Of a DNA stretch of 64,000 nt, positions 1-64,000 are shown one piece after another. The stretch comes from Nitrosopumilus cobalaminigenes. Lineage in GTDB: Archaea > Thermoproteota > Nitrososphaeria > Nitrososphaerales > Nitrosopumilaceae. Location: positions 620,001 through 684,000 of the forward strand of contig NZ_CP026993.1 of the NCBI RefSeq assembly GCF_013407145.1, in the 5' to 3' direction. A model generated the notes under the pieces. It had not been told where the DNA came from, did not search any database, and saw nothing but the letters and a program-made list of their open reading frames with translations. Position 1 is the first letter of the stretch; every line of letters begins with the position of its first letter. Position numbers and translations under genes: made by a program.

Positions 1-154
1 TCATATATCAATTCAGTGGCGCTAGGCAAAAATGAAACAATTCTATTTACTGTCATGATTTATTTTGGAATTGATCCTTTAAACACCATACGTTAACTAA
101 CCATCAATTTTTCTTATACGGCAAGTTAATAGGCACATTTCAGGCACAAAAATC
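1..154. other. Window start, upstream region of nreA
   Basis: AT-rich non-coding leader before the first gene. I see no gene end or RNA in it. Two copies of a short AGGCACA word lie about 10 nt apart just before the ATG at 155, but they are too short to call an operator. Confidence 0.3.
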
Positions 155-1312
155 ATGTCTTCTGATTCTCAAACCATTCGAAAAGCAATTTTGTCAAAGT
201 GGCATGAGTCTCTTTCCAAACATGGTAATTTGTTTTCATCAGATTCTATTAGTGGTTCTAGTCCTCCATCAGTTTTTGTTGGCTCTTATGATTATCCCAA
301 AGTCTTTGTTGGTCCTATGGTTCCCCCAATACATGGAGATACTAGTCTTCTTGATAGTCCTGAAAAATGGAAAGGAAAATCTTTAGAAGATATTGTAAAC
401 TTTAGACTAAATTTAGTTAGAGGCATTCAAAAAATCCCTATTGATCAAACTGGAGGCCGATATATTGAAAACCTTCAAGAAGTTGCAATGTCATCAAAAC
501 CCATTGACTCTGATTTAATTTTTCAAAAATCAACTGGTCCAAACATTGCACTAGATGGTGAAAGTGCACCTTTTGGTCCTATTGGAGAAATCAAATCTGC
601 AAAATTCACTGGAACTACCTCTGTAAAGTCTATCGAAAAAACATACTATGATAAAGATTTGAAAGCACAAGATGCTGTTTTGAATTTATATAATTCTGGA
701 ATTGAAATTTCAAAAATTCAAAAATGTTTCAGTATTGGAATGTTGGGACAAAAAAGAAAATTGGTTCCTACTAAATGGAGTATAATTGCAACTGATGATA
801 TAATTTGCAAATCCCTTATTGATGATATACTTGATTATAGTTTAATTGATTCCCACAAAGTTTTTTCATATGAACATTTAGGAAATATTTTCACTATTGT
901 ACTATTTCCACACAGGTGGGTTTATGAAATGATTGAAGCTTGGTATTCTAACGGTGTATTGGGATTTGGGTCTGATTATGAGGATGCTCGTGGAATTGAT
1001 CATCCTCCAGCAATTGCTGGTGCCTATTTTGCAGCAAAATTGGGTGTTTTAGAATATTTGAAAAAGAATAAGATTCAAGCAGGAGTTGTTATTTTCCGAG
1101 AAATTCGTCCAGAATATGCTATACCTGTTGGTGTCTGGCAAGTTAGAGAGGGGATTCGTGAGGCAATGAATCAAAACTGTCTAGTTGCTGATAATTTTGA
1201 ACATGCTTTATCTTTAGCATCAAATAAAATGAGTATCAGTAAATCTGAATGGCTCTCTCATGGAAATATTGTTGAATTGATAAGACAGAAAACTATCTCT
1301 GATTTTTTTTAA
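155..1312 (+). CDS. nreA: NreA-type archaeal DNA repair protein with C-terminal PCNA-binding motif
   Basis: Protein of 385 residues matching the archaeal Nre family (DNA repair; haloarchaeal mutants are sensitive to DNA damage). The family signatures are recognisable: GPMVPPIHGD near the N-terminus, a central SIGMLGQKRKLVPTKWSI block and a C-terminal REIRPEYAIPVGVWQVRE block. The last eight residues, QKTISDFF (378-385), form a textbook PIP box for binding the sliding clamp PCNA, as known for this family. No N-terminal zinc finger is visible, which fits NreA rather than NreB. The ATG is the first good start. The biochemical activity of the family is not firmly settled, so the role is by homology. 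Confidence 0.85.
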   Translation: MSSDSQTIRKAILSKWHESLSKHGNLFSSDSISGSSPPSVFVGSYDYPKVFVGPMVPPIHGDTSLLDSPEKWKGKSLEDIVNFRLNLVRGIQKIPIDQTGGRYIENLQEVAMSSKPIDSDLIFQKSTGPNIALDGESAPFGPIGEIKSAKFTGTTSVKSIEKTYYDKDLKAQDAVLNLYNSGIEISKIQKCFSIGMLGQKRKLVPTKWSIIATDDIICKSLIDDILDYSLIDSHKVFSYEHLGNIFTIVLFPHRWVYEMIEAWYSNGVLGFGSDYEDARGIDHPPAIAGAYFAAKLGVLEYLKKNKIQAGVVIFREIRPEYAIPVGVWQVREGIREAMNQNCLVADNFEHALSLASNKMSISKSEWLSHGNIVELIRQKTISDFF

Positions 1313-1851
1313 TATAACTTCTTTGATAACAGTTTAAACAAATTTCCTGGATGTGGGTTTGAATACAATAGAAAATAAGTTTGGCTTGCAAGATATGTGT
1401 CATTAAATCGATAAATTATTGGTTCAATCTCTGCCAAAATTTCGCCCACCGAAATTCTCTTGTTTTTAAATTTATCAAGTAAATCAAAAAATTTTTCTTT
1501 TTCTTGTTGATTGAAATTATTTGAGAAATGTCCAAAAATATGCAATATGACATTACTATGTTTTTTTATTGTGGGTTCACTTTCTAAAGATTTTTTCAGA
1601 TGCATCTCGTATTCTGTGAGAATTTTATTGAAATCTACTTTTTTATTACTTGCAACTAAGTTGCCCAATATTTTTAATTCCTCCTGATTATGTGCCATGA
1701 TCATGTATTTGTTGATGGCCTGAAACGAAACTAAATTATTTATTTTCTTATTTTTTTTAACATCTTCAAATCGTTCAATCACATAATCTATGACATCTTT
1801 TTCAGTAATTGTTTGAGTTTCTATGCTGAATATATCTTGTTTCTCACTCAC
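1309..1851 (-). CDS. DUF1722 (YbgA-like) domain protein
   Basis: Protein of 180 residues, convergent with nreA and overlapping its stop by 4 nt. It shows the DUF1722 pattern: a KYMIMAHNQEELKILGNLVA block, a central NVILHIFGHFSNN block, a helical LLDKFKNKRISVGEI stretch and a C-terminal YLASQTYFLLYSNPHPG. In Escherichia coli the family member ybgA sits beside photolyase phr, which hints at a UV or light connection, but the molecular function is unknown. Assignment is by motif order only. No signal peptide or membrane segment is seen. Confidence 0.7.
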   Translation of the reverse strand: MSEKQDIFSIETQTITEKDVIDYVIERFEDVKKNKKINNLVSFQAINKYMIMAHNQEELKILGNLVASNKKVDFNKILTEYEMHLKKSLESEPTIKKHSNVILHIFGHFSNNFNQQEKEKFFDLLDKFKNKRISVGEILAEIEPIIYRFNDTYLASQTYFLLYSNPHPGNLFKLLSKKLY

Positions 1852-1901
1852 TTTTCAAGTTCTTTTCAATTTACATATAAGCAAAATCTTGTTTTAGACT
1901 G

Positions 1902-1974
1902 ATTACCACTAGCTTTTTCATCTAATTCTGGTAAAATTACCACTAGTCTATCATTTAGCACCAGCTTAAATATA
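1902..1974 (+). promoter_or_regulatory. Promoter with three CACTAG-type sites and a TATA box
   Basis: ATTACCACTAG occurs at 1902-1912 and again at 1936-1946; the related TTAGCACCAG is at 1955-1964, directly before a TATA element (CTTAAATATA, 1965-1974). The TATA box lies about 25 nt upstream of the ATG at 1995, so the mRNA is probably leaderless. Placement of the third site against the BRE/TATA suggests repression. The same word occurs at 7042-7081 and 8142-8151. Confidence 0.5.
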
Positions 1975-1994
1975 ATGAGTGAAAAAAATCATCA

Positions 1995-2897
1995 ATGAAA
2001 ACCGCAATAACTACAATTGCAGCAATTCTGATAATTGCCTCTACCGTTTCTACTGCTTATGCAGAAGTTCCTGGTTGGGTAAAAAACAATGCAGGTTGGT
2101 GGGCTGATGGAACCATTTCCGAATCTGAATTCCTAACTGGAATCTCATTTTTGATAGAAGATGGAATAATAGAAGTACCTCCAACATCTGTATCTTCAGA
2201 AACTTCTGAGGGTGTACCAGCTTGGGTAAAAAACAATGCAGGTTGGTGGGCTGATGGAACCATTTCTGATACTGAATTTGTAAATGGGATTCAACACTTG
2301 ATAAAATCTGGATTCATTTCCATTTCTCTTACTTCTGAATCAATACCAATGGAATCAACTGTTACAGACAACAGTGATTCAGAATTAACATCTCTTCAAA
2401 GTGAATTGGAAGCATGTTCAGAAATCAAAGTCGGATACAAAAGACTAGATTGTGAAAAACCCCTCAAAAAGGCAATAGCTCTGTATGAATACAAATCTAA
2501 TGCAGAAACATTCACAATTGGACCAATCAACTATTATTGGTATGGAATAGGTTCTGAAGGAAATGAATTTGAAGTTCGTCCATCAGGACAACCTATTTTG
2601 AGCATCCGAATGTTGGCTGAAAATACTAGCTCAGAAATAACTGCATTACATTGTACAAGTCCTTCAATATGTGCTTATGATGTTTGGGATGGCTCAAAGG
2701 CCTACAAATATTCTGGAATGGACTTTACAAGTGGGGAAATAGTACTTAATCCAGGTGATTCAAGAGAATTCAATATTCTATTTGGACCTAATATTGGATA
2801 TGGTGGAACTGAGTTTGAATATGATCCTTCAAAATCATACATATTCCGAATCAATGAGCCTTATGGAAGTATGAACATCCCTCTAGATTTGGAGTAA
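1995..2897 (+). CDS. Secreted protein with two NAGWWADG repeats
   Basis: Protein of 300 residues. An N-terminal signal peptide (about residues 1-23, ending TAYA) is followed by two copies of a roughly 38-residue repeat beginning VPGWVKNNAGWWADG and VPAWVKNNAGWWADG, a unit common in secreted and cell-surface proteins of marine Thaumarchaeota. The rest (about 130-300) is an unrecognised, probably beta-rich domain with five cysteines. A 45-nt stretch of the two repeats is identical in DNA (2075-2119 and 2222-2266). It has its own promoter with CACTAG-type sites. Function unknown; the protein is probably outside the cytoplasmic membrane. Confidence 0.75.
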   Translation: MKTAITTIAAILIIASTVSTAYAEVPGWVKNNAGWWADGTISESEFLTGISFLIEDGIIEVPPTSVSSETSEGVPAWVKNNAGWWADGTISDTEFVNGIQHLIKSGFISISLTSESIPMESTVTDNSDSELTSLQSELEACSEIKVGYKRLDCEKPLKKAIALYEYKSNAETFTIGPINYYWYGIGSEGNEFEVRPSGQPILSIRMLAENTSSEITALHCTSPSICAYDVWDGSKAYKYSGMDFTSGEIVLNPGDSREFNILFGPNIGYGGTEFEYDPSKSYIFRINEPYGSMNIPLDLE

Positions 2898-2979
2898 TAC
2901 TCCTTTCTTTTTTATTATAATTAATGGTGTTAATTGTAAAAACGATAGAATAAATCCAAGGTTGTTATAAATTGAAAAT

Positions 2980-3735
2980 ATGAGTGAATCTGGAATGGAC
3001 TCTGCCTTTTCAAATTATGGCGTTTATTCTATTGATGATCAAATGGATTTTACTTTTCCAAATATTACTGTAAAAATCAAGAAAATAGGAAAAAATGTTT
3101 TTTCCTATACTAGGAAGGACTCTGAAGATAATCTCTTAGAAAAAATAATCCCGACATCTTCTTCTGAGATAACTCTTGAAATTGCTCCTATTCGATCCTT
3201 GAATTACCCTGCACGTCGTTCTGAGTATATGTATCTGGAGCTTGAATCTCCTATTTTCCTATCAAAAGATTCATCAGCCGTAGTTTTAGTAAATTGTCCT
3301 ATTGAAATTGGTGTTTTTTTGATTCATGGTGAAAGTAAAGAATCTCTGGATTGGTTTACTTGTGACCCTTTAAACTCTAGATTTTGTCTTTATGGTACTC
3401 CTGAATCTGGAACCCTCTGTAAATATGCCCTTTCAAATATCGTTGAATCATATGATGACTCTATCCCTTTTTTCAATGCAGTGATGGAAATTAATTTTAA
3501 AAATGATCTAAACAAAGGATTGACAATATCCAAAATTGTTTTTCCCATTTCCGAAAATTCAATATATTATAAAGATTCTAAAGCAATAGTTGATTCTTTG
3601 TCTGCGGTATTAAAGAAAAAACTCACTTTGGAAATACTGGATGTTGATCCAATTCCTATTCAAACCGAATGGACAAAATCTCCAACTTATGAAAGAATTG
3701 AACATGTTAAACGAATAGACATGGGAGTTGATTAG
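2980..3735 (+). CDS. DUF432 family protein, partner of MscS channel
   Basis: Soluble protein of 251 residues that I assign to DUF432, a mostly archaeal family often encoded directly upstream of a small mechanosensitive channel gene. Supporting features are the early SNYGVYSIDD, the basic NYPARRSEYMYLELESPIFL block and a C-terminal segment ending before the MscS start. Its stop codon overlaps the next gene start by 8 nt, so translation is probably coupled. I infer an accessory or regulatory role for the channel; nothing in the sequence shows a catalytic motif. Confidence 0.65.
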   Translation: MSESGMDSAFSNYGVYSIDDQMDFTFPNITVKIKKIGKNVFSYTRKDSEDNLLEKIIPTSSSEITLEIAPIRSLNYPARRSEYMYLELESPIFLSKDSSAVVLVNCPIEIGVFLIHGESKESLDWFTCDPLNSRFCLYGTPESGTLCKYALSNIVESYDDSIPFFNAVMEINFKNDLNKGLTISKIVFPISENSIYYKDSKAIVDSLSAVLKKKLTLEILDVDPIPIQTEWTKSPTYERIEHVKRIDMGVD

Positions 3736-4561
3736 GTTGGTTTTTGAATTTTTACAATCTCTTGCTGATGTTGAACTTACTGAAGGATTCACTCTTCTTT
3801 CATTATTTTTAGGTGGAATAATTATGAGTGTTGGAATTATTGTTGCACGAACTGTGAGACTTATTTTTTCAAAATACTATGCCCCTAAATTACCTCAAGA
3901 CTCTGCGAAAAACTTTGGAAAATTAATTTATTTTGGGATTATTATCTTATCGTTCCTAGTTTTTACTTCCACAACAAATGTTGATTTCTCTGGATTGCTT
4001 GTTGCAGGAGGCATATTTGGTATTGTTATTGGTTTTGCAACTCAATCTGTAGTATCTAATTTAATTTCTGGAATTTTCTTGATGATAGAAAAACCTGTAA
4101 AACAGGGTGACAAAATAGAAATTCCAAGTTCTGGGGTGGTTGGAACTTTATTAGATATCAGCACTTTTTCTGTTCGTGTAAGGAAATTTGATGGAACTAT
4201 TATTAGAATTCCTAATGAATCCTTTTTCACTTCTAACATTCGTTCATTAAGTTCTACTCCTGTTAGGCGGTCTGAAGCAATAATTGGAATTGCTTACAAA
4301 GAAGATATTGAAGGTGCAGTATCGGTGCTTGAAAAATCTATTCGCCGCTCATTACCTTTTGTTTTGACTCTGCCAAAACCTGAATTTAGGATAAAGGAGT
4401 TGGCTGATTCTAGTGTAAATATTGAAATTTTGGTATGGCATCCTAGAGATGATTGGGATGCAGTAGGTCCTCATTTACTTAAAGTTGCCAAAAATGCTCT
4501 TGACGCAGCTGGAATTGAAATTCCATTCCCTCAACGTGTTATTTGGAAAGCAAAAGAGTAA
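3728..4561 (+). CDS. Small-conductance mechanosensitive channel (MscS family)
   Basis: Membrane protein of 277 residues. Three hydrophobic segments lie at about 20-45, 63-85 and 92-125; the third contains the glycine/alanine-rich pore helix FGIVIGFATQSVVSNLISG and leads into the beta domain (KQGDKIEI, GVVGTLLDISTFSVRVR, IRIPNESF) that marks MscS. The C-terminal alpha/beta domain follows. It would release solutes on hypo-osmotic shock. The start is a TTG inside the end of the DUF432 gene; no ATG in frame precedes the first helix. Confidence 0.9.
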   Translation: MIRLVFEFLQSLADVELTEGFTLLSLFLGGIIMSVGIIVARTVRLIFSKYYAPKLPQDSAKNFGKLIYFGIIILSFLVFTSTTNVDFSGLLVAGGIFGIVIGFATQSVVSNLISGIFLMIEKPVKQGDKIEIPSSGVVGTLLDISTFSVRVRKFDGTIIRIPNESFFTSNIRSLSSTPVRRSEAIIGIAYKEDIEGAVSVLEKSIRRSLPFVLTLPKPEFRIKELADSSVNIEILVWHPRDDWDAVGPHLLKVAKNALDAAGIEIPFPQRVIWKAKE

Positions 4562-4843
4562 CTATGCAGTTTGCTTGATTTGATTTTTTTGTGCTCTTTT
4601 CTTTTTGATTAAACTAAACATTATCATTCCAACATTGATGATTGAAATGATTTCAATAAGATCTACTCCATACAAGAACCAATCAATTACTGGGTGAACT
4701 CTCGACACAATTCCTGCTTCCAACATAATGTCTGCATTCCACACCATATGTGGAATTTGAATGAATTGTATAATTGCAATTAATATTACACTGCCTAGAA
4801 TTTTACTCTCATACCAATTCCAAAATTTATTCCATGCGTTCAT
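4562..4843 (-). CDS. Small two-helix membrane protein
   Basis: Protein of 93 residues with two hydrophobic segments (about 15-35 and 53-80) and a lysine-rich C-terminal tail, suggesting a cytoplasmic C-terminus. No family recognised. It is convergent with mscS, the two genes abutting. Its upstream region holds four TTAG-N6-CTAA boxes, so it may be a tightly regulated, perhaps metal-responsive, membrane protein; that is inference from the operators alone. Confidence 0.55.
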   Translation of the reverse strand: MNAWNKFWNWYESKILGSVILIAIIQFIQIPHMVWNADIMLEAGIVSRVHPVIDWFLYGVDLIEIISIINVGMIMFSLIKKKRAQKNQIKQTA

Positions 4844-4883
4844 GCACTGTATTGTTTTTTTATTCTATTAAACACAATGAAAA

Positions 4884-4960
4884 TTAGATACTCCTAATTA
4901 GACTGTCCTAATTTTTTTACGCTTGAAAATTATTAGTTTACACTAATTAGTTTGTACTAA
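4884..4960. promoter_or_regulatory. Four tandem TTAG-N6-CTAA operator boxes
   Basis: Four 14-nt boxes of the form TTAG-N6-CTAA: 4884-4897 and 4898-4911 directly abutting, then 4933-4946 and 4947-4960 again abutting. They lie between the 3' end of the SDR gene and the start of the 93-residue membrane protein gene (minus strand). The pattern resembles the core of DtxR/IdeR-type boxes (TTAGGTTAGCCTAA also fits TTAG-N6-CTAA), suggesting a metal-dependent repressor. The repeats are seen directly; the regulator is inferred. Confidence 0.6.
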
Positions 4961-4972
4961 TTTTTAATTTTC

Positions 4973-6355
4973 TCAAATTTCTTTTCCTTTATACTGATAA
5001 TCAATTATTTTGTGGAATGTGTTATGAGATCCAATTACAGCTAGAATTGATATTGCTGCCCAAATAAAATTCCTAATTGTAACCAACTCATTTGGTTTTT
5101 CAATAATCAACGAGGTATCAAATAAAATATAAAAATTATCAAATAGCCAAAATGCTAATGTTGCCCATGATATTAGTCCTGCAATAAGAAATCCTAATCT
5201 AGTTTTATTTTTGACAAAAATTATTGCAGCAAAAATCGCAATGTACCAAAACACTCCTGCAATTATCCAAGCTGGCTGAAAAATTTCTACTCTGTCATCA
5301 AGCCAATAATATGTAGTGCCAACTAATACCATTGCAATCAATGATCCAAGTAATAATTTTTGATTAATTTTGAATCCTGTGTGTTCTTCTCTTGTAGGAG
5401 AACTTGGTGGATTTTCCCTCATCTCTATTGTTGCAATATTGATTGCATCTAGAACTGATTTGAGCTTTAAAGGAATTATTTTTGTAATTGAATTATCTGA
5501 AACTATCGTATCGTGAACCAAACTGTCTATGAGTGGTCTTGCCAATGATGCCTTTACAGGTGTGACTAAATCAACCCAATACGAAGAAAGACGTGTAGTC
5601 AGAAATGGAATATGTATGATGTAGAGATTTTTTTTCAGATATTTTGAGTATATTCGCATGAGTTGTTCGTAAGTCATCTTCTGACTGCCCCCGATTTCAT
5701 AGATTTCCCCAATAGTTTCCGAATGCTCTAAACAACCTGCAAGATATTCAATCACATCATCTACTGCTATGGGTTGTGCAAGTGAATTTACCCAAGAAGG
5801 ACATACCATGACTGGTAGCCTTTCTACCAAATATCTTAACATGGCATAAGAGCCCCCTTGAGCTCCGATAATTATTGATGCGCGAAGTTCAGTAACTGGA
5901 ATATTCCCTGATGCCAGAATCTCTCCAACTTCTTTTCTACTTTTCATATGGGGGGATAAATCTAGACTGTCATCAACTAATCCTCCAAGATAGATTATTC
6001 TTTTCACTCCTGTCTTTGTTGCTGCTTGCAGAAAATTTTGAGCTTGAATTTTCTCTCGTGATGCAAACTTTTTCCACTCTTCTTTTCTCCCCTCCATTGA
6101 GTGAAGCAAATAATATGCTGTTTCAATTCCTTTTAGTGATTCTTCAAGCTGATTTTGATCAAAAACATCTGCTTGAACATATTTTACATTTTCAGTATCC
6201 GAAATATTTCTTCTTGACATTCCTTTGACTTTATACCCTTTCTTTGAAAGATGGGAAATCAATCTAGAACCAATAAAGCCTGTAGCTCCTGTTACGAGAA
6301 TATTGTATGGTGCATTTTCCATGTTGTTCTTACTTGATTGTTGAGACATTTCCAT
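4973..6355 (-). CDS. SDR-family NAD(P)-binding protein with C-terminal membrane domain
   Basis: Protein of 460 residues. The N-terminal half is an atypical short-chain dehydrogenase/epimerase (NmrA/YwnB-like) fold with the nucleotide-binding TGATGFIG at 22-29 and a MSRR segment after strand 2; YYLLHSM replaces the usual catalytic region. The C-terminal part (from about 330) has four hydrophobic segments, so the enzyme is tethered to the membrane. Substrate unknown; it could act on a quinone, lipid or sugar. Its start overlaps the preceding minus-strand gene by 26 nt, giving an operon. An internal Met at residue 12 is an alternative start. Confidence 0.75.
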   Translation of the reverse strand: MEMSQQSSKNNMENAPYNILVTGATGFIGSRLISHLSKKGYKVKGMSRRNISDTENVKYVQADVFDQNQLEESLKGIETAYYLLHSMEGRKEEWKKFASREKIQAQNFLQAATKTGVKRIIYLGGLVDDSLDLSPHMKSRKEVGEILASGNIPVTELRASIIIGAQGGSYAMLRYLVERLPVMVCPSWVNSLAQPIAVDDVIEYLAGCLEHSETIGEIYEIGGSQKMTYEQLMRIYSKYLKKNLYIIHIPFLTTRLSSYWVDLVTPVKASLARPLIDSLVHDTIVSDNSITKIIPLKLKSVLDAINIATIEMRENPPSSPTREEHTGFKINQKLLLGSLIAMVLVGTTYYWLDDRVEIFQPAWIIAGVFWYIAIFAAIIFVKNKTRLGFLIAGLISWATLAFWLFDNFYILFDTSLIIEKPNELVTIRNFIWAAISILAVIGSHNTFHKIIDYQYKGKEI

Positions 6356-7010
6356 TTATCCTTTTAATTTTATGTTTCCTGATAATGTACAATGTTGGAA
6401 TTCCAATAATCACAACTAGTACCGTAAAGAAAATTACAATTGCTGAGTAATCCTTTACAAATAATTTTGTATCGAACCATGCTTTTGGTAAAATTGTAAA
6501 AAAGTCTCCTCCTGAAAAGTCCTCGATGGTGCCGATTGCAAAAGAATATTTTCCTATTTGATTTTTCTCATCCATTACAACAATGTAATATGTACCATCA
6601 GTTGGAATTTCCGATGTTATTTCCTGTCTTTCCCAATATGTTACCTGTCCAAATGGCTCGTAAAATTCTATTCCTGGAAAGTTTCCTTCATATGGAAATT
6701 TCTCTGAATTATACTGTCCATTGATTTCATTAACTAGAATCATGGTTGGAGAATACTCTTCTAGTCCTGAAATTTTTGGAATTACTATACTGGCATAAAG
6801 AGAATCTCCTTTTTTTGCCTCAAATGTGTAGTATTTTGCCTCATTTACGCCTAGATTTTCATAAACTGCCCATGAGATCTTATGATCAGGAATTCTTAGT
6901 GCCGAATCAAAATCCCTATGGGTATCATCATGAGAAATGAGTTTGTGACCATAGGCTGATTGCATTGATAACATTCCTATCAAAAATATCACTAGTAGAA
7001 TTTTTTTCAA
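6330..7010 (-). CDS. Secreted, C-terminally membrane-anchored protein
   Basis: Protein of 226 residues with a signal peptide (about 1-21, ending SAYG), an extracellular beta-rich domain with several Tyr/Glu-rich strands, and one transmembrane helix near 190-210 followed by a basic tail. It resembles the pre-peptidase-like extracellular domains found in thaumarchaeal surface proteins, but I cannot name a family. It is the first gene of an operon with the SDR/membrane protein (26-nt overlap). The start is a TTG, supported by a TATA-like GTTAAATATTC about 26 nt upstream on the minus strand. Confidence 0.65.
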   Translation of the reverse strand: MKKILLVIFLIGMLSMQSAYGHKLISHDDTHRDFDSALRIPDHKISWAVYENLGVNEAKYYTFEAKKGDSLYASIVIPKISGLEEYSPTMILVNEINGQYNSEKFPYEGNFPGIEFYEPFGQVTYWERQEITSEIPTDGTYYIVVMDEKNQIGKYSFAIGTIEDFSGGDFFTILPKAWFDTKLFVKDYSAIVIFFTVLVVIIGIPTLYIIRKHKIKRINGNVSTIK

Positions 7011-7032
7011 CTTGAGTATTTACTTTGTTTAG

Positions 7033-7108
7033 AATATTTAACTAGTGATAATTATAAAAACTAGTGCTAAATTGGCACTAGGATTAGTTTTTTCTTCTAG
7101 TTAAATAC
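7033..7108. promoter_or_regulatory. Divergent promoter with CACTAG-type palindrome
   Basis: Between two divergent operons. CTAGTG lies at 7042-7047, and an inverted repeat CTAGTGC (7061-7067) and GCACTAG (7075-7081) has perfect 7-nt arms around a 7-nt spacer. TATA boxes lie on both sides: minus strand about 7033-7040 for the gene starting at 7010, plus strand TTAAATAC about 7101-7108 for the gene starting at 7130. One regulator could control both directions. Confidence 0.55.
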
Positions 7109-7129
7109 AAAAAATGACTGAAAAAAATA

Positions 7130-7234
7130 ATGGGTAAAGTTATTTTACGTTGTACCTCTTGCGGTTCTGAATACTATGATTGGACTTGTGATTATTGTTA
7201 CACTCAATCTATTATTACTAAAATGGAGACTTGA
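7130..7234 (+). CDS. Zinc-ribbon microprotein (34 aa)
   Basis: Short ORF of 34 codons with two CxxC pairs (CTSC and CDYC), enough for one structural zinc. It is the first gene after the plus-strand promoter, about 25 nt from the TATA box, so the mRNA would be leaderless. Its TGA overlaps the TTG start of the flavoprotein gene. Function unknown; it may bind nucleic acid or a partner from the same operon. Confidence 0.6.
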   Translation: MGKVILRCTSCGSEYYDWTCDYCYTQSIITKMET

Positions 7235-7671
7235 ATTTGCAAAAAATGAATAATCCAACAATTGGGAATAACATTTCTAATAAAAAAATACCTGTTAGAA
7301 TAGCTTTCATCAAGCCTGACGGCACTCCCAATATAATTTCTCTATGGTATGAACAAATAGATGGAAAAATTTTTTGTGCAACACAAAAATCGGCTAAAAT
7401 TGTTTCATATTTACAAAACAATCCTAAATGTGGATTTGAAATAGCAACTGATACACCTCCATACATGGGCACAAGAGGAACTGGTACTGCAAAAATCATT
7501 AATGATGATGGAGAAAAAATTCTTACAATACTAATGAACAAATATCTTGGAGACAAAAAATCTATCCTTTCTGAATTTTTAAAAAATAACTCAAAATCTG
7601 AAATTGCAATAGAGATAACTCCTAGCAAAATTTTCAATTATGATTATTCTCAAAGAATGAAGGATGTTTAA
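7231..7671 (+). CDS. Pyridoxamine-phosphate-oxidase-like FMN-binding protein
   Basis: Protein of 146 residues with the split-barrel PPOX pattern: an early VRIAFIKPDGTPNIISLWYE block, the GKIFCATQKSAKIVSYLQNNP block that holds the flavin phosphate, and GTRGTGTAKII. It probably binds FMN or F420 and reduces an unknown substrate. Second gene of a four-gene operon. The TTG start overlaps the upstream stop; an ATG at 7246 is an alternative. A second PPOX-like protein is encoded at 41167-41565. Confidence 0.7.
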   Translation: MNLQKMNNPTIGNNISNKKIPVRIAFIKPDGTPNIISLWYEQIDGKIFCATQKSAKIVSYLQNNPKCGFEIATDTPPYMGTRGTGTAKIINDDGEKILTILMNKYLGDKKSILSEFLKNNSKSEIAIEITPSKIFNYDYSQRMKDV

Positions 7672-7675
7672 AATA

Positions 7676-7792
7676 ATGAAAGATAACTTATGCCCTACAT
7701 GTGGTTCTACAAATTTTAAAAATGTAGAAATTTCAAGAACCATGAATAACAAGTTCAAGTGTAGTAATTGCAAAAAATTTTGGTTTATCTAA
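7676..7792 (+). CDS. Zinc-ribbon microprotein (38 aa)
   Basis: ORF of 38 codons with CPTC and CSNC pairs separated by about 20 residues, a complete zinc ribbon like those of TFIIS- or ribosomal-type ribbons. It lies 4 nt after the flavoprotein gene and 1 nt before the glycosylase gene, so it belongs to the same operon. Function unknown. Confidence 0.6.
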   Translation: MKDNLCPTCGSTNFKNVEISRTMNNKFKCSNCKKFWFI

Positions 7793-7793
7793 A

Positions 7794-8126
7794 ATGAGAA
7801 TTTGGGATATTTCTCCTGCATTGCTTTGCAGAAATCATTTACTTGGAGAGCATCGAGAACTTCATGCGATGTGGACAGTGATCACTGAAAATAAAAAAGG
7901 ATATTCTAAGCATCCTGAAACCTTAAGGTGGATTGGAAAGCTAAAAGCCATGTATTTTAGGCACGAAAAGTTGGTTTCAGAAATGAAATCTAGAGGTTAT
8001 AATCACCAAAGCCCTCTAGACAAAAGAAAAGCCGTTGGGGGTGGAATTCAAGATATTTTTATTGATACTCCCATGAATCAAATACGTATTTTAAAAAACA
8101 AAAAATGTGATTGTAAATTATCTTAA
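7794..8126 (+). CDS. Pyrimidine-dimer DNA glycosylase (T4 endonuclease V-like)
   Basis: Protein of 110 residues similar to T4 endonuclease V (Pyr_excise family), which removes UV-induced cyclobutane pyrimidine dimers by glycosylase and AP-lyase chemistry. The N-terminal RIWDISPALL and the HLLGEHREL block align with the T4 enzyme; Glu22 corresponds to its catalytic Glu23. The basic FRHEKLVSEMKSRGYNHQSPL segment fits DNA binding. In T4 the N-terminal Thr2 amine is the nucleophile; here residue 2 is Arg, as in other cellular homologues, so exact chemistry should be checked. Last gene of the operon. Confidence 0.75.
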   Translation: MRIWDISPALLCRNHLLGEHRELHAMWTVITENKKGYSKHPETLRWIGKLKAMYFRHEKLVSEMKSRGYNHQSPLDKRKAVGGGIQDIFIDTPMNQIRILKNKKCDCKLS

Positions 8127-8141
8127 AAATTCTTTTAAAAG

Positions 8142-8180
8142 TTAGCACCAGTGAAAAAGTTGCCCCTAGGTTATATTCTA
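8142..8180 (+). promoter_or_regulatory. Promoter with TTAGCACCAG site
   Basis: TTAGCACCAG at 8142-8151 is identical to the site at 1955-1964. It precedes a TATA-like stretch (TTATATTCTATAAAG, about 8171-8185). The gene at 8207 also has a GGAG Shine-Dalgarno sequence just before its ATG, so this message has a short leader. Confidence 0.4.
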
Positions 8181-8206
8181 TAAAGTGCAAATAGTGTTGA
8201 GGAGAA

Positions 8207-8524
8207 ATGCAACAACAAACAACAAACCAAAAAACTCCACAGTTAAAGTTCATAGCAATTTTAGCTGTTGCAATTTCAGTAACATTGGTGTTTACAATTA
8301 CTCCTTGGAATATTGTTCCTACTTCTGTTACTGAAGATGTGACAGTCATTGCTGTAACGAATTATGGCTGTGTTGGAGAATCCGCTATTGGACGCTCCGT
8401 CGTAGTTCCAAATTGCAGTGCTGCAGTTGGCGATTCTGTATCTGCAACATTTAACATTCCTGCAATGGAAATAAACGGATACTATGACAGAATTGGGGAT
8501 AAATTAGAAATGATTAATCCTTAA
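8207..8524 (+). CDS. Small membrane-anchored or secreted protein
   Basis: Protein of 105 residues. After a Gln/Thr/Lys-rich N-terminus one hydrophobic helix (about 19-38) acts as signal anchor. The outer part has two cysteines (CVGES and PNCSAAVGD) that could form a disulfide. No family recognised. The ATG is supported by a GGAG ribosome-binding site 5 nt upstream. The promoter shares the CACCAG-type site with the NAGWWADG protein. Confidence 0.6.
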   Translation: MQQQTTNQKTPQLKFIAILAVAISVTLVFTITPWNIVPTSVTEDVTVIAVTNYGCVGESAIGRSVVVPNCSAAVGDSVSATFNIPAMEINGYYDRIGDKLEMINP

Positions 8525-8530
8525 TCTTTT

Positions 8531-9919
8531 TTATTTTTCAGCATTAATTTTTTCTTTTCTCATCCAGATTGTTTTTCCTTTATGATCAATTAATTCTATA
8601 TTCATTTCATTTAATTTATCTCTAATTTTATCTGCGTCATCGTAATTCTTCTCTTCTCTAGCTTTTTCTCTGTTGATAATTAATTTATCAATTTCTTGTA
8701 TTTCATTTTCCGTGATCCCTGGAATGTTTAATCCTAAAATCTGCAACATTCGTTTTAATTCTTTTTTAATAATTTGTGAATTTTCTTTTCCTAGTTTTTC
8801 ATCAGCTGCTAATCGATTAGTCTCTTTTACTAGTTGGAAAAATGCAGATAATGCCAAATGTGTATTGAAATCACCATCTAATGCATTATCAAAATCTGTG
8901 CCTATTTTTTGTATAAATTCATCAATATTTTCAATATTTTCACTATTTGCATGGATTAATTCGTAATGACACGTTTCTACCTGCCTCCATTTGATTAGGT
9001 TTTCTTTTAGCAATTCTTCAGAATAATCAATTGGTTTTGAATAGTGTCCTGACAAACAGAACAGTCTGATGATGTTTGGCCCCCAATTTTCTATTACATG
9101 TTTAATTGATTTTACATTGCCAATTGATTTTGACATTTTTTCACCCTCTATAGTTACCATGCCTACATGCATCCAAATTTTTGCAAACTGACTATCTGTA
9201 CATGATTCTGATTGTGCAATTTCATTCTCATGGTGTGGGAAAATCAGGTCTCGCCCTCCTCCATGAATGTCAAAGTTTTCTCCAAGATACTTTATGCTCA
9301 TTGCAGAACATTCTATGTGCCATCCTGGCCTTCCTTTACCCCATGGGCTATCCCATGTTGGTTCTTTATCTGATAATTTCCATACTGCAAAGTCTAGTGG
9401 ATCTTTTTTTTCTTCATCGACTTCTATTCTTGCTCCTGATTGAAGTTCATCAATTTTCTTTTTTGATAATTTCCCATATTCTGGAAATTTTGATACTGAA
9501 AAATATACTCCGTTCTTTGTAGCATATGCGATATCTTTTTCAATTAATTTTTCAATAAACTTTATAATGTCTCCAATATGTTCAGTTGCTTTTGGATAGT
9601 TTGTTGCACGTTTTACATTTAATCCATCAAAATCGGTATAATAATTCTCAATGTATTTTCTGCTGATTTCTTCTGCTGTTGTATTTTCTTTATTGGCCCT
9701 ATTGATTATTTTGTCATCTACGTCTGTAAAGTTTTGAATGAACTCAATTTCCACTCCTTTGTTTTCAAGATATTTCCTAAGAACATCAAAAACTATGATT
9801 GTTCTTGCATGACCTATGTGGGATTCATCATATACTGTGACTCCACACAGGTAAATTTTGACATTTTTAGAAATATCTACTTCTTGTTCTAATTTTGATA
9901 ATGTGTCTTGTAGTTTCAT
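8531..9919 (-). CDS. cysS: Cysteinyl-tRNA synthetase
   Basis: Class I aminoacyl-tRNA synthetase of 462 residues charging tRNA-Cys. Zinc ligand Cys25 in [16 protein letters not shown], the HIGH motif at 34-37, the WHIECSAM zinc site, [10 protein letters not shown], and KMSKS near 260 are all present; the C-terminal helical anticodon region follows. I chose the ATG ending at 9919 (2 nt after the nadE stop) rather than the longer frame starting at 9964, because the extension lies inside nadE and the shorter protein matches family length. Operon with nadE. Confidence 0.95.
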
Positions 9920-9920
9920 T

Positions 9921-10712
9921 CTACTCTCTATCTGGTTTTTGTGATGGCAATCTTTTATGTTCACTGTTTATGTGTAGTTGATGAATTTTTTCAATAATTT
10001 TTCTGTCAATTTGTGTCTCTGTCTCGGTTTCTTCAATTGATTTGTTTTTATCCAACAAACAATATAAAATTGAATCAATTTCTTCGTATTGCACTCCTAG
10101 TTCATTTTCTGCCTCATGATCTTTCCATAGATGAGGGCTGCTTTTCTTTGCAATAACATTTTCTGGAACTCCTAAATATTTTGCAATCTCTCTGACTTGT
10201 AATTTGTATAATGAGATTATTGGCGTAATGTCTGATGCTCCGTCTCCAAATTTTGTAAAATATCCTATCATGTATTCACTTTTGTCACTTGATCCTAGTA
10301 CGAGATAGTTTTTGGCATTTGCATAATAGTACAAAATATTAGTTCTTACTCTAGCTCTTAGATTCCCTTTTGCTTTTTCATTGGGTTCAAGATACATTGA
10401 ATATTCGTTGACAATTGGTTTGATGTCTATTAGCTTGTATTTGATACCTGTCAATGAAATCATTTTCAGAGCATCTTCAGTTTCTGAATTTGGTGTAATT
10501 GAAGTGTCTGGCATTATTAGGGCAAGAGTCTTGTCTTGTAATTTTCGCTTACATATGTAGGCTAGAACTGCAGAATCTATTCCTCCGCTTAACCCTAAAA
10601 TTAATCCGTCAGAATTATTTTTTTCAATCTGACTTGATAGAAAACCTTCTATTGTTTCAGTTATTTGTGAATAATCTTGATTTTTTATCTCATTTATGAT
10701 ACCTTGATTCAA
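9921..10712 (-). CDS. nadE: NAD synthetase, ammonia-dependent type
   Basis: Protein of 263 residues that adenylates and amidates nicotinic acid adenine dinucleotide to NAD. The PP-loop motif SGGIDS is at 42-47; GSSDKSEYMIGYFTKFGD and the KKSSPHLW loop are typical of NadE. It lacks a glutaminase domain, so it should use free ammonia, which fits an ammonia oxidiser. It is directly upstream of cysS, with the two genes almost touching. Confidence 0.93.
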   Translation of the reverse strand: MNQGIINEIKNQDYSQITETIEGFLSSQIEKNNSDGLILGLSGGIDSAVLAYICKRKLQDKTLALIMPDTSITPNSETEDALKMISLTGIKYKLIDIKPIVNEYSMYLEPNEKAKGNLRARVRTNILYYYANAKNYLVLGSSDKSEYMIGYFTKFGDGASDITPIISLYKLQVREIAKYLGVPENVIAKKSSPHLWKDHEAENELGVQYEEIDSILYCLLDKNKSIEETETETQIDRKIIEKIHQLHINSEHKRLPSQKPDRE

Positions 10713-10899
10713 TATTTTTTTTATAATATGTGAGAATAAAATCTATTCCTAATATTGGAACAAAATAGTTCATTTTGAACACACATTATTCCATATACTA
10801 ACTTCGTATAGTAATATTACAGAATAATCTGTGCCCAACATAACCCATACCTAGCACAAGGGAGGGGAACTTTGTCCCTTCTCTTTGCATTCTATCTTT

Positions 10900-11532
10900 C
10901 TAAATTTTACCTGTTGCCAAATTACTCAAAAATACAATTTTTTCAATTGATTCTTGACTGTAATGACCTTCGATCAAATTAACTCTTATCCGCACATCTT
11001 TTTTGGCACATTCTGAAAATAGCAAATCATTTTCAATTTCATTTTCTTCTCCATAATAGTCATAATATCCAACAACGCAATTTGGAATCAAATCTAATCC
11101 GTCAATAATTTTTTCAGTTTTGGCATCTATCTGTAAAAATATGTTGTTTACTGCATCTTTAGAAATCCAATTAGAAACAAGTTCTCCTTTCCAAATAAAA
11201 ATCTGATATGTTTCATTATTCTTATATGAATAAGTGTAAGATGTAGACAGTATTTCATTTCCTGCAACTGTTTTTTTGATTATGACTGGATTCTCTCCTT
11301 TAATGAATTCTTTACTGGAATCAGACCATAACAAATTCCAGTCTTTTCCTAATTCTCCTCCTCTTGGAAGAATTTTTGTTATCTCTTCATTCCATTCAGA
11401 ATCGTATATTTTTTCTTTGTATACTTGAATTTTATTTTCAGAATCTGCTTGTTGATCTGATATTACTACTGCTCCTGAAATTATGGCCGCACCAATGATC
11501 AAATTTATGCCAATTATTGTAATCGAATTCAT
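10900..11532 (-). CDS. Hypothetical membrane-anchored protein
   Basis: Protein of 210 residues with a hydrophobic N-terminal helix (about 5-25) serving as signal anchor, then a hydrophilic, probably extracellular domain with two cysteines (NCVVGYYDYYG and FSECAKKD). No recognised family. It lies 14 nt after the secreted protein starting at 11930, so the two probably form an operon. I see no catalytic motif. Confidence 0.55.
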   Translation of the reverse strand: MNSITIIGINLIIGAAIISGAVVISDQQADSENKIQVYKEKIYDSEWNEEITKILPRGGELGKDWNLLWSDSSKEFIKGENPVIIKKTVAGNEILSTSYTYSYKNNETYQIFIWKGELVSNWISKDAVNNIFLQIDAKTEKIIDGLDLIPNCVVGYYDYYGEENEIENDLLFSECAKKDVRIRVNLIEGHYSQESIEKIVFLSNLATGKI

Positions 11533-11546
11533 TTAATTTCCTATTT

Positions 11547-11930
11547 TTATTGATTTTCTAAAATATCAAATGATGTTGATAAAGAATTCTCGTAATAATT
11601 CAATGTGACCAAATGTTTTCCTATCTGTGAATCCTGGGTGACGTGGAGTAGTGTGTAAATTTCTCCTTTCTTTGAAGCATAAGTATTGATTTCTTCTATA
11701 GTTTTATCAGGATATGTAATGGTGATCACAATCTCTTCTCCACGATTATAGTTTTCAACAAATCCGATAATTGTTAATTCTTGATAATTGTATTTTGATT
11801 CGGGTTGTTGGAATTCCACCTCGTCTACTGCAATGAATGGTGTTTTTTCAACTTCTTGTCCAAATGCAGTTTGAGCAATACCTACTACCAAAATCCCCAG
11901 TAACATTGGGAGTATTACTTTACTTTGCAT
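11547..11930 (-). CDS. Secreted protein with Ig-like domain
   Basis: Protein of 127 residues with a clear signal peptide (about 1-24, ending AFGQ). The mature part contains QELTIIGFVENYNRGEEIVIT and KHLVTLNYYENSLSTSF, a pattern of a small beta-sandwich domain common in thaumarchaeal surface proteins. First gene of a two-gene operon with the following minus-strand membrane-anchored protein. Function unknown. Confidence 0.6.
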   Translation of the reverse strand: MQSKVILPMLLGILVVGIAQTAFGQEVEKTPFIAVDEVEFQQPESKYNYQELTIIGFVENYNRGEEIVITITYPDKTIEEINTYASKKGEIYTLLHVTQDSQIGKHLVTLNYYENSLSTSFDILENQ

Positions 11931-12073
11931 AAATTAATTTCAATTTTTTAAGATAAAAGGCGTGTGCGAATATACCAGTTTTGGAAGTTTGCTTTAATTG
12001 TAATTTTACGAGAATACAGAATCTGTGACTAAAACGACACTGTATTTTTTTTAATTTACAAATAATTTAGAGA

Positions 12074-12382
12074 TTAAATGTCGATGTAAATGCCATCATC
12101 TCTGGCCTCAACTGGATAAGTTTCTAGTTTGACTTCTTTTAGATAGTCTGTTAATTCTCCTGTTTTGATATTGTAATGCCAAAAATGTAATGGACATTCT
12201 ACAATATCTCCTTCTAACTTACCAGGTGCAATAGAGCCATCTTGATGTACGCATAGATCATCCATTGCATGATATCCATCTTGATTGAAAATTGCTATCT
12301 GCTTGCCGTCGACTTTGAAAGCTTTACCTTTACCTGCTGCAACTGCTCCTTTATCTGCAACTTTCTTCCAAGCCATACTCAT
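12074..12382 (-). CDS. Rieske-type [2Fe-2S] ferredoxin
   Basis: Protein of 102 residues with both cluster motifs: Cys44-x-His46 (DLCVHQDGS) and Cys63-x2-His66 (VECPLHFWHY), spaced as in soluble Rieske ferredoxins of dioxygenase systems. No membrane anchor or signal is seen, so it should be a cytosolic electron carrier. The partner oxidoreductase is not in the neighbourhood. It is divergent from ahcY. A second Met at residue 3 could be the true start. Confidence 0.88.
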   Translation of the reverse strand: MSMAWKKVADKGAVAAGKGKAFKVDGKQIAIFNQDGYHAMDDLCVHQDGSIAPGKLEGDIVECPLHFWHYNIKTGELTDYLKEVKLETYPVEARDDGIYIDI

Positions 12383-12450
12383 GTGATATACTTGTCATTT
12401 ATTTACATTCGCATGATAGAATTTTATACTGTAGTCTAAGCGTTGAATCA

Positions 12451-13692
12451 TTGAGTAAAGTAAAGTCTAGTCCAAAATTGATCAAAGAAGGTAAGTTATC
12501 TTATGAATGGGCAAGATCTCATATGCAAATTTTAGATAATACTATTAATCGATACAAAAAATCAAAACCTCTCAAAGGAATTACTTTGGGATTTTGTCTT
12601 CACATCACTAAAGAAACATCTGTTTTATTGATGGGTGCTAAAGAACTAGGAGCCACAGTTGCTTGTTGCGGTGGAAATCCGTTAACCACACAAGACAATA
12701 TTGCAGCATTTTTAGCATCTCAAGGAATCAATGTTTATTCTTGGCATGGACAATCTGTCAAAGATTATGATTGGTGTATTGATCAAGTTCTAAAACACAA
12801 ACCAACTATCCTTACCGATGACGGAGCTGATATGAACATCAAAGCTCATTTTGATAAACGATTCAAAGACATGGAGGTTCTTGGGGCAACAGAGGAGACT
12901 ACTGCTGGTGTTACAAGAATTAGAGCTGTAGAAAATCAGGGAAAACTTCGCTACCCTGTAATTTTAGTTAATGAAGCATATACAAAACACATGTTTGATA
13001 ATAGATATGGTACAGGACAAAGTACCATTGATGGATATCTCCGTGCAATGAATCTTCTCATGGCATCAAAACGTGTAGTTGTTGTTGGTTATGGATGGGT
13101 TGGACGTGGTGTTGCATCCCGATGTAATGGAATGGGTTCCAAAGTAATTGTAACTGAAGTGGATCCTATCAAAGCTCTTGAAGCTCACATGGATGGATTT
13201 GAAGTAATGCCAATGTCACAAGCTGCAAAGATTGGAGATATGTTCATCACTTGTACTGGAATGACCAGTGTGATTCGCAAAGAACACATTATGAAAATGA
13301 AAGATGGTGCAATCATGGGTAATGTCGGTCACTTTGATGTTGAAATTGATAGTAAATTCTTGTTGAAATCTTCAAAATCTGTTAAAGAAGTACGACCAAG
13401 TCTTGATGAATGTATTTTGAAAAATGGAAAGAAAGTTTATCTCATTGGACAAGGACGTCTTGCAAACTTGGTTGCAGCAGAAGGACATCCGCCTGAAGTA
13501 ATGGCACAGTCATTTTCAAATCAAATTTTATCTGTTTTGTATATTCTTAAAAATCACAAAAAGATGGAAAATAAAATCATCAATGTTCCTGAAGAAATTG
13601 ATCAACAAATTGCAGTTGATGCTCTAAAGGCTATGGATGTTAAAATCGATAAATTAACTCCAGAGCAAGTAAAATATGCCAATAACTGGTAA
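12451..13692 (+). CDS. ahcY: Adenosylhomocysteinase
   Basis: Protein of 413 residues that hydrolyses S-adenosylhomocysteine, clearing the product of methylation. Recognisable elements are LKGITLGFCLHITKET, EETTAGVTRIRA, the NAD-binding loop GYGWVGRGVA (about 213-222), GNVGHFDVEID and the C-terminal EGHPPEVMAQSFSNQ with the terminal VKYANNW. The start is TTG; no ATG in frame lies before the conserved N-terminus. metG follows 37 nt later, consistent with a methionine-cycle grouping. Confidence 0.95.
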   Translation: MSKVKSSPKLIKEGKLSYEWARSHMQILDNTINRYKKSKPLKGITLGFCLHITKETSVLLMGAKELGATVACCGGNPLTTQDNIAAFLASQGINVYSWHGQSVKDYDWCIDQVLKHKPTILTDDGADMNIKAHFDKRFKDMEVLGATEETTAGVTRIRAVENQGKLRYPVILVNEAYTKHMFDNRYGTGQSTIDGYLRAMNLLMASKRVVVVGYGWVGRGVASRCNGMGSKVIVTEVDPIKALEAHMDGFEVMPMSQAAKIGDMFITCTGMTSVIRKEHIMKMKDGAIMGNVGHFDVEIDSKFLLKSSKSVKEVRPSLDECILKNGKKVYLIGQGRLANLVAAEGHPPEVMAQSFSNQILSVLYILKNHKKMENKIINVPEEIDQQIAVDALKAMDVKIDKLTPEQVKYANNW

Positions 13693-13729
13693 ACTTCTTA
13701 AGATCAATATCGCCACATGCTAATATCTG

Positions 13730-15385
13730 ATGAACAAAAAAGCTATCATTACAAGTGCGTTACCATATGCAAATGGTGAAATCCATTTAGGACATGTTGC
13801 ATCCACATATCTTCCAGCCGATGTAACTACAAGATTTCTAAAACTAAACGGTGTTGAAGCATACTATGTTTGTGCATCTGATGATTTTGGAACTCCTATT
13901 TTGATTCAATCTGAAAAGGAAGGCAAAACTCCTGCAGAATATGTTGCACATTGGAACAAGAGAGATTATGATGATTTTGCTGCATTCAATATTGGGTTTG
14001 ACTATTTTTACAAAACAAGCTCCTCAGAAAATATCTCATTTGTTCAAGATGTTTTCAAAAAACTAAATGATTCTGGATATATTTATGAAAAAGAAATAAT
14101 TCAATTCTATTGCAATAATGATAAAAAATTCTTACCTGACAGATATGTGAAAGGTATCTGTCCTTATTGTAAGGCTGAGGACCAATACTCTGATCTTTGT
14201 GAGAGTTGTGGCCGTGTACCTGAAGAAATAACTGATCCAAAATGTTCTCTATGTGGTAAGCCTCCTACTAAAGAAAAAACAACTCATTATTTTTTCAAAC
14301 TCAAAGATTTTGGTGAACCCCTATCTAAATGGCTAGAAGAAAGTCCACATCTTCAAAAAGATGTAAAAAAATATGTGCAAAATTGGATCAAATCTGGATT
14401 AATTGATTGGGATATAACTCGAGATATTCCTTGGGGCGTTCCTGTTCCACTTGATGGTGCTGATGGCAAAGTTTTCTATGGTTGGTTTGATAACCACTTG
14501 GCATACATTTCTACTGCAATGAAATTTCTAAATGATAAAGGAATAGATGGAAAAGAATTTTGGAACTCTGCTGATATTTACCATTTTATTGGAAAAGATA
14601 TTGTATACCATCATTATCTATTCTTACCTGCAATGAGGTTGGGAATCGGCTCTGAGTACAAATTACCTGATTATATTCCAACTCGAGGTCACTTGACATT
14701 ACAATCAAAGAAAATTTCAAAAAGCAGGAATTGGTATATTGGATTAAAACAATTTTTAGAGTACTATCCTGCTGATTATTTGAGATTCTATCTTGTTTCA
14801 ATTAATCCGTACTCTCAAGATGATTTGAATTTTGATTGGGATGATTTTACAACTAGAATTAATTCAGAATTAATTGGCAATCTTGGAAATTTCATAAATC
14901 GTGCACTTGGATTTACTAAAAAAGCATTTGATGGAAAGGTTCCAGAATCTGATGCCTTTGATGAAAAAGATTCTGAAGCTGAACAAAAAATCAAACAACT
15001 TGCAAGTGATGTTGGCATATTAATGGAACAAAATCATCTTGATCGTGCATTGAAAAAGATCATGGAATTCTCATCCTTCTTCAATCAATATTTTCAACAC
15101 AAGGAACCTTGGAAAAAGGGGCCTGGCACTGCAAACTGTGTTTATCTATCTGTAAATGCAGCTAGGGCTTTGGCTATAGCAATTTGCCCGTTCATGCCTG
15201 AATCTGCCCAAAAAATTTGGATTCAATTAGGGTTGGATGGTGACATTGCCAAATCTTCTTGGTTTGATATGTCTGAATTAGGAATTTCAGCAAATCATGA
15301 ATTAGGTGAAGCATCACCATTATTTGCAAGAGTTGAAGAAGAAGATATTAAAAAACACAAAAGTCAATTAGGTCCTTCTGAATAA
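13730..15385 (+). CDS. metG: Methionyl-tRNA synthetase
   Basis: Class I synthetase of 551 residues charging tRNA-Met. HLGH at 19-22 (HIGH motif), a zinc-knuckle insertion with CPYC, CESC and CSLC pairs at about 144-182, and KISKS at 328-332 (KMSKS motif) are visible, followed by the helical anticodon domain. There is no C-terminal EMAP-like tRNA-binding domain, as in many archaeal forms. It lies downstream of ahcY and 2 nt upstream of the alpha/beta hydrolase gene. Confidence 0.95.
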   Translation: MNKKAIITSALPYANGEIHLGHVASTYLPADVTTRFLKLNGVEAYYVCASDDFGTPILIQSEKEGKTPAEYVAHWNKRDYDDFAAFNIGFDYFYKTSSSENISFVQDVFKKLNDSGYIYEKEIIQFYCNNDKKFLPDRYVKGICPYCKAEDQYSDLCESCGRVPEEITDPKCSLCGKPPTKEKTTHYFFKLKDFGEPLSKWLEESPHLQKDVKKYVQNWIKSGLIDWDITRDIPWGVPVPLDGADGKVFYGWFDNHLAYISTAMKFLNDKGIDGKEFWNSADIYHFIGKDIVYHHYLFLPAMRLGIGSEYKLPDYIPTRGHLTLQSKKISKSRNWYIGLKQFLEYYPADYLRFYLVSINPYSQDDLNFDWDDFTTRINSELIGNLGNFINRALGFTKKAFDGKVPESDAFDEKDSEAEQKIKQLASDVGILMEQNHLDRALKKIMEFSSFFNQYFQHKEPWKKGPGTANCVYLSVNAARALAIAICPFMPESAQKIWIQLGLDGDIAKSSWFDMSELGISANHELGEASPLFARVEEEDIKKHKSQLGPSE

Positions 15386-15387
15386 TC

Positions 15388-16140
15388 ATGAATCCTATTC
15401 CAAGAATTTCCACTAGGGGGTATTATGATCTTTCAACTGGTAGTACGTTGAAAAACAATTCTTACTTTACATATCCAAAAAAAGATTTTAAAAAATTGGT
15501 AAATTCAAAAGAACTCACAATCATGATTCATGGATTACGAAATGACAATGCAGGAGCAGTTGCTAAGGTTCTTTTAGCAAAAAAACAATTACGTAAACTT
15601 GGATATGTTCATCCTGTAATTGGATATAGTTATGACTCAAACACTACAGGAGCTCATTTGATAAAACACGCAAAACATGCTCTTGCCGTAGGTCAAAAAA
15701 TTGCAAAGAAAAATGGTAGAAATCTTGGTAAATTTATTGAAGATTTCAAATTAACTAGTCCAAAAACAAAGATTAGGCTGATGGGTCATTCTTTAGGTTC
15801 TCAAGTAATTTTAAGCACTTTAGAGTATCTTGCAAAAAAGAAACAAAACATTGGAGTTGTTGAAGGTGTTTATTTTTTTGGGGCGTCTATAACTGAAGAT
15901 GTTCCATCCTCCAAAAAATATGGGAAAATTATCCAATCTATTGTAAATTCAAAAGTTGTAAATCATTATGCTCCAACTGATGAAGTTCTCAACTGGGCAA
16001 ATAATGAAAAATATGTGAAAGGTCCATTGGGTCTTAATGGTGCCACTGGAAAACCTGTGAAAAAATATCGACAAAAATTGGTAAAACCAAAAAATCACCG
16101 ATTTGCAAGTTATGCTGATGTTTTGAACTCGTTCCCGTAG
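15388..16140 (+). CDS. Alpha/beta-hydrolase family protein
   Basis: Protein of 250 residues with an alpha/beta-hydrolase core: TIMIHGLRND (oxyanion region), the nucleophile elbow GHSLG at 133-137 with Ser135, and late Asp and His residues (APTDEVLNWA and KNHRFASYAD) suited to complete the triad. It resembles lipase- or DUF726-like enzymes; the substrate cannot be told. It starts 2 nt after metG, so is probably cotranscribed. Confidence 0.75.
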   Translation: MNPIPRISTRGYYDLSTGSTLKNNSYFTYPKKDFKKLVNSKELTIMIHGLRNDNAGAVAKVLLAKKQLRKLGYVHPVIGYSYDSNTTGAHLIKHAKHALAVGQKIAKKNGRNLGKFIEDFKLTSPKTKIRLMGHSLGSQVILSTLEYLAKKKQNIGVVEGVYFFGASITEDVPSSKKYGKIIQSIVNSKVVNHYAPTDEVLNWANNEKYVKGPLGLNGATGKPVKKYRQKLVKPKNHRFASYADVLNSFP

Positions 16141-16214
16141 GCCAAAACGGTCTCCATGTTTAGTATGATTTGTACGTTAGTCTTTTATATAAAAAATGAA
16201 CCTCATACCTTATT
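16141..16214 (+). promoter_or_regulatory. Promoter for small ORF at 16215
   Basis: A strong TATA element (TTTATATA, 16184-16191) lies about 26 nt upstream of an ATG at 16215, the usual geometry for a leaderless thaumarchaeal message. Confidence 0.4.
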
Positions 16215-16322
16215 ATGACAACTAGAATGGGTTCTTCAGCAAATAAATCTATTTTATACCATCTTCATATTTTGGATGAACAACAGGATGTCAAAACTGA
16301 TCTTTCCGAATATCCATGCTAG
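16215..16322 (+). CDS. Hypothetical microprotein (35 aa)
   Basis: ORF of 35 codons without recognisable family. Its only support is the well-placed TATA box upstream and the absence of any other gene in this stretch. It could instead be the start of an untranslated RNA. Confidence 0.3.
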   Translation: MTTRMGSSANKSILYHLHILDEQQDVKTDLSEYPC

Positions 16323-16356
16323 AACTCTTTTTAGACTTCATTTTCTATGACTATTC

Positions 16357-16473
16357 ATGAATGGAACTAGCTGTGACAGTTGCTTTACTGGATATAGGCC
16401 TGGACAACTAATTTCATGTGATCAATGTGGGGATGAATTTTGTGATAGTTGCATAAAGAACCACAAGCATTAA
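16357..16473 (+). CDS. Zinc-binding microprotein (38 aa)
   Basis: ORF of 38 codons containing CDSC, CDQC, CDSC and a final HKH: a treble-clef or B-box-like set of six cysteines plus histidines, enough for one or two zinc ions. It starts 34 nt after the 35-codon ORF. Function unknown. The remaining 100 nt to the next gene hold nothing I recognise. Confidence 0.55.
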   Translation: MNGTSCDSCFTGYRPGQLISCDQCGDEFCDSCIKNHKH

Positions 16474-16581
16474 TGCTGTTTTCTATATTTTATTGATTTT
16501 TTACTTTGGCCTGAATTTTAATTCTGTTTAATATCAAACCTGTCAACTCGTTCAATTTGTCGATATTGGGAATGTTTTTAC

Positions 16582-17430
16582 TCAATATGCTTTTTCTCCT
16601 TTTTCCCAAGATAATTCAAACAAAGTACTCATCATGTCTACCAAAGTGTCTGAATCGGACCACCATGCAAAGATTTGTCTTGTAGGGTGATTTGCATTTC
16701 TCATAAAAATTAAAACTTCTTTGGAATCATTAATTACAAAACATTTGTTTTCTGTTTTTAGATCACACATTCGAATTTTATTCTGATCTAAATCTGAAAG
16801 AAATTCTGGCATTTGTGATGATGGTGAGATGACTATGTCTAATTCTGATGTTGAATCTTTTACCCAATCAAAAACATCTGCATAATACATTCTTAACACA
16901 TCTGCCATACTTCCTAAAACTTTGATTGATTCGGTACTAGAACTAACCATGTCTTTAATTTTATTTGAAATTGGACCTGAACCATGTAACAATTGCATTT
17001 TTTCTGATTTTGATTCATCGGTTTCTACTGCAAAATATGGTATTGCATCCCACATTTCAGATAATGATTCTTCTTTAACTGCAAGTGTGTCGATTCTATC
17101 TTGTTCTTGTTTAACTAGAGTTGTAACTGCTTCTTTCATTTCCATTGCAGTGTATTTGGTAGGGTGTGTAAGTTCTGCAGTTACTAGACCCAAATTCTGC
17201 AGAGAATTCACAAGATGATATGTTTCAGTTCTTGGCAACTGTAATGCTTTAGAAATCTCTGATGCGGTTTTTGCACCATATTTTCCAAGATAAATGAAAA
17301 CTTTGGCCTGGCTTTTTGTTAATCCAAAATTGATTAATTCATTTCTAATTTTTTCTAATGTAATTTTGTGCTTATACATTGCAGTGTCTGATTCATTATC
17401 AAATAGGTTGAGTTGTTCTTTCATCGTCAT
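16582..17430 (-). CDS. TrmB-family transcriptional regulator
   Basis: Protein of 282 residues. The N-terminal winged helix (about 22-95) has the TrmB pattern: LTKSQAKVFIYLGKYGAKTASEISKALQL, then a recognition helix with PRTETYHLVNSLQNLG. A coiled linker and a C-terminal effector domain (VLGSMADVLRMYYADVF) follow. It is a close paralogue of the frameshifted gene at 42410-43260 and more distantly of 47577-48425. The upstream region has a TGATCG word (17488-17493) also found near the other copies. Ligand and targets unknown. Confidence 0.8.
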   Translation of the reverse strand: MTMKEQLNLFDNESDTAMYKHKITLEKIRNELINFGLTKSQAKVFIYLGKYGAKTASEISKALQLPRTETYHLVNSLQNLGLVTAELTHPTKYTAMEMKEAVTTLVKQEQDRIDTLAVKEESLSEMWDAIPYFAVETDESKSEKMQLLHGSGPISNKIKDMVSSSTESIKVLGSMADVLRMYYADVFDWVKDSTSELDIVISPSSQMPEFLSDLDQNKIRMCDLKTENKCFVINDSKEVLIFMRNANHPTRQIFAWWSDSDTLVDMMSTLFELSWEKGEKAY

Positions 17431-17602
17431 TTTTCTTGTATTCCTTAGGTATGTCTATTCTATATCTCCAAAGGAACATTTAACCTTTGATCGCTTCCAG
17501 GCTGGTCTTTTATTTTTTTCACACTTTAATTTCAGTTTGAAAATACTTCCAGTTTTTTAGACTCTTCAAAAATTCATAAGGTCTGTTTTTTTGTTATCCG
17601 TT

Positions 17603-18523
17603 ATGGTACGATCAATCAATTTTGTTGTTCTAGGAAAACAAGAAATTGCATCTGAGTTTGGAAAAAAAGGTACAGAATCTGATCTTACTCTATATGATAG
17701 AAAAGAATCTGACATAATCAAAACCTGGGTAATTCCAAATGGATTTCCTGACAAAATCCAACCTCTCTTTCAGGCAATTAATTTGGCTGAATATGTGATA
17801 TTACATGTTGATAAACTAGACAAATTTACTGGCGAACAAATTATTGCTCTTGACTCTTTAAAAAAGGAAAAGGGAATTCTATCACATACTTTTGATGTTG
17901 ATGAATCCAAATTGGAGATGATGATTAAAGGAACAGTTGTAGAAAATTACATCAAAGTTGAACAAGATAAAATTAAAGAAGAAATGGATAAACTAGAACC
18001 AATTACCAATGATGATCCATCTGAATTACTAATAGATCATTGTTTTGATGTGAAAGGTGTTGGTACTGTCATTTTAGGTAAGGTGACAAATGGAACAGTA
18101 AAACAATATGACAATTTGAAATTATATCCTGCTGGAATTGATGTTTTGATAAAATCTATTCAAATGCATGATGATCCTGTATCTGAATCGATATGCCCTG
18201 CAAGAGTTGGGTTGGCAGTAAAGGGCGCAAAACCTGATGAAGTTAGTCGTGGTGATGTTATTTCAGTAGAGGGTGCAGTTGATGTAAAGACTGAGATTAA
18301 ACTTGATTTTCAAAAGAGTCCATTTTACAAAAGTGATATTGCAGAAAATCAAGGATGTTTAGTTAGTATTGGTTTGCAAATCAAAGCTGCCAAATTTTCA
18401 TCCATCTCTCCATTAAAATTAACATTTGAGAAACCAATTGTTTGCAAAAAAGGCCAAGTGGCAATAATTCTAAAACCTGAATCCCCTACCATTCGAATTC
18501 TTGGTAGTGGCCCTATCCAATAG
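17603..18523 (+). CDS. EF-Tu/SelB-like protein with degenerate GTPase domain
   Basis: Protein of 306 residues related to translational GTPases. The second half matches domain 2 and 3 of EF-Tu/SelB: FDVKGVGTVILGKVTNG, DNLKLYP, IQMHDDPV, ARVGLAVKGA and EVSRGDVI. The first 120 residues occupy the G-domain place, but the P-loop is absent (LGKQEIASEFGKKGTESD replaces GxxxxGK[ST]) and no NKxD is seen, so it should not hydrolyse GTP. The ATG at 17603 is preferred over an upstream TTG at 17591. Role unknown; perhaps RNA or factor binding in translation. Confidence 0.7.
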   Translation: MVRSINFVVLGKQEIASEFGKKGTESDLTLYDRKESDIIKTWVIPNGFPDKIQPLFQAINLAEYVILHVDKLDKFTGEQIIALDSLKKEKGILSHTFDVDESKLEMMIKGTVVENYIKVEQDKIKEEMDKLEPITNDDPSELLIDHCFDVKGVGTVILGKVTNGTVKQYDNLKLYPAGIDVLIKSIQMHDDPVSESICPARVGLAVKGAKPDEVSRGDVISVEGAVDVKTEIKLDFQKSPFYKSDIAENQGCLVSIGLQIKAAKFSSISPLKLTFEKPIVCKKGQVAIILKPESPTIRILGSGPIQ

Positions 18524-18557
18524 ACTGATTTAATTAAATCAAATCTTGTTATTGCAT

Positions 18558-18680
18558 ATGGGAGAACCACTACGTGCATGTCCTATTTGTCCTGAATGTG
18601 GTTCAAAGAGATTCATTAGAATTCCTGGTGATAAGGTCACTGTAAAATGTCGTTCTTGTGATAAAGTAATTGAAATCTAA
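18558..18680 (+). CDS. Zinc-ribbon microprotein (40 aa)
   Basis: ORF of 40 codons with C8, C11, C14 and a CRSC pair at 31-34, forming a zinc ribbon, followed by KVIEI. It sits between the EF-Tu-like gene and ilvC on the same strand. Function unknown. Confidence 0.6.
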   Translation: MGEPLRACPICPECGSKRFIRIPGDKVTVKCRSCDKVIEI

Positions 18681-18686
18681 ATCATA

Positions 18687-18695
18687 GTTAATATT
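18687..18695 (+). promoter_or_regulatory. TATA box of ilvC
   Basis: GTTAATATT centred about 27 nt before the ilvC ATG, giving a leaderless message starting at or next to the ATG. Confidence 0.4.
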
Positions 18696-18717
18696 TGCAA
18701 TATTTCTGCCAGAATCT

Positions 18718-19716
18718 ATGGCAAAAACATGGAAAGATACCGATATCAGTCTTGATCCAATTAAAGATCAAACAATTGCTGTAATTGGTTACGGAATCCA
18801 AGGTGATGCACAAGCAAACAACATGAAAGACTCTGGTCTTAATGTGATAATTGGTCTTAAGGAAGGCGGTAACAGCTGGAAAAAGGCAGAAGCTGATGGT
18901 CACAAAGTAATGTCTGTTACAGATGCAACAAAACAAGCAGACATTGTTCACATATTGATTCCTGACATGATTCAAGGTCAAGTATACAAAGACGAAATCG
19001 GACCAAATCTTTCAGAAGGAAAAGCATTGTCATTTTCTCATGCAGCTGCAATCTATTGGAAATGGATTGAAGCACCAAGCAATGTTGATTTAATCATGAT
19101 TGCACCAAAGGGACCTGGTTCCAAAGTCCGAGAAACTTATCTTGATAATTTTGGTACTCCTGCAATTGTTGCAGTTGAACAGGATTTTTCAGGAAAAGCC
19201 TGGGATAGAACATTAGGAATTGCAAAAGGTATTGGAAGTGCAAGAGCTGGATTAATCAAAACTGAATTCAAAGAAGAAGTAGAAACTGATTGGTTTGGTG
19301 AACAAGCAGACCTTTGTGGTGGAGCAGCTTCTATGGTAACAAATGCATTTGAAACTCTTGTTGAAGCAGGATACCAACCAGAAATTGCATACTTTGAAGT
19401 TTTACATGAACTCAAACTCATTGTAGATATGATTCAGAGATATGGAATTAATGGAATGTGGAGACGTGTTAGTGAAACTGCCAGGTATGGTGGATTAACT
19501 CGTGGACCAATGGTCATGGATGCTGCAAACAAAGCAAACATGAAAAAAGTTCTTACCATGATTCAAGATGGTACATTCAACAGCGAGTGGATTTCTGAAT
19601 ATCAGAAAAATGGTAAAGATGCATTTGACAAATACATGAAAGAATATGACGAACACCAAATTGAAAAAGTTGGTAAAGAAATGCGTAAAATGATGTGGCC
19701 TGATTCCACAGAATAA
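18718..19716 (+). CDS. ilvC: Ketol-acid reductoisomerase
   Basis: Protein of 332 residues catalysing the isomerisation and NAD(P)H-dependent reduction of acetolactate in valine, leucine and isoleucine synthesis. GYGIQGDAQANN near residue 24 is the nucleotide-binding loop; APKGPGSKVRETY, WFGEQADLCGG, EVLHELKLIVDMIQRYG and SETARYGG hold the metal ligands and the knotted C-terminal domain. Length is that of the short class I enzyme. A T-rich run follows the stop codon. Confidence 0.97.
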   Translation: MAKTWKDTDISLDPIKDQTIAVIGYGIQGDAQANNMKDSGLNVIIGLKEGGNSWKKAEADGHKVMSVTDATKQADIVHILIPDMIQGQVYKDEIGPNLSEGKALSFSHAAAIYWKWIEAPSNVDLIMIAPKGPGSKVRETYLDNFGTPAIVAVEQDFSGKAWDRTLGIAKGIGSARAGLIKTEFKEEVETDWFGEQADLCGGAASMVTNAFETLVEAGYQPEIAYFEVLHELKLIVDMIQRYGINGMWRRVSETARYGGLTRGPMVMDAANKANMKKVLTMIQDGTFNSEWISEYQKNGKDAFDKYMKEYDEHQIEKVGKEMRKMMWPDSTE

Positions 19717-19718
19717 TC

Positions 19719-19738
19719 TTTTTTCTTATATTTTTCTT
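19719..19738 (+). terminator. Poly-T terminator after ilvC
   Basis: T-rich tract with two runs of six and five T residues just after the ilvC stop, the usual archaeal termination signal; it overlaps the 3' end of the convergent mutase subunit gene. Confidence 0.4.
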
Positions 19739-20148
19739 AATTTAGACACGCCAGTTGTAATGTGGTCTATGATTGTTGGTAATGGTGTTCCTGGACCAAA
19801 CACGTGGTCTACTCCACCTTTAACTAAGTCCTTATGATCAATTTCTGGAATTACTCCTCCTCCAACTATTAGTACATCTTTGATACCTTTCTTTTTGAGA
19901 TTTTTAACTACTCTTGGGAAGAGTGTTCCATGTGCCCCATTAAGTAAACTCATTGCAATTGCATCTACATCTTCATCTTCTGCAATTTGTGCAACTCTGT
20001 CTGGGGTGGCAAAAAGTCCTGAATAGATTACTTCCATTCCTGCATCTCTGAATGCTCTACATAATACAAGAGCGCCTCTATCGTGCCCGTCTAATCCTAG
20101 TTTAGCAACTAAAATTTTGATACTTCGTGATGCTGCTTTTTGCTTCAT
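19726..20148 (-). CDS. mcmB: Methylmalonyl-CoA mutase, cobalamin-binding small subunit
   Basis: Protein of 140 residues forming the B12-binding domain of methylmalonyl-CoA mutase. The cobalamin motif DxHxxG is present as D20-G-H-D-R-G25; SLLNGAH and LIVGGGVIP complete the flavodoxin-like fold. With the large subunit at 26788 it interconverts methylmalonyl-CoA and succinyl-CoA in the 3-hydroxypropionate/4-hydroxybutyrate carbon fixation cycle. It is encoded 6.6 kb from the large subunit on the opposite strand, so the subunits are separately transcribed. Confidence 0.93.
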   Translation of the reverse strand: MKQKAASRSIKILVAKLGLDGHDRGALVLCRAFRDAGMEVIYSGLFATPDRVAQIAEDEDVDAIAMSLLNGAHGTLFPRVVKNLKKKGIKDVLIVGGGVIPEIDHKDLVKGGVDHVFGPGTPLPTIIDHITTGVSKLRKI

Positions 20149-20249
20149 GATGATAGTTGTATTTTGGGATATTTTAAAAGGTTTATTTGATTTACTCTGC
20201 TTGACCTCTTCAAATATATTGATTCATCTATCAATAGTGACGACAAGAT

Positions 20250-20513
20250 ATGACTGAAGATGTATGTGATTTTTGTAAAGGCGTTGGTTCTTCATCTACA
20301 AATATCTGTGTTTATTGTAATGGAACTGGAGAATGGAATCAGGCAGCACAAGCATATGTGAAAAATCATATTTGTCAATGTATTGTGCTTGATAGAAAAT
20401 TTTGTCCTGTTTGTAACAAAGCCTGTCATCATGATACTTCATTGAATCCCAAACAAACTATTGATCCTGGTTATGGGGGCATGTCGTCTCGTGAAATTAT
20501 TGTTGGTGCATAA
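20250..20513 (+). CDS. Small cysteine-rich DnaJ-type zinc-finger protein
   Basis: Protein of 87 residues with CDFCKGVG and CVYCNGTG, which match the CxxCxGxG repeats of DnaJ zinc centres, plus CQC, CPVC and HH near the middle. It probably binds two zinc ions. It has no J domain. Function unknown; an accessory of protein folding is possible but not shown. Confidence 0.6.
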   Translation: MTEDVCDFCKGVGSSSTNICVYCNGTGEWNQAAQAYVKNHICQCIVLDRKFCPVCNKACHHDTSLNPKQTIDPGYGGMSSREIIVGA

Positions 20514-20654
20514 AATCTAAAATCTTTTTGTCATTAATTCAAGAAAATACTCACCCTTCTTATAGATGAGAATTGCTTCTAAATCATGTTTAATTATATT
20601 GGTTCATCTATTGTTTCAATTATGACTTTTCAAAAAACCAAGGTAGGGTTCTAA

Positions 20655-21554
20655 ATGGAAAATCCATCTTGTGCACGTTGTGGAAAAAATTCCATTCTGT
20701 CTGATGAAGTTACAGGTGAACAGTTTTGTGGAAAGTGTGGATATGTAATTGATGGAAAAACTCAGGAATCTGGTCCTGAATGGAGATCATTTCAAAAAGA
20801 TGGTGGTGCAGATCCTGCAAGAACTGGTGCTCCTTCGTCATTGATGATTCATGACATGGGTCTCTCAACTGTAATCAATCCTCTAAACAAAGATGCATCT
20901 GGAAAACCACTTTCAACATCTATGAAAAGTACTATTGAGAGATTACGAACTTGGGATAGTAGAAGTCAAGTTCATGCTCCTGTTGACAGAAATTTAAGAC
21001 AAGCTCTAAGTGATTTAAATAAATTAAAAGATAAAGTTGCAATTCCTGCAAACGTTTTAGAAAAAGCAGCTTACATTTATCGAAAAGCTTTAGAAAAGAA
21101 ATTAGTTCGAGGAAGATCTATTTCTGCAATGATTGCTGCATCCCTGTATGCAGCTTGTAGAGATACAGAAACTCCACGAACTCTAAAAGATGTTGCTGAT
21201 GCTGCAAATGTTAAACGAAAAGACATTGCAAGATGTTACAGGTTACTCCATCATGAATTGGAATTAAAAATGCCTGTAGTTGATTCCATTCAATGTATTG
21301 CAAGAATTTCAAGTAAGCTTGAGATTTCTGAAAAAACTAAACGTTATGCAGTCAAAGTTCTCAAAGAAGCACAAGACCGTAAAGAATCTGCTGGAAAAGA
21401 TCCTATGGGGCTTGCAGCAACTGCACTTTATCTTTCCTGCGTCAAGAATGGTGTATCAATAACTCAAAGGGATCTTGCAGAGGCTGCAGGAGTGACAGAA
21501 GTAACAATAAGAAATCGTTACAAGGGTTTGAAAGCAGAACAGTCGACAAAATAA
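20655..21554 (+). CDS. tfb: Transcription initiation factor B
   Basis: Protein of 299 residues. Zinc ribbon with Cys6, Cys9, Cys25, Cys28; B-reader region with GPEWRSF and ARTGAPSS; two cyclin-like repeats (about 105-195 and 200-295) ending in a recognition helix TQRDLAEAAGVTEVTIRNRYK that reads the BRE. It recruits RNA polymerase to TBP-bound promoters. Thaumarchaeota often have several TFB paralogues; this one is full length. The ATG is the first in frame. Confidence 0.95.
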   Translation: MENPSCARCGKNSILSDEVTGEQFCGKCGYVIDGKTQESGPEWRSFQKDGGADPARTGAPSSLMIHDMGLSTVINPLNKDASGKPLSTSMKSTIERLRTWDSRSQVHAPVDRNLRQALSDLNKLKDKVAIPANVLEKAAYIYRKALEKKLVRGRSISAMIAASLYAACRDTETPRTLKDVADAANVKRKDIARCYRLLHHELELKMPVVDSIQCIARISSKLEISEKTKRYAVKVLKEAQDRKESAGKDPMGLAATALYLSCVKNGVSITQRDLAEAAGVTEVTIRNRYKGLKAEQSTK

Positions 21555-21626
21555 TTCTTTGTATTGTCTTGCAATGCACACATGTGTCTTCTCGGCAATT
21601 ATATCTTAAAATCACATAGTAATAGT

Positions 21627-21956
21627 ATGCAAATCTTAAATCAATTAAAAATAGAAGAACCAGAAAGAAAAGAATCTTTTCTAGAAATTCTTTCTGACAA
21701 ATACTGTAGAGCAATATTAGAAGCAATTATGGACACTCCAAAATCTGCAATTGAAGTATCTAGAGAAAAAAACATCCCTCTAAGTACTGTGTATAGAAGA
21801 ATTCAACAATTACATGATTCAAAAATGATTAGAACTTCTGGAGTGATCACTGATGAAGGCAAGAGATTATTTTTGTATAAGAGTAAGATCAAGGCAGTCA
21901 ACACCAGTTTTAGTGATGGCAAAATAGATGTGGATGTAGTTTTTAACAAAAACTAA
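21627..21956 (+). CDS. Winged-helix regulator, family shared with 45420-46040
   Basis: Protein of 109 residues from the ATG at 21627 (the frame extends upstream but without coding character). It holds an ArsR-like winged helix: LEILSDKYCRAILEAIMD, then a helix-turn-helix with NIPLSTVYRRIQQLHDSKMI, and a beta wing. The same order of motifs is found in the C-terminal half of the protein at 45420-46040. It ends 7 nt from the convergent RHH protein gene, whose paralogue adjoins the other copy as well. Confidence 0.7.
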   Translation: MQILNQLKIEEPERKESFLEILSDKYCRAILEAIMDTPKSAIEVSREKNIPLSTVYRRIQQLHDSKMIRTSGVITDEGKRLFLYKSKIKAVNTSFSDGKIDVDVVFNKN

Positions 21957-21963
21957 TCTTCAT

Positions 21964-22548
21964 TTAATATTCATGCTCGCTAAAATCTCCGCCCAATGCT
22001 ATTGTTGCAATGACTGTTGATTCAGTAGTTTGACATTTCATTTTTGAATCTGGCAAGAACTCTTTGAATATTTCTTGTAGTAGTTGTTCTGTAAATATTG
22101 ACCAATTACTTCCTAGTTCATGCTGAATGATAAAGTGGTGGAGTTCTCCTTCTATTCTGTGATCTGACTTCATTCCTGATGCACGCATATAGTCCTCTAA
22201 TGTTTCAATACATCTTTTCAAATCATATTTTCCTTTGATAAACAACACTGTATCTTTAATTACTGGTTTTATCACATTGATAATTTCATTAATTTCATCT
22301 GCAGTCATTTCAATTCCAAGAGTGTCAAGTATTTTTTTAGGAACTGGAATGATGCCTATTTTATCTGCAAATCTGTCCCATTGAACATATTTTTCTAAAA
22401 TCTGTCTTGCCATAACATTGTGTGAGATATTTTTATTCATAGCTTCTGTTTCTATTTCTTCAACAAGTTTAACAGGCAAACGATAGGTTACACTACGTGT
22501 TTTTTCTTTTTTAGGAGGATGCTGCTGGCGTTTTATTGTGGAATCCAA
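21964..22548 (-). CDS. Ribbon-helix-helix protein with conserved IIQHxLGxNW domain
   Basis: Protein of 194 residues. The basic N-terminus with SVTYRLPVKLVEEIETEAMN and ISHNVMARQILEKYV fits a ribbon-helix-helix DNA-binding domain (about 18-55). The remainder is an unrecognised domain carrying IIQHELGSNW (140-149). The paralogue at 44610-45164 has the same layout, with IIQHDLGKNW at 136-145. Both lie beside a winged-helix gene of one family. I infer a transcription regulator with a sensory C-terminal domain; the ligand is unknown. Confidence 0.6.
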   Translation of the reverse strand: MDSTIKRQQHPPKKEKTRSVTYRLPVKLVEEIETEAMNKNISHNVMARQILEKYVQWDRFADKIGIIPVPKKILDTLGIEMTADEINEIINVIKPVIKDTVLFIKGKYDLKRCIETLEDYMRASGMKSDHRIEGELHHFIIQHELGSNWSIFTEQLLQEIFKEFLPDSKMKCQTTESTVIATIALGGDFSEHEY

Positions 22549-22710
22549 TTAACACAACTATCCGAAATAGATTGAATATAAAGTTGATTCAAGAGTGCCT
22601 GAAAATCTGTTCTCAAATTTGATAATCGTATTTCACTATAAAATAAAATAATTCTGTAATGTCTAATGAGGGAATAAATGTGGAAATTTCAACATTAATT
22701 CATTTGAGAC

Positions 22711-22872
22711 ATGGGACAATATTGCAAAAATTGTGAAAAATTTATGAAAAATCCTGATATGACTCATTGTTCTGATGAATGTTTATTGATCTCAATTAAG
22801 GATAGCAATTCACTAGATGAATATGGATATAGTGCAATTACTTGGGATGAAAAATCAGATCCTTGGACATGA
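22711..22872 (+). CDS. Zinc-finger microprotein (53 aa)
   Basis: ORF of 53 codons with CKNC near the start and HCSDEC at 19-24, forming a likely single zinc site, followed by an acidic tail ending SDPWT. It lies in a 370-nt gap before the aminopeptidase gene. The remaining sequence of the gap shows no further gene. Function unknown. Confidence 0.55.
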   Translation: MGQYCKNCEKFMKNPDMTHCSDECLLISIKDSNSLDEYGYSAITWDEKSDPWT

Positions 22873-22918
22873 TATAAAATAGAAAATCTACTTAAAGTGT
22901 AATTAGAGTACCTCAAAT

Positions 22919-25420
22919 GTGGACGTAATTCCTAAAAATTATCAGTTAACTTTTGAACCAAATTTGACAAAATTTACTTTTTCTGGTAATGAAACTATCA
23001 CTGCTGATTGTAAAAAACTAACAAATCTTATCACTATGGACTGTGCTGAGATAAAAATTACCTCTTGTACAATAAAGTCCAAAGGGAAAATTATTACTTC
23101 TTCTGCAAAAACAGATGAGAAAAAAGAAAAATTGCAAATTAAACTAGGTCAAAAAATTAAAGGAAAAATTTCCATTGATTTAGAATTTCAAGGTATCTTA
23201 AATGATAGATTACTTGGATTTTATCGAAGTCAATATGTACAAAATGGAAAAACAAAATATCTTGCAACTACTCAATTTGAAGCAGCTGACGCTAGACGTG
23301 CATTTCCTTGTTGGGATGAGCCTGAATCTAAAGCAACTTTTGAGATATCTATAATTGCTGACAATAAATTTACTGCAATTTCAAACATGCCAATTAAATC
23401 AAAGAAAAAAATGGGTGGTAAAACACTCTATAATTTTTCAAAAACACCTGTTGTTTCAACTTATTTGATTTATCTTGGTGTTGGTGAATTTGAATATCTC
23501 ACAGGCAAGATTGGGAAAATACAGATAAGAGTAGTTACTACAAAGGGTAACAAATCTAAAGGAAAATTCTCTTTAGAGTTGGGCAAGAAATTACTTACTT
23601 CATATGAAAAATACTTTGGAATAAAATACCCATTACCAAAATTAGATTTGATTGCGGTTCCTGATTTTGCTGCAGGTGCAATGGAGAACTGGGGAGCAAT
23701 TACATTTAGAGAAACTATTTTGCTTTATGATCCTAAAACTTCTTCTACTAGAACAAAACAATTCATTGCCGAAGTAATTTCACATGAAATTGCACACCAA
23801 TGGTTTGGAAATCTTGTAACTATGAAATGGTGGAATGATTTGTGGTTAAATGAAAGCTTTGCAACTTTTATGGCTACAAAATTTGTTGACAAATTCTATC
23901 CTGAATGGGATTTGTGGAATCAATTTGTTGAGGATGCAATGAATGTTGCAATGGGACTTGATTCACTTAAAACAACGCATCCGATAGACGTCACAGTAAA
24001 CTCTCCAGCTGAAATTAGAGAAATTTTTGATGCTATATCCTATGATAAAGGAGGATGTGTATTGAGAATGCTTGAGCATTATGTTGGTGAACCTAATTTT
24101 CAAAAAGGTTTGAAAAAATACCTCTCTGATTTCAAATATCAAAATGCCCAAGGACAGGATTTATGGAATGCGATTGGCAAGGCATCAAAAATGCCTGTTT
24201 CATCAATGGTAAATACGTGGTTAAAGCAGCCTGGATTCCCGCTTGTTGAAATCAATCAGGATGGAAATAATCTGAAATTAAAACAAAAACGATACTTGCT
24301 TGAACCTGATAAAAAATTCAGTAAAGGTTTGTGGTCTATTCCTCTATCATTGGGATTAGAATCCGAGATATCTGCAAAATTATTTACAAAGAAATCCATG
24401 TCTGTAAAACTACCAAAAAATACTTTGGGCTTTGTTGCTAATTACGGAAGAAAAGGATTCTACCGTGTTAAATATGATGAAGGAATTTTACTTGATTTGA
24501 AAATGTTAGTTGATGAAAAACGTATTCCTGCTATAGATAGATGGGCTATTCAAAATGATTTATTTTCATTATGTGTTTCTGGGGATGAACAAGTAAGAAA
24601 TTATCTTGATTTCTCTGATGCTTATTTTGAAGAAGATAGTTATCTTGCATCAGTTAATGTTGCACATAATTTGGCATCTTTGTATTTCCGTTCTTTTGAT
24701 GAATCTTTTGCAGAAGAAATACGCGGGTATGCTGTAAACTATTTTAGAAAAATCTTGTTTAATTTAGGATGGGAGCCACAAAAATCAGATAAACATACTG
24801 ATGCATTACTTCGTGGATTCACAATTTCTGTATTGGGTAAAATGAATGATGAAGATGTAACTGAAGAAGCTCTTAGAAGATATAAAAAATTCTTAAAATC
24901 TCCTAACTTTATCTCTCCTGATTTAATTGAACCAATTTGTTCTATTGCTGCATGGAATGGAAATTCTAAAACTCACTCTGAACTAACTAAACTATACAAA
25001 AATGCAAAAACAATGGAGGAAAAACTTCGATTCTTAGGTGCATTATGTGGATTTAAAGACAAAAAATTACTTTTAAAATCGCTTGACTTTTCTCAAACCT
25101 CTCAAGTTCGTTCTCAAAATATGCAATTACCGATTATGAAAGTTGCAGCAAATCCATATGGTGAAAAAGTCTTGTGGCCTTGGCTAAAGAAGAATTGGAA
25201 AAATATCAACAAAAAAGTTGGACATGGAAACCCTCTCTTTAACAGAATTGTTGCAAGCATTACTGCTGTGGCAGATGACTCTATGGAAAAAGAAATTAAA
25301 ACATTCTTCAAAAAAAATCCTACTCCTGGAACAGAAAGAACTCAATCTCAAACTCTGGAGAGAATTAGAATAAATTCAAAATTCCTTAGACGTATGAGAA
25401 AAGAATTCAAAGATGGCTAA
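22919..25420 (+). CDS. M1-family zinc aminopeptidase (aminopeptidase N / tricorn factor F2/F3-like)
   Basis: Protein of 833 residues. The exopeptidase motif GAMEN is at 253-257 and the zinc site HEIAH at 289-293 with the third ligand Glu312 (NESFA). An N-terminal beta saddle, the thermolysin-like domain and a long C-terminal helical ERAP1-like domain give the usual M1 length. It would trim N-terminal residues from peptides released by the proteasome. The start is GTG; the ATG overlapping it is out of frame. It overlaps the next gene by 8 nt. Confidence 0.94.
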   Translation: MDVIPKNYQLTFEPNLTKFTFSGNETITADCKKLTNLITMDCAEIKITSCTIKSKGKIITSSAKTDEKKEKLQIKLGQKIKGKISIDLEFQGILNDRLLGFYRSQYVQNGKTKYLATTQFEAADARRAFPCWDEPESKATFEISIIADNKFTAISNMPIKSKKKMGGKTLYNFSKTPVVSTYLIYLGVGEFEYLTGKIGKIQIRVVTTKGNKSKGKFSLELGKKLLTSYEKYFGIKYPLPKLDLIAVPDFAAGAMENWGAITFRETILLYDPKTSSTRTKQFIAEVISHEIAHQWFGNLVTMKWWNDLWLNESFATFMATKFVDKFYPEWDLWNQFVEDAMNVAMGLDSLKTTHPIDVTVNSPAEIREIFDAISYDKGGCVLRMLEHYVGEPNFQKGLKKYLSDFKYQNAQGQDLWNAIGKASKMPVSSMVNTWLKQPGFPLVEINQDGNNLKLKQKRYLLEPDKKFSKGLWSIPLSLGLESEISAKLFTKKSMSVKLPKNTLGFVANYGRKGFYRVKYDEGILLDLKMLVDEKRIPAIDRWAIQNDLFSLCVSGDEQVRNYLDFSDAYFEEDSYLASVNVAHNLASLYFRSFDESFAEEIRGYAVNYFRKILFNLGWEPQKSDKHTDALLRGFTISVLGKMNDEDVTEEALRRYKKFLKSPNFISPDLIEPICSIAAWNGNSKTHSELTKLYKNAKTMEEKLRFLGALCGFKDKKLLLKSLDFSQTSQVRSQNMQLPIMKVAANPYGEKVLWPWLKKNWKNINKKVGHGNPLFNRIVASITAVADDSMEKEIKTFFKKNPTPGTERTQSQTLERIRINSKFLRRMRKEFKDG

Positions 25421-25820
25421 AAAATTAGGTCCTCCAATATTTCTTGGAGTTTTCACTGTTTTGGCAATTGTTTTCTTGACTGGAGGTGCATCTGATGATA
25501 AGGATGTGTATAGAGAAGCATTTCAAGTAGATGCAGTTTACTATGATACTGGACATGTTGAAGTTTCATATTTTGATAAAACTGATAAAACAACAAATGT
25601 TGTGTTGGAGATTTTAGGAATGGATGAGTCGTTTCAAAAAACATTTTCTGATTCAGAATTTATAGAAATTGTTCCATTTCCAAATGTTCCCAAATATGGA
25701 TGGGAAGTTCATCCGATAGTTTTAGAAATTGATCATGAGGATTTTGGCCACATTCAATTAAAAACTGAAATTCATCCTATGGGTGAGTCTCTTCCTCCTG
25801 TAATCTATTCTGCTCCTTAG
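25413..25820 (+). CDS. Small membrane-anchored extracellular protein
   Basis: Protein of 135 residues with an N-terminal hydrophobic helix (about 7-25) and a beta-rich outer part (VYYDTGHVEVSYFDKTDKTT, VVLEILGM). The start lies within the end of the aminopeptidase gene, so the two are translationally coupled. No family recognised. It might anchor or assist a surface process, but nothing supports a specific role. Confidence 0.6.
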   Translation: MAKKLGPPIFLGVFTVLAIVFLTGGASDDKDVYREAFQVDAVYYDTGHVEVSYFDKTDKTTNVVLEILGMDESFQKTFSDSEFIEIVPFPNVPKYGWEVHPIVLEIDHEDFGHIQLKTEIHPMGESLPPVIYSAP

Positions 25821-25865
25821 ATCGAACACAAGATTTTATTGCACCTCTAATTCATTTACAATATC

Positions 25866-26783
25866 TTGGATTTGCTTGTAGATCTCAAAAAAGGGAAACG
25901 CGGTGCAATTGCAAAAGCAATAACTGTTGTTGAAAATGATCAAAAAGAATCAAAGAAATTATTAAAAAAAATTTTCAAAGATAGTGGCAATTCTATGATT
26001 ATAGGAATAACTGGTCCAGCTGGTGCAGGCAAAAGTTCTTTGATAAATAAAACCGCAATTGCTATGAAAAAATTAGGCTCAAAACCTGCTGTCTTGGCAG
26101 TAGATCCTACAAGTCATGTAACTGGTGGTGCTATTTTGGGAGATAGGGTTAGAATGAGTGAATCTACTGATTCAGGTACTTACATTCGAAGTATTGCATC
26201 TAGAGGTGCCACTGGTGCTGTTTCTCGTTCATTACGAAACAGCATTAGAGTTTTAGAATATGCTGGATTCAATCCAATAATTATTGAAAGTGTAGGTGCT
26301 GGACAGACAGAAGTTGAAATTTCAAATATTGCAGACATTACGGTTGTTGTTTTTAATCCAAACACTGGTGATAGCATTCAAACGATAAAAGCTGGTCTAA
26401 CTGAAATAGGCGATATTTACTTGGTTAACAAAAGTGACCTCAGTGGAACAAATCAATTATTTGATGCTGTACGTGATTTCATTGGAGATTCTGAAAGAAA
26501 TCCAATTATTCTCAAAACCTCTGTGAAAAAGAATTCTGGAATCACAGTTTTTGCAAAAACTCTCAAAGATATGATGAAATCTAAAAAGAAATTCAAGGAT
26601 GAAAAGGACCGTGAACGACTTGAAACTGAACTAAAAGATATTGTTTTAAATAACATTAAAGAAAAGATTGATGACATGCTGATTTCTGATAAAACATTCT
26701 CAAAATATCTTAAAAAATTACAATCTAAAGGTATTGATCCATATGATGCAGGAGACAAAATTACAAAATCTTTGTTAAAGTGA
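25866..26783 (+). CDS. meaB: MeaB/ArgK-type GTPase, methylmalonyl-CoA mutase chaperone
   Basis: G3E-family P-loop GTPase of 305 residues. Walker A GPAGAGKSS starts at 50; the DPTSHVTGGAILGDRVRM segment, ESVGAGQTEVEI (switch region with conserved Glu) and NKSD base-recognition motif are visible. It loads and protects the B12 cofactor of methylmalonyl-CoA mutase. It is 4 nt upstream of the mutase large subunit. Start is TTG, with no ATG before the first conserved block. Confidence 0.93.
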   Translation: MDLLVDLKKGKRGAIAKAITVVENDQKESKKLLKKIFKDSGNSMIIGITGPAGAGKSSLINKTAIAMKKLGSKPAVLAVDPTSHVTGGAILGDRVRMSESTDSGTYIRSIASRGATGAVSRSLRNSIRVLEYAGFNPIIIESVGAGQTEVEISNIADITVVVFNPNTGDSIQTIKAGLTEIGDIYLVNKSDLSGTNQLFDAVRDFIGDSERNPIILKTSVKKNSGITVFAKTLKDMMKSKKKFKDEKDRERLETELKDIVLNNIKEKIDDMLISDKTFSKYLKKLQSKGIDPYDAGDKITKSLLK

Positions 26784-26787
26784 TACT

Positions 26788-28389
26788 ATGGCCACAAAAA
26801 AATCTAGCAAATCAAAAACACCTGAGAAGAAAATTTTTACAGATTCTGAATATCCTGTAAAACGAGTCTATCAAAAATCTACTAAAAAAAGACCTGTTGA
26901 AGATGCAGGAAAATATCCATTCACCAGAGGAATTCATCCTGGTATGTTCCGAGAACGATTTTGGACTATGCGACAGTATTCTGGGTTTGGTGATGCAAAA
27001 CTTACCAATGAACGATTCAAATTCATGCTTGAAAAGGGTCAGACTGGTCTTAGTATGGCATTTGACTTACCAACTCAAATTGGTTATGATTCAGATTCTC
27101 CTCAAGCTGAAGGTGAAGTTGGAAAAGTTGGTGTATCCATTACGTCAATTAAAGACATGCAGATTGCCTTTGATGGCATTCCATTAGGAAAAGTCAGTTC
27201 TTCAATGACCATTAATTCTACAGCATCTACGTTATTAGCATATTATATCGCAGTTGGAGAATCTCAAGGATTCAAAAGTCATGAGCTTCGTGGAACTACA
27301 CAAAACGATATTCTCAAGGAATACATTGCAAGAAATACCTACATCTATCCTCCTCAACCATCAATGCGATTAATTGGTGATATGATAGAGTATTGTGCAG
27401 AAAAAGTTCCATCCTGGTATCCTGTATCTATATCCGGGTATCATATGAGAGAAGCTGGTTGTACTGCGACACAAGAAGTTGCATTTACTTTAGCTAATGC
27501 AATAGCATACATCCAAACTTGTATTGACAAAGGATTGAAAATTGATGACTTTGCACCTCGACTTTCATTCTTCTTTTGCTGTACTATAGAATTCTTTGAA
27601 GAAGTTGCAAAGTTTAGAGTTGCACGAAAAGTTTATGCAAAAATTCTAAAAGAAAAGTTCCATGCAAAGAATCCACGTTCATTACAATTAAAATTCCATA
27701 CTCAGACTAGTGGTGAATCTCTAACTGCACAACAACCAAACAACAACATTGTTCGTGTTGCAATCCAGACAATGGCTGCAGTTGCAGGTGGAACTCAATC
27801 ATTACATACTAACTCTAGAGATGAAGCTCTTGCACTTCCTACTCAGGAATCTGCAAAAATTGCACTTAGAACTCAACAAATTGTTGCCCATGAAAGTGGT
27901 ATTACAAAGACTGCTGATCCTCTGGCTGGTTCATATTATTTGGAAGAATTATGTGATCAAATTGAGGCTGATGTGTGGAAATATCTCAAAAAAATTGAAA
28001 AAATGGGTGGCTCTGTAAAAGCAATTGAAAAAGGATTTTTCCAATCTGAAATTAGAGCAAACGCCTACCGATTAAAGAAAGAAACTGATGATGCTGATAG
28101 AGTGATTGTAGGTGTAAACAAGTATGCTGAAGAAGAAGAACAGCCTGAATTACTGAGAATTGATGGTAGAATTGAGATTCAACAAAAGAAGGCTTTGAAA
28201 AAATTACGTGCAGACAGAGATTCTAAAAAATTAGAAAAGGCATTATCTGCAATGCAAAGTGCAGCTGATACTGAAGAAAATCTTATGCCATACATTGTAA
28301 CTGCTGCAAAAGCATTTGCTACCACTGGAGAAATTAGTAACACCTTCCGTGAAGTCTTTGGTGAATATCGTCCAAAAGAGGTCTTTTAG
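26788..28389 (+). CDS. mcmA: Methylmalonyl-CoA mutase, large (catalytic) subunit
   Basis: Protein of 533 residues holding the TIM-barrel substrate domain: YPFTRGIHPGMFRERFWTMRQYSGFG, MAFDLPTQIGYDSD, STMTINSTA-like SSMTINSTAS, GTTQNDILKEY, SGYHMREAG and the YYLEELCDQIE region. The cobalamin domain is missing and supplied by the separate small subunit, as usual in archaea. It works in the 3HP/4HB cycle. A lysine-rich N-terminal extension of about 30 residues precedes the barrel. Confidence 0.95.
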   Translation: MATKKSSKSKTPEKKIFTDSEYPVKRVYQKSTKKRPVEDAGKYPFTRGIHPGMFRERFWTMRQYSGFGDAKLTNERFKFMLEKGQTGLSMAFDLPTQIGYDSDSPQAEGEVGKVGVSITSIKDMQIAFDGIPLGKVSSSMTINSTASTLLAYYIAVGESQGFKSHELRGTTQNDILKEYIARNTYIYPPQPSMRLIGDMIEYCAEKVPSWYPVSISGYHMREAGCTATQEVAFTLANAIAYIQTCIDKGLKIDDFAPRLSFFFCCTIEFFEEVAKFRVARKVYAKILKEKFHAKNPRSLQLKFHTQTSGESLTAQQPNNNIVRVAIQTMAAVAGGTQSLHTNSRDEALALPTQESAKIALRTQQIVAHESGITKTADPLAGSYYLEELCDQIEADVWKYLKKIEKMGGSVKAIEKGFFQSEIRANAYRLKKETDDADRVIVGVNKYAEEEEQPELLRIDGRIEIQQKKALKKLRADRDSKKLEKALSAMQSAADTEENLMPYIVTAAKAFATTGEISNTFREVFGEYRPKEVF

Positions 28390-28427
28390 TTAGACTATTC
28401 CTGAATTTATTTTAAAATAATGATGAA

Positions 28428-29249
28428 CTATTTTTTGGATTTTGCAATATAAAAATCCGCATAAAAATTATCCTCATCTTCATATTTTTCAGTATTAACT
28501 TTCATATCGTGTAATATGGATATAGTTTGTGCCTTTTCTTTAGAATCGGAAAAACTTCTTTGACGGATTGGTTTTATGTCACTTTTTACAATAGAGTAGT
28601 CATACATCTCAAAAACTTCTTTAATGTCATTCATATCGAACATTCTGAGCACAGAGAATGCAAAGATTGGTGAGGTATACTCTTTTTCAGATTCGATATA
28701 ATTGGACTGTCTGTTTTTAATCACTTTTAATAAATTTGAAAATGTCTTGTATCCGATATAACCCACACAACCCGTTGCAATCACTACATCTATTTTTGGA
28801 AATGATTCTAGTGGATTTAATTTTTCAGCCTCAAGATCTACATTTATGCCTCTTTCACACAATTTCATATCTTCAGAGAATTTTAGAGCCTCTTCTGAAA
28901 TGTCTATTTGATAGAAGTTTATGTTATCATTACTTGTACATTCATCATAGAATTGCTTGGTCTCTTTTTTTGTAGGTTCAGTTCCGTTTAAAAAGAAATT
29001 ATTTAATTCTGCCATTGTTAAATCATATTTCATTAATGATGAATTGATGCCGTATGAACTTCCCAAGTCTAAAACATTGATGGGTCTAGATAATTTATCT
29101 TCAAGTTGATTTATGATGGAGTTGTACAATGGTTTTGTAGAATCTGATATGTCATATTCCAATCTTTCCATCTCCTTTAGATATTCATATGGAGAATCCT
29201 GTGTGTAAATATTAGTAAAATCTTTTTTCACTTTTAGTTCATTCATCAT
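28428..29249 (-). CDS. Class I SAM-dependent methyltransferase-like protein
   Basis: Protein of 273 residues. Motif I INVLDLGSSYGIN (58-70) is a Rossmann SAM-binding loop, and IDVVIATGCVGYIG fits motif IV. Between them sits an unusual insert with many acidic residues. Substrate unknown. It is convergent with mcmA and divergent from the epimerase gene, so it has its own promoter. A second Met directly follows the first; either may be used. Confidence 0.65.
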   Translation of the reverse strand: MMNELKVKKDFTNIYTQDSPYEYLKEMERLEYDISDSTKPLYNSIINQLEDKLSRPINVLDLGSSYGINSSLMKYDLTMAELNNFFLNGTEPTKKETKQFYDECTSNDNINFYQIDISEEALKFSEDMKLCERGINVDLEAEKLNPLESFPKIDVVIATGCVGYIGYKTFSNLLKVIKNRQSNYIESEKEYTSPIFAFSVLRMFDMNDIKEVFEMYDYSIVKSDIKPIRQRSFSDSKEKAQTISILHDMKVNTEKYEDEDNFYADFYIAKSKK

Positions 29250-29381
29250 AGGAGTAACGATACAATTCCACCCTTAATAAAACCCGGACAATACTCTAGT
29301 CGTGAAATAGATCTTTTATTATTTTTTATAATTTAAAATAAAATAAATCCATTAATACTGTAATTTGATGAGGTCTTTTAG

Positions 29382-29780
29382 ATGAAAATTGATCATATTG
29401 CAATTGCAGTAAATAATGTAGAAGAATCTGCCAAAATTTATCAACAAGCCTTAGGTGTTGATGACATTGAATTTGAAACAGTTGAATCTGAAGGTGTCAA
29501 AGTTGCAATTTTACATTTAGAAAATGCACGTGTGGAATTAATGCAGCCTACAAACGATGAAAGCCCAATTAAGAAATTCCTTGATAAAAAAGGTCAGGGA
29601 TTACATCACATGGCCTTAGATACTGACAACATTGAAGGTGAAGTTGAACGAATGGAAGGCTGCGGAATTCAATTTTTAGGCAAAATACGTCCTGGTTCTG
29701 CTGGAACTAAAGTTACTTTTATCCACCCAAAATCACTTCACGGTGTTTTAGCAGAACTATGTTCTCACCCTAAAGAGTGA
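29382..29780 (+). CDS. mce: Methylmalonyl-CoA epimerase
   Basis: Protein of 132 residues of the vicinal oxygen chelate fold, converting (S)- to (R)-methylmalonyl-CoA ahead of the mutase. Metal ligands are visible: His5 in KIDHIAIAV, the GLHHMALDTDN histidine, and the glutamate in GVLAELCS. It stands 1 kb downstream of mcmA. It overlaps the next small gene by 4 nt. Confidence 0.94.
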   Translation: MKIDHIAIAVNNVEESAKIYQQALGVDDIEFETVESEGVKVAILHLENARVELMQPTNDESPIKKFLDKKGQGLHHMALDTDNIEGEVERMEGCGIQFLGKIRPGSAGTKVTFIHPKSLHGVLAELCSHPKE

Positions 29781-29971
29781 AAAAACCCTTGAGTGATTCT
29801 GAAACACTTTCAAAAATTCAAGCCCATTTGGAAAAAACAAATGAAATTATTGAAAATTCTATAGAACAAGATTCATTATTCCATGACTCTTCTAAAAATA
29901 AAATATTCAAACTATGGCTAGAATCAAATCATTTTGCTTTGAATATTTTAGAGAAAAATTCTAAAGAATAA
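29777..29971 (+). CDS. Small helical protein coupled to epimerase gene
   Basis: Protein of 64 residues, predominantly helical and charged (SETLSKIQAHLEKTNEIIENS). Starts with GTG overlapping the epimerase stop codon. No family recognised. It ends immediately before the convergent HTH-CBS regulator gene. Confidence 0.5.
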   Translation: MKKPLSDSETLSKIQAHLEKTNEIIENSIEQDSLFHDSSKNKIFKLWLESNHFALNILEKNSKE

Positions 29972-30598
29972 TTATTCCATCATTTTCAAAGTGTCAGAGG
30001 CTGTAATGATGCCTATTATTTTGGATTTTTTTGAAACTAGTATACATTTAGAGTATCTTATCAGTGGTACCAAAACATTTGCTGGTGTGTCAAAATCCAC
30101 TATTGGTGGAACTGGCTCCATTGTATCTGATAATTTAGATTTTTTCAATTCTGCTTCCCCTAAATCTGATAAATGTTTTACAATCCCATCTTCTGATACT
30201 ACTCCAACTACGTCTGAATTATCAAAAACTGGGATTTGGCTGATTGATGATTGATGCATTTTCTTTATTGCATCATGGAGTGTATTGGTAGGTTTTAGTT
30301 TTACAATATCTTTACTGCAAAAGTCTCCTGCTGTATGAGATGATGACTCTCCTTCTAATTTTGCTAAACTTTCAAAAATTTTCTTAGCAGTATCATAACT
30401 TGGTTGACTTCTTCCTGATTCAATCTGATTGATCATTGACGTACTGACTCCTGTCATTGCTGCAAGTTTTTTCTGAGTTATGCCTATTTTTTGTCTAATT
30501 TGTTTAATAGAGTCAATTCTAGGAAGCAATTCATTTAGAGATGATTTTGATTGATTTAAAAATTTATTTTCTGATGATTTTAGAGAATTAATCATCAT
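29972..30598 (-). CDS. HTH-CBS domain transcriptional regulator
   Basis: Protein of 208 residues. A Cro/CI-type helix-turn-helix (about 32-75: IRQKIGITQKKLAAMTGVSTSMINQIESGRSQ) is followed by two CBS domains (about 93-208) with repeated QIPVFDNSDVVGVVSEDGI and IIGIITASDTL motifs, which bind adenine nucleotides or SAM. It resembles archaeal regulators that sense energy state. It overlaps the upstream C2H2 zinc-finger ORF by 11 nt. Confidence 0.85.
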   Translation of the reverse strand: MMINSLKSSENKFLNQSKSSLNELLPRIDSIKQIRQKIGITQKKLAAMTGVSTSMINQIESGRSQPSYDTAKKIFESLAKLEGESSSHTAGDFCSKDIVKLKPTNTLHDAIKKMHQSSISQIPVFDNSDVVGVVSEDGIVKHLSDLGEAELKKSKLSDTMEPVPPIVDFDTPANVLVPLIRYSKCILVSKKSKIIGIITASDTLKMME

Positions 30599-30743
30599 TT
30601 CTTAATCTCCATTTTAGTTCACCTGCTTCTCTTACAAATGTCTGAGGTGATTCTTTGTTGTGATTATTTTTGATATGGGACATGTATGTGACAAGTGGGG
30701 AAAAATTTTCATTACATACTGGACATGTTTTAGCAAATCCCAT
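30588..30743 (-). CDS. C2H2 zinc-finger microprotein (51 aa)
   Basis: ORF of 51 codons with CPVC at 7-10 and HIKNNH at 23-28: a classical C2H2 finger with spacing CxxC-x12-HxxxxH. The basic C-terminus (ELKWRLRNDD) could touch DNA. It overlaps the HTH-CBS gene by 11 nt, so the two are cotranscribed and may work as partners. Function unknown. Confidence 0.6.
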   Translation of the reverse strand: MGFAKTCPVCNENFSPLVTYMSHIKNNHNKESPQTFVREAGELKWRLRNDD

Positions 30744-30827
30744 ACTGGATAGTACTCTGTAAGGCATATTAGCAAAGTTGTGATTTTCAAGTTTGATATT
30801 GTTATAATGTGTGAAATCGTTTGAGAT

Positions 30828-31004
30828 TTAGATTTCTTTGATTAATAATTTAATGCTAGAAATTGATTCAGAATTCAATTCAATTTCTTTATGCTCTTCT
30901 TTTACGTGTTCTGTAACTTTGCCCATCAATTCTTCTTCTGTTTGTGCAGTTGCTGACCATCCGCAATCTTTTCCTGCATCAGAACAGCTAATACTTTTTG
31001 TCAT
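30828..31004 (-). CDS. DUF1059 family small protein (58 aa)
   Basis: ORF of 58 codons starting MTKSISCSDAGKDCGW with TEEELMGKVTEHVKEEH, the DUF1059 pattern (two cysteines and a conserved HxxxxH segment). It begins 28 nt after ppdK on the minus strand. Function of the family is unknown; a metal site is plausible. Confidence 0.7.
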   Translation of the reverse strand: MTKSISCSDAGKDCGWSATAQTEEELMGKVTEHVKEEHKEIELNSESISSIKLLIKEI

Positions 31005-31032
31005 AATTATACTAATTTGGTCTAGAATTTAT

Positions 31033-33711
31033 TTATTTTTTCTTTGATTTTGTCTTTTTTGGTTGTTCAATTGCTGCTTGTGCTGCTGCAACAATGGCTA
31101 TTGGAATTCTATGTGGTGATGCACTAACATAACTTAGACCTACACTATGACAGAATTTAATAGAACTAGGATCTCCTCCATGTTCTCCACAAATTCCAAC
31201 TTCCATGTTTGGTCTGAGTGCACGTCCTGCAGCAACCCCAATTTTGATTAAACTTCCTACACCGTTTACATCAATTGATTGGAATGGATTTCTTTCTAGT
31301 AGTTCTTTTTCCATATACTCTGGAAGGAATTTTCCTTCTACGTCTTCTCTACTGAAACTAAATGTGCCTTGAGTAAGGTCATTTGTACCAAAACTAAAGA
31401 ATTCTGCTGTTGTTGCAAGTTCATTTGCAGTCAGTGCTGCTCTTACAACTTCAATCATGGTTCCAAAGTTAATTTTTAATTTCATTTTGTGTTTTGATTC
31501 TGTTTCTTTTTTAATAGAATCATAAATTTTCTTGATGTGATTTAGTTCTGCAATGCTGCTGATTTGTGGAATCATGATTTGGGGGTGTGCTTTGACTTTT
31601 TTCTTTGTCAATTCAACTAGTGCATCAAAGACTGCTCGAATTTGCATTTCATAGATTTCAGGATATGTAATTCCTACACGAACTCCTCTATGTCCCATCA
31701 TTGGATTGATTTCTGCTAATTCTCTTGCTCTTTTCAAAACTACTTTTGCTTGATTAATTTCACTTGTATTTCCACTTGATTCTAGTTTCTGAATTTTTTC
31801 AACTAATTCTTCTGGATTAGGCAAGAATTCGTGAAGTGGAGGATCCAATAATCTAATTGTTACCTCATAGCCTTCCATGGCTTTTAGGATTTCAATAAAG
31901 TCACTTTTTTGTAATTGACCCAATTTTTGCAAAATCTTACTTCGCTCTTCAATATTTTCAGCCATGATCATTTCTACAAACAAGTTAATTCTATCACTGC
32001 CGTTGAACATTCTTTCTGTTCTACATAATCCGATTCCTTGACCTCCAAAGATTCTTGCAAGTTTTGCACCTTCTGGTGTATCTGCATTTGCTCTAATTCC
32101 TATCTTCTTTGCTTTTTGAGCCCAATCTAAAATCTGTTCAAAGTCTTTTGTAACTTTTGGTTCTACTGTTGGTACTTCGCCAATGAAGACCGTACCTGCA
32201 CTACCATCAATGGTGATTGTATCTCCACGTTTGATTGTTACTCCATTTGCAGTACATGTGTTATTATCATAATCGATTTTTAATTCTGGACATCCTACGA
32301 TACATGGTTTTCCCATTCCTCTTGAAACAATTGCTGCATGGGATGATTTTCCTCCTAGACTGGTCAATATTCCTTCTGATGAAAAGAATGCTGGAACATC
32401 TTCAGGTTTTGTTTCTTTTCTTACTAGTATGACTTTGCTTCCTGTATCTCCTAATTCTATTGCTCTTTTAACATCAAATTCTACTATTCCACTTGCTGCA
32501 CCTGGAGATGCTGCAATTCCTTTTGCTAATTGCTTATGATTTTTAATTTTAGATTCATCCATTGTTCTATGTAACAATGCTTCTAATTGCTGTGCTGGAA
32601 TTCTTGTAAGTGCTTTATCTTTAGTGATTAATTTTTCTTTTACCATGTCTACTGATGTTTTAACTAATGCTGCTGCACTCATCTTTGCAGTTCTTGTTTG
32701 TAAAAGATAGAATTTTCCTTGCTCAATTGTAAATTCTATATCTTGTGGTTCTCTGAAATGTTTTTCCAATTTTGTGCATGCATTACTCAATTCTTTGTGT
32801 GATTTTGGCATATCTTTTTTCAGTAATTCTATACTTTTTCCAGTTCTCACTCCTGCAACAACGTCTTCGCCTTGAGCATTTATGAGATATTCGCCTTCAA
32901 TCTCTTTTTTACCATTATGGCCATTTCTTGTAAATACTACCCCTGTAGCACTATCATCTCCCATATTTCCAAATACCATTGTAACTACGTTAACTGCAGT
33001 CCCATTTGCAATGTCTTTTGTAATGTTATTTTTTTCACGATAAACTATTGCTCTTTCTCCCATCCAACTTTTGAAAACAGCTTCTATGGATAATACTAAT
33101 TGTTCATCAGGCGTATCTGGAAACTTTCTTTTTGTATGTTCTTCACAGATTTTTTTATATTCTGATACAATTGTTTTTAGAGATTCTACGTTTAGTTTAC
33201 TATCGTCTGAAACTCCTTGTTTGGCTTTTGCTGCATCTAATACATGATCAAATTTTTCATCATTTACACCAAATACCACTTTTCCAAATAATTGAATAAA
33301 TCTACGATATGAATCCCATGAAAATCGTGGATTTTTAGTTTGTTCTGCAAATCCTTCTACTGTTTTTTCATTTAATCCTAAATTCAAAATCGTATCCATC
33401 ATTCCTGGCATTGAGATTGCAGCACCGGAACGAACTGAAACTAGTAATGGATTCTTTGTAGAATTCCATTTTTTACCTGTCTTTTTTTCCATCTTTGCAA
33501 TATTTTTCATTACTGCTGGCATGACATATTTTGGAAGTTTTCTGTTGTTCTCGTAATACTTGTTACAAACTTCAGTGGTGATCGTAAATCCTGGAGGTAC
33601 TGGCAGCTTTAGTCGAGTCATCTCGCTTAATCCTGCACCTTTTCCGCCTAGAAGCATTCTTTTTTTGCTGTCTGCTTCTTCAAATGCATAAACTGGTTTG
33701 TTTTTTGCCAT
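31033..33711 (-). CDS. ppdK: Pyruvate, phosphate dikinase
   Basis: Protein of 892 residues that reversibly converts pyruvate, ATP and phosphate to phosphoenolpyruvate, AMP and pyrophosphate. The N-terminal ATP-grasp domain (GGKGAGLSEMTRL, VRSGAAISMPGMMDT), the swivelling phosphohistidine domain with His458 in GGKSSHAAIVSRG, and the C-terminal PEP barrel (GLCRTERMF, GTNDLTQ, GICGEHGGDP) are all present. In an autotroph it feeds gluconeogenesis. It lies in a minus-strand run with tpiA. Confidence 0.96.
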   Translation of the reverse strand: MAKNKPVYAFEEADSKKRMLLGGKGAGLSEMTRLKLPVPPGFTITTEVCNKYYENNRKLPKYVMPAVMKNIAKMEKKTGKKWNSTKNPLLVSVRSGAAISMPGMMDTILNLGLNEKTVEGFAEQTKNPRFSWDSYRRFIQLFGKVVFGVNDEKFDHVLDAAKAKQGVSDDSKLNVESLKTIVSEYKKICEEHTKRKFPDTPDEQLVLSIEAVFKSWMGERAIVYREKNNITKDIANGTAVNVVTMVFGNMGDDSATGVVFTRNGHNGKKEIEGEYLINAQGEDVVAGVRTGKSIELLKKDMPKSHKELSNACTKLEKHFREPQDIEFTIEQGKFYLLQTRTAKMSAAALVKTSVDMVKEKLITKDKALTRIPAQQLEALLHRTMDESKIKNHKQLAKGIAASPGAASGIVEFDVKRAIELGDTGSKVILVRKETKPEDVPAFFSSEGILTSLGGKSSHAAIVSRGMGKPCIVGCPELKIDYDNNTCTANGVTIKRGDTITIDGSAGTVFIGEVPTVEPKVTKDFEQILDWAQKAKKIGIRANADTPEGAKLARIFGGQGIGLCRTERMFNGSDRINLFVEMIMAENIEERSKILQKLGQLQKSDFIEILKAMEGYEVTIRLLDPPLHEFLPNPEELVEKIQKLESSGNTSEINQAKVVLKRARELAEINPMMGHRGVRVGITYPEIYEMQIRAVFDALVELTKKKVKAHPQIMIPQISSIAELNHIKKIYDSIKKETESKHKMKLKINFGTMIEVVRAALTANELATTAEFFSFGTNDLTQGTFSFSREDVEGKFLPEYMEKELLERNPFQSIDVNGVGSLIKIGVAAGRALRPNMEVGICGEHGGDPSSIKFCHSVGLSYVSASPHRIPIAIVAAAQAAIEQPKKTKSKKK

Positions 33712-33738
33712 GCAGAAATTTGTAAATTATTTGGCTTT

Positions 33739-34395
33739 TTAAACTAATGCCTTAGCAAATTCAGAAATTACTTTATCCCAGTTTTTTGCTTTAATTATTC
33801 CGCTTGCCACTAAGATCCCCTCTGATCCTAGCTCTGCAGCTTTGGCCACATCCTCTCCCGATACAATTCCTGCACCACAAAGTAATTTTGTTTTATTTTT
33901 TGAACCATTCACTATGCTTGCAGCTTTTTCAATCAATTCTGGCTTTTCTTTTGAAACTGCCTTACCTGATCCAATTAACTCCGGTGGTTCTATTGCAATA
34001 AAATCTGGATTTAGTTTGACATATTTTTTTACTTCTGCAATATCTTTTACGCAAAGAATGGATGTCATTTTTAGTTCTTTTAATTTTATAATTAATTTTT
34101 CAATTTCTTTACTTGAAATTCTATGTTCACTATGATTAATCAATGATCCATTTACTTTTGATTTTTTTAATAATTCTGGAATTACAAAACCTGTGGTACT
34201 TCCTATTTTAGAGTCATCAATGTGTTGGGCAAAAATTGGAATCGAACTATTTGATACCAGACCGATTAAGTGCTGTGGTGGGCAAATTGCTATTTTGACT
34301 TTATATTTTTTAGAAATTTTTTCTGCTGTTTTTACAAATTTGATTATTTTATCTCCTGCAATTTCTTCATAATTTTTGCAATTTACTACAAACAT
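33739..34395 (-). CDS. tpiA: Triosephosphate isomerase, archaeal type
   Basis: Protein of 218 residues, the short archaeal TIM. VNCKNYEE carries the Asn-x-Lys start, INHSEHR the catalytic His, and AIEPPELIGSG the catalytic Glu; LLCGAGIVSGEDV is the phosphate-binding loop. It interconverts glyceraldehyde-3-phosphate and dihydroxyacetone phosphate. It is 27 nt upstream of ppdK and 38 nt downstream of the SemiSWEET gene. Confidence 0.95.
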   Translation of the reverse strand: MFVVNCKNYEEIAGDKIIKFVKTAEKISKKYKVKIAICPPQHLIGLVSNSSIPIFAQHIDDSKIGSTTGFVIPELLKKSKVNGSLINHSEHRISSKEIEKLIIKLKELKMTSILCVKDIAEVKKYVKLNPDFIAIEPPELIGSGKAVSKEKPELIEKAASIVNGSKNKTKLLCGAGIVSGEDVAKAAELGSEGILVASGIIKAKNWDKVISEFAKALV

Positions 34396-34433
34396 CTTTC
34401 TTTGAAATTTTTTGCATTGTATTTATTCCTTGA

Positions 34434-34724
34434 TTATGATTCTGGTGCTTTGGCTTGAATGTCGTATCGCTTCTTCATTCCTAATACGATGATCATTAAG
34501 ATTAATCCTGACATGTTTGTACCTATGATAAATACATCTTCTACAATTATGCCATAAATCAGCCACAAAATTGAACCTGCAGCAATGAATATCATTAAAA
34601 ATTTTGAAACATCTCTGAGTCTTTTTGTCTTGTATCCTTTGTAGATTTGCTCTACCCATCCCATTAAAATCAAAATTCCCGCAGCTATTCCTAACATCGT
34701 TAGAAGTGTTCCGTCAACTTCCAT
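34434..34724 (-). CDS. SemiSWEET-type sugar transporter
   Basis: Protein of 96 residues with three hydrophobic helices (about 8-25, 42-60, 66-83), the size of a SemiSWEET triple-helix bundle that dimerises. VEQIYKGYKTKRLRDVSKFLM and ILWLIYGII match the PQ-loop-like region and second helix of the MtN3/SWEET family; the usual PQ dipeptide is EQ here. It would carry sugars or similar small solutes. It sits between polB and tpiA with short gaps. The frame at 34423-34659 on the same strand is a shadow. Confidence 0.75.
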   Translation of the reverse strand: MEVDGTLLTMLGIAAGILILMGWVEQIYKGYKTKRLRDVSKFLMIFIAAGSILWLIYGIIVEDVFIIGTNMSGLILMIIVLGMKKRYDIQAKAPES

Positions 34725-34732
34725 TTTCTATT

Positions 34733-37291
34733 TTAACTCCAAAAGAATTCATCTAATCCTGTTTGTTTTGGTTTTCCTAACATTGTATCAAAATCTAAAT
34801 CCATTGAAGCTGTAATTTGCTCTAGTGTTGATTCTAAAAATTCCATGTACTTTTTAGAATCTATTTCTTCTTTCTTTGCTAATTCGACTGGTTTTACGCC
34901 TGGTTTGTTTAGAATTTTGATAAATGAAATTTTATCTCCTTTTTTTATTTCTCTAATTGATTCTAATTGTTTGGCAGCCCTGATGTGTTGTGGGATTGTT
35001 TTGACATATTCTGATGGTGCCTTGCTTAACATAACATTGAATGTTAGATCTTCTAGTGGAATTTCTTTAGCTTCTACTTTTTTTCCACACGTTGCAATTT
35101 TTTCAGTAATTTCTTGTTTTGCCTTTACAAAATCTTCCATAGTTTGAACTTTGGATAATACTTCGATTAATTCATAGAATAAGTTTTTGATAAATGCAGG
35201 TGTGTGGGATTTTTTCCCTGTTAGTCCTTTAACATCTACTTTACCTGATTTTGTAACTCCTAGATAGTTTTTCTTTCTGTTGCTTAACACACAATATCTA
35301 TATGATTTATCAATCTCTAAATCTACTCCGTGATCTCGCTTTGCTTGGTCTATTACAATTTGAATTTGTTCCTTTGTTGGATTTTTGATAAATAGTGAAT
35401 CCGTATCTCCGTAGAGAACTTCTATTCCTGCTTCTTCACATTTTTTGATTGTCTCTAAAATGGTATGTCGTCCAATGGCTGTGGTTGCTTCTGCAACTGG
35501 TAAGAAATAGAGTGGAAATATTTCAGCACCCATTACCCCATAACTGGCGTTTAGAATTACTTTGAGTGCTTGACTGACTACTGTGTATTGTTGTCTTTGA
35601 TCTTCAGTTAATGTCTCTTTTTTTGATAAACTCTTGTAGTAATTTACTCGCAAATCTCTCAATGAACCGATAATCATTGATGTTAGTCCATTTTTCTTTG
35701 TACATGCCCAGTGGTTAGTCCCAGGAATTGTATTTGTTTTACACTCTTCATGAGCGCATCTTACTGTTTCATATGACAAGTTTCTAACTTTGATAATACT
35801 TGGATACAGACTTGCAAAATCCATCACGACTACATCAAAATGAATTCCTTCTTTTGGTTCAACAACAAGACCGCCTCGATATTTTTTATCTTTAATGACT
35901 GCGTCAGACATTACTCCTTCTGATCTTCTTTGCAATTCTTCTCGTTTTGGAATTAAGCAGTTTCTTCGTCTATGCTCATAATACAATAAACTTCTAATCC
36001 ACTGGGATACCCCCATCCTGGCAATATCGTCAATAGGCATTCTGGCAATCCTTGCAATGATTACAAGTAGGTCCATCATCAAATCTTTGTTAAAACTAGT
36101 TAATTCGTATGTTAACAGGGCATCATTGTAACAATAATTTGCAGTTTGATACAATGATAACTCGTCAAACTCTAAACCATAGTCTATCTTTTCTTTTCCT
36201 AGAAGTGCCTTCGATACACTATTTAGAGAAAAATCTGTATATTTTTGACTGAATGCATAGATTTGGAACGAACGATTTGAAAGAACCTTGTACAAATCAA
36301 GATGAACTCCTTCTTTGAGAGTTGCTGAATCTCTCATCATGTATAATGGGTTTTCAGAATTTTTTACTCCTAGTCTTTCTGCTCTGTTGTATAGATACGG
36401 TAAATCAAATTCATCTCCGTTGTATGTGAGAACAAATGGAAATGATTTGATAATTTGAAATGCATCTTGAATCATTTCTTTTTCTTTATCTAAATCATAA
36501 AATGTGACTTTGATATTTTGTTCTAATTCGTTGGTTCCTTGCTCAGTTCCTTCTGTTTTTAGCACAAAAATCTGGTCAAATCCATCAGAACCTTTCAATC
36601 CTATGGCTGTAACTTTCTTTTCAGCTAGTTTTGGATCTGGAATTCTGCCAATTTCTGCCTCTACTTCTATATCTACACTCAGTCGCTTTATTTTTGGAAT
36701 TGGTTGGTTTAACAAATCAGCCCATTCAGAAATATATTTTTTAAATTCTTCTGCATCAACCATGCTCTCACTATCCACTTTATCCCAAAGCAAACTTTTC
36801 AGAGCTAGTTTAACTTCATCTGAAATATCTAGATCATGTTGTTTAATTTTTCCATCGGTAATTTCATAATATTTTCCAACGATTAATTTTCTATCGTACA
36901 AATAATTTTCATAATATTTTATATCTGATTCCCATGTTTCAATTACATTTCTAATACTTTTGTCCCCTGCAGTTCCTCCAATTGCAAGAGGATCTGCGAC
37001 AGTAATTTTTGACATATCGATTTCACTATCTTTCATCAAATCATATCGTTTCACCGTTTTAATTTCTAAAACATCCTCTCGTTCTTGGAGAAAATCTAAT
37101 TCGTCTGGTGATAATCTTGAATAACAATATGGTTTGTGACCAATTTCATCTTTCCATAAAAACAGTTTTTTAGATTCTGGTTCGTAGAATTTTAAAACTG
37201 CTGATTTTGAAATGTTGTCATATGTAGCAGAAACTAACATTGATGCTGGCATTGAATCAATTCTCTTAGTTTCTGGCAAACTTACTTGCAT
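34733..37291 (-). CDS. polB: Family B DNA polymerase with PCNA-binding tail
   Basis: Protein of 852 residues. Proofreading exonuclease motif I is SVDIE (Asp207, Glu209); FVLTYNGDEFDLPYL is Exo II. Polymerase motifs DFASLYPSII (A), KVILNASYGVMG (B) and YGDTDSLF (C, about 627) are intact. The C-terminal QTGLDEFF (843-850) is a PIP box. It is the likely replicative or repair polymerase. It begins 4 nt after the deaminase gene on the minus strand, an operon-like arrangement. Confidence 0.97.
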   Translation of the reverse strand: MQVSLPETKRIDSMPASMLVSATYDNISKSAVLKFYEPESKKLFLWKDEIGHKPYCYSRLSPDELDFLQEREDVLEIKTVKRYDLMKDSEIDMSKITVADPLAIGGTAGDKSIRNVIETWESDIKYYENYLYDRKLIVGKYYEITDGKIKQHDLDISDEVKLALKSLLWDKVDSESMVDAEEFKKYISEWADLLNQPIPKIKRLSVDIEVEAEIGRIPDPKLAEKKVTAIGLKGSDGFDQIFVLKTEGTEQGTNELEQNIKVTFYDLDKEKEMIQDAFQIIKSFPFVLTYNGDEFDLPYLYNRAERLGVKNSENPLYMMRDSATLKEGVHLDLYKVLSNRSFQIYAFSQKYTDFSLNSVSKALLGKEKIDYGLEFDELSLYQTANYCYNDALLTYELTSFNKDLMMDLLVIIARIARMPIDDIARMGVSQWIRSLLYYEHRRRNCLIPKREELQRRSEGVMSDAVIKDKKYRGGLVVEPKEGIHFDVVVMDFASLYPSIIKVRNLSYETVRCAHEECKTNTIPGTNHWACTKKNGLTSMIIGSLRDLRVNYYKSLSKKETLTEDQRQQYTVVSQALKVILNASYGVMGAEIFPLYFLPVAEATTAIGRHTILETIKKCEEAGIEVLYGDTDSLFIKNPTKEQIQIVIDQAKRDHGVDLEIDKSYRYCVLSNRKKNYLGVTKSGKVDVKGLTGKKSHTPAFIKNLFYELIEVLSKVQTMEDFVKAKQEITEKIATCGKKVEAKEIPLEDLTFNVMLSKAPSEYVKTIPQHIRAAKQLESIREIKKGDKISFIKILNKPGVKPVELAKKEEIDSKKYMEFLESTLEQITASMDLDFDTMLGKPKQTGLDEFFWS

Positions 37292-37295
37292 TTTC

Positions 37296-37823
37296 TCACT
37301 CTGATTTTTCGTACTTGCTTACTAGTTCTCTTGCCCATTTTGCAATTTTATTTTTATCTAAACTAATCACCTCTACTCCTGCTTCCTTTAGTAAATCATA
37401 ATCTGTTTCAGGATATGCGTCTAGACAAACAAATTTTCTAATCCCTATGGTGATTGCCATTTTTGTGCATTCTAGGCATGGAACAAATGTGGTGTAAAGA
37501 ATTGCTCCTTTTATGCCAGCTTCTATTCCTAAAATTGCACAATGCATTATTGCATTAGCTTCTGCATGATTACATAAGCAGCGGTCTAATGATGCACCTG
37601 ATTCAATTTTTCCTTCCATTCTAAGTTGACATCTTTTACAACCTCCTTCAAAACAATTTTTGATTCCTGGTGGAGTTCCATTATATCCTGTTGCTAGTTG
37701 TCTGTTGTTTCTAACAATTACTGCTCCAACTTGTCTTGTCATACAATTTGAACGAAGTTTAGCAAGTTCTGCCTGAAGCATAAAATATTCGTCCCAATTT
37801 GGTCTGTCAAAAGAACTGCTCAC
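37296..37823 (-). CDS. dCMP/cytidine deaminase family protein
   Basis: Zinc-dependent deaminase of 175 residues with His86-Ala-Glu88 and the zinc pair PCLEC (Cys116, Cys119), plus GTPPGIKNCFEGGCKRC, the pattern of dCMP deaminases and ComEB. It would make dUMP for dTTP synthesis. It is 4 nt upstream of polB, a functional match with DNA synthesis. The C-terminus is lysine-rich. Confidence 0.88.
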   Translation of the reverse strand: MSSSFDRPNWDEYFMLQAELAKLRSNCMTRQVGAVIVRNNRQLATGYNGTPPGIKNCFEGGCKRCQLRMEGKIESGASLDRCLCNHAEANAIMHCAILGIEAGIKGAILYTTFVPCLECTKMAITIGIRKFVCLDAYPETDYDLLKEAGVEVISLDKNKIAKWARELVSKYEKSE

Positions 37824-37921
37824 ACGAATTCTGTTTGTCTGTTCAATATATGGATCACGTTAATCTGCATTTGATTTGCGATCAAATATAGTTATTATCT
37901 GGTTGAGACAAAAATTTTGGT

Positions 37922-38080
37922 ATGGGATTCAAAAAAGGCATTAACAAATGTGTAGAATGTGAGAAAAAAATGAAAGAGAATCCAGATGACACAGGTATGT
38001 GTAGTAAATGTGGTGCAACAGAAACTCGTATTGAAAAAACAGTTTACAAAGAATTAATCGATGAAGGACGATTCCCTTAA
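37922..38080 (+). CDS. Zinc-ribbon microprotein (52 aa)
   Basis: ORF of 52 codons with CVEC (10-13) and CSKC (27-30), one zinc site, followed by a helical tail ending EGRFP. A TATA-like AAATATAG lies about 35 nt upstream. It stands divergent from the deaminase gene. Function unknown. Confidence 0.6.
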   Translation: MGFKKGINKCVECEKKMKENPDDTGMCSKCGATETRIEKTVYKELIDEGRFP

Positions 38081-38107
38081 TCTGGATTTTTGTTGTATTT
38101 TTAATTC

Positions 38108-38348
38108 ATGATGAATCTATTTGAGGTGATTCTTTTCTATATTTTATCAAAAGCGAGATTGAAAGAACTGAAGAGGTCCTTCCAATCTCATGAAGAATGG
38201 AGAGAATCCGTTCTTCAAAATTGCGTTTGATTGCCCGATTTGGCAATCGCGATTTTTGGAATCACGCAACAGATTTTCTGCATAGTGCTGTAAATACTTG
38301 ATGAATGGTACCCATTAGCTAACATGTGACAATACGAAAGCATAAAAT
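38108..38348 (+). ncRNA. Candidate structured RNA (tandem hairpins) upstream of the helicase gene
   Basis: Non-coding stretch with four or five successive hairpins: 38155-38161 with 38183-38189 (7 bp); 38191-38201 with 38207-38217 (11 bp, one G-U, loop GAGAA); 38229-38235 with 38242-38248 (7 bp); 38251-38254 with 38260-38263; 38270-38273 with 38277-38280. GC is about 42 percent over 38153-38282 by hand count, high for this AT-rich DNA. No known RNA class (SRP, RNase P, tRNA) is recognised. A 40-codon ORF (38108-38230) across the first two hairpins is the alternative explanation. Strand is uncertain. Confidence 0.35.
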
Positions 38349-38375
38349 CAATAAATTATGATCTTTGAATGGCTG

Positions 38376-39884
38376 ATGACTGAATTTGTCGAGAAAAAGT
38401 ATGTGAAAAAAAATTCTATTGAAAAACGTGATTACCAAATTAACCTTGCAAATCAGGCTATTGATGAGAATTGTATTGTGGTTTTGCCTACTGGGCTTGG
38501 GAAAACAGCTGTTGCTTTACATGTAATTTCAGAATTTTTGTCAAAAGGAACTGGCGGAATTTTATTTTTAGCTCCTACAAGAGTTCTAGTGCATCAACAT
38601 TATGAATTTCTAAAAAACAATTTGACACTAGATGACATTTCTCTAATTACGGGTGAGGATCCCATACTAAAAAGAACAAAACTTTGGAATAATAGTATTG
38701 TTTGTGCAACTCCTGAAATTGCCAGAAATGATTTGAATAGAAAAATCGTTTCCCCAGAGCAATTCAATTTAGTTGTGTTTGATGAAGTTCATAGAACTGT
38801 GGGTGATTATGCATACTCTGGAATTGCTGAATGGTTTGCTGAGTCCTCTGCTCGATTACTTGGAATGACTGCAACTTTGCCTAGTGAAAAAGAAAAAGCC
38901 ACAGAGCTTTTGACAAAGTTACGAATCTCAAGTGTTGCCGAGCGTACAGAAGACAGTCCTGATGTAAAACCTTACACTCAAGAAACCAATACAGAATGGA
39001 TTAACGTTGAACTTCCATCTGAACTCAAAGACATTCAAAAATTATTAAAATTAGCATTAGATGAAAGATATGACACTCTAAGAAAAAATGGAATAAAATT
39101 AGCAGAACAACAATCTCTTTCAGCACTGTTAAGAATTAGACAGTTTGTTCTTAATCAGAATAGACGTTCTGCAAAACCTTTGTTCACTGCAATTAGAATA
39201 CATTATGCTCTCAATATGCTGGAAGCTCATGGTGTTACACCATTTCTAAAATTCTGTGAACGTGCAAAAGCAAAGAAAGGCGTTGGAGTAAAAGAATTAT
39301 TTGAAATTGATCCTAATTTTACACGTGCAATCCATTTGGCAAATGAAGCTCAATCTAAAGGAATTGAGCATTCAAAAATTCCTAAATTAAAAGAAATTAT
39401 TGAATCCGTTCCTGGCAAAGCACTAATTTTCACAAGTTATCGAGATTCTGTTGATCTGATTTACTCAAAACTTACTGAATTGGGCATTCCTGCAGGAATT
39501 TTAATTGGTAAGGCAGGTGACACTGGTCTAAAGCAAAAGAAGCAGATTGAAACGGTACAAAATTTTAGAGATGGTGTATTTCGTGTATTGATTGCAACTC
39601 GTGTTGGCGAAGAAGGATTAGATATTGCCGAAGTAAATCAAGTGATATTTTATGATAATGTTCCAAGCTCTGTTAGGCATATTCAGAGACGCGGAAGAAC
39701 TGGTAGAAAAGACACTGGTAAACTTGTTGTCTTGATTGCAAAAAATACTATTGATGAAACATACTATTGGATTGGCAAACGGAAAATGACTGCAGCAAAA
39801 TCTATGGGTGATAAAATGACTCAAGTTTTAGAGAAAAATCAAGAAATTGAATCCAAAAAGTCTGGACTAGATGCTTTCATCTGA
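38376..39884 (+). CDS. Hef/FANCM-like superfamily 2 DNA helicase
   Basis: Protein of 502 residues from the ATG at 38376; a further ATG at 38358 adds six residues, but a TATA-like CATAAAATC at 38341-38349 fits the later start. SF2 motifs: PTGLGKT (38-44), DEVH (136-139), TATLPS and QRRGRTGR (about 437). The Hef-specific helical insert lies between the RecA domains. The ERCC4 nuclease half of euryarchaeal Hef is absent. The C-terminus KSGLDAFI resembles a PIP box. Role: branched-DNA or stalled-fork remodelling. Confidence 0.88.
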   Translation: MTEFVEKKYVKKNSIEKRDYQINLANQAIDENCIVVLPTGLGKTAVALHVISEFLSKGTGGILFLAPTRVLVHQHYEFLKNNLTLDDISLITGEDPILKRTKLWNNSIVCATPEIARNDLNRKIVSPEQFNLVVFDEVHRTVGDYAYSGIAEWFAESSARLLGMTATLPSEKEKATELLTKLRISSVAERTEDSPDVKPYTQETNTEWINVELPSELKDIQKLLKLALDERYDTLRKNGIKLAEQQSLSALLRIRQFVLNQNRRSAKPLFTAIRIHYALNMLEAHGVTPFLKFCERAKAKKGVGVKELFEIDPNFTRAIHLANEAQSKGIEHSKIPKLKEIIESVPGKALIFTSYRDSVDLIYSKLTELGIPAGILIGKAGDTGLKQKKQIETVQNFRDGVFRVLIATRVGEEGLDIAEVNQVIFYDNVPSSVRHIQRRGRTGRKDTGKLVVLIAKNTIDETYYWIGKRKMTAAKSMGDKMTQVLEKNQEIESKKSGLDAFI

Positions 39885-39886
39885 TT

Positions 39887-40147
39887 TTAATTTTGTATAT
39901 TATCCAAAATAGATTGTTTTCTTTGGATGACTTTGTTTTTCATACCTGATTCTAAATGATGAATACTGCTTTTCTTTGCTACTAGCAAATTCTCCAACCT
40001 GATGTCAAATTGACTTTGAATAAAATCTTCTACTCCTTGAAATTCTCCATCTATTTCCAAATTCTCTAATGCATCTTTTGCTAAATTTTTCATTGAGTTA
40101 TCCAAATATGCTAAAATTTCATCCAAATCTTTCTCAGTTAATACCAT
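39887..40147 (-). CDS. Hypothetical small helical protein
   Basis: Protein of 86 residues from the ATG at 40147 (MVLTEKDLDEILAYLDN); the frame extends further upstream, but the extra 43 residues look non-coding. Entirely helical in character. No family recognised. It is convergent with the helicase gene and its 5' region faces the coiled-coil ORF at 40255. Confidence 0.5.
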   Translation of the reverse strand: MVLTEKDLDEILAYLDNSMKNLAKDALENLEIDGEFQGVEDFIQSQFDIRLENLLVAKKSSIHHLESGMKNKVIQRKQSILDNIQN

Positions 40148-40254
40148 GATTGGCCTTGTTTGTGAACTGAAAAAAATGTTGTGTATTTTATTTTGGTTTT
40201 TTAGGTGTGTAAATTGATAATTATCTTCTAAACTATTATTTTTAATCTTACAGT

Positions 40255-40401
40255 ATGTCTGATACTGACAAATCAAAAGAAATGAAGGATTTGCTTGAAA
40301 AAGAAAAAAAATTACACAAAGAGATAAAAGAAGATTTTAAAAAAATCAGTGAAAAAATAAATTATGATTTTGAAAAGGTCAAAGAATCAAAATCTTCCTA
40401 A
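40255..40401 (+). CDS. Coiled-coil microprotein (48 aa)
   Basis: ORF of 48 codons, almost half Lys and Glu, with heptad-like spacing (KDLLEKEKKLHKEIKEDFKK). It would form a short coiled coil. It is convergent with the parvulin gene, ending 1 nt before it. Function unknown. Confidence 0.45.
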   Translation: MSDTDKSKEMKDLLEKEKKLHKEIKEDFKKISEKINYDFEKVKESKSS

Positions 40402-40402
40402 T

Positions 40403-40681
40403 CTATCCTAATCTTTTGATAATATGATATCCAAATTCTGATTTGACTGGTTCTGAGATCTCTCCAACTTGAAGTTTGAATGCTGCCTCTTCAAATGGTT
40501 TGACCATCATTCCTTTAGTAAAATAGCCTAAATTCCCTTCTTTTTTTCCACTGCCTGTATCTGTTGAGAACTCTTTAGCCAAATTCCCGAATTTTTCACC
40601 ATTTTTGATCTTCTCCAAAATAGTTAGAGCTTCATTTTGTTTTTCGACAAGTATGTGTGAGCATTTTATTTTGTTAGACAT
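40403..40681 (-). CDS. Parvulin-type peptidyl-prolyl isomerase
   Basis: Protein of 92 residues consisting of one parvulin domain: [52 protein letters not shown] in separate blocks and the C-terminal [10 protein letters not shown]. Such single-domain parvulins are typical of marine Thaumarchaeota (for example Cenarchaeum and Nitrosopumilus PinA-like proteins). No signal peptide, so cytosolic; a lysine-rich surface may bind membranes. Confidence 0.92.
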
Positions 40682-40804
40682 ACTGAATGTTCATATTTCC
40701 AATCTTTATCTGTTAGGAAAAAACTATGTTCCTTATTCATAAATCTCCTAGTTTGTTCAAATGAGCAAACTTGTTTTTATCAGTTTTAACTTATTTCATA
40801 TTGT

Positions 40805-41170
40805 ATGAAAATCCTTCATGTTGAAGATGTTCCTGAAATAAGTCAGATTTTTGCAGATATTTTATCTACTAAAAATTATGATTTTGATAGCGTCTCTGAT
40901 GGTAGAGCCGGTTTGGAATTGGCAGTGTACAAAGAATATGATTTGATTTTACTTGATATGTGCATGCCAAAGTATAGTGGCGTAGATTTTTTATTGGACC
41001 TAAAACATAGACGCCCTACAATGTTATCCAAAGTGGTAATTGTCAGTGCACTTGAGATGAGTACAATGCAAGAACAGGAATTATTGAATTTGGGCATACG
41101 TGCTGTTATGAGAAAACCTATTTCAGTTCAGGGTCTGCTGTCTCAGATTGAGCAAGAAATTGCCTTCTAA
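40805..41170 (+). CDS. CheY-like response regulator receiver domain protein
   Basis: Protein of 121 residues with only a receiver domain. Acidic pair Glu7-Asp8, phospho-acceptor Asp51 (LILLDMCMPKYSG), Ser81 and Lys104 (MRKPIS) are in the expected places. It lacks an output domain, so it would act by protein contact. No histidine kinase is encoded in the window. Confidence 0.9.
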   Translation: MKILHVEDVPEISQIFADILSTKNYDFDSVSDGRAGLELAVYKEYDLILLDMCMPKYSGVDFLLDLKHRRPTMLSKVVIVSALEMSTMQEQELLNLGIRAVMRKPISVQGLLSQIEQEIAF

Positions 41171-41565
41171 CTGATTCCCCAACTGGTTTTATTTTTTGTA
41201 ATAATTTTCAAAAATGGTGCCTCATTCTCTTTCCAAGGATCTTTTCTAACCCATGAAAATTTTGAATAAAAAATATCGTATATTTTTTTGAATTCTTCTC
41301 CGTTTTCAATAATTTCACAATCTCCCTGAATGCATATTGCTTTATGATTTCCTGACTTGTAAACATCTATTACAATTCCTACATTGGGATTTGATTTTAA
41401 ATTCAAAAATGTACGTGTTTTGTAATCTGTTGCCACAACTATTGAATTATCTATGAACACAAATGATACTGGTTTAACATGTGGAATATCATCATGTGAT
41501 GTAGCCAACCGTGCTTCTTCTATTGAATTTAGAAATTGTTTTTCTTTATCGTTAAATTCAATCAA
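41167..41565 (-). CDS. Pyridoxamine-phosphate-oxidase-like FMN-binding protein
   Basis: Protein of 132 residues of the split-barrel flavoprotein group: FLNSIEEARLATSHDDIPHVKPVSFVF, TDYKTRTFLNLKSNPNVGIVID and AICIQGDCEII. Binds FMN or F420 by homology; substrate unknown. Distinct from the PPOX protein at 7231. It overlaps the upstream minus-strand gene by 8 nt and the response regulator by 4 nt. Confidence 0.75.
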   Translation of the reverse strand: MIEFNDKEKQFLNSIEEARLATSHDDIPHVKPVSFVFIDNSIVVATDYKTRTFLNLKSNPNVGIVIDVYKSGNHKAICIQGDCEIIENGEEFKKIYDIFYSKFSWVRKDPWKENEAPFLKIITKNKTSWGIS

Positions 41566-41839
41566 CGAAAATTCGTTCTCTTATCTCTGGAATGTGTTTG
41601 TAAACAATTTCTCTGATTTTCATTTGATCTTCTTCAGTTGGTGTTTCTTTTTGTGCACTAAGAATTGCACCTCCCATCCCTAATGCCATACCCATAACAA
41701 TTCCATAAACAAATTCTTGTGGGTTTTCCACTTTTAGTACTTCTTTGTTTGCTTTAATTTCGTCTAAATATGATGGGATGGTAGTTACTGCCCCATTGAT
41801 AACTTGAATGATTAATGCTTCTAGTTGATCTTCACTCAT
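41558..41839 (-). CDS. Hypothetical protein with glycine-rich hydrophobic segment
   Basis: Protein of 93 residues from the ATG at 41839 (MSEDQLEALI), the longer start being 12 nt upstream. A hydrophobic segment GIVMGMALGMGGAIL is flanked by helical regions. It overlaps the PPOX gene by 8 nt, so the two are an operon. No family recognised. Confidence 0.55.
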   Translation of the reverse strand: MSEDQLEALIIQVINGAVTTIPSYLDEIKANKEVLKVENPQEFVYGIVMGMALGMGGAILSAQKETPTEEDQMKIREIVYKHIPEIRERIFVD

Positions 41840-41910
41840 GAATAGTGTCAATTGGATTTCTTAATAAATCTGCACCTAAGATTTTTAATCTCTCTTTTTT
41901 GACAAGATAC

Positions 41911-42312
41911 ATGTTCTCTTTTTTTACCACCAATGAAGCAAACTCTGCATTACCTGATGTGATAAAAAAATATGAGTATGCTTTAGCAAAAAATGCCGAA
42001 GTAAAGAAAATAGAGCAAGAATTACAAATTAGCATCTCGACTTCGAATTCTTTTGAATCTTATGTGAATCTGAAACAAAAACTAAATTCTGCAATTACAA
42101 AATTCTATGAATCTGTTGAAATATTGGAAAATACAGGTGTGGTAGTCAAAAGTATAGAACAAGGCTTACTTGATTTTCCTTCAAAAAGATTTGATGAGGA
42201 AGTGTGGCTCTGTTGGAAATATGGTGAAACTGAAATAAAATTCTGGCATGAAAAAGATTCGGGGTTTATGGGTAGAAAACCAATTGAAGTAAGTGATGAT
42301 ACTTTAGTTTGA
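41911..42312 (+). CDS. DUF2203 family protein
   Basis: Protein of 133 residues from the ATG at 41911, which gives the typical N-terminus FSFFTTNEANSALPDVI. The family features VVKSIEQGLLDFPSKR, EVWLCWKYGE and IKFWHEKDSGFMGRKPI are clear. Function of DUF2203 is unknown; the conserved Trp/His/Glu residues suggest a binding site. The upstream extension to 41845 is likely not translated. Confidence 0.8.
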   Translation: MFSFFTTNEANSALPDVIKKYEYALAKNAEVKKIEQELQISISTSNSFESYVNLKQKLNSAITKFYESVEILENTGVVVKSIEQGLLDFPSKRFDEEVWLCWKYGETEIKFWHEKDSGFMGRKPIEVSDDTLV

Positions 42313-42417
42313 AAATTTTAAATCGTGAACGTTTCTAACGTCGTTCCAAGTATTTGCTAAATGAGCACAAAATTCATCTCTGCATTTTGTACTGTAACCA
42401 CAACTACATCTACTCAT
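42304..42417 (-). CDS. Cysteine-rich microprotein (37 aa)
   Basis: ORF of 37 codons beginning MSRCSCGYSTKCRDEFCAH: four cysteines and a histidine, probably one zinc site. It overlaps the end of the TrmB-type gene by 8 nt on the same strand and the DUF2203 gene end by 9 nt convergently. Function unknown. Confidence 0.5.
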   Translation of the reverse strand: MSRCSCGYSTKCRDEFCAHLANTWNDVRNVHDLKFSN

Positions 42418-43260
42418 TAGTATCTACCTCAGTTGAATCTGTTTTTGACCAAATATTGTTAAACAATAATGCCTTGGAGTAGATGATAGTTTCTGAATTT
42501 GTCCAAATTGCTCTCATCTCTTTATTGTTACCTTCGTTTTTGATAAAGAATAAAACTTCATCATCATCTTTTATCAAAAAGCATAGGTTTTCTTTAACTG
42601 ATGAGAGCATAATTGCTTAATTTTTGATTTATCGATATCTTCAAAGATGTATTTTGATTTTTTTGAAATTGGAGTTAATAATTTGTAATCAATATCATGT
42701 TCTTCTAATGCATCAAGGAAATTTGCATGATAGAATTTCATAAAGTCTTTTTCTGAACCTAAAATCCTACACTCTTTTTTAGCATTTAGAATCATGTCGA
42801 AAATTTTACTATTGACTTGATTTCCTCCTTGTAGTACTTTGAATTTCTCTTCTTCATCTTCCTCATTAGTTGTTTCAGCACCTGGAATCTTTTTCCAAAT
42901 TTCTTCTAACACTGGACCTGATTTTTTTAATTTGTTAAGTCGTTCTGTTTCTGTACTGATTAAAAGATTGATTGCTTTTTTTATTGGTAATGCTGTAAAT
43001 TGAATTGGGTGCTGAAACGATGCTTCTACAATTCCTTTGTTTTGTAGTGCTGTAAGTAAATGATATGTTTCACTTCTTGGCACATTAACTGCTTTAGCAA
43101 TATCTGATGCAGTTTTGGCACCTATTTTTCCTAAATAAAAGAAAACTTTGCTTTGATTTGGAGTTAATCCAAATCCTACTAATGCATCTCTGACTTCTTC
43201 ATAATGTGTTTTATCCACAGGGAAAGTTCCTAACTGCATAGTATTTGCCACAATTACCAT
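42410..43260 (-). pseudogene. TrmB-family regulator interrupted by a -1 frameshift
   Basis: Two overlapping frames together equal the 282-residue TrmB protein at 16582-17430. Frame one (43260-42574) holds the winged helix (LTPNQSKVFFYLGKIGAKTASD, PRSETYHLLTALQNKG) and the effector domain up to DIDKSKIKQL; frame two (42610-42410) continues as SSVKENLCFLIKDDDEVLFF, which aligns with ENKCFVINDSKEVLIF. The shift is near 42600-42615, without a classic slippery heptamer. It could be a true mutation, a sequencing error, or a coupled split gene, as frame two has its own ATG. Confidence 0.75.
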
Positions 43261-43269
43261 AAATGGAAA

Positions 43270-43306
43270 TGATCGATTTTGTCTTAAAAGACTGATCGTT
43301 CAATCG
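43270..43306. promoter_or_regulatory. TGATCG words upstream of the split TrmB gene
   Basis: TGATCGATT at 43270-43278 and TGATCGTTCAATCG at 43293-43306 lie just before the TrmB-type gene start. The same core appears upstream of 17430, 45164/45420 and 48425. Possible operators, perhaps autoregulatory. Confidence 0.35.
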
Positions 43307-43454
43307 TATACATTTCATTACAAATTACTACATTTGAAAAAATACTTGATTTTTCATGCCTAACTACAAGTAGTTTTTTATGATTATTTTATTTTTAAGG
43401 AAAAATAATGATTACTTTTTAACATTATCCAATATTGAAAATGAATGTTTATGG

Positions 43455-44525
43455 TTAGCCTGCTCCAATCCAACCATGGAAAACAATCTTTTCTTCTATC
43501 TTCTTTGGGATTGATGTTTTAGGCACATATTTGCCACGTTTGATTGATGATGATTTCCTTGCCGTTGTTACTATGATTTCTTCTTCTGTACCTGAATCAT
43601 GTTCTCCTTCAGCTAATCTGTTTCTAAGCAAAAATATACCTGCCAAAACTAGTACGAGTGAAATAACATCCAATGCAGTAATTGCCTCTGACAATATTAT
43701 TCCTGAAAATAATACTCCGAATACCGACGTTGTAGAATACAGCAAAACCGTTCTTACTGCTCCTATCAATTTTAGACCTACTAAGAAAAACAATGTTGAC
43801 ATACCTGTTCCTAGGATAGACATTACTAAAATTCCTGGTAACTGGGCTATGTCTATATCCATTGGAATTTGAAATAGTACTATGACTGAAATTGCTGCTG
43901 CTGCACAAACAAATGAAACAATCTGTGTCACTCGCTTAACATCAAATCTGTCTCCTACGTATTTACATAATGTGATATCTACTGCATACAAGAATCCTGA
44001 AAATATTATCAACAAATCCCCTATGACCATATTTCCTAGAGTGAAATTATTATGAATTAAATCATTGCCAATTGGAATAACCATCATTCCTATAATGATC
44101 ATGGAAAATGGAATGCATTCTTTGATGCGTAATTTTTCTTTAAACACTAACATTGCAATTACTAATGCAAAAATTATTTCACTATTACTGAAAATTGATG
44201 CATTTACTGCAGTCGATGTTGATAATCCGTAAAAATACGTGATTAATGCTGCAACTTCTGTAATTCCTATAATTCCCATAAACATCCAATCTTTTTTCCC
44301 AAATTTGGAAATTGAATGTGTTTTTTTTGCAAGTGGAGTAAAGAATATTCCGCAGATAAAATATATCAAAAATGCCATTACAATTGGGTTGATTTCAACT
44401 GAATGTGTTGAATTTTCAAGCATAGGTTTTGAAATTACATGAATAAGAGCAGATAATGCTGCAGCTATTATTATGAAATAATATCCATTCTTAGATTTTT
44501 TTAACGAAAGGCCCTTTGGTATCAT
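43455..44525 (-). CDS. EamA/DMT-family transporter
   Basis: Protein of 356 residues with ten hydrophobic helices in two EamA halves (for example AVNASIFSNSEIIFALVIAMLVFKE ends the first, VRTVLLYSTTSVFGVLFSGIILSE the second in the usual positions). Drug/metabolite transporter superfamily exporter; substrate unknown. The hydrophilic C-terminal tail of about 50 residues is basic and ends in a short hydrophobic WIGAG. Confidence 0.85.
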   Translation of the reverse strand: MIPKGLSLKKSKNGYYFIIIAAALSALIHVISKPMLENSTHSVEINPIVMAFLIYFICGIFFTPLAKKTHSISKFGKKDWMFMGIIGITEVAALITYFYGLSTSTAVNASIFSNSEIIFALVIAMLVFKEKLRIKECIPFSMIIIGMMVIPIGNDLIHNNFTLGNMVIGDLLIIFSGFLYAVDITLCKYVGDRFDVKRVTQIVSFVCAAAAISVIVLFQIPMDIDIAQLPGILVMSILGTGMSTLFFLVGLKLIGAVRTVLLYSTTSVFGVLFSGIILSEAITALDVISLVLVLAGIFLLRNRLAEGEHDSGTEEEIIVTTARKSSSIKRGKYVPKTSIPKKIEEKIVFHGWIGAG

Positions 44526-44609
44526 TTATTCCCATTTTTGGAAATGAGATTATCCTTAATAGGTGGATCCTCAATTTTCTGGGAATGTTAGGCGTAATTT
44601 ACGATCTTC

Positions 44610-45164
44610 TTAAATCTCCTCAATCTTGGCAATTTCAAAGGAAAATCCTTGTTTATTGTATTCGTCATTCAAAATTCTATACCCGATTTCATTTAGAATT
44701 GAATTCATCTGTCCCACGATAAAAAATGGCCAATTTTTACCTAAATCATGTTGAATGATAATTTTGTTTTTACCATTTACTTCCATCTCTCTATATTGAA
44801 CATTCATACTGAGACATCTTTTTTTGAACAAATCTAAAATTGAATCTAAATCTACATAGCCGTAAAGATAGTTCAATGAATTTTTTAAATCTGATGTACC
44901 TGTGGTTTCTGCAATTTTTTCGATTCTTTCTTTTGAAATTGAGTCTGATAATTCCCTAAATGTTGATCTAAACATTGGAATCCATCCCATCTGAGCAGTT
45001 AACTCATTCCAATTGACTTGCTTTTCTAATAGATGATTGATGAGTGTATTCAAACTAATTTTTTGTTCTATACACTTCTCATGAAGCTTGCCACTGAGAT
45101 CCGAATCAATTCTAATTGATACGTTATCTGTTTTTTTTAACATTTGTTTTTCTTGAGCGGTCAT
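44610..45164 (-). CDS. Ribbon-helix-helix protein with IIQHxLGxNW domain (paralogue of 21964-22548)
   Basis: Protein of 184 residues. N-terminal DNVSIRIDSDLSGKLHEKC and ISLNTLINHLLEKQV form a ribbon-helix-helix; the C-terminal domain carries IIQHDLGKNW at 136-145, as in the paralogue. It is divergent from the winged-helix gene at 45420, with palindromes between them. I infer a DNA-binding regulator. The sensed signal is unknown. Confidence 0.6.
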   Translation of the reverse strand: MTAQEKQMLKKTDNVSIRIDSDLSGKLHEKCIEQKISLNTLINHLLEKQVNWNELTAQMGWIPMFRSTFRELSDSISKERIEKIAETTGTSDLKNSLNYLYGYVDLDSILDLFKKRCLSMNVQYREMEVNGKNKIIIQHDLGKNWPFFIVGQMNSILNEIGYRILNDEYNKQGFSFEIAKIEEI

Positions 45165-45279
45165 TTTTTAACCTCCTTTAAGATCAAGCCTGTTCTTTTC
45201 ATTTACAGTTATCTTATTTCCAAATTTGGTGATATCAGTTAGTATGTTATTTTCGATACATACAGGATTGTACATTTAA

Positions 45280-45332
45280 CTACAATGTAGTAATTTGTGA
45301 TCGATCAGTTATGTAATATTGAATATAGATCG
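45280..45332. promoter_or_regulatory. Palindromes in divergent RHH/winged-helix promoter
   Basis: CTACAATGTAG (45280-45290, odd palindrome) and TGATCGATCA (45298-45307, perfect 10-nt palindrome), with a further GATCG at 45328-45332. They lie midway between the two divergent regulator genes and are good operator candidates for one or both products. Confidence 0.5.
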
Positions 45333-45419
45333 TGATAAATTATTTTTGATATAAAAAGAAATGTTTGTCATAATTGTTTTGACACACTGTTTATTATCTA
45401 ATAATTATCAATCTTGATA

Positions 45420-46040
45420 ATGGAAAACGGTTTAGACAATCTACTTGTACCATCTTTAAGAAAATCTATAGAGGAAAATTTAGGTAAGGAAACGTTACAC
45501 AAAATTGAAGAGAGATTAATGGAAAGACATGGTCTTGGTTTAGTTCAGGCAATTAAAAATTTCAATAAATTTGATAGTGTATTAAGAGAATTCTTTGGTG
45601 CAGGTGCTGATGGTTTAGAACAAAAATTCTTGCAAAAAATTGTTGATGTTGAATCCTCAAAACAATCTACATCTAATTGGATTTCAATAAAAGATCCTGA
45701 ATTGTCAAAAGTTTTCTTGGAATCATTTGCTGATCAAGATAAAAAAGCAATCTTAGGATCTGTAATGGATGAATCATTGATTATTGCTAAAATTTTGGAA
45801 ACTTGTAACATTCCACAAACATCTGGATATAGAAAAATCAACTTTTTGATCAATAATGGACTACTTGTTTCAAATGGATTTGAATTAGCTCATGATGGAA
45901 AGAAAGTTAAAAAATATGAAACCATATTTGATAATGTTAAAGTTGATATTATAAAAAATGATGTTGCAGTTAAAGTACAACTCAAAAAGACTTTGTTAGC
46001 TGAAAGTTCAATTTTACAAACTGTTCAAATTTCTAATTAA
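45420..46040 (+). CDS. Winged-helix regulator (relative of 21627-21956)
   Basis: Protein of 206 residues from the ATG at 45420. The N-terminal half (1-95) is helical and resembles the middle part of thaumarchaeal regulators (ERHGLGLVQAIKNFNKFDSVLREFFG). The C-terminal half has LESFADQDKKAILGSVMD, a helix-turn-helix NIPQTSGYRKINFLINNGLL and a wing, which parallels the 109-residue protein at 21627. A regulatory role is inferred. Confidence 0.6.
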   Translation: MENGLDNLLVPSLRKSIEENLGKETLHKIEERLMERHGLGLVQAIKNFNKFDSVLREFFGAGADGLEQKFLQKIVDVESSKQSTSNWISIKDPELSKVFLESFADQDKKAILGSVMDESLIIAKILETCNIPQTSGYRKINFLINNGLLVSNGFELAHDGKKVKKYETIFDNVKVDIIKNDVAVKVQLKKTLLAESSILQTVQISN

Positions 46041-46078
46041 TTATCTTAAACTCTTTTTGATTGAATTGATTTTTTGGC

Positions 46079-46888
46079 CTAAAGTGTTTTCTTGTGTTTT
46101 ACTAGAGCATACATTACTAACCAATAACCTGCATACCAAAACATGTTAACAGGGTGCAATAGATCATATTTGCCAAATAATTCCAAATTGTAATACCAGG
46201 TGTCTCCAATTGTGTTAAACAAAATTCCCATTACTAGTAGGAACCATGCTTTTCCAATTACTCCTTCTTTGAAAATTATGGCTCCGAGTACTGCAAAACT
46301 TAATGTCAAAGTTGAAAAATAAACAAAAATTACCCCATAGTAAAAATCAAATTCAAAAATGCTAATGTCTGCTTGAGTAGTAGATATTATTGAATATCCT
46401 ATTAGAACTGCTATTGGCATAATTATTACCCATAATTTTGCTTTACGACCAATTTTAGGTGTGAAGAACTTGATATTCAGAATCAAATGAACTAGTAATA
46501 GAGGGTATGACATGAAAAAGAAGACATCTGCAATTGATGGAAAAGGTTCAATGTTGAAAACAATATCATATATCATGTAGGTAACTTCGCCTAGAAATAA
46601 TCCTAAATATCCAATCGCTAATGCAGCATATGATTTTCCAAAAATTAATGATTTTCTATATCTAATCGCTATGGAAAATCCAATCACTGAAACTATCAGT
46701 GGATTAAGAAATGAAAATACTGATGCGATGGAATCTGAATTCTCTTCTGAAATTGCAAAGTTGATCAAAACATGAAATGAAATTACTATTGCTGCAATGA
46801 TGATGAATATTTTAAAATTATATGGACTCTTGATCTTTTCAGGTACTACTTCTGGAACTTCATTTGGATCAATTTCAGGATCTCTCAT
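46079..46888 (-). CDS. Polytopic membrane protein (8 predicted helices)
   Basis: Protein of 269 residues with a charged, proline-rich N-terminus (about 1-25) and eight hydrophobic segments to the end. Several carry acidic or aromatic residues (GEVTYMIYDIVF, TIGDTWYYNLEL). No family recognised with confidence; it could be a sensor or channel. It is convergent with the winged-helix gene. Confidence 0.6.
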   Translation of the reverse strand: MRDPEIDPNEVPEVVPEKIKSPYNFKIFIIIAAIVISFHVLINFAISEENSDSIASVFSFLNPLIVSVIGFSIAIRYRKSLIFGKSYAALAIGYLGLFLGEVTYMIYDIVFNIEPFPSIADVFFFMSYPLLLVHLILNIKFFTPKIGRKAKLWVIIMPIAVLIGYSIISTTQADISIFEFDFYYGVIFVYFSTLTLSFAVLGAIIFKEGVIGKAWFLLVMGILFNTIGDTWYYNLELFGKYDLLHPVNMFWYAGYWLVMYALVKHKKTL

Positions 46889-46985
46889 ACCTTAGGAATT
46901 ATTTGTTAAGTTAAATTAATTCCGGGTTAAACTAATATCACTATGCCAATTGATTTTTTAAACAAAAAGTTGTATCTATACAATA

Positions 46986-47489
46986 TTACAAAATATTGTA
47001 TGGTTTGTATTCGCCTTGATTTTTCATTCTGGCGAATCTTTTGAGTACAAATTCAGCAGTTTCTCTAACATCTGTGCTTGGATCTTTAAGTGCTTCTTTG
47101 ATCAAATCTTCTACCTCAAAAGCTCTCATCAATCCTAATGATTCGATTGATTCATGTTTTGTTAGAACACTCTCACTGTGTAATGCTGCATCAATAAGTA
47201 CTGGGATCTTTGAACGCATGTTTCTTGCTGCAATTTGAAATGATGCTTCATGTTTTACTACTCCATTGTTATCATGTTTCATAACCCATTCAATGACGTC
47301 TGCCACTCTGTTAAACATTGGATCTTCTTCAGTTTTGTTTTCTGCCAATTCTCCGATTAGCCATACTGCATCCCAACGTTTTGACTCATCCTCTTCATTT
47401 TTCAAAATTTGCTCACAAGCATTGAATCTATCTTCGTCTGATAGCTCTCTCATCTTGCTTTCATCGAATACTTCTATTGCCATTTCCAA
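46986..47489 (-). CDS. HEAT-repeat protein
   Basis: Protein of 167 residues made of helical pairs typical of HEAT/PBS-lyase repeats: RWDAVWLIGELAEN, VVKHEASFQIAARNMRSKIPVLIDAAL, LTKHESIESLGLMRAFEVEDLIKEAL and DVRETAEFVLKRF, in order. Probably a protein-protein scaffold. Start could be the second Met. Partner unknown. Confidence 0.8.
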   Translation of the reverse strand: MEMAIEVFDESKMRELSDEDRFNACEQILKNEEDESKRWDAVWLIGELAENKTEEDPMFNRVADVIEWVMKHDNNGVVKHEASFQIAARNMRSKIPVLIDAALHSESVLTKHESIESLGLMRAFEVEDLIKEALKDPSTDVRETAEFVLKRFARMKNQGEYKPYNIL

Positions 47490-47576
47490 TTTTGGGAATT
47501 AGTGCCTTTTAACGATTTCTAAATAGTTAGGCTCGATTTTTATGAATATCTTATTTTTGTATAATATTATGACTTT

Positions 47577-48425
47577 CTATCTTTTTGTTTTCTTTACAAA
47601 ATTCTTCACATCAATGGTTTTGAGTGTCTTTGATGAATCCCACAGGAATGAACATAATGTGAAAATATTGTCGACCATTTCTGATGAATTTGTACATAGG
47701 GAATAATCTGAATCAGCACTTGCATTTTGTGAGGATGCTGCAGAATCTGACATTATCATTTTCTTATTTTCTTGCACTACCATTCTTCCTTTAGATGGTA
47801 GTTTTCCAATTCGTGTTTCAGTAGCATTAAATCTTTTAACAAATGGTGCCAATTTTGGATCATTCATATCGACAAGTAATCTAACTTTACCCCCGTTTTT
47901 TTCACAAATACTAATTTTTTCTGGAATGGTACTGTGATACATTCTTGATACATCATCAAGTGTAGTTGCTATGTATGTGATACCTGTAGAATTTTCAATT
48001 AACTGAGCAATATCTGCATAGATATTTTGCCTTCCTTGAACTACTCTGAATGTAGGTACTGTACTACTTTGGTTTGTTGTAATTTCATTATTAATTTTAT
48101 CAATAATTGCTTCCCCTGATTTTTTTATTTTGTTTACCTCGTCTTCTTTTTTCCCTAATGCAATCTTTAATGCATCATGAGGATCAGCTGCAATACATAA
48201 TTTAGGACTAGAAAGTGTTGTTGAAATAATATTTCTACTTACTAACTTGTCGACTGTTCTGTACATTCTTGCTCTGTCAATGTCAAGCTCTTTTGCAAGT
48301 GCACTTGCTGTAATTGGTCCTGCTCTAAGTAAGTTGAGATATACTTTAGCTTCTAAATCATCTAAATCTAAAATTTCTTCTAGTTCGGATGCAATTCCTG
48401 TTACTTGCTCTTGATAAGACATCAT
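47577..48425 (-). CDS. TrmB-family transcriptional regulator
   Basis: Protein of 282 residues. Winged helix at about 14-85: LDDLEAKVYLNLLRAGPITASALAKEL and DIDRARMYRTVDKLVSRNI. The C-terminal effector domain (FRVVQGRQNIYADIAQLIEN, ITYIATTLDDVSRMY) resembles that of TrmB-like and phospholipase-D-like sensor domains. More distant from the other two TrmB proteins here. It stands next to the pilus-like locus, so it could regulate it, though that is inference. An upstream AGATCGATT lies at 48540-48548. Confidence 0.78.
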   Translation of the reverse strand: MMSYQEQVTGIASELEEILDLDDLEAKVYLNLLRAGPITASALAKELDIDRARMYRTVDKLVSRNIISTTLSSPKLCIAADPHDALKIALGKKEDEVNKIKKSGEAIIDKINNEITTNQSSTVPTFRVVQGRQNIYADIAQLIENSTGITYIATTLDDVSRMYHSTIPEKISICEKNGGKVRLLVDMNDPKLAPFVKRFNATETRIGKLPSKGRMVVQENKKMIMSDSAASSQNASADSDYSLCTNSSEMVDNIFTLCSFLWDSSKTLKTIDVKNFVKKTKR

Positions 48426-48699
48426 TTTATTTTGTCATCCTCTTTACCCTAGGCTCATTTTTCATGATTGCATTTAGTACTTTCGTACAATTCCTCAGTC
48501 TATCATAATGTATCATTTCCATTTTTGGTACTTTCTAAAAGATCGATTAGAACTAAAGCGTGTGGTTGTATGGAATATTACAAACAAAAAAAAATTGTAT
48601 TTTTTTAAAATTACAGTTTATCATTTTATTATCCTACTATGTTATGAGTATTTGTTAACATTTAGAACAATTTTTGGGAATAAATGTCTGATTTGTATT
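48426..48699. other. Intergenic region before the pilus-like locus
   Basis: About 270 nt without a gene, upstream of the TrmB-type gene and at the 3' end of the platform-protein gene. Besides the GATCG word at 48541-48545 I see only AT-rich, A- and T-tract sequence. Confidence 0.4.
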
Positions 48700-49629
48700 T
48701 TACATTGGAATGTTAAATGCAATTACTGCGATGACAATCATGGCAACTACGTGTTTTGTTCCTGCAACATATGAGCCCGCTCCTATTTTTCCCGCCGCTA
48801 GACCTCCAAAGAGTGCCTCGATGATTGCCATGTTGAATAATGCTGATTCTAATTTTTCAATTTCCATACTTGCTAATGAACCAAACAGTCCTTCGGTTCC
48901 ACTACCTGATGCAAGTAATCCTTCCTGAACTTTTTCAATTTCTGTAAAAAAGCTTGTAGTGAGTAAAACTGCAACTGCCAAAAATACTCCAAATGAAATG
49001 TAAATTGTGTAAGTGTAAGGAGCTAAAGCTGATTTTCTACTTTTTTCAATATTTTGCATTTCTGAAACATGTTTTTGAATCATCTCTAAATTTTCAGAAA
49101 CATCGCCTCCAATTTTCATTGCCATTTCTAATAGTACTGTAACTCTTCTTGCAACTCTAGTTCCGGTTCTTTCAGCAAAATGCTCAAAAGCTTCCTCGAT
49201 AGGTGTTCCCCAACTGATATTTGCCCTGAGATTTTTTAATTCTGGTGTCAATGCTCCTAAATTTCTGTCTCCTGCCTGCTCTATGGCCTTGATCAGATTT
49301 GCACCACTTTGAACGGAGCTTAGTAATGCCAACAAAAATACGGGCAGATTTCTATCAATGTTATCTTTTCTTTGAACTTCTTTTAATTGGTGAATTGTTA
49401 ATGGAATTATTCCTACCATTATACCAAAGATTAATCCGACATCTCTAATTGTGGTGGAATCTGAATATTCAGAAAAATAGAAACTCATGGAAAGTACACT
49501 AATTGACGCAACTAGAGAAAATGTTATTGTCTTTAAAATATTATTTTGAAAGATGGATTGAGTTGGCTCTAATGTTTTGAACCTTTTTACACTCTTTCTT
49601 TTCCTTTCTTTTCTTTTTACTACTTCCAT
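48700..49629 (-). CDS. Type IV pilus/archaellum platform membrane protein (FlaJ/TadC-like), copy 1
   Basis: Protein of 309 residues in the T2SF (GspF) family. Hydrophobic segments near 33-55, 62-80, 220-245 and the end (VAMIVIAVIAFNIPM) flank a cytoplasmic domain with FLLALLSSVQSGANLIKAIEQAG and LEMAMKIGGDVSENLEMIQKHV, the T2SF signature. It would form the membrane base on which the ATPase acts. Basic N-terminus (KRKERKRKSVKR). Last gene of a minus-strand operon. Confidence 0.85.
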   Translation of the reverse strand: MEVVKRKERKRKSVKRFKTLEPTQSIFQNNILKTITFSLVASISVLSMSFYFSEYSDSTTIRDVGLIFGIMVGIIPLTIHQLKEVQRKDNIDRNLPVFLLALLSSVQSGANLIKAIEQAGDRNLGALTPELKNLRANISWGTPIEEAFEHFAERTGTRVARRVTVLLEMAMKIGGDVSENLEMIQKHVSEMQNIEKSRKSALAPYTYTIYISFGVFLAVAVLLTTSFFTEIEKVQEGLLASGSGTEGLFGSLASMEIEKLESALFNMAIIEALFGGLAAGKIGAGSYVAGTKHVVAMIVIAVIAFNIPM

Positions 49630-49634
49630 TTTTT

Positions 49635-50558
49635 CTACCTCTTTGGCACCATTGTATCCATCATCACAAGCATCAATACACCGCTAAGTGGAATTACTGC
49701 AAATGTCAGAATGTTCATCAATGTTAACAAATCAAATCCTGCTAGACTTGGACTCATGATGCCCATAATTGATAACATAATTACTGCAAGTAAAGGAAAA
49801 ACAATTAGTAAAATCGTATAAATTTCTGCAACACTACCTAAAGATTCTGTAGTTTTTTGCATGAGCATCTTTTTTTCTTCAAGTTGAACTTTTGCAGTTG
49901 CATTGAAATATTCTTTGAGATCTCCTCCTGATTGAACTGTCACAATTGCCCCTTCGAGTAGTTCGGAATATGGCCCAGAAGGAGTCCTGTGGACTAGATC
50001 TTTGATAGCGCTAATCAAATCCATTCCTAAAATATCTATATTTCGTACGATGAATCTTGCATCTTTAACGATGTCTTCGTCTGTATCTTCTTTAGATATT
50101 GCTTTGAAAATTCCTTCCAAAGTTAGACCACTCGTGGCCAATGTTGACATGTATCCAATAAAATGAGGAATTTCTTCAATTAATTTTGCTGATCTATTTT
50201 TTACTCTGATGGCAGGAATCATTTGTAAAATGCCAAATGTCATTCCAAAAAGCATCAGTCCACTTAACAACGGAAGAAGCATTCCAACACTTGCTGGTTG
50301 TATGTTGATAAATTGAGCTGCAATGATGCCCATTATTGCCCCACATCCTCCTGCAATTAAACTAAAAAATACCATGCTTGACACATACACTTCAAATGGT
50401 ATTGGCATCATTGCTTGTTTGATTGCTTTATCTAGAGAACTTAATTTTGGATGTAGAAATTTCACATGATCATTTAGTAACTTGTAGCTGTATACATGAA
50501 GCTGACCGACTGATTCTTCTTGTATTTTCTTTTTTTGTTTATTACTTGCTAGTTTCAA
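49635..50558 (-). CDS. Type IV pilus/archaellum platform membrane protein (FlaJ/TadB-like), copy 2
   Basis: Protein of 307 residues, second T2SF-family protein: HFIGYMSTLATSGLTLEGIFKAIS, AIVTVQSGGDLKEYFNATAKV in order, and four hydrophobic segments (near 63-88, 96-118, 240-262, 275-298). Two different platform proteins as in Tad-type and some archaeal pili. It overlaps the ATPase gene by 4 nt (ATGA) and is 5 nt from copy 1. Confidence 0.87.
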   Translation of the reverse strand: MKLASNKQKKKIQEESVGQLHVYSYKLLNDHVKFLHPKLSSLDKAIKQAMMPIPFEVYVSSMVFFSLIAGGCGAIMGIIAAQFINIQPASVGMLLPLLSGLMLFGMTFGILQMIPAIRVKNRSAKLIEEIPHFIGYMSTLATSGLTLEGIFKAISKEDTDEDIVKDARFIVRNIDILGMDLISAIKDLVHRTPSGPYSELLEGAIVTVQSGGDLKEYFNATAKVQLEEKKMLMQKTTESLGSVAEIYTILLIVFPLLAVIMLSIMGIMSPSLAGFDLLTLMNILTFAVIPLSGVLMLVMMDTMVPKR

Positions 50559-52192
50559 ACTTGAACCTCTAATCTTTTTCTTTCATAGTATCTCTCTGGG
50601 TCAGCATAATAGTCCATGACATTTGATGATACTTCTTTATGATCTCGAATGTCATTTTTAACCATCCATTCTAAAGCTAATCTTCTTTTTGTTAATTCAT
50701 AATTGATTTTTTCTTCTGTATCTCCATCTCTCTCTTTTAATTTTCTAAATAGAACACTGTTCCCTGCATAATCATGAGCATCAGTTTTTGGGTTCCATTT
50801 AAAAATTTCATGAGTTTTAATTTCTCCCGTGTTTTCATCAATACCATCAATTTCTGAAACTTGAATTACTCTTCTAAGCGATTTGTCACCTACTCTGATT
50901 TTTAATTGAAGTGTAATCAAATCAAGACTATTTGCAATTAGTGCTTTTGGAACATCCATTGGAGATGAAGTTAATCTTGTTAATGTAGCGTCAACTGAAT
51001 CTGCGTGAATTGATGAAAAGCCACCGTGACCTGTTGCCATTGCTTGAAATAATGTATATGCTTCTCTTCCTCTTGTTTCTCCTACGATGATAATGTCTGG
51101 TCTTTGTCTTAGAGCTGCTCTTAGAAGATCAAATTGGTTAATTTCGCCTACTTGAGTATCTGTAAAATTTTGTCTTGAGACTGCTGGAATCCAGTTTTCA
51201 TGAGGGAGATTAAGCTCTTGAGTATCTTCTATGCTGACTACTTTTTCTCCTGGTCTGATGAATGTGGCAAGTGCATTTAATGCAGTTGTTTTTCCACTTG
51301 CTGTTCCTCCTGCAACAAGCATGGTAGATTTTTTTTCAGCCAAATACCACATATAGGCTGCAATATCTATTGAAATTGTTCCAAATTTAATTAAATCAAT
51401 CACTGTAATTGGGTCTGCTCTGAATCTTCTAATTGTAAAAGTACTTCCTCTTTTTGTAATTTCATGACCTAAAGTTAAGTTAATTCTACTTCCATTTGGC
51501 AGTGATGCATCAATAATTGGGTCTGCCATGGATACATGTTTTCCACAGACATATGCCATTTTTCTTGAAAAATTATTTAATTCTGATTCTTTTTCATAAA
51601 TGATGTTTGTTGGCATCGATTCATGTTCTCTATGCCAAATGTATATTGGAATATTTGTTCCATCACAACTAATTTCTTCAATCATATGATCTCTCATCAA
51701 TGGCTCGATTCTTCCAAGATGAACAAAGTCTCTTATAGCAAAATAATTTATTTTTGCTATATTTTTTGGTGGAATTTTTAATCTATATTTTTTAATCATT
51801 GATGATATTTTCTTTTTTAATCTTCGTTCCGCATCTTTCTTTGATTTTATGTCGTGTAGAGAAACAGTAAGCTCTGTCATGAGGAGTTTTTTAATAATTT
51901 CAAAGGCTTTCTGGTCTCTTTCTGAAAGTACTGGTTCAATTACTTGGTATCTTAAACCTCCTTTAGCTGTTGGATCTTTTATAATGCCTGCATGGATATC
52001 ATTATTGTCCCAATCTAGTTTTGACAATGTCATGTATTGAGGGATTTTTATCTCATTATCCATTCCATTTGAAATATTTTTTGATATTTTTTTATCTAAT
52101 TTGAGGTCTGGTTTTTTGACTGTTTGTATTTTTTGTATAACTGATAGGCCATCTTTTAAAATATTGAATTTCAATTTCGACTTTTTATGCAC
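50555..52192 (-). CDS. Type IV pilus/secretion ATPase (FlaI/TadA-like)
   Basis: Protein of 545 residues of the secretion ATPase family. Walker A GGTASGKTT (about 294-302), the Asp box SIEDTQEL, Walker B PDIIIVGETRG and the His box GHGGFSSIHAD are intact. The N-terminal region includes HLGRIEPLMRDHMIEEISCDG, typical of FlaI/TadA/VirB11. It powers pilus assembly on the cytoplasmic side. First gene of the minus-strand operon, divergent from the zinc-finger gene. Confidence 0.93.
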   Translation of the reverse strand: MHKKSKLKFNILKDGLSVIQKIQTVKKPDLKLDKKISKNISNGMDNEIKIPQYMTLSKLDWDNNDIHAGIIKDPTAKGGLRYQVIEPVLSERDQKAFEIIKKLLMTELTVSLHDIKSKKDAERRLKKKISSMIKKYRLKIPPKNIAKINYFAIRDFVHLGRIEPLMRDHMIEEISCDGTNIPIYIWHREHESMPTNIIYEKESELNNFSRKMAYVCGKHVSMADPIIDASLPNGSRINLTLGHEITKRGSTFTIRRFRADPITVIDLIKFGTISIDIAAYMWYLAEKKSTMLVAGGTASGKTTALNALATFIRPGEKVVSIEDTQELNLPHENWIPAVSRQNFTDTQVGEINQFDLLRAALRQRPDIIIVGETRGREAYTLFQAMATGHGGFSSIHADSVDATLTRLTSSPMDVPKALIANSLDLITLQLKIRVGDKSLRRVIQVSEIDGIDENTGEIKTHEIFKWNPKTDAHDYAGNSVLFRKLKERDGDTEEKINYELTKRRLALEWMVKNDIRDHKEVSSNVMDYYADPERYYERKRLEVQV

Positions 52193-52311
52193 AAGATATG
52201 TGTTTTAACGCTTGTTCGTCCATTTGAACAACCTTTTCCTTTTACTCTTCAATGTGCTAAGAAATCTACCATGGTTAGTGATATTTTCATATCTTGTGAG
52301 GTGTTTATTTG
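52193..52311. promoter_or_regulatory. Divergent promoter region of the pilus-like locus
   Basis: About 120 nt between the ATPase operon (minus) and the zinc-finger/pilin operon (plus). It must contain both promoters; TATA-like AT-rich stretches are present on each side, but no clear repeat stands out. Confidence 0.35.
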
Positions 52312-53523
52312 ATGTTTAGAAAAAAATCTATGCCTAATGATGAGAAATCAGGCTCAAAAATTGAACATAAAATGCCTGGGTTTGATAATATTTCATCTAT
52401 TTTTAAAGGAAATTCAAAAAATGAATTAATCATAGAGGATTCTCTCATTGAAGAATCTCTTCCTATATCTGAAACTGATTTACCTAAACCCTCTAACAAT
52501 AAAGCAGTACAATTAATTCAAGAAGTTCAAAAACTTGAAGATAGGACGATTAAACCCTTTGTTGATTATAACGAAGGTAGATTATTTTATCCAATTTTAT
52601 CCAAGATTGGGGAAGTTCAAGATAACATTACATGTCTTGATGATTTAGTTGCTGATGGAATTTTAGAAAAAAAAGTTTATGAAAAATTGATTGTTTGCCC
52701 AATTCATCCAGATACCTTTTCATCTAGCATGCGACTGTATTGTCCAAAATGCCATTCTATGAGTGTAGAGAAATTAAATCTTTTTGAACACAAGAAATGT
52801 GGTTATATTACTGAGAGTGCAAATTTTGATTTTACTGATAGTGGTAATTCTAGTTGTCCTTCGTGTAACAAACTTATCAAAAATTTTGAAAAAGAAATAC
52901 GTGTACCTGCAATGTGGTATCAATGTGATGATTGTTCAGAAAAATTTGATAACGCTGTAATTAAATTACATTGTAGAAAACATGAACATGATTTTGATAC
53001 TAACTCTGGTCAGTTCGTAACTACATTTAGCTACAAATTGAAAAATTCTGAAATTTCAATTAACTCTGATACAAATCAAATTAAAGATGAATTGTTAAAA
53101 TTATTAGAAGGATTCAATTTCACTGCAAAATTAAACATATCGATTAAAGGAAAAAGTGGAAATGTGCATGATATCCCAATATATGCAAAAAGTCAAACCA
53201 GTTCTGAATCAATCCTGATTTTTATCAAAAATCAAAATAATGGAATTGATCAAACTGACATGAATTCAATTCTTGTTCCAAAATTGGATATTGATCCAAC
53301 TCATACTGTATTGGTAACTGTATCTGGCATTAATGATGGGGTTGAAAATCTTGCAAAACATTATGGCATACATCTAATTTCAGAGCCTGATTTCTCACAG
53401 ATTCTTACTAGGGTGGAAGAATTTGTTTCTGAATGGTATTCTCAAAATCATTCCAAACCTGCTAGTTCATCCTTTGAATCTCTAGTATCTGATTTAAAAT
53501 CAAAAAAGGGTGGAAAAAAGTGA
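52312..53523 (+). CDS. Multi-zinc-finger protein with PD-(D/E)xK-like C-terminal domain
   Basis: Protein of 403 residues from the ATG at 52312. A helical N-terminal part is followed by several zinc sites (CPIHP, CPKCHS, KKCGY, CPSCNK, CDDCSEKF, LHCRKHEHDF; about 120-230). The C-terminal 150 residues (DIPIYAKS, ESILIFIKNQ, THTVLVTVSGINDGVENLAKHYGIHLI) resemble a restriction-endonuclease-like fold, apparently without a full catalytic set. First gene of the pilin operon, overlapping the next gene by 4 nt. Role unknown; a regulator or assembly factor is possible. Confidence 0.6.
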   Translation: MFRKKSMPNDEKSGSKIEHKMPGFDNISSIFKGNSKNELIIEDSLIEESLPISETDLPKPSNNKAVQLIQEVQKLEDRTIKPFVDYNEGRLFYPILSKIGEVQDNITCLDDLVADGILEKKVYEKLIVCPIHPDTFSSSMRLYCPKCHSMSVEKLNLFEHKKCGYITESANFDFTDSGNSSCPSCNKLIKNFEKEIRVPAMWYQCDDCSEKFDNAVIKLHCRKHEHDFDTNSGQFVTTFSYKLKNSEISINSDTNQIKDELLKLLEGFNFTAKLNISIKGKSGNVHDIPIYAKSQTSSESILIFIKNQNNGIDQTDMNSILVPKLDIDPTHTVLVTVSGINDGVENLAKHYGIHLISEPDFSQILTRVEEFVSEWYSQNHSKPASSSFESLVSDLKSKKGGKK

Positions 53524-54050
53524 AAAATGTCTTCTCATTCATGCCTGTAAAAAATCGACGTGCTGTCAGTCAAGTTATTGGCAGTGTTGTAATTCTTGGC
53601 ATTGTCAGTTCTGTAGGTTCAGTGATTTTGTTTAATGGTATGGATAGCATTAGTGCATTTACCTATGACCTTTCTTTTCATGAAAAATCTAAAAATCAAA
53701 TTCATCGAGAAGATGTGATTTTTGAACATGTTAGATTTGAACCTCTTACTGATAATATGGAAATAGATTTGGCAAATATTGGTACTGTCGAATCCACTAT
53801 CACCAATATCACTATTCTAAAAATTGACACACAAGAAATAATTGCAGAATGGGTTGATGTAAATGAATCTGTTGCAATAAAAGACAATCAAAAAATTATT
53901 CTTGATTTATCTGATGATTCTGATATTATTCTTTCAATCGGTTCCAATACTTGGGATGATCCATATTATGTTAATTCAGAGTATAAAATATCATTAACAA
54001 CTTCAAAAGGTAACTTCATCACAACAGTTGCAAGTCCATATAATACATAG
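53520..54050 (+). CDS. Type IV pilin-like protein 1
   Basis: Protein of 176 residues. NRRAVSQVIGS followed by a hydrophobic helix (VVILGIVSSVGSVIL) is an archaeal class III signal peptide/pilin N-terminus, cleaved by a prepilin peptidase and assembled through the helix. The rest is a beta-rich head domain. Annotated start is GTG, coupled to the previous stop; the ATG at 53541 would give a shorter, more usual signal sequence. Confidence 0.75.
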   Translation: MKNVFSFMPVKNRRAVSQVIGSVVILGIVSSVGSVILFNGMDSISAFTYDLSFHEKSKNQIHREDVIFEHVRFEPLTDNMEIDLANIGTVESTITNITILKIDTQEIIAEWVDVNESVAIKDNQKIILDLSDDSDIILSIGSNTWDDPYYVNSEYKISLTTSKGNFITTVASPYNT

Positions 54051-54059
54051 GAAATTTAA

Positions 54060-54743
54060 ATGATGTCAAAAAATATTGAAAAGAAAAAGAAATCTCGTTT
54101 AAAGACTAGACGTGGAGTTGCAGATGTAATTAGTACTATGATGTTGATGGCTGTTACTGTTACTGGTGCAAGCACATTAACTTATTTTATGAATGATGCA
54201 TTTGTATCTGGTAATCTTGGAACTGTTTCTACTCTTGAATCCTCATCACTAAATTTACTTCTTTTAGGATATGATACTAGAGATTCATTTGATTTACTGA
54301 CATTATCTGAAGTAGACAATTTAACAAATTCTTATTTATGTAGGTTATCTTGTAGTGGAAATTCTGATACTATTCCAGCACTTGGCGGAACTGAATTTAT
54401 TGTAATACAAATTCAAAATAACGGCCTAAATTCAATATTTTTGGAAGATGTATTCATTAGCGGTGAACGATATTCATGGGACCCTACTACAACTGGTTCT
54501 ACACTAAATTTACTTGGTGGTGAATTTCCTCGCGATGGAATGTATTCAATTTTAGAAACAGGAAATAATCCTAATCAACACACTGATAATATTGAAATTG
54601 AAAATGGCAAGATTGTTAATGTTCTAATAAAACTTGATTCAACTAACCCTGACATTCAACTAAACAAAGGACTTCCCATATTGCTCAATACAGGTGGTAC
54701 TCATCCTGTTGAATTCCTTATTGAATCTGGTGATGCTCGATAA
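54060..54743 (+). CDS. Type IV pilin-like protein 2
   Basis: Protein of 227 residues. TRRGVADVIS with the following helix STMMLMAVTVTGASTLTYF fits the class III signal peptide. The head domain has two cysteines (LCRLSCSGN) that may form a disulfide and a loop with GGTEFIVIQIQNNGLN, as in archaellin-like folds. It lies 9 nt after pilin 1, and its stop shares a base with the next ATG. Confidence 0.75.
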   Translation: MMSKNIEKKKKSRLKTRRGVADVISTMMLMAVTVTGASTLTYFMNDAFVSGNLGTVSTLESSSLNLLLLGYDTRDSFDLLTLSEVDNLTNSYLCRLSCSGNSDTIPALGGTEFIVIQIQNNGLNSIFLEDVFISGERYSWDPTTTGSTLNLLGGEFPRDGMYSILETGNNPNQHTDNIEIENGKIVNVLIKLDSTNPDIQLNKGLPILLNTGGTHPVEFLIESGDAR

Positions 54744-56527
54744 TGGTTAACAAATTCCCTTTTTCACCGAAAAATAGGCGTGGATTATCCTCTGTTGTAG
54801 GTGCTTTATTTTTCACTGTTTTAATGATTGCTGGATTTTCTGTATTGAGTTTAGCTTTGGATGCACAAACTGATATTGTAACAACTCAAAGAATTGTTTC
54901 AGATATTGAAATAAAAAAACAACAGGAAACTTTTGGAGTTTTTGCATCTACTGATGCAAATGATATCTTAAATCTTAGTATCAACAATCAAGGTCAAAAT
55001 CCTGTTGAAATTTCTAGTATATGGATTACAAACAAAACATTACCTACTCAACCTACACAAAGATACACAATAAATTACGATGATGCATTTGTTCCTCCTA
55101 ATTTTGTTACAAATGTTGTTTCGACTCAGACATTAGAAATGATTCCAGACACCTATGATATCAAAATTGTTTCTGCATTAGGAACAATCAAAACAGTTGA
55201 AATGGATAATAATGGTGGTGCTACTTCTGATTTACGTGTTGAATTAATTACGGATCCCCCTGATCCTGTAATTGGAAAAAATGTTACAGTTGCATTGATG
55301 GCTACTAATACTGGTCTTGTTGATACTATTTACAACGTACAACCTTACAATTTTGACTTTAGTGCACCTGGTGGAGTTGTTGTCACTCCTGATCCTCTTT
55401 CCAACCCTCCTTCCACCCCTGCATTTGCTAATCTTAATCCTGGAGCATCTGTATTGTTTAGTTGGGATTTCCAAATAACTGGTGATAGTGGAGATGAACT
55501 AACTTTTTCATCTGCTGCAACTGGAGATGGTGTTGGAAGTAGTAACACTGCTTCAGATACAAGTCTCTTAAGATTGGCAGGTGAAGGTGGCGGTACTCCT
55601 GATCCTGATATTGTAAATGATGATTTACTTGCACGACCTCAGATGTTTTTTATTATTCCTTCTTCTCAGGGAAAATCTACTGCTGATCAAGCTATTTGGG
55701 GAGTTAATGTTGTAAATCCTGTTAATGCCCCTATGAAAGTGAGTAAAATTGTAATTACTGCATTTGCTCCTGGTGCAAACAATAATGATAAAATATTTGA
55801 TGGTTCTTGTGATACAAATCCAATTTATCCTGTAACTGGCCCTGATTCTAATTGGACTTGTCCTAATGAAAATGCAATAATGTGGAAAAGTTCTACTCCT
55901 ATAACGATTCCTGAAAATTCTACACAGGCTTTTTTGCTCAAAATTGAGCCTGGAAAACCTAGCGGCTCTTCATCTTTGGAATCTATAGTTGTTCAAGGTT
56001 CTGTATTTACTGATTTTGGTTCCTTTGGAAAATCTGGCTACCAATCTACCATGTCTGGAACGACGTCATCGCTCGTTAATGTATTTTTGACTGATAACAT
56101 TTCTAATCCTCGACTTGATGCCAATATTGAATCTACACGTATAGGAATATCTCCTAATAGTGTCCAAACTTTTGATATGATTTTTGCTGATATGGATGAT
56201 GATGAAGATACTTACGTCAATACTGGTGCACAATTGATCATTAATGTCCCAAAAGATTGGACAGAAGTTTCAGTTGTTAGTGATAATGGATTTGTGGGTA
56301 CTCCTTTAGTAACTCAATTTGGTGACGGTTCCCATCAAATTGTTGGAATCACTGATGATCTCTTAGGTGATGGTGATAATGTGGCAGATAGAATTACTTT
56401 TACTGCACGTGCTCCCAATATCACAGAAGATGAACTTTTTATAATGTATGTGTTGGCTCAAGGAAGCACTGATTCAAATTTCTCTATAGGCCCATTAAAT
56501 GAAATTGTATTACAAGTTGATGGTTAA
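54743..56527 (+). CDS. Large pilin-like surface protein (594 aa)
   Basis: Protein of 594 residues. NRRGLSSVVGALFF plus a hydrophobic helix is a class III signal. The long extracellular part has several beta-sandwich domains, including a CARDB-like segment (VELITDPPDPVIGKNVTVALMA, PGASVLFSWDFQI in order) and a C-terminal domain with TRIGISPNSVQTFDMIFADMDDDED. Far longer than an ordinary pilin; it could be a minor tip or adhesin pilin. Cotranscribed with pilins 1 and 2. Confidence 0.75.
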   Translation: MVNKFPFSPKNRRGLSSVVGALFFTVLMIAGFSVLSLALDAQTDIVTTQRIVSDIEIKKQQETFGVFASTDANDILNLSINNQGQNPVEISSIWITNKTLPTQPTQRYTINYDDAFVPPNFVTNVVSTQTLEMIPDTYDIKIVSALGTIKTVEMDNNGGATSDLRVELITDPPDPVIGKNVTVALMATNTGLVDTIYNVQPYNFDFSAPGGVVVTPDPLSNPPSTPAFANLNPGASVLFSWDFQITGDSGDELTFSSAATGDGVGSSNTASDTSLLRLAGEGGGTPDPDIVNDDLLARPQMFFIIPSSQGKSTADQAIWGVNVVNPVNAPMKVSKIVITAFAPGANNNDKIFDGSCDTNPIYPVTGPDSNWTCPNENAIMWKSSTPITIPENSTQAFLLKIEPGKPSGSSSLESIVVQGSVFTDFGSFGKSGYQSTMSGTTSSLVNVFLTDNISNPRLDANIESTRIGISPNSVQTFDMIFADMDDDEDTYVNTGAQLIINVPKDWTEVSVVSDNGFVGTPLVTQFGDGSHQIVGITDDLLGDGDNVADRITFTARAPNITEDELFIMYVLAQGSTDSNFSIGPLNEIVLQVDG

Positions 56528-56629
56528 TTTTTTGTTCATTTTCATACACATACGCACACCCTATCCAATTGTAGTCCATTTTGAACAAAGATCTCTTTAA
56601 CACCTTTTTTAATTCTAAGAAATTCAGAA

Positions 56630-57280
56630 ATGACAAAACTACAGTCAAAACAAAACAAATTGACTTCAAGAAGAGCAGTTGCTCCAGTTATCGCAACACT
56701 TCTTTTGGTAGCAATCGCAGTCGTTGGTGGAAGTATTGTCTTTGTGTTCTCACAAGGATTCTTTAGTTCCGCACAAATCAGTGGTGCCCCAACAATTGAG
56801 TCACTCCAAATTAATGGATATGACGCAACTGATGTGACTAACCTACAATTACACGATGGTGGTTTAATTGATCAACAAGCAACTCCAAATGTATTCTCTG
56901 GTGCTGCAAATGATGGTCTTTTGACCGGTGAAAGAGTTGCAATCTTTGTAACAAACCAAGGTGTTTCACAAGCAGCATTAACTGAAGTACGATTTGCAGG
57001 TAGTGTATACACATATGCAACCGCAGCAACATTAGATGACTTTGCAGCCAACACATGGTTAGATGCAAATGAGTTTACAATTCTTGAAAGAGGAGTTGCA
57101 TTAGGTGTTGCAGATGTATCACAAAACCCAACTGCTATCCTACAACCAGGTCAACAAGCTACACTTCTACTTGAATTGGAACAAGACGTTTCATTTGGTA
57201 GAGATGCACAAATCAAACTAACTACAGCTAATGGTGCTGTGTTTGTTGGAACTGTCGTAGCTGGACAACTAAGTGGATAA
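56630..57280 (+). CDS. Probable major pilin
   Basis: Protein of 216 residues. SRRAVAPVIATLLLVAIAVV is a canonical archaeal pilin N-terminus (Pilin_N-like). Codon use differs from the neighbours, with many GCA, ACA, CAA and ATC codons as in highly expressed genes, so this is likely the structural subunit. The head domain is small and rich in Ala, Thr, Gln. It has a 103-nt upstream gap that may hold its own promoter (TATA-like TCTTTAAC near 56594-56601). Confidence 0.82.
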   Translation: MTKLQSKQNKLTSRRAVAPVIATLLLVAIAVVGGSIVFVFSQGFFSSAQISGAPTIESLQINGYDATDVTNLQLHDGGLIDQQATPNVFSGAANDGLLTGERVAIFVTNQGVSQAALTEVRFAGSVYTYATAATLDDFAANTWLDANEFTILERGVALGVADVSQNPTAILQPGQQATLLLELEQDVSFGRDAQIKLTTANGAVFVGTVVAGQLSG

Positions 57281-57289
57281 CTCCACCCT

Positions 57290-57309
57290 TTTTTCATTTT
57301 TATGAAAAA
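57290..57309 (+). terminator. Hairpin with T-tract between pilin and surface-protein genes
   Basis: TTTTTCAT (57290-57297) and ATGAAAAA (57302-57309) can pair with a TTTT loop, just after the major pilin stop. It could partly terminate transcription or stabilise the pilin mRNA, giving much more pilin than the following protein. Confidence 0.45.
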
Positions 57310-57329
57310 TCAACGGAGTAAAATGAAAA

Positions 57330-60053
57330 ATGGAGAAAAAAATGAACACAAAAAAACCAACCATCATACTACTTGCGTTAACATTACTTTTAGCTGGAAA
57401 TTTACATACTGCTGCGGCACAAAACTTGGAAGCGTTATCTGATTATTCAATTAAACTTGCAATATCTCCAGATCATTTGGAGAGTGGAATGGCTGAACAT
57501 CCAGTTGGTTATCTCTATGTTCTAAGTAAACATGGTGTTCCAATAACCTCTACATATGATGTACCAGTTAGTCTAAACTCCGATGATCCTTCAGTTGCTT
57601 CAGTTCCAAAAAAAGCAATTTTAAAAGCAAATGAAGAATATGTTTCCTTTCCTGTAATTACTGGTGAAAAATCTGGTAAAACTACCATCACTGCTAGTTT
57701 AAACGGTAAAACAACATTTCAAAAAATCGAAGTAGGGACAGATGAAAGTCATCTTCCTGATGATTTAATTTTAGAATTGAATTTACCAACATCTGAAATG
57801 CATGTAAACTCTGAAATGCCTTTTTCAGTATATCTTACAACTATGGATGGTGTGATAGTTAGGGCTCCAAATGATGTTGAGATTTTACTAGATCATGAGG
57901 AATCCTTAGCATCTCCTAATTCTGAAATTTTGACAATAAAGCAAGGACAATACTATGCTTGGGGTGTATTGTCTGCTCATGAAAGAACAGGAAATACCTT
58001 TTTGCGGGCAATACAAGAAGATTCTGGACTAGATGTTGCAAAGAGTGTAAAAATTTCTTCTACATTGCCAACTGCAATCAAATTATCTATATTTCCCGAA
58101 CTTGTTCCAGCAGAGATTGATAGACAATTAAATATTTTTGTAACTGTTGTAGATTCTGAAGGCAATCCTACAAAAACTCCTGATGATATTCCATTAGAAT
58201 TCTTTTCTAGTGAACAATACCCAATTGGTGAAACTTTGGCTGATTTTGGAAAATCTGAAAAACCAGTGATTGAGAAAGGCCAATTTGGTTATTTGCTTCA
58301 AGAAAAATTTAGCTTACAAAATTTACTTGAAAATGATATTTTGATTGGTGTAACATCTCCTGGATATGGTACGGCAACTGATACTTTTAGAACTGTTGGA
58401 ACTTCAATAGAGGGTATCAATAATATAAAAAAATCTATGAATCATGTATTTGATTATGGGTTTGACATAAAAAATTATGAACATACAGTTGGAGTTTATG
58501 GGCTAACACACATTCCAAGTAACTCATCTGCATATTTTACATATCAATTATCTGTAATCGAAGATGACGATGATGATGATGGAACTCGTCCTGATGGTTC
58601 ACCTATAACAATTCATCCCGAATGTGCCGAAGAAACTGATGAGAGTGGTGGTTCTGATGATGATGTGGAGAGTAATGCAAATTTAGATTTTGAGGATAGA
58701 ACTTTGTACTCTGTTGATTGCATGGATGATGAAATGCTTTATCCTATTCAAGCAGAAGAAAATCAATACAGTGATGGCTATGTTCAACAAATTTCTATAA
58801 CTTCTAGTGATGCTGATTTGGCAAAAATTACAGATGGTGGAAAAATAACTAGTTCATATTCTTTTGGAACTACTGAAATTTCGACTGGACAAAAAACAGG
58901 ACCTGTCACCATTTCCACTTCGGTAAATGGTGTTGGAACTGGCTCGTTTACCACTAATGTGATAAACACATTGGAGCAAAAAGAGGTTAGGATATTTTCT
59001 CCTACTGGGGAAGATAGTTTAATTTTTGATCGAGATGGATTCTTTGATGTATTTTTAATTGCACTTGATGGAAATGAGAGACCTAAAGTGATGAAGGAAA
59101 CTGAAAAATATTTAGTTACTCCTACCAACGGTCTTGTTGAAATTGAAAAAGGTGCAACCTTTACTTTTACTCAATTACGTAGTGATACATTTGATGTTGC
59201 AATAGAGGAAACCCGTGTAACTCTAAATGTGGAGCCAATTGGCGAGAAAACAAATTTTGATTTAAAGGGAACTAAAACATTCATCACACAGCCTTCTTCT
59301 AAAATACAAGTAACCTTACCTTTATCAAAAATAAATTCTGAACATACTCAGAACATAGGAATTATTCAGTTGGTTGATTTACAAGGAAATCCCGTAATCC
59401 CAAAACTTCCAGTTAAATCCAAAATCACATCCTCTGTAGATTCTATTGTACAAATAATTGATGATTCTATAATTCCTACGGGTACATCATATGCTACATT
59501 CCCAATTAAAACAACTGGGTCTATTGGTAATTCTATGATTTCTGCAAGTGCTAAGGGTGTAAATGGAACATCAAATTTGATTACTACTGCATCTTCTCAA
59601 ACTCAATTACAAATATTCACAGGTGGATTAGCTAGTGAAATTAAAGTTGATGAACCTTTTGAGTTTAGGTTATTTGTAGATGATGAAAATGCTGATTCAG
59701 TTTCTGGTGCATCTCTAAAAATTATAACAGGTGATGATGCAATAATCACCCCAGAAGTTGTACGAACAAGTTCTGATGGAAGTGCCATTGTTAGTTTAAC
59801 TGCATTTGAAGGACCAGATATTTCATTTGAAATTATTGCTACTGCAGAAGGTTATGCTGAAGGAAAAGATTCTTTCACCGTCAATGTTGATGCCCCAGAA
59901 AAAGTATTTGATGCTATAGATCTAGAATTACCTGAGTGGATGATTTACATTGTGATAGGTGGAATTCTACTGGTTGGTGTAATTGTATTCATGTTCTTAC
60001 GAAAATCAAAAACTGATTTAGAAGAAGAATGGGAAGAGGAAGAAGAGCTCTAA
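57330..60053 (+). CDS. Large membrane-anchored surface protein with Ig-like domains (907 aa)
   Basis: Protein of 907 residues. Signal peptide at about 1-31 (ending TAAAQ), a series of beta-sandwich/Ig-like domains (invasin-like SDDPSVASVP, SGKTTITAS, STSVNGVGTG, NSMISASAKG repeats), an Asp/Glu-rich loop near 410-420 (six consecutive Asp) that may bind calcium, then a C-terminal helix (about 871-890) and an acidic tail DLEEEWEEEEEL inside the cell. Cysteines flank the acidic region. It could be a stalk, adhesin or S-layer-linked anchor for the pilus. An internal Met at residue 5 is an alternative start. Confidence 0.75.
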   Translation: MEKKMNTKKPTIILLALTLLLAGNLHTAAAQNLEALSDYSIKLAISPDHLESGMAEHPVGYLYVLSKHGVPITSTYDVPVSLNSDDPSVASVPKKAILKANEEYVSFPVITGEKSGKTTITASLNGKTTFQKIEVGTDESHLPDDLILELNLPTSEMHVNSEMPFSVYLTTMDGVIVRAPNDVEILLDHEESLASPNSEILTIKQGQYYAWGVLSAHERTGNTFLRAIQEDSGLDVAKSVKISSTLPTAIKLSIFPELVPAEIDRQLNIFVTVVDSEGNPTKTPDDIPLEFFSSEQYPIGETLADFGKSEKPVIEKGQFGYLLQEKFSLQNLLENDILIGVTSPGYGTATDTFRTVGTSIEGINNIKKSMNHVFDYGFDIKNYEHTVGVYGLTHIPSNSSAYFTYQLSVIEDDDDDDGTRPDGSPITIHPECAEETDESGGSDDDVESNANLDFEDRTLYSVDCMDDEMLYPIQAEENQYSDGYVQQISITSSDADLAKITDGGKITSSYSFGTTEISTGQKTGPVTISTSVNGVGTGSFTTNVINTLEQKEVRIFSPTGEDSLIFDRDGFFDVFLIALDGNERPKVMKETEKYLVTPTNGLVEIEKGATFTFTQLRSDTFDVAIEETRVTLNVEPIGEKTNFDLKGTKTFITQPSSKIQVTLPLSKINSEHTQNIGIIQLVDLQGNPVIPKLPVKSKITSSVDSIVQIIDDSIIPTGTSYATFPIKTTGSIGNSMISASAKGVNGTSNLITTASSQTQLQIFTGGLASEIKVDEPFEFRLFVDDENADSVSGASLKIITGDDAIITPEVVRTSSDGSAIVSLTAFEGPDISFEIIATAEGYAEGKDSFTVNVDAPEKVFDAIDLELPEWMIYIVIGGILLVGVIVFMFLRKSKTDLEEEWEEEEEL

Positions 60054-60259
60054 TTATTATCTAGTCTTTTCTTATCTCTACATATTCCGCAAAGATATTT
60101 TTTTTTAAATTCTTTAATTTCTATTTCAAATTCCTTAGTTTGAGAATATTTCTCTCCAGTTTTTAGCCCTCCTGGAACTTGTTTTCCACAGTTTGTGCAG
60201 TAAATTTCAGCCTGAATTTTAATCATTTTTTCATTATCTGAAATTTTCCCTATTCTCAT
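60050..60259 (-). CDS. Small zinc-ribbon protein
   Basis: Protein of 69 residues with CTNC near the middle-left and CGIC near the end, forming one zinc site, in a lysine-rich background. It overlaps the end of the surface-protein gene by 4 nt convergently. No family recognised; a DNA/RNA-binding or ribosome-associated role is possible. Confidence 0.6.
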   Translation of the reverse strand: MRIGKISDNEKMIKIQAEIYCTNCGKQVPGGLKTGEKYSQTKEFEIEIKEFKKKYLCGICRDKKRLDNN

Positions 60260-60343
60260 AATCTCTACTCATTCAATTTTATTATAAACAAGTTTTATTT
60301 GTAATCTCATGAATATTATATTGAAAAAGAATCTTAGTTTTTA

Positions 60344-61228
60344 ATGCTATCCGTTTGGCTTAGGGTGATACGTGTTAGATTCCTTCTAGCCTCTGTAATT
60401 GCAGTTTCAGTAGGGCTTTCATTAAATTGGTGGCAAAATTCATCATTTGAACTATTTGAAGCAGTATTGACTTTTGCAGGAGTTATGGCTCTACATGCAA
60501 GTGTCGATTTACTAAATGATTTTTGGGATTTTAAAAGAGGAATTGATACAAAAACCACAAGAACAAAAATGAGTGGTGGAACTGGTGTTTTGCCTGAGGG
60601 TTTACTTAAACCATCTTCTGTTTATCGTGCTGGTATTGCATTTTTAATTATTGGAACTGTGATTGGTGGATATTTTGTAATTACAGATGGTATTATCATT
60701 GCAATAATTTTGGGATTTGCAATTCTATCTATCTATTTCTACTCTACAAAAATTGTTGATTCTGGTCTAGGTGAATTTTTTGTTGCTGTGAAAGGATCAA
60801 TGATTGTCATTGGTACATTTTTCATTCAATCTGGAGAGATAACTTTTGAATCCATTCTTGCAGGGATAGTTGTGGGTTCTTTATCTTCACTAGTTCTTTT
60901 CATTGCATCTTTTCCAGATCATGATGCAGATAAATCTAAAGGAAGAAAAACATTGGTTATTGCATTAGGAAAACATAAAGCTGCAAAATGTTTTTGGATT
61001 TTCCCACTGGTGTCTTATTTGGCTATTCTCATTGGAGTTTCTACTGATGTATTTCCTGTTTTTTCATTGATTAGTTTTCTGAGTATCCCTTTAATGATAA
61101 AATCTGGTTTAGGTTTACAAAAAAATTATGATTCTATTGAGAATCTTGTTCCATACATGTCATCTACACTGATGTTTGGAAGAATTACTGGTGCTCTGTT
61201 TGTAATTGGATTTTTAATTGATTTTTAG
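60344..61228 (+). CDS. UbiA-family prenyltransferase (MenA-like)
   Basis: Integral membrane protein of 294 residues with eight or nine helices. The two aspartate-rich motifs are visible: LLNDFWDFKRGID in the first half and FPDHDADKSKGRKT in the second. The family attaches isoprenoid chains to aromatic acceptors or lipids; MenA-like members make quinones. In this organism it might serve menaquinone or plastoquinone-like synthesis or lipid modification. The precise substrate is not readable. Confidence 0.85.
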   Translation: MLSVWLRVIRVRFLLASVIAVSVGLSLNWWQNSSFELFEAVLTFAGVMALHASVDLLNDFWDFKRGIDTKTTRTKMSGGTGVLPEGLLKPSSVYRAGIAFLIIGTVIGGYFVITDGIIIAIILGFAILSIYFYSTKIVDSGLGEFFVAVKGSMIVIGTFFIQSGEITFESILAGIVVGSLSSLVLFIASFPDHDADKSKGRKTLVIALGKHKAAKCFWIFPLVSYLAILIGVSTDVFPVFSLISFLSIPLMIKSGLGLQKNYDSIENLVPYMSSTLMFGRITGALFVIGFLIDF

Positions 61229-61254
61229 CACTCTAAACATAAATTTAGCATCAT

Positions 61255-62367
61255 ATGAGAACCTTCATGATTTCTGGATGTGCTAGCGTTGAGGGTACTG
61301 AAAAATTTGCTCAAAATTCAGGCGTAAATAAAGAAAACTTTAAGATATTTGCAAATTTATCTTTGTCAAATATTGGCATTGGAACTTATCTGGGTGAACC
61401 TGATGCAAAAACTGATGAATTAGTTACTAGTGCAGTAAAACAATCTGTTTTATCTGGAATTAATGTAATTGACACTGCAATCAATTATCGATCTCAAAAA
61501 GCAGAGCGTTCTGTTGGAAAGGCTATTGCTGAATTAATTCAAGATGGAAAAATTTCACGTGATCAAATCTTCATTAGTTCTAAAAATGGATATGTTACAA
61601 ATGATGCTGATGTTGATCTAGGTTTTTGGGAATACGTAAAAGAAGAATATTCTAAAAAAGGTGTGATTCAAGAAGGAGATGTTACATCCGGTTATCATTG
61701 TATGACTATTCCATATCTATCTGATCAATTAGATAGAAGTTTGAAAAATCTTAATGTTGAATGCTTAGATTTACTCTATCTTCACAATGCTGTTGAGGGA
61801 CAAATTAAAGATGTATCAAAAGAAAAATTTTTAGAAAATCTAAAATCTGTTTTTAAATTATATGAAGAAAAACGAAAAGAAGGAAAAATAAAATTTTATG
61901 GAATGGCAACTTGGGAGTGTTTTAGAGTTGCACCTGATAATCCTCAATATCTTTCACTTGAAGAAACAGTAAACATGGCAAAAGAAATTGGTGGTGAAAA
62001 TCATGGGTTTAGATTTATTCAATTACCTTACAACATGAATTATGATCAAGCGTTACTTTCAAAAACTCAAATCCTTGGAACCGAAAATGTTTCTGTATTG
62101 GAAGCTGCAGTTAGATTGGGAGTTGGGGTATTCACTAGTGTTCCTTTCATGCAGGGAAGATTGTTGTCTCCGGGAGTAATGCCTGAGTTTGATGAATTAA
62201 AACCATCGTCACGTGCTTTACAGTTTATTCGTTCGACTCCTGGGGTTATTGCTCCTTTGGTTGGGCAAAAATCCTCTGAACATGTTTCAGAAAATCTTGA
62301 AGTGATGACTATTCCTCCGATGTCTGAGGATGAATTTCTTTTATTGGTCAAAAAATTGACTTCTTGA
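61255..62367 (+). CDS. Aldo/keto reductase family protein
   Basis: Protein of 370 residues with a TIM-barrel AKR pattern: SNIGIGTYLG, NVIDTAINYRSQKAERSVGKAI (Asp and Tyr of the active site), FISSKNGY (Lys), and DLLYLHNAVEGQ (His position). An insert of about 50 residues after the Lys (WEYVKEEYSKKGVIQEGD) is unusual. NAD(P)H-dependent reduction of an unknown carbonyl. Located 26 nt after the prenyltransferase, so possibly cotranscribed. Confidence 0.85.
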   Translation: MRTFMISGCASVEGTEKFAQNSGVNKENFKIFANLSLSNIGIGTYLGEPDAKTDELVTSAVKQSVLSGINVIDTAINYRSQKAERSVGKAIAELIQDGKISRDQIFISSKNGYVTNDADVDLGFWEYVKEEYSKKGVIQEGDVTSGYHCMTIPYLSDQLDRSLKNLNVECLDLLYLHNAVEGQIKDVSKEKFLENLKSVFKLYEEKRKEGKIKFYGMATWECFRVAPDNPQYLSLEETVNMAKEIGGENHGFRFIQLPYNMNYDQALLSKTQILGTENVSVLEAAVRLGVGVFTSVPFMQGRLLSPGVMPEFDELKPSSRALQFIRSTPGVIAPLVGQKSSEHVSENLEVMTIPPMSEDEFLLLVKKLTS

Positions 62368-62438
62368 TTTGATTGTTGTCAGCCTCAAAAATTTGTATAA
62401 AGATAATAAATGAGTGATATTTAGTGTGACTTAGTAAT

Positions 62439-62804
62439 TTGTCTGCAAAAATTTATGATTATACCAAAATCTGTGATTCTATACTGGCTGTTGATCCTAA
62501 AATTAGATTCGCTGGTGTGATTAACGAACGTGGTCGTCTAGTTGCAGGTGGCATGAAAGAAAATGTCGAACCTTTGGAAAGTGAAAAAGATGACGAAATG
62601 ATTTTCATGGAACTAGCTTTACGTGTTAAAATGAGAAAAGAGTTTGATAAGCAACTAGGGCAAGTAAATTTTGCTATGGCCTCTAGAGAAAGAGCACTAG
62701 CAATTAGTGTAATAATCAATGATGACATTTTGTATGTTGTAGCCGAACCTGACTCTGATTATGGCATACTCCCAAAGAAAATTATTGAAATAATTCAATC
62801 TTAA
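62439..62804 (+). CDS. Small conserved thaumarchaeal protein (DUF6659/roadblock-like)
   Basis: Protein of 121 residues with alternating helix and strand: ICDSILAVDPKIRFAGVINERGRLVAGGM, EMIFMELALRVKMRKEFD and YVVAEPDSDYGILPKKIIEII. The layout resembles roadblock/profilin-like sensor folds; the DUF name is recalled and not verified. The start is TTG. Several such proteins occur in thaumarchaeal genomes. Function unknown. Confidence 0.6.
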   Translation: MSAKIYDYTKICDSILAVDPKIRFAGVINERGRLVAGGMKENVEPLESEKDDEMIFMELALRVKMRKEFDKQLGQVNFAMASRERALAISVIINDDILYVVAEPDSDYGILPKKIIEIIQS

Positions 62805-62849
62805 ATTGATCGGGTTTCCACTTTTGGGACTTTATGATCTTCTTAATTA

Positions 62850-63065
62850 ATGATAAAATATCAAATCGATCACATGAATTATTCGAAACTTGATTTTGAT
62901 TATTTTGCAATATCTGAATTAACTAAAGAGATTGGTTCAATTGTACAAAATTCATTAGATGCTGGAAATACTGATTTGTCCTCGTCTGACGTTGAACATA
63001 TTTTGAAAATCACCTCTGATGTAACATGTAAGATAAAATCTCAACCTGAGGAATTAACCGTATGA
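62850..63065 (+). CDS. Small hypothetical protein (71 aa)
   Basis: Protein of 71 residues, mostly helical (LTKEIGSIVQNSLDAGNTD). No signal or motif. The stop overlaps the next ATG (ATGA), so the two are coupled. No family recognised. Confidence 0.5.
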   Translation: MIKYQIDHMNYSKLDFDYFAISELTKEIGSIVQNSLDAGNTDLSSSDVEHILKITSDVTCKIKSQPEELTV

Positions 63066-63316
63066 ATCAGTGCAATGATAGACATGAATCAATATACAAA
63101 ATAAAATACAAACCCACAAAGCTTGGCGGAATTACGAGTGAATGGTTAGTTTGTGAAAATTGTTTTGGTAAGAAAGAATTTTTTGGTGAAGCAGAAGAAA
63201 TTGAATCAATAATATCTCTACGTAATCATAATGAAATTAGGCTGGAAATTAATCATCTATCAATCCTGACTAATACAGTAACAAAAAAACTCAAAAAAAT
63301 TCTATTGCTTAATTAG
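63062..63316 (+). CDS. Small hypothetical protein with cysteine pair (84 aa)
   Basis: Protein of 84 residues with C4, H8, and WLVCENCFGKKEFFG, possibly a zinc site made of Cys4, His8 and the CxxC. The rest is helical. Coupled to the preceding gene by a 4-nt overlap. Function unknown. Confidence 0.5.
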   Translation: MNQCNDRHESIYKIKYKPTKLGGITSEWLVCENCFGKKEFFGEAEEIESIISLRNHNEIRLEINHLSILTNTVTKKLKKILLLN

Positions 63317-63369
63317 CTCGCTGATTCTATTTACTGAATCTATAAATAGAAATTAAGAGAGGAAAATTT

Positions 63370-63516
63370 GTGCCAGTAGATCCTGTATGTGGAATTGAAT
63401 TTGATGAAGATTTAGCAGTTATTCATGAACATGATGGAAAAAAATTCTATTTTTGTTGTAATGGCTGTAGACGTATTTTTATCAAAAAACCTAGAAAATA
63501 CAAAAATAATGTTTAG
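63370..63516 (+). CDS. YHS-domain microprotein (48 aa)
   Basis: ORF of 48 codons from a GTG: PVDPVCGIE, a glycine/lysine loop, FYFCCNGCRRIF and PRKY, which is the YHS domain pattern (metal-binding, found in copper/heavy-metal transporters and monooxygenases). It overlaps the convergent asparagine-synthase-like gene by 4 nt. It may carry copper or another metal ion. Confidence 0.75.
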   Translation: MPVDPVCGIEFDEDLAVIHEHDGKKFYFCCNGCRRIFIKKPRKYKNNV

Positions 63517-64000
63517 ATTGGGAAAGCCCCGCACATTCTACAAAACTTTGATGTACCTACATGGTGCTTGCAATATGGGCATAACTCATCTGATTTAGTA
63601 TCTGCTGGAGATCCAAACAACTTCTTGAAAATTTCATAATAATGCATTGATTCTCTACTCCTAATTACCACTCCGTCTGTTTTTTCAACTGTCAATTTCT
63701 TTTCAACATATTTTTCTTCTCCTATGATTGATTCAAACAAATTGGTCAATCCTGCAGTTCCTGAACCATCTTGCATTGGTGATTTATCTCTCCAAGCAAT
63801 CTGTTGTGGAATATTTTTTTCAAAAGTTTTACGCAATATCCACTTCCCATGTCGTTTTCCATTCTCTTCTTTAACTTTGAATTTGACCGGAATATCTTCA
63901 GCAATTTTTATTACTCTTTCATTAAGAAATGGTGATTCAACAGTTATTCCTAAGGCATTTCCAATTTTTTGGGTTGGAAAATGCATAACTGAACATATTC
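63513..64000 (-). CDS. Asparagine synthase-like protein, C-terminal part (runs off window)
   Basis: The open frame continues to the window end, so only the last 162 codons or so are seen. ESPFLNERVIKIAEDIPVKFKV, KWILRKTF and IPQQIAWRDKSPMQDGSGT match the C-terminal part of asparagine-synthase (AsnB) domains. A zinc ribbon (CPYC and CRMCG) closes the protein, an addition not present in ordinary AsnB. The catalytic ATP-binding and any glutaminase domain lie outside the window. Whether it is a true asparagine synthase or a related amidotransferase cannot be told. Confidence 0.75.
   Translation of the reverse strand, partial: ICSVMHFPTQKIGNALGITVESPFLNERVIKIAEDIPVKFKVKEENGKRHGKWILRKTFEKNIPQQIAWRDKSPMQDGSGTAGLTNLFESIIGEEKYVEKKLTVEKTDGVVIRSRESMHYYEIFKKLFGSPADTKSDELCPYCKHHVGTSKFCRMCGAFPI

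Follow-up and report, generated by a model that had tools for sequence, protein, structure and literature searches.

The window, the whole stretch of DNA analysed here, comprises 64,000 nucleotides and corresponds to bases 620001-684000 of the 1.56-Mb genome of a Nitrosopumilus-type archaeon. It contains two pairs of neighbouring genes, each pair encoding a winged-helix protein and a ribbon-helix-helix (RHH) protein, hereinafter designated copies A and C (Table 1). A sequence-only reading had described the copy-A genes as convergent neighbours 7 nt apart and had proposed that related genes are paired again, divergently, at 44610-46040. The coordinates and strands of the ORFs bear out both statements: the stop codons of the copy-A pair are 7 nt apart, and a 255-nt spacer separates the divergent RHH and winged-helix ORFs of copy C. 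RHH A and RHH C are homologous over 153 residues (25% identity, BLASTP E 2e-14), with the IIQHELGSNW block of one protein aligned to the IIQHDLGKNW block of the other. Winged-helix A and winged-helix C are homologous over ~99 residues (29% identity, BLASTP E 8e-12); the lack of homology between them, which the same reading had named as counting against its proposal, did not occur. Because of these E values for both partners, the two pairs are a true repeat of homologous genes.

Table 1. Genes and promoter elements of the two pairs, in window coordinates
Feature	Position	Strand	Description
Operator TGTCTTGCAATGCA (core TTGCAnTGCA)	21565..21578	+	winged-helix A promoter; 58 nt before start codon; conserved in copy-A orthologues
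TATA box TTATATC of winged-helix A	21599..21605	+	conserved in upstream alignments
Winged-helix copy A (P0001)	21627-21956	+	109 aa; HTH_20/ArsR-like
RHH copy A (P0002)	21964-22548	-	194 aa, TTG start; ribbon-helix-helix plus C-terminal IIQHxLGxNW domain
TATA-like element CTTTATATTC of RHH A	22574..22583	-	conserved in upstream alignments
Palindrome TTATCAAATTTGAGAA upstream of RHH A	22610..22625	-	conserved across copy-A orthologues, including loci without winged-helix A
RHH copy C (P0003)	44610-45164	-	184 aa; homologous to RHH copy A
Block TTAGTATGTTATTTTCgATACATACAggATTGTACA...ACAATGTA in copy-C divergent spacer	45239..45289	.	candidate copy-C operator; spacer alignment of 9 genomes
TGTTTGTCATAATTGTTTTGACA and TATA box TTTATTA upstream of winged-helix C	45362..45396	+	spacer alignment of 9 genomes
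Winged-helix copy C (P0004)	45420-46040	+	206 aa; N-terminal extension of ~80 aa

A third RHH gene, copy B, lies beyond the window (C1:1173112-1173684) and is 65% identical to copy A. It is in tandem with its own winged-helix paralogue, 25 nt apart, and a gene encoding a CBS-domain protein adjoins. At the thresholds used, the RHH family has exactly three genes in the whole genome, and all three adjoin a winged-helix paralogue in three different orientations, namely convergent (A), divergent (C), and tandem (B). The winged-helix family has about ten or eleven paralogues in the genome; two of them form a tandem with overlapping ends at C1:742134-742795 (L011, L013). Between RHH A and an aminopeptidase gene there is a Cys-rich 53-aa ORF (22711-22872, plus strand), which is conserved in most copy-A loci.

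Pairing and co-inheritance across genomes

Of 250 genomes searched in the class, 167 encode the RHH family, with copy numbers reaching 13 or more in a single genome, and some genomes that belong to the phylum but to different classes encode it as well. Among 76 RHH genes in 20 complete or nearly complete genomes, 28 have a winged-helix family gene no more than 1 kb away, while random placement gives a mean of 0.78 and a maximum of 6 over 5000 draws; a few of the 76 matches are fragments, and orthologues among them are non-independent. The remaining 48 have no winged-helix family neighbour inside 1 kb, and in one Nitrososphaera-like genome (G043) none of the seven RHH genes is paired by the same 1-kb criterion. 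Pairing is not obligatory for RHH genes, and because most of them stand alone, the winged-helix protein is dispensable for RHH function. Two RHH copies are split or contain stops and have the look of decaying paralogues (G012:C1:1759806-1760350 and G009:C155:8246-8822).

The paired genes take five or more layouts. They converge in A, diverge in C, and stand in tandem with the winged helix either upstream (B) or downstream; a further layout is the wHTH-CBS-RHH operon. In these operons, the third member encodes a CBS protein with four CBS repeats, and such a CBS-domain gene is often the third member of the locus. Orthologues of RHH C were found in 10 of the 60 Nitrosopumilus genomes searched, our own genome counted, and winged-helix C adjoins RHH C in nine of these ten (8 of 9 when only the other genomes are considered). 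The RHH and winged-helix trees mirror each other, with a distance correlation of r 0.96 over 79 pairs, and the B and C groups are nearly or fully coherent in both. Therefore, the paired genes were duplicated and inherited together. Several Nitrosopumilus genomes have copy-A loci without winged-helix A (L017, L018, L031, L046, L047, L062), in which RHH A and its TFB neighbour are kept.

Domain make-up of the RHH and winged-helix proteins

The AlphaFold2 model of RHH A (pLDDT 86.8) has two helices, residues 26-38 and 43-61, after the ribbon segment. Across 77 diverse homologues, the conserved residues are R23, N44, W57, G65, H143, G146, and S150. Specifically, the ribbon Arg R23 is present in 97% and the helix-capping Asn N44 in 95% of the homologues; by our own alignment, we take both to be the DNA-contacting positions of Arc and CopG. 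Profile matches of the RHH part to the structures of CopG, AvtR, EndoAI, and NikA have E values of 0.004 to 0.3. Pfam matches of the window RHH proteins are all below the curated cut-offs; the best family matches are weak ones to CopG, BrnA, and HicB antitoxins, and the matches to antitoxins do not extend beyond the RHH part. The predicted β-ribbon followed by two helices, with their conserved residues, places the family among the RHH DNA-binding proteins. The ribbon Arg and the Asn helix cap are likewise conserved in the CopG/Arc repressors, whereas the archaeal family adds a C-terminal domain of ~130 aa and a winged-helix gene partner.

The C-terminal domain of RHH A, modelled alone (residues 62-194), gave a confident model with pLDDT 89.9 and pTM 0.82. 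In the model, three helices lead into a β-hairpin whose end is close to H143; the conserved GxxWS then begins a further helix, which is followed by a second hairpin. The motif histidine, H143, is conserved in 97% of the 77 homologues. The best Foldseek matches of the domain are designed proteins. The natural structural neighbours listed are almost all H-NOX, BcsD, and TRAPP proteins, with Z scores of 5.6-7.7 over 110-125 of 133 residues, and DmpR is also among the matches listed in one comparison. The model thus suggests that the domain belongs to the H-NOX/V4R/TRAPP fold class, with Z scores under 8 being too low to establish a common fold with certainty.

MetOD1 has been described as similar to HNOB and V4R (PMC5847659). 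Like MetOD1, V4R, and H-NOX domains, the modelled C-terminal domain consists of helices and two β-hairpins around a helix; it differs from them by having no V4R sequence similarity, no YxSxR motif, and no Cys cluster. Specifically, none of the 20 members scanned has a Pfam match to V4R, comparison with PF02830 by hhalign gave an E value of 0.22 over 24 columns, and neither a conserved cysteine nor a Cys cluster was found in the 77 homologues. An identity as V4R was rejected on these grounds. Heme binding of the H-NOX type was also rejected, because YxSxR is found in 0 of 77 homologues, helix 110-123 is without a conserved His, and H143 is located after the second strand.

NikR is a ligand-responsive repressor composed of an N-terminal RHH and an α/β regulatory domain, namely an ACT domain with His/Cys nickel ligands. 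The archaeal RHH family has the same plan, an RHH followed by an α/β domain. In contrast to the nickel-binding ACT domain, its modelled domain resembles H-NOX, TRAPP, and BcsD, and it has a conserved HxLGxxWS and no conserved Cys; no NikR chain was found among the structural matches listed for either model. The C-terminal α/β domain of the RHH protein probably senses a small molecule.

Winged-helix A matches Pfam HTH_20 with an E value of 1.1e-5 and a score of 25.7, just under the cut-off of 27. HTH_20 is matched by 10 of 16 winged-helix family members (best E 1.7e-7), and the PDB profile matches of the family are archaeal ArsR-family proteins (E 1.5e-5). These profile matches assign the family to the ArsR/HTH_20 winged helices. 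Winged-helix C, its N-terminal extension included, has no Pfam match, and NitrOD5 or another named domain for this extension was rejected on that account. In Thaumarchaeota, ArsR/HTH_20 proteins of arCOG03067 adjoin REC-only response regulators (PMC5847659). Those pairs and the module described here each combine an HTH_20-type winged helix with a separate gene product, a signalling protein there and an RHH protein, often with a CBS protein, here; the two are likened by HTH_20 type and gene context. In our own genome, outside the window, two longer winged-helix paralogues of the copy-C type adjoin REC response-regulator genes (L005:820-2103, L006:1089-2109).

The TTGCAnTGCA operator and its predicted binder

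The A and B winged-helix promoters are otherwise dissimilar and have TGTCTTGCAnTGCA in common, ahead of the TATA box TTATATC. From the position of this box, the winged-helix A transcript is predicted to be nearly leaderless. Of the 66 short winged-helix genes near RHH genes, 57 are preceded by TTGCAnTGCA with no more than one mismatch and 34 by the exact sequence, compared with 4.3% and 0.8%, respectively, of random windows from the same loci. Its distance before the TATA box is fixed, and the operator is mostly at -58 or -48 in these genes. The wHTH-CBS-RHH operons of Nitrosotenuis- and Nitrosarchaeum-like genomes have related sites, often the perfect palindrome TGCATTGCAATGCA.

The short core is not rare, with 2 matches in the window and 1.27 expected, so the argument rests on the fixed position and conservation of the operator and not on its mere presence. 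In our own genome, TGTCTTGCANTGCA is found exactly only at copy A and in a one-mismatch form at copy B; the exact operator-plus-TATA pattern is found at copy A only. A wider TGTCTTGCANTGCA regulon in this genome was rejected: seven sites have at most one mismatch, including those of the A and B promoters, four inside longer ORFs, and one (C1:721971) before a doubtful 47-aa ORF. The literature searched, in which most subscription journals were not covered, holds no description of the RHH family or of the TTGCAnTGCA operator.

The RHH protein is favoured as the binder of TTGCAnTGCA by two sets of sequence comparisons. In Nitrososphaeraceae RHH loci that are CBS-linked and in which no winged-helix family gene was detected, the motif scores 18 strand-hits where 0.79 would be expected; with each palindromic site counted on both strands, this amounts to about a dozen distinct sites. 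Nitrososphaeraceae RHH loci without CBS have 0 strand-hits against 1.22 expected. Moreover, 53 of the 57 paired loci whose RHH protein has a Ser-Thr-Arg ribbon triad contain the site, as do 3 of the 7 with a different triad (Fisher P 0.003, which ignores relatedness).

Conservation of the winged-helix recognition helix is about equal to that of the RHH ribbon, and the operator may therefore be a site for the winged-helix protein instead. To this reading, in which TTGCAnTGCA is bound by the winged-helix protein, acting as repressor of its own gene, while the RHH protein has other targets (e.g. TTATCAAATTTGAGAA at its own promoter) or acts by protein contact, we assign a smaller, still appreciable chance. 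In the A, B, and CBS-linked loci, the operator is part of the promoter of the winged-helix gene itself, which is consistent with autoregulation of this kind, as is the different palindrome at the RHH A promoter, which is kept where winged-helix A is absent and is possibly a second operator. Recognition-helix variants with YRK also tend to have weak sites. The motif enrichment in the CBS-linked Nitrososphaeraceae loci, in which no winged-helix family gene was detected, argues against winged-helix binding; so do several convergent loci, few of them independent cases, in which the site is weak or absent where the ribbon triad departs from Ser-Thr-Arg while the recognition helix is unchanged.

A proposed regulatory module and its wider setting

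On balance, we hold it somewhat probable that the genes are inherited together as a transcriptional module that regulates itself, made up of a ligand-responsive RHH repressor accompanied by winged-helix and CBS co-regulators. In the proposed mechanism, an RHH dimer would bind DNA through its β-ribbon, and in the A, B, and CBS-linked copies this dimer would recognise the palindrome-like TTGCAnTGCA as its operator, immediately before BRE/TATA in the winged-helix promoter. Since the operator is directly upstream of BRE/TATA, RHH binding is proposed to control the access of TFB and TBP, and we expect repression rather than activation. The HTH_20/ArsR-like winged-helix protein would be a second DNA-binding regulator under RHH control, acting with or against the RHH protein, and the CBS protein may add adenylate sensing in many loci. 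Copy C would be an ancient pair running in parallel, with a spacer motif of its own. Established here are the homology and domain make-up of the partners, their association and co-inheritance, and a conserved operator at a constant position; its binding by RHH, the sign of regulation, the ligand, and the targets are predictions.

The sequence-only reading had seen in the two genes a two-component regulatory module with a sensory domain, to be checked by counting winged-helix neighbours of IIQHxLGxNW genes in archaeal genomes and by predicting the structure of the domain. This reading is partly supported: these neighbours are enriched in the 20 genomes (28 of 76), so that the lack of enrichment named as counting against it did not occur, and the partner trees are mirrored. 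A sensory domain, which would bind a ligand, is plausible in view of the confident, H-NOX/TRAPP-like model. However, 'two-component' is too narrow, because a CBS protein is often the third member, some loci have lost the winged helix, and 48 of 76 RHH genes are unpaired.

It is improbable that the genes have no function in common and are neighbours only because a few ancestral arrangements were passed on vertically. Orthologous loci are indeed non-independent, and the A, B, and CBS operons come from one ancestral cluster, but at least five arrangements keep the genes together despite rearrangement, with 28 pairs observed where 0.78 would be expected, and the operator is common to A and B though the rest of their promoters differs. 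A toxin-antitoxin-like pair, with the RHH protein as antitoxin-type autoregulator and its small partner as toxin, is very improbable: the genes are small and adjacent and the best RHH matches include antitoxins, but those matches are sub-threshold and confined to the RHH part, the partner is a winged-helix DNA-binding protein with no nuclease fold and is unlikely to be a type II toxin, and the partners are vertically inherited with mirrored trees, are often convergent, and have CBS as a third member.

Ammonia-oxidising archaea drive nitrification in the sea and in soil, and little is known of their transcriptional control. Returning to the proposed module, we tentatively suggest a broader interpretation: an undescribed class of one-component regulators, RHH plus an H-NOX/V4R-like sensor, expanded in these archaea, which together with the winged-helix protein and the CBS adenylate sensor may act as a multi-input switch through TTGCAnTGCA, possibly tied to nitrogen or energy status. 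The joining of an RHH to a ligand domain is known, for instance from NikR; the literature searched holds no account of an RHH combined with an H-NOX/V4R-like domain and with a winged-helix/CBS partner. With a predicted sensor domain and its motif, a partner, and a short operator at a fixed place, the family is open to experiments on direct binding, ligand, and regulon.

The possible link to nitrogen or energy status comes from the adjacency of RHH and glnK-amt in Nitrosarchaeum-type genomes. In many loci of these and related genomes (L075, L077, L092, L093, L251, L253, L255), an RHH family gene directly follows amt, and the P-II (glnK) gene is upstream of amt. An operator for glnK was rejected, since the site in the glnK-amt-RHH loci reads as the promoter of a divergent gene. 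The motif with a conserved TATA context (TGCAnTGCAATCAAAGGTTTTATTTT or close) also precedes unrelated genes (L077:1467, minus strand; L253:5305, plus strand; L092:249, minus strand; L076:6626; L079:2823), hinting at a wider regulon. One of the genes behind these elements encodes a small protein, secreted or membrane-bound, and another encodes a zinc-ribbon protein.
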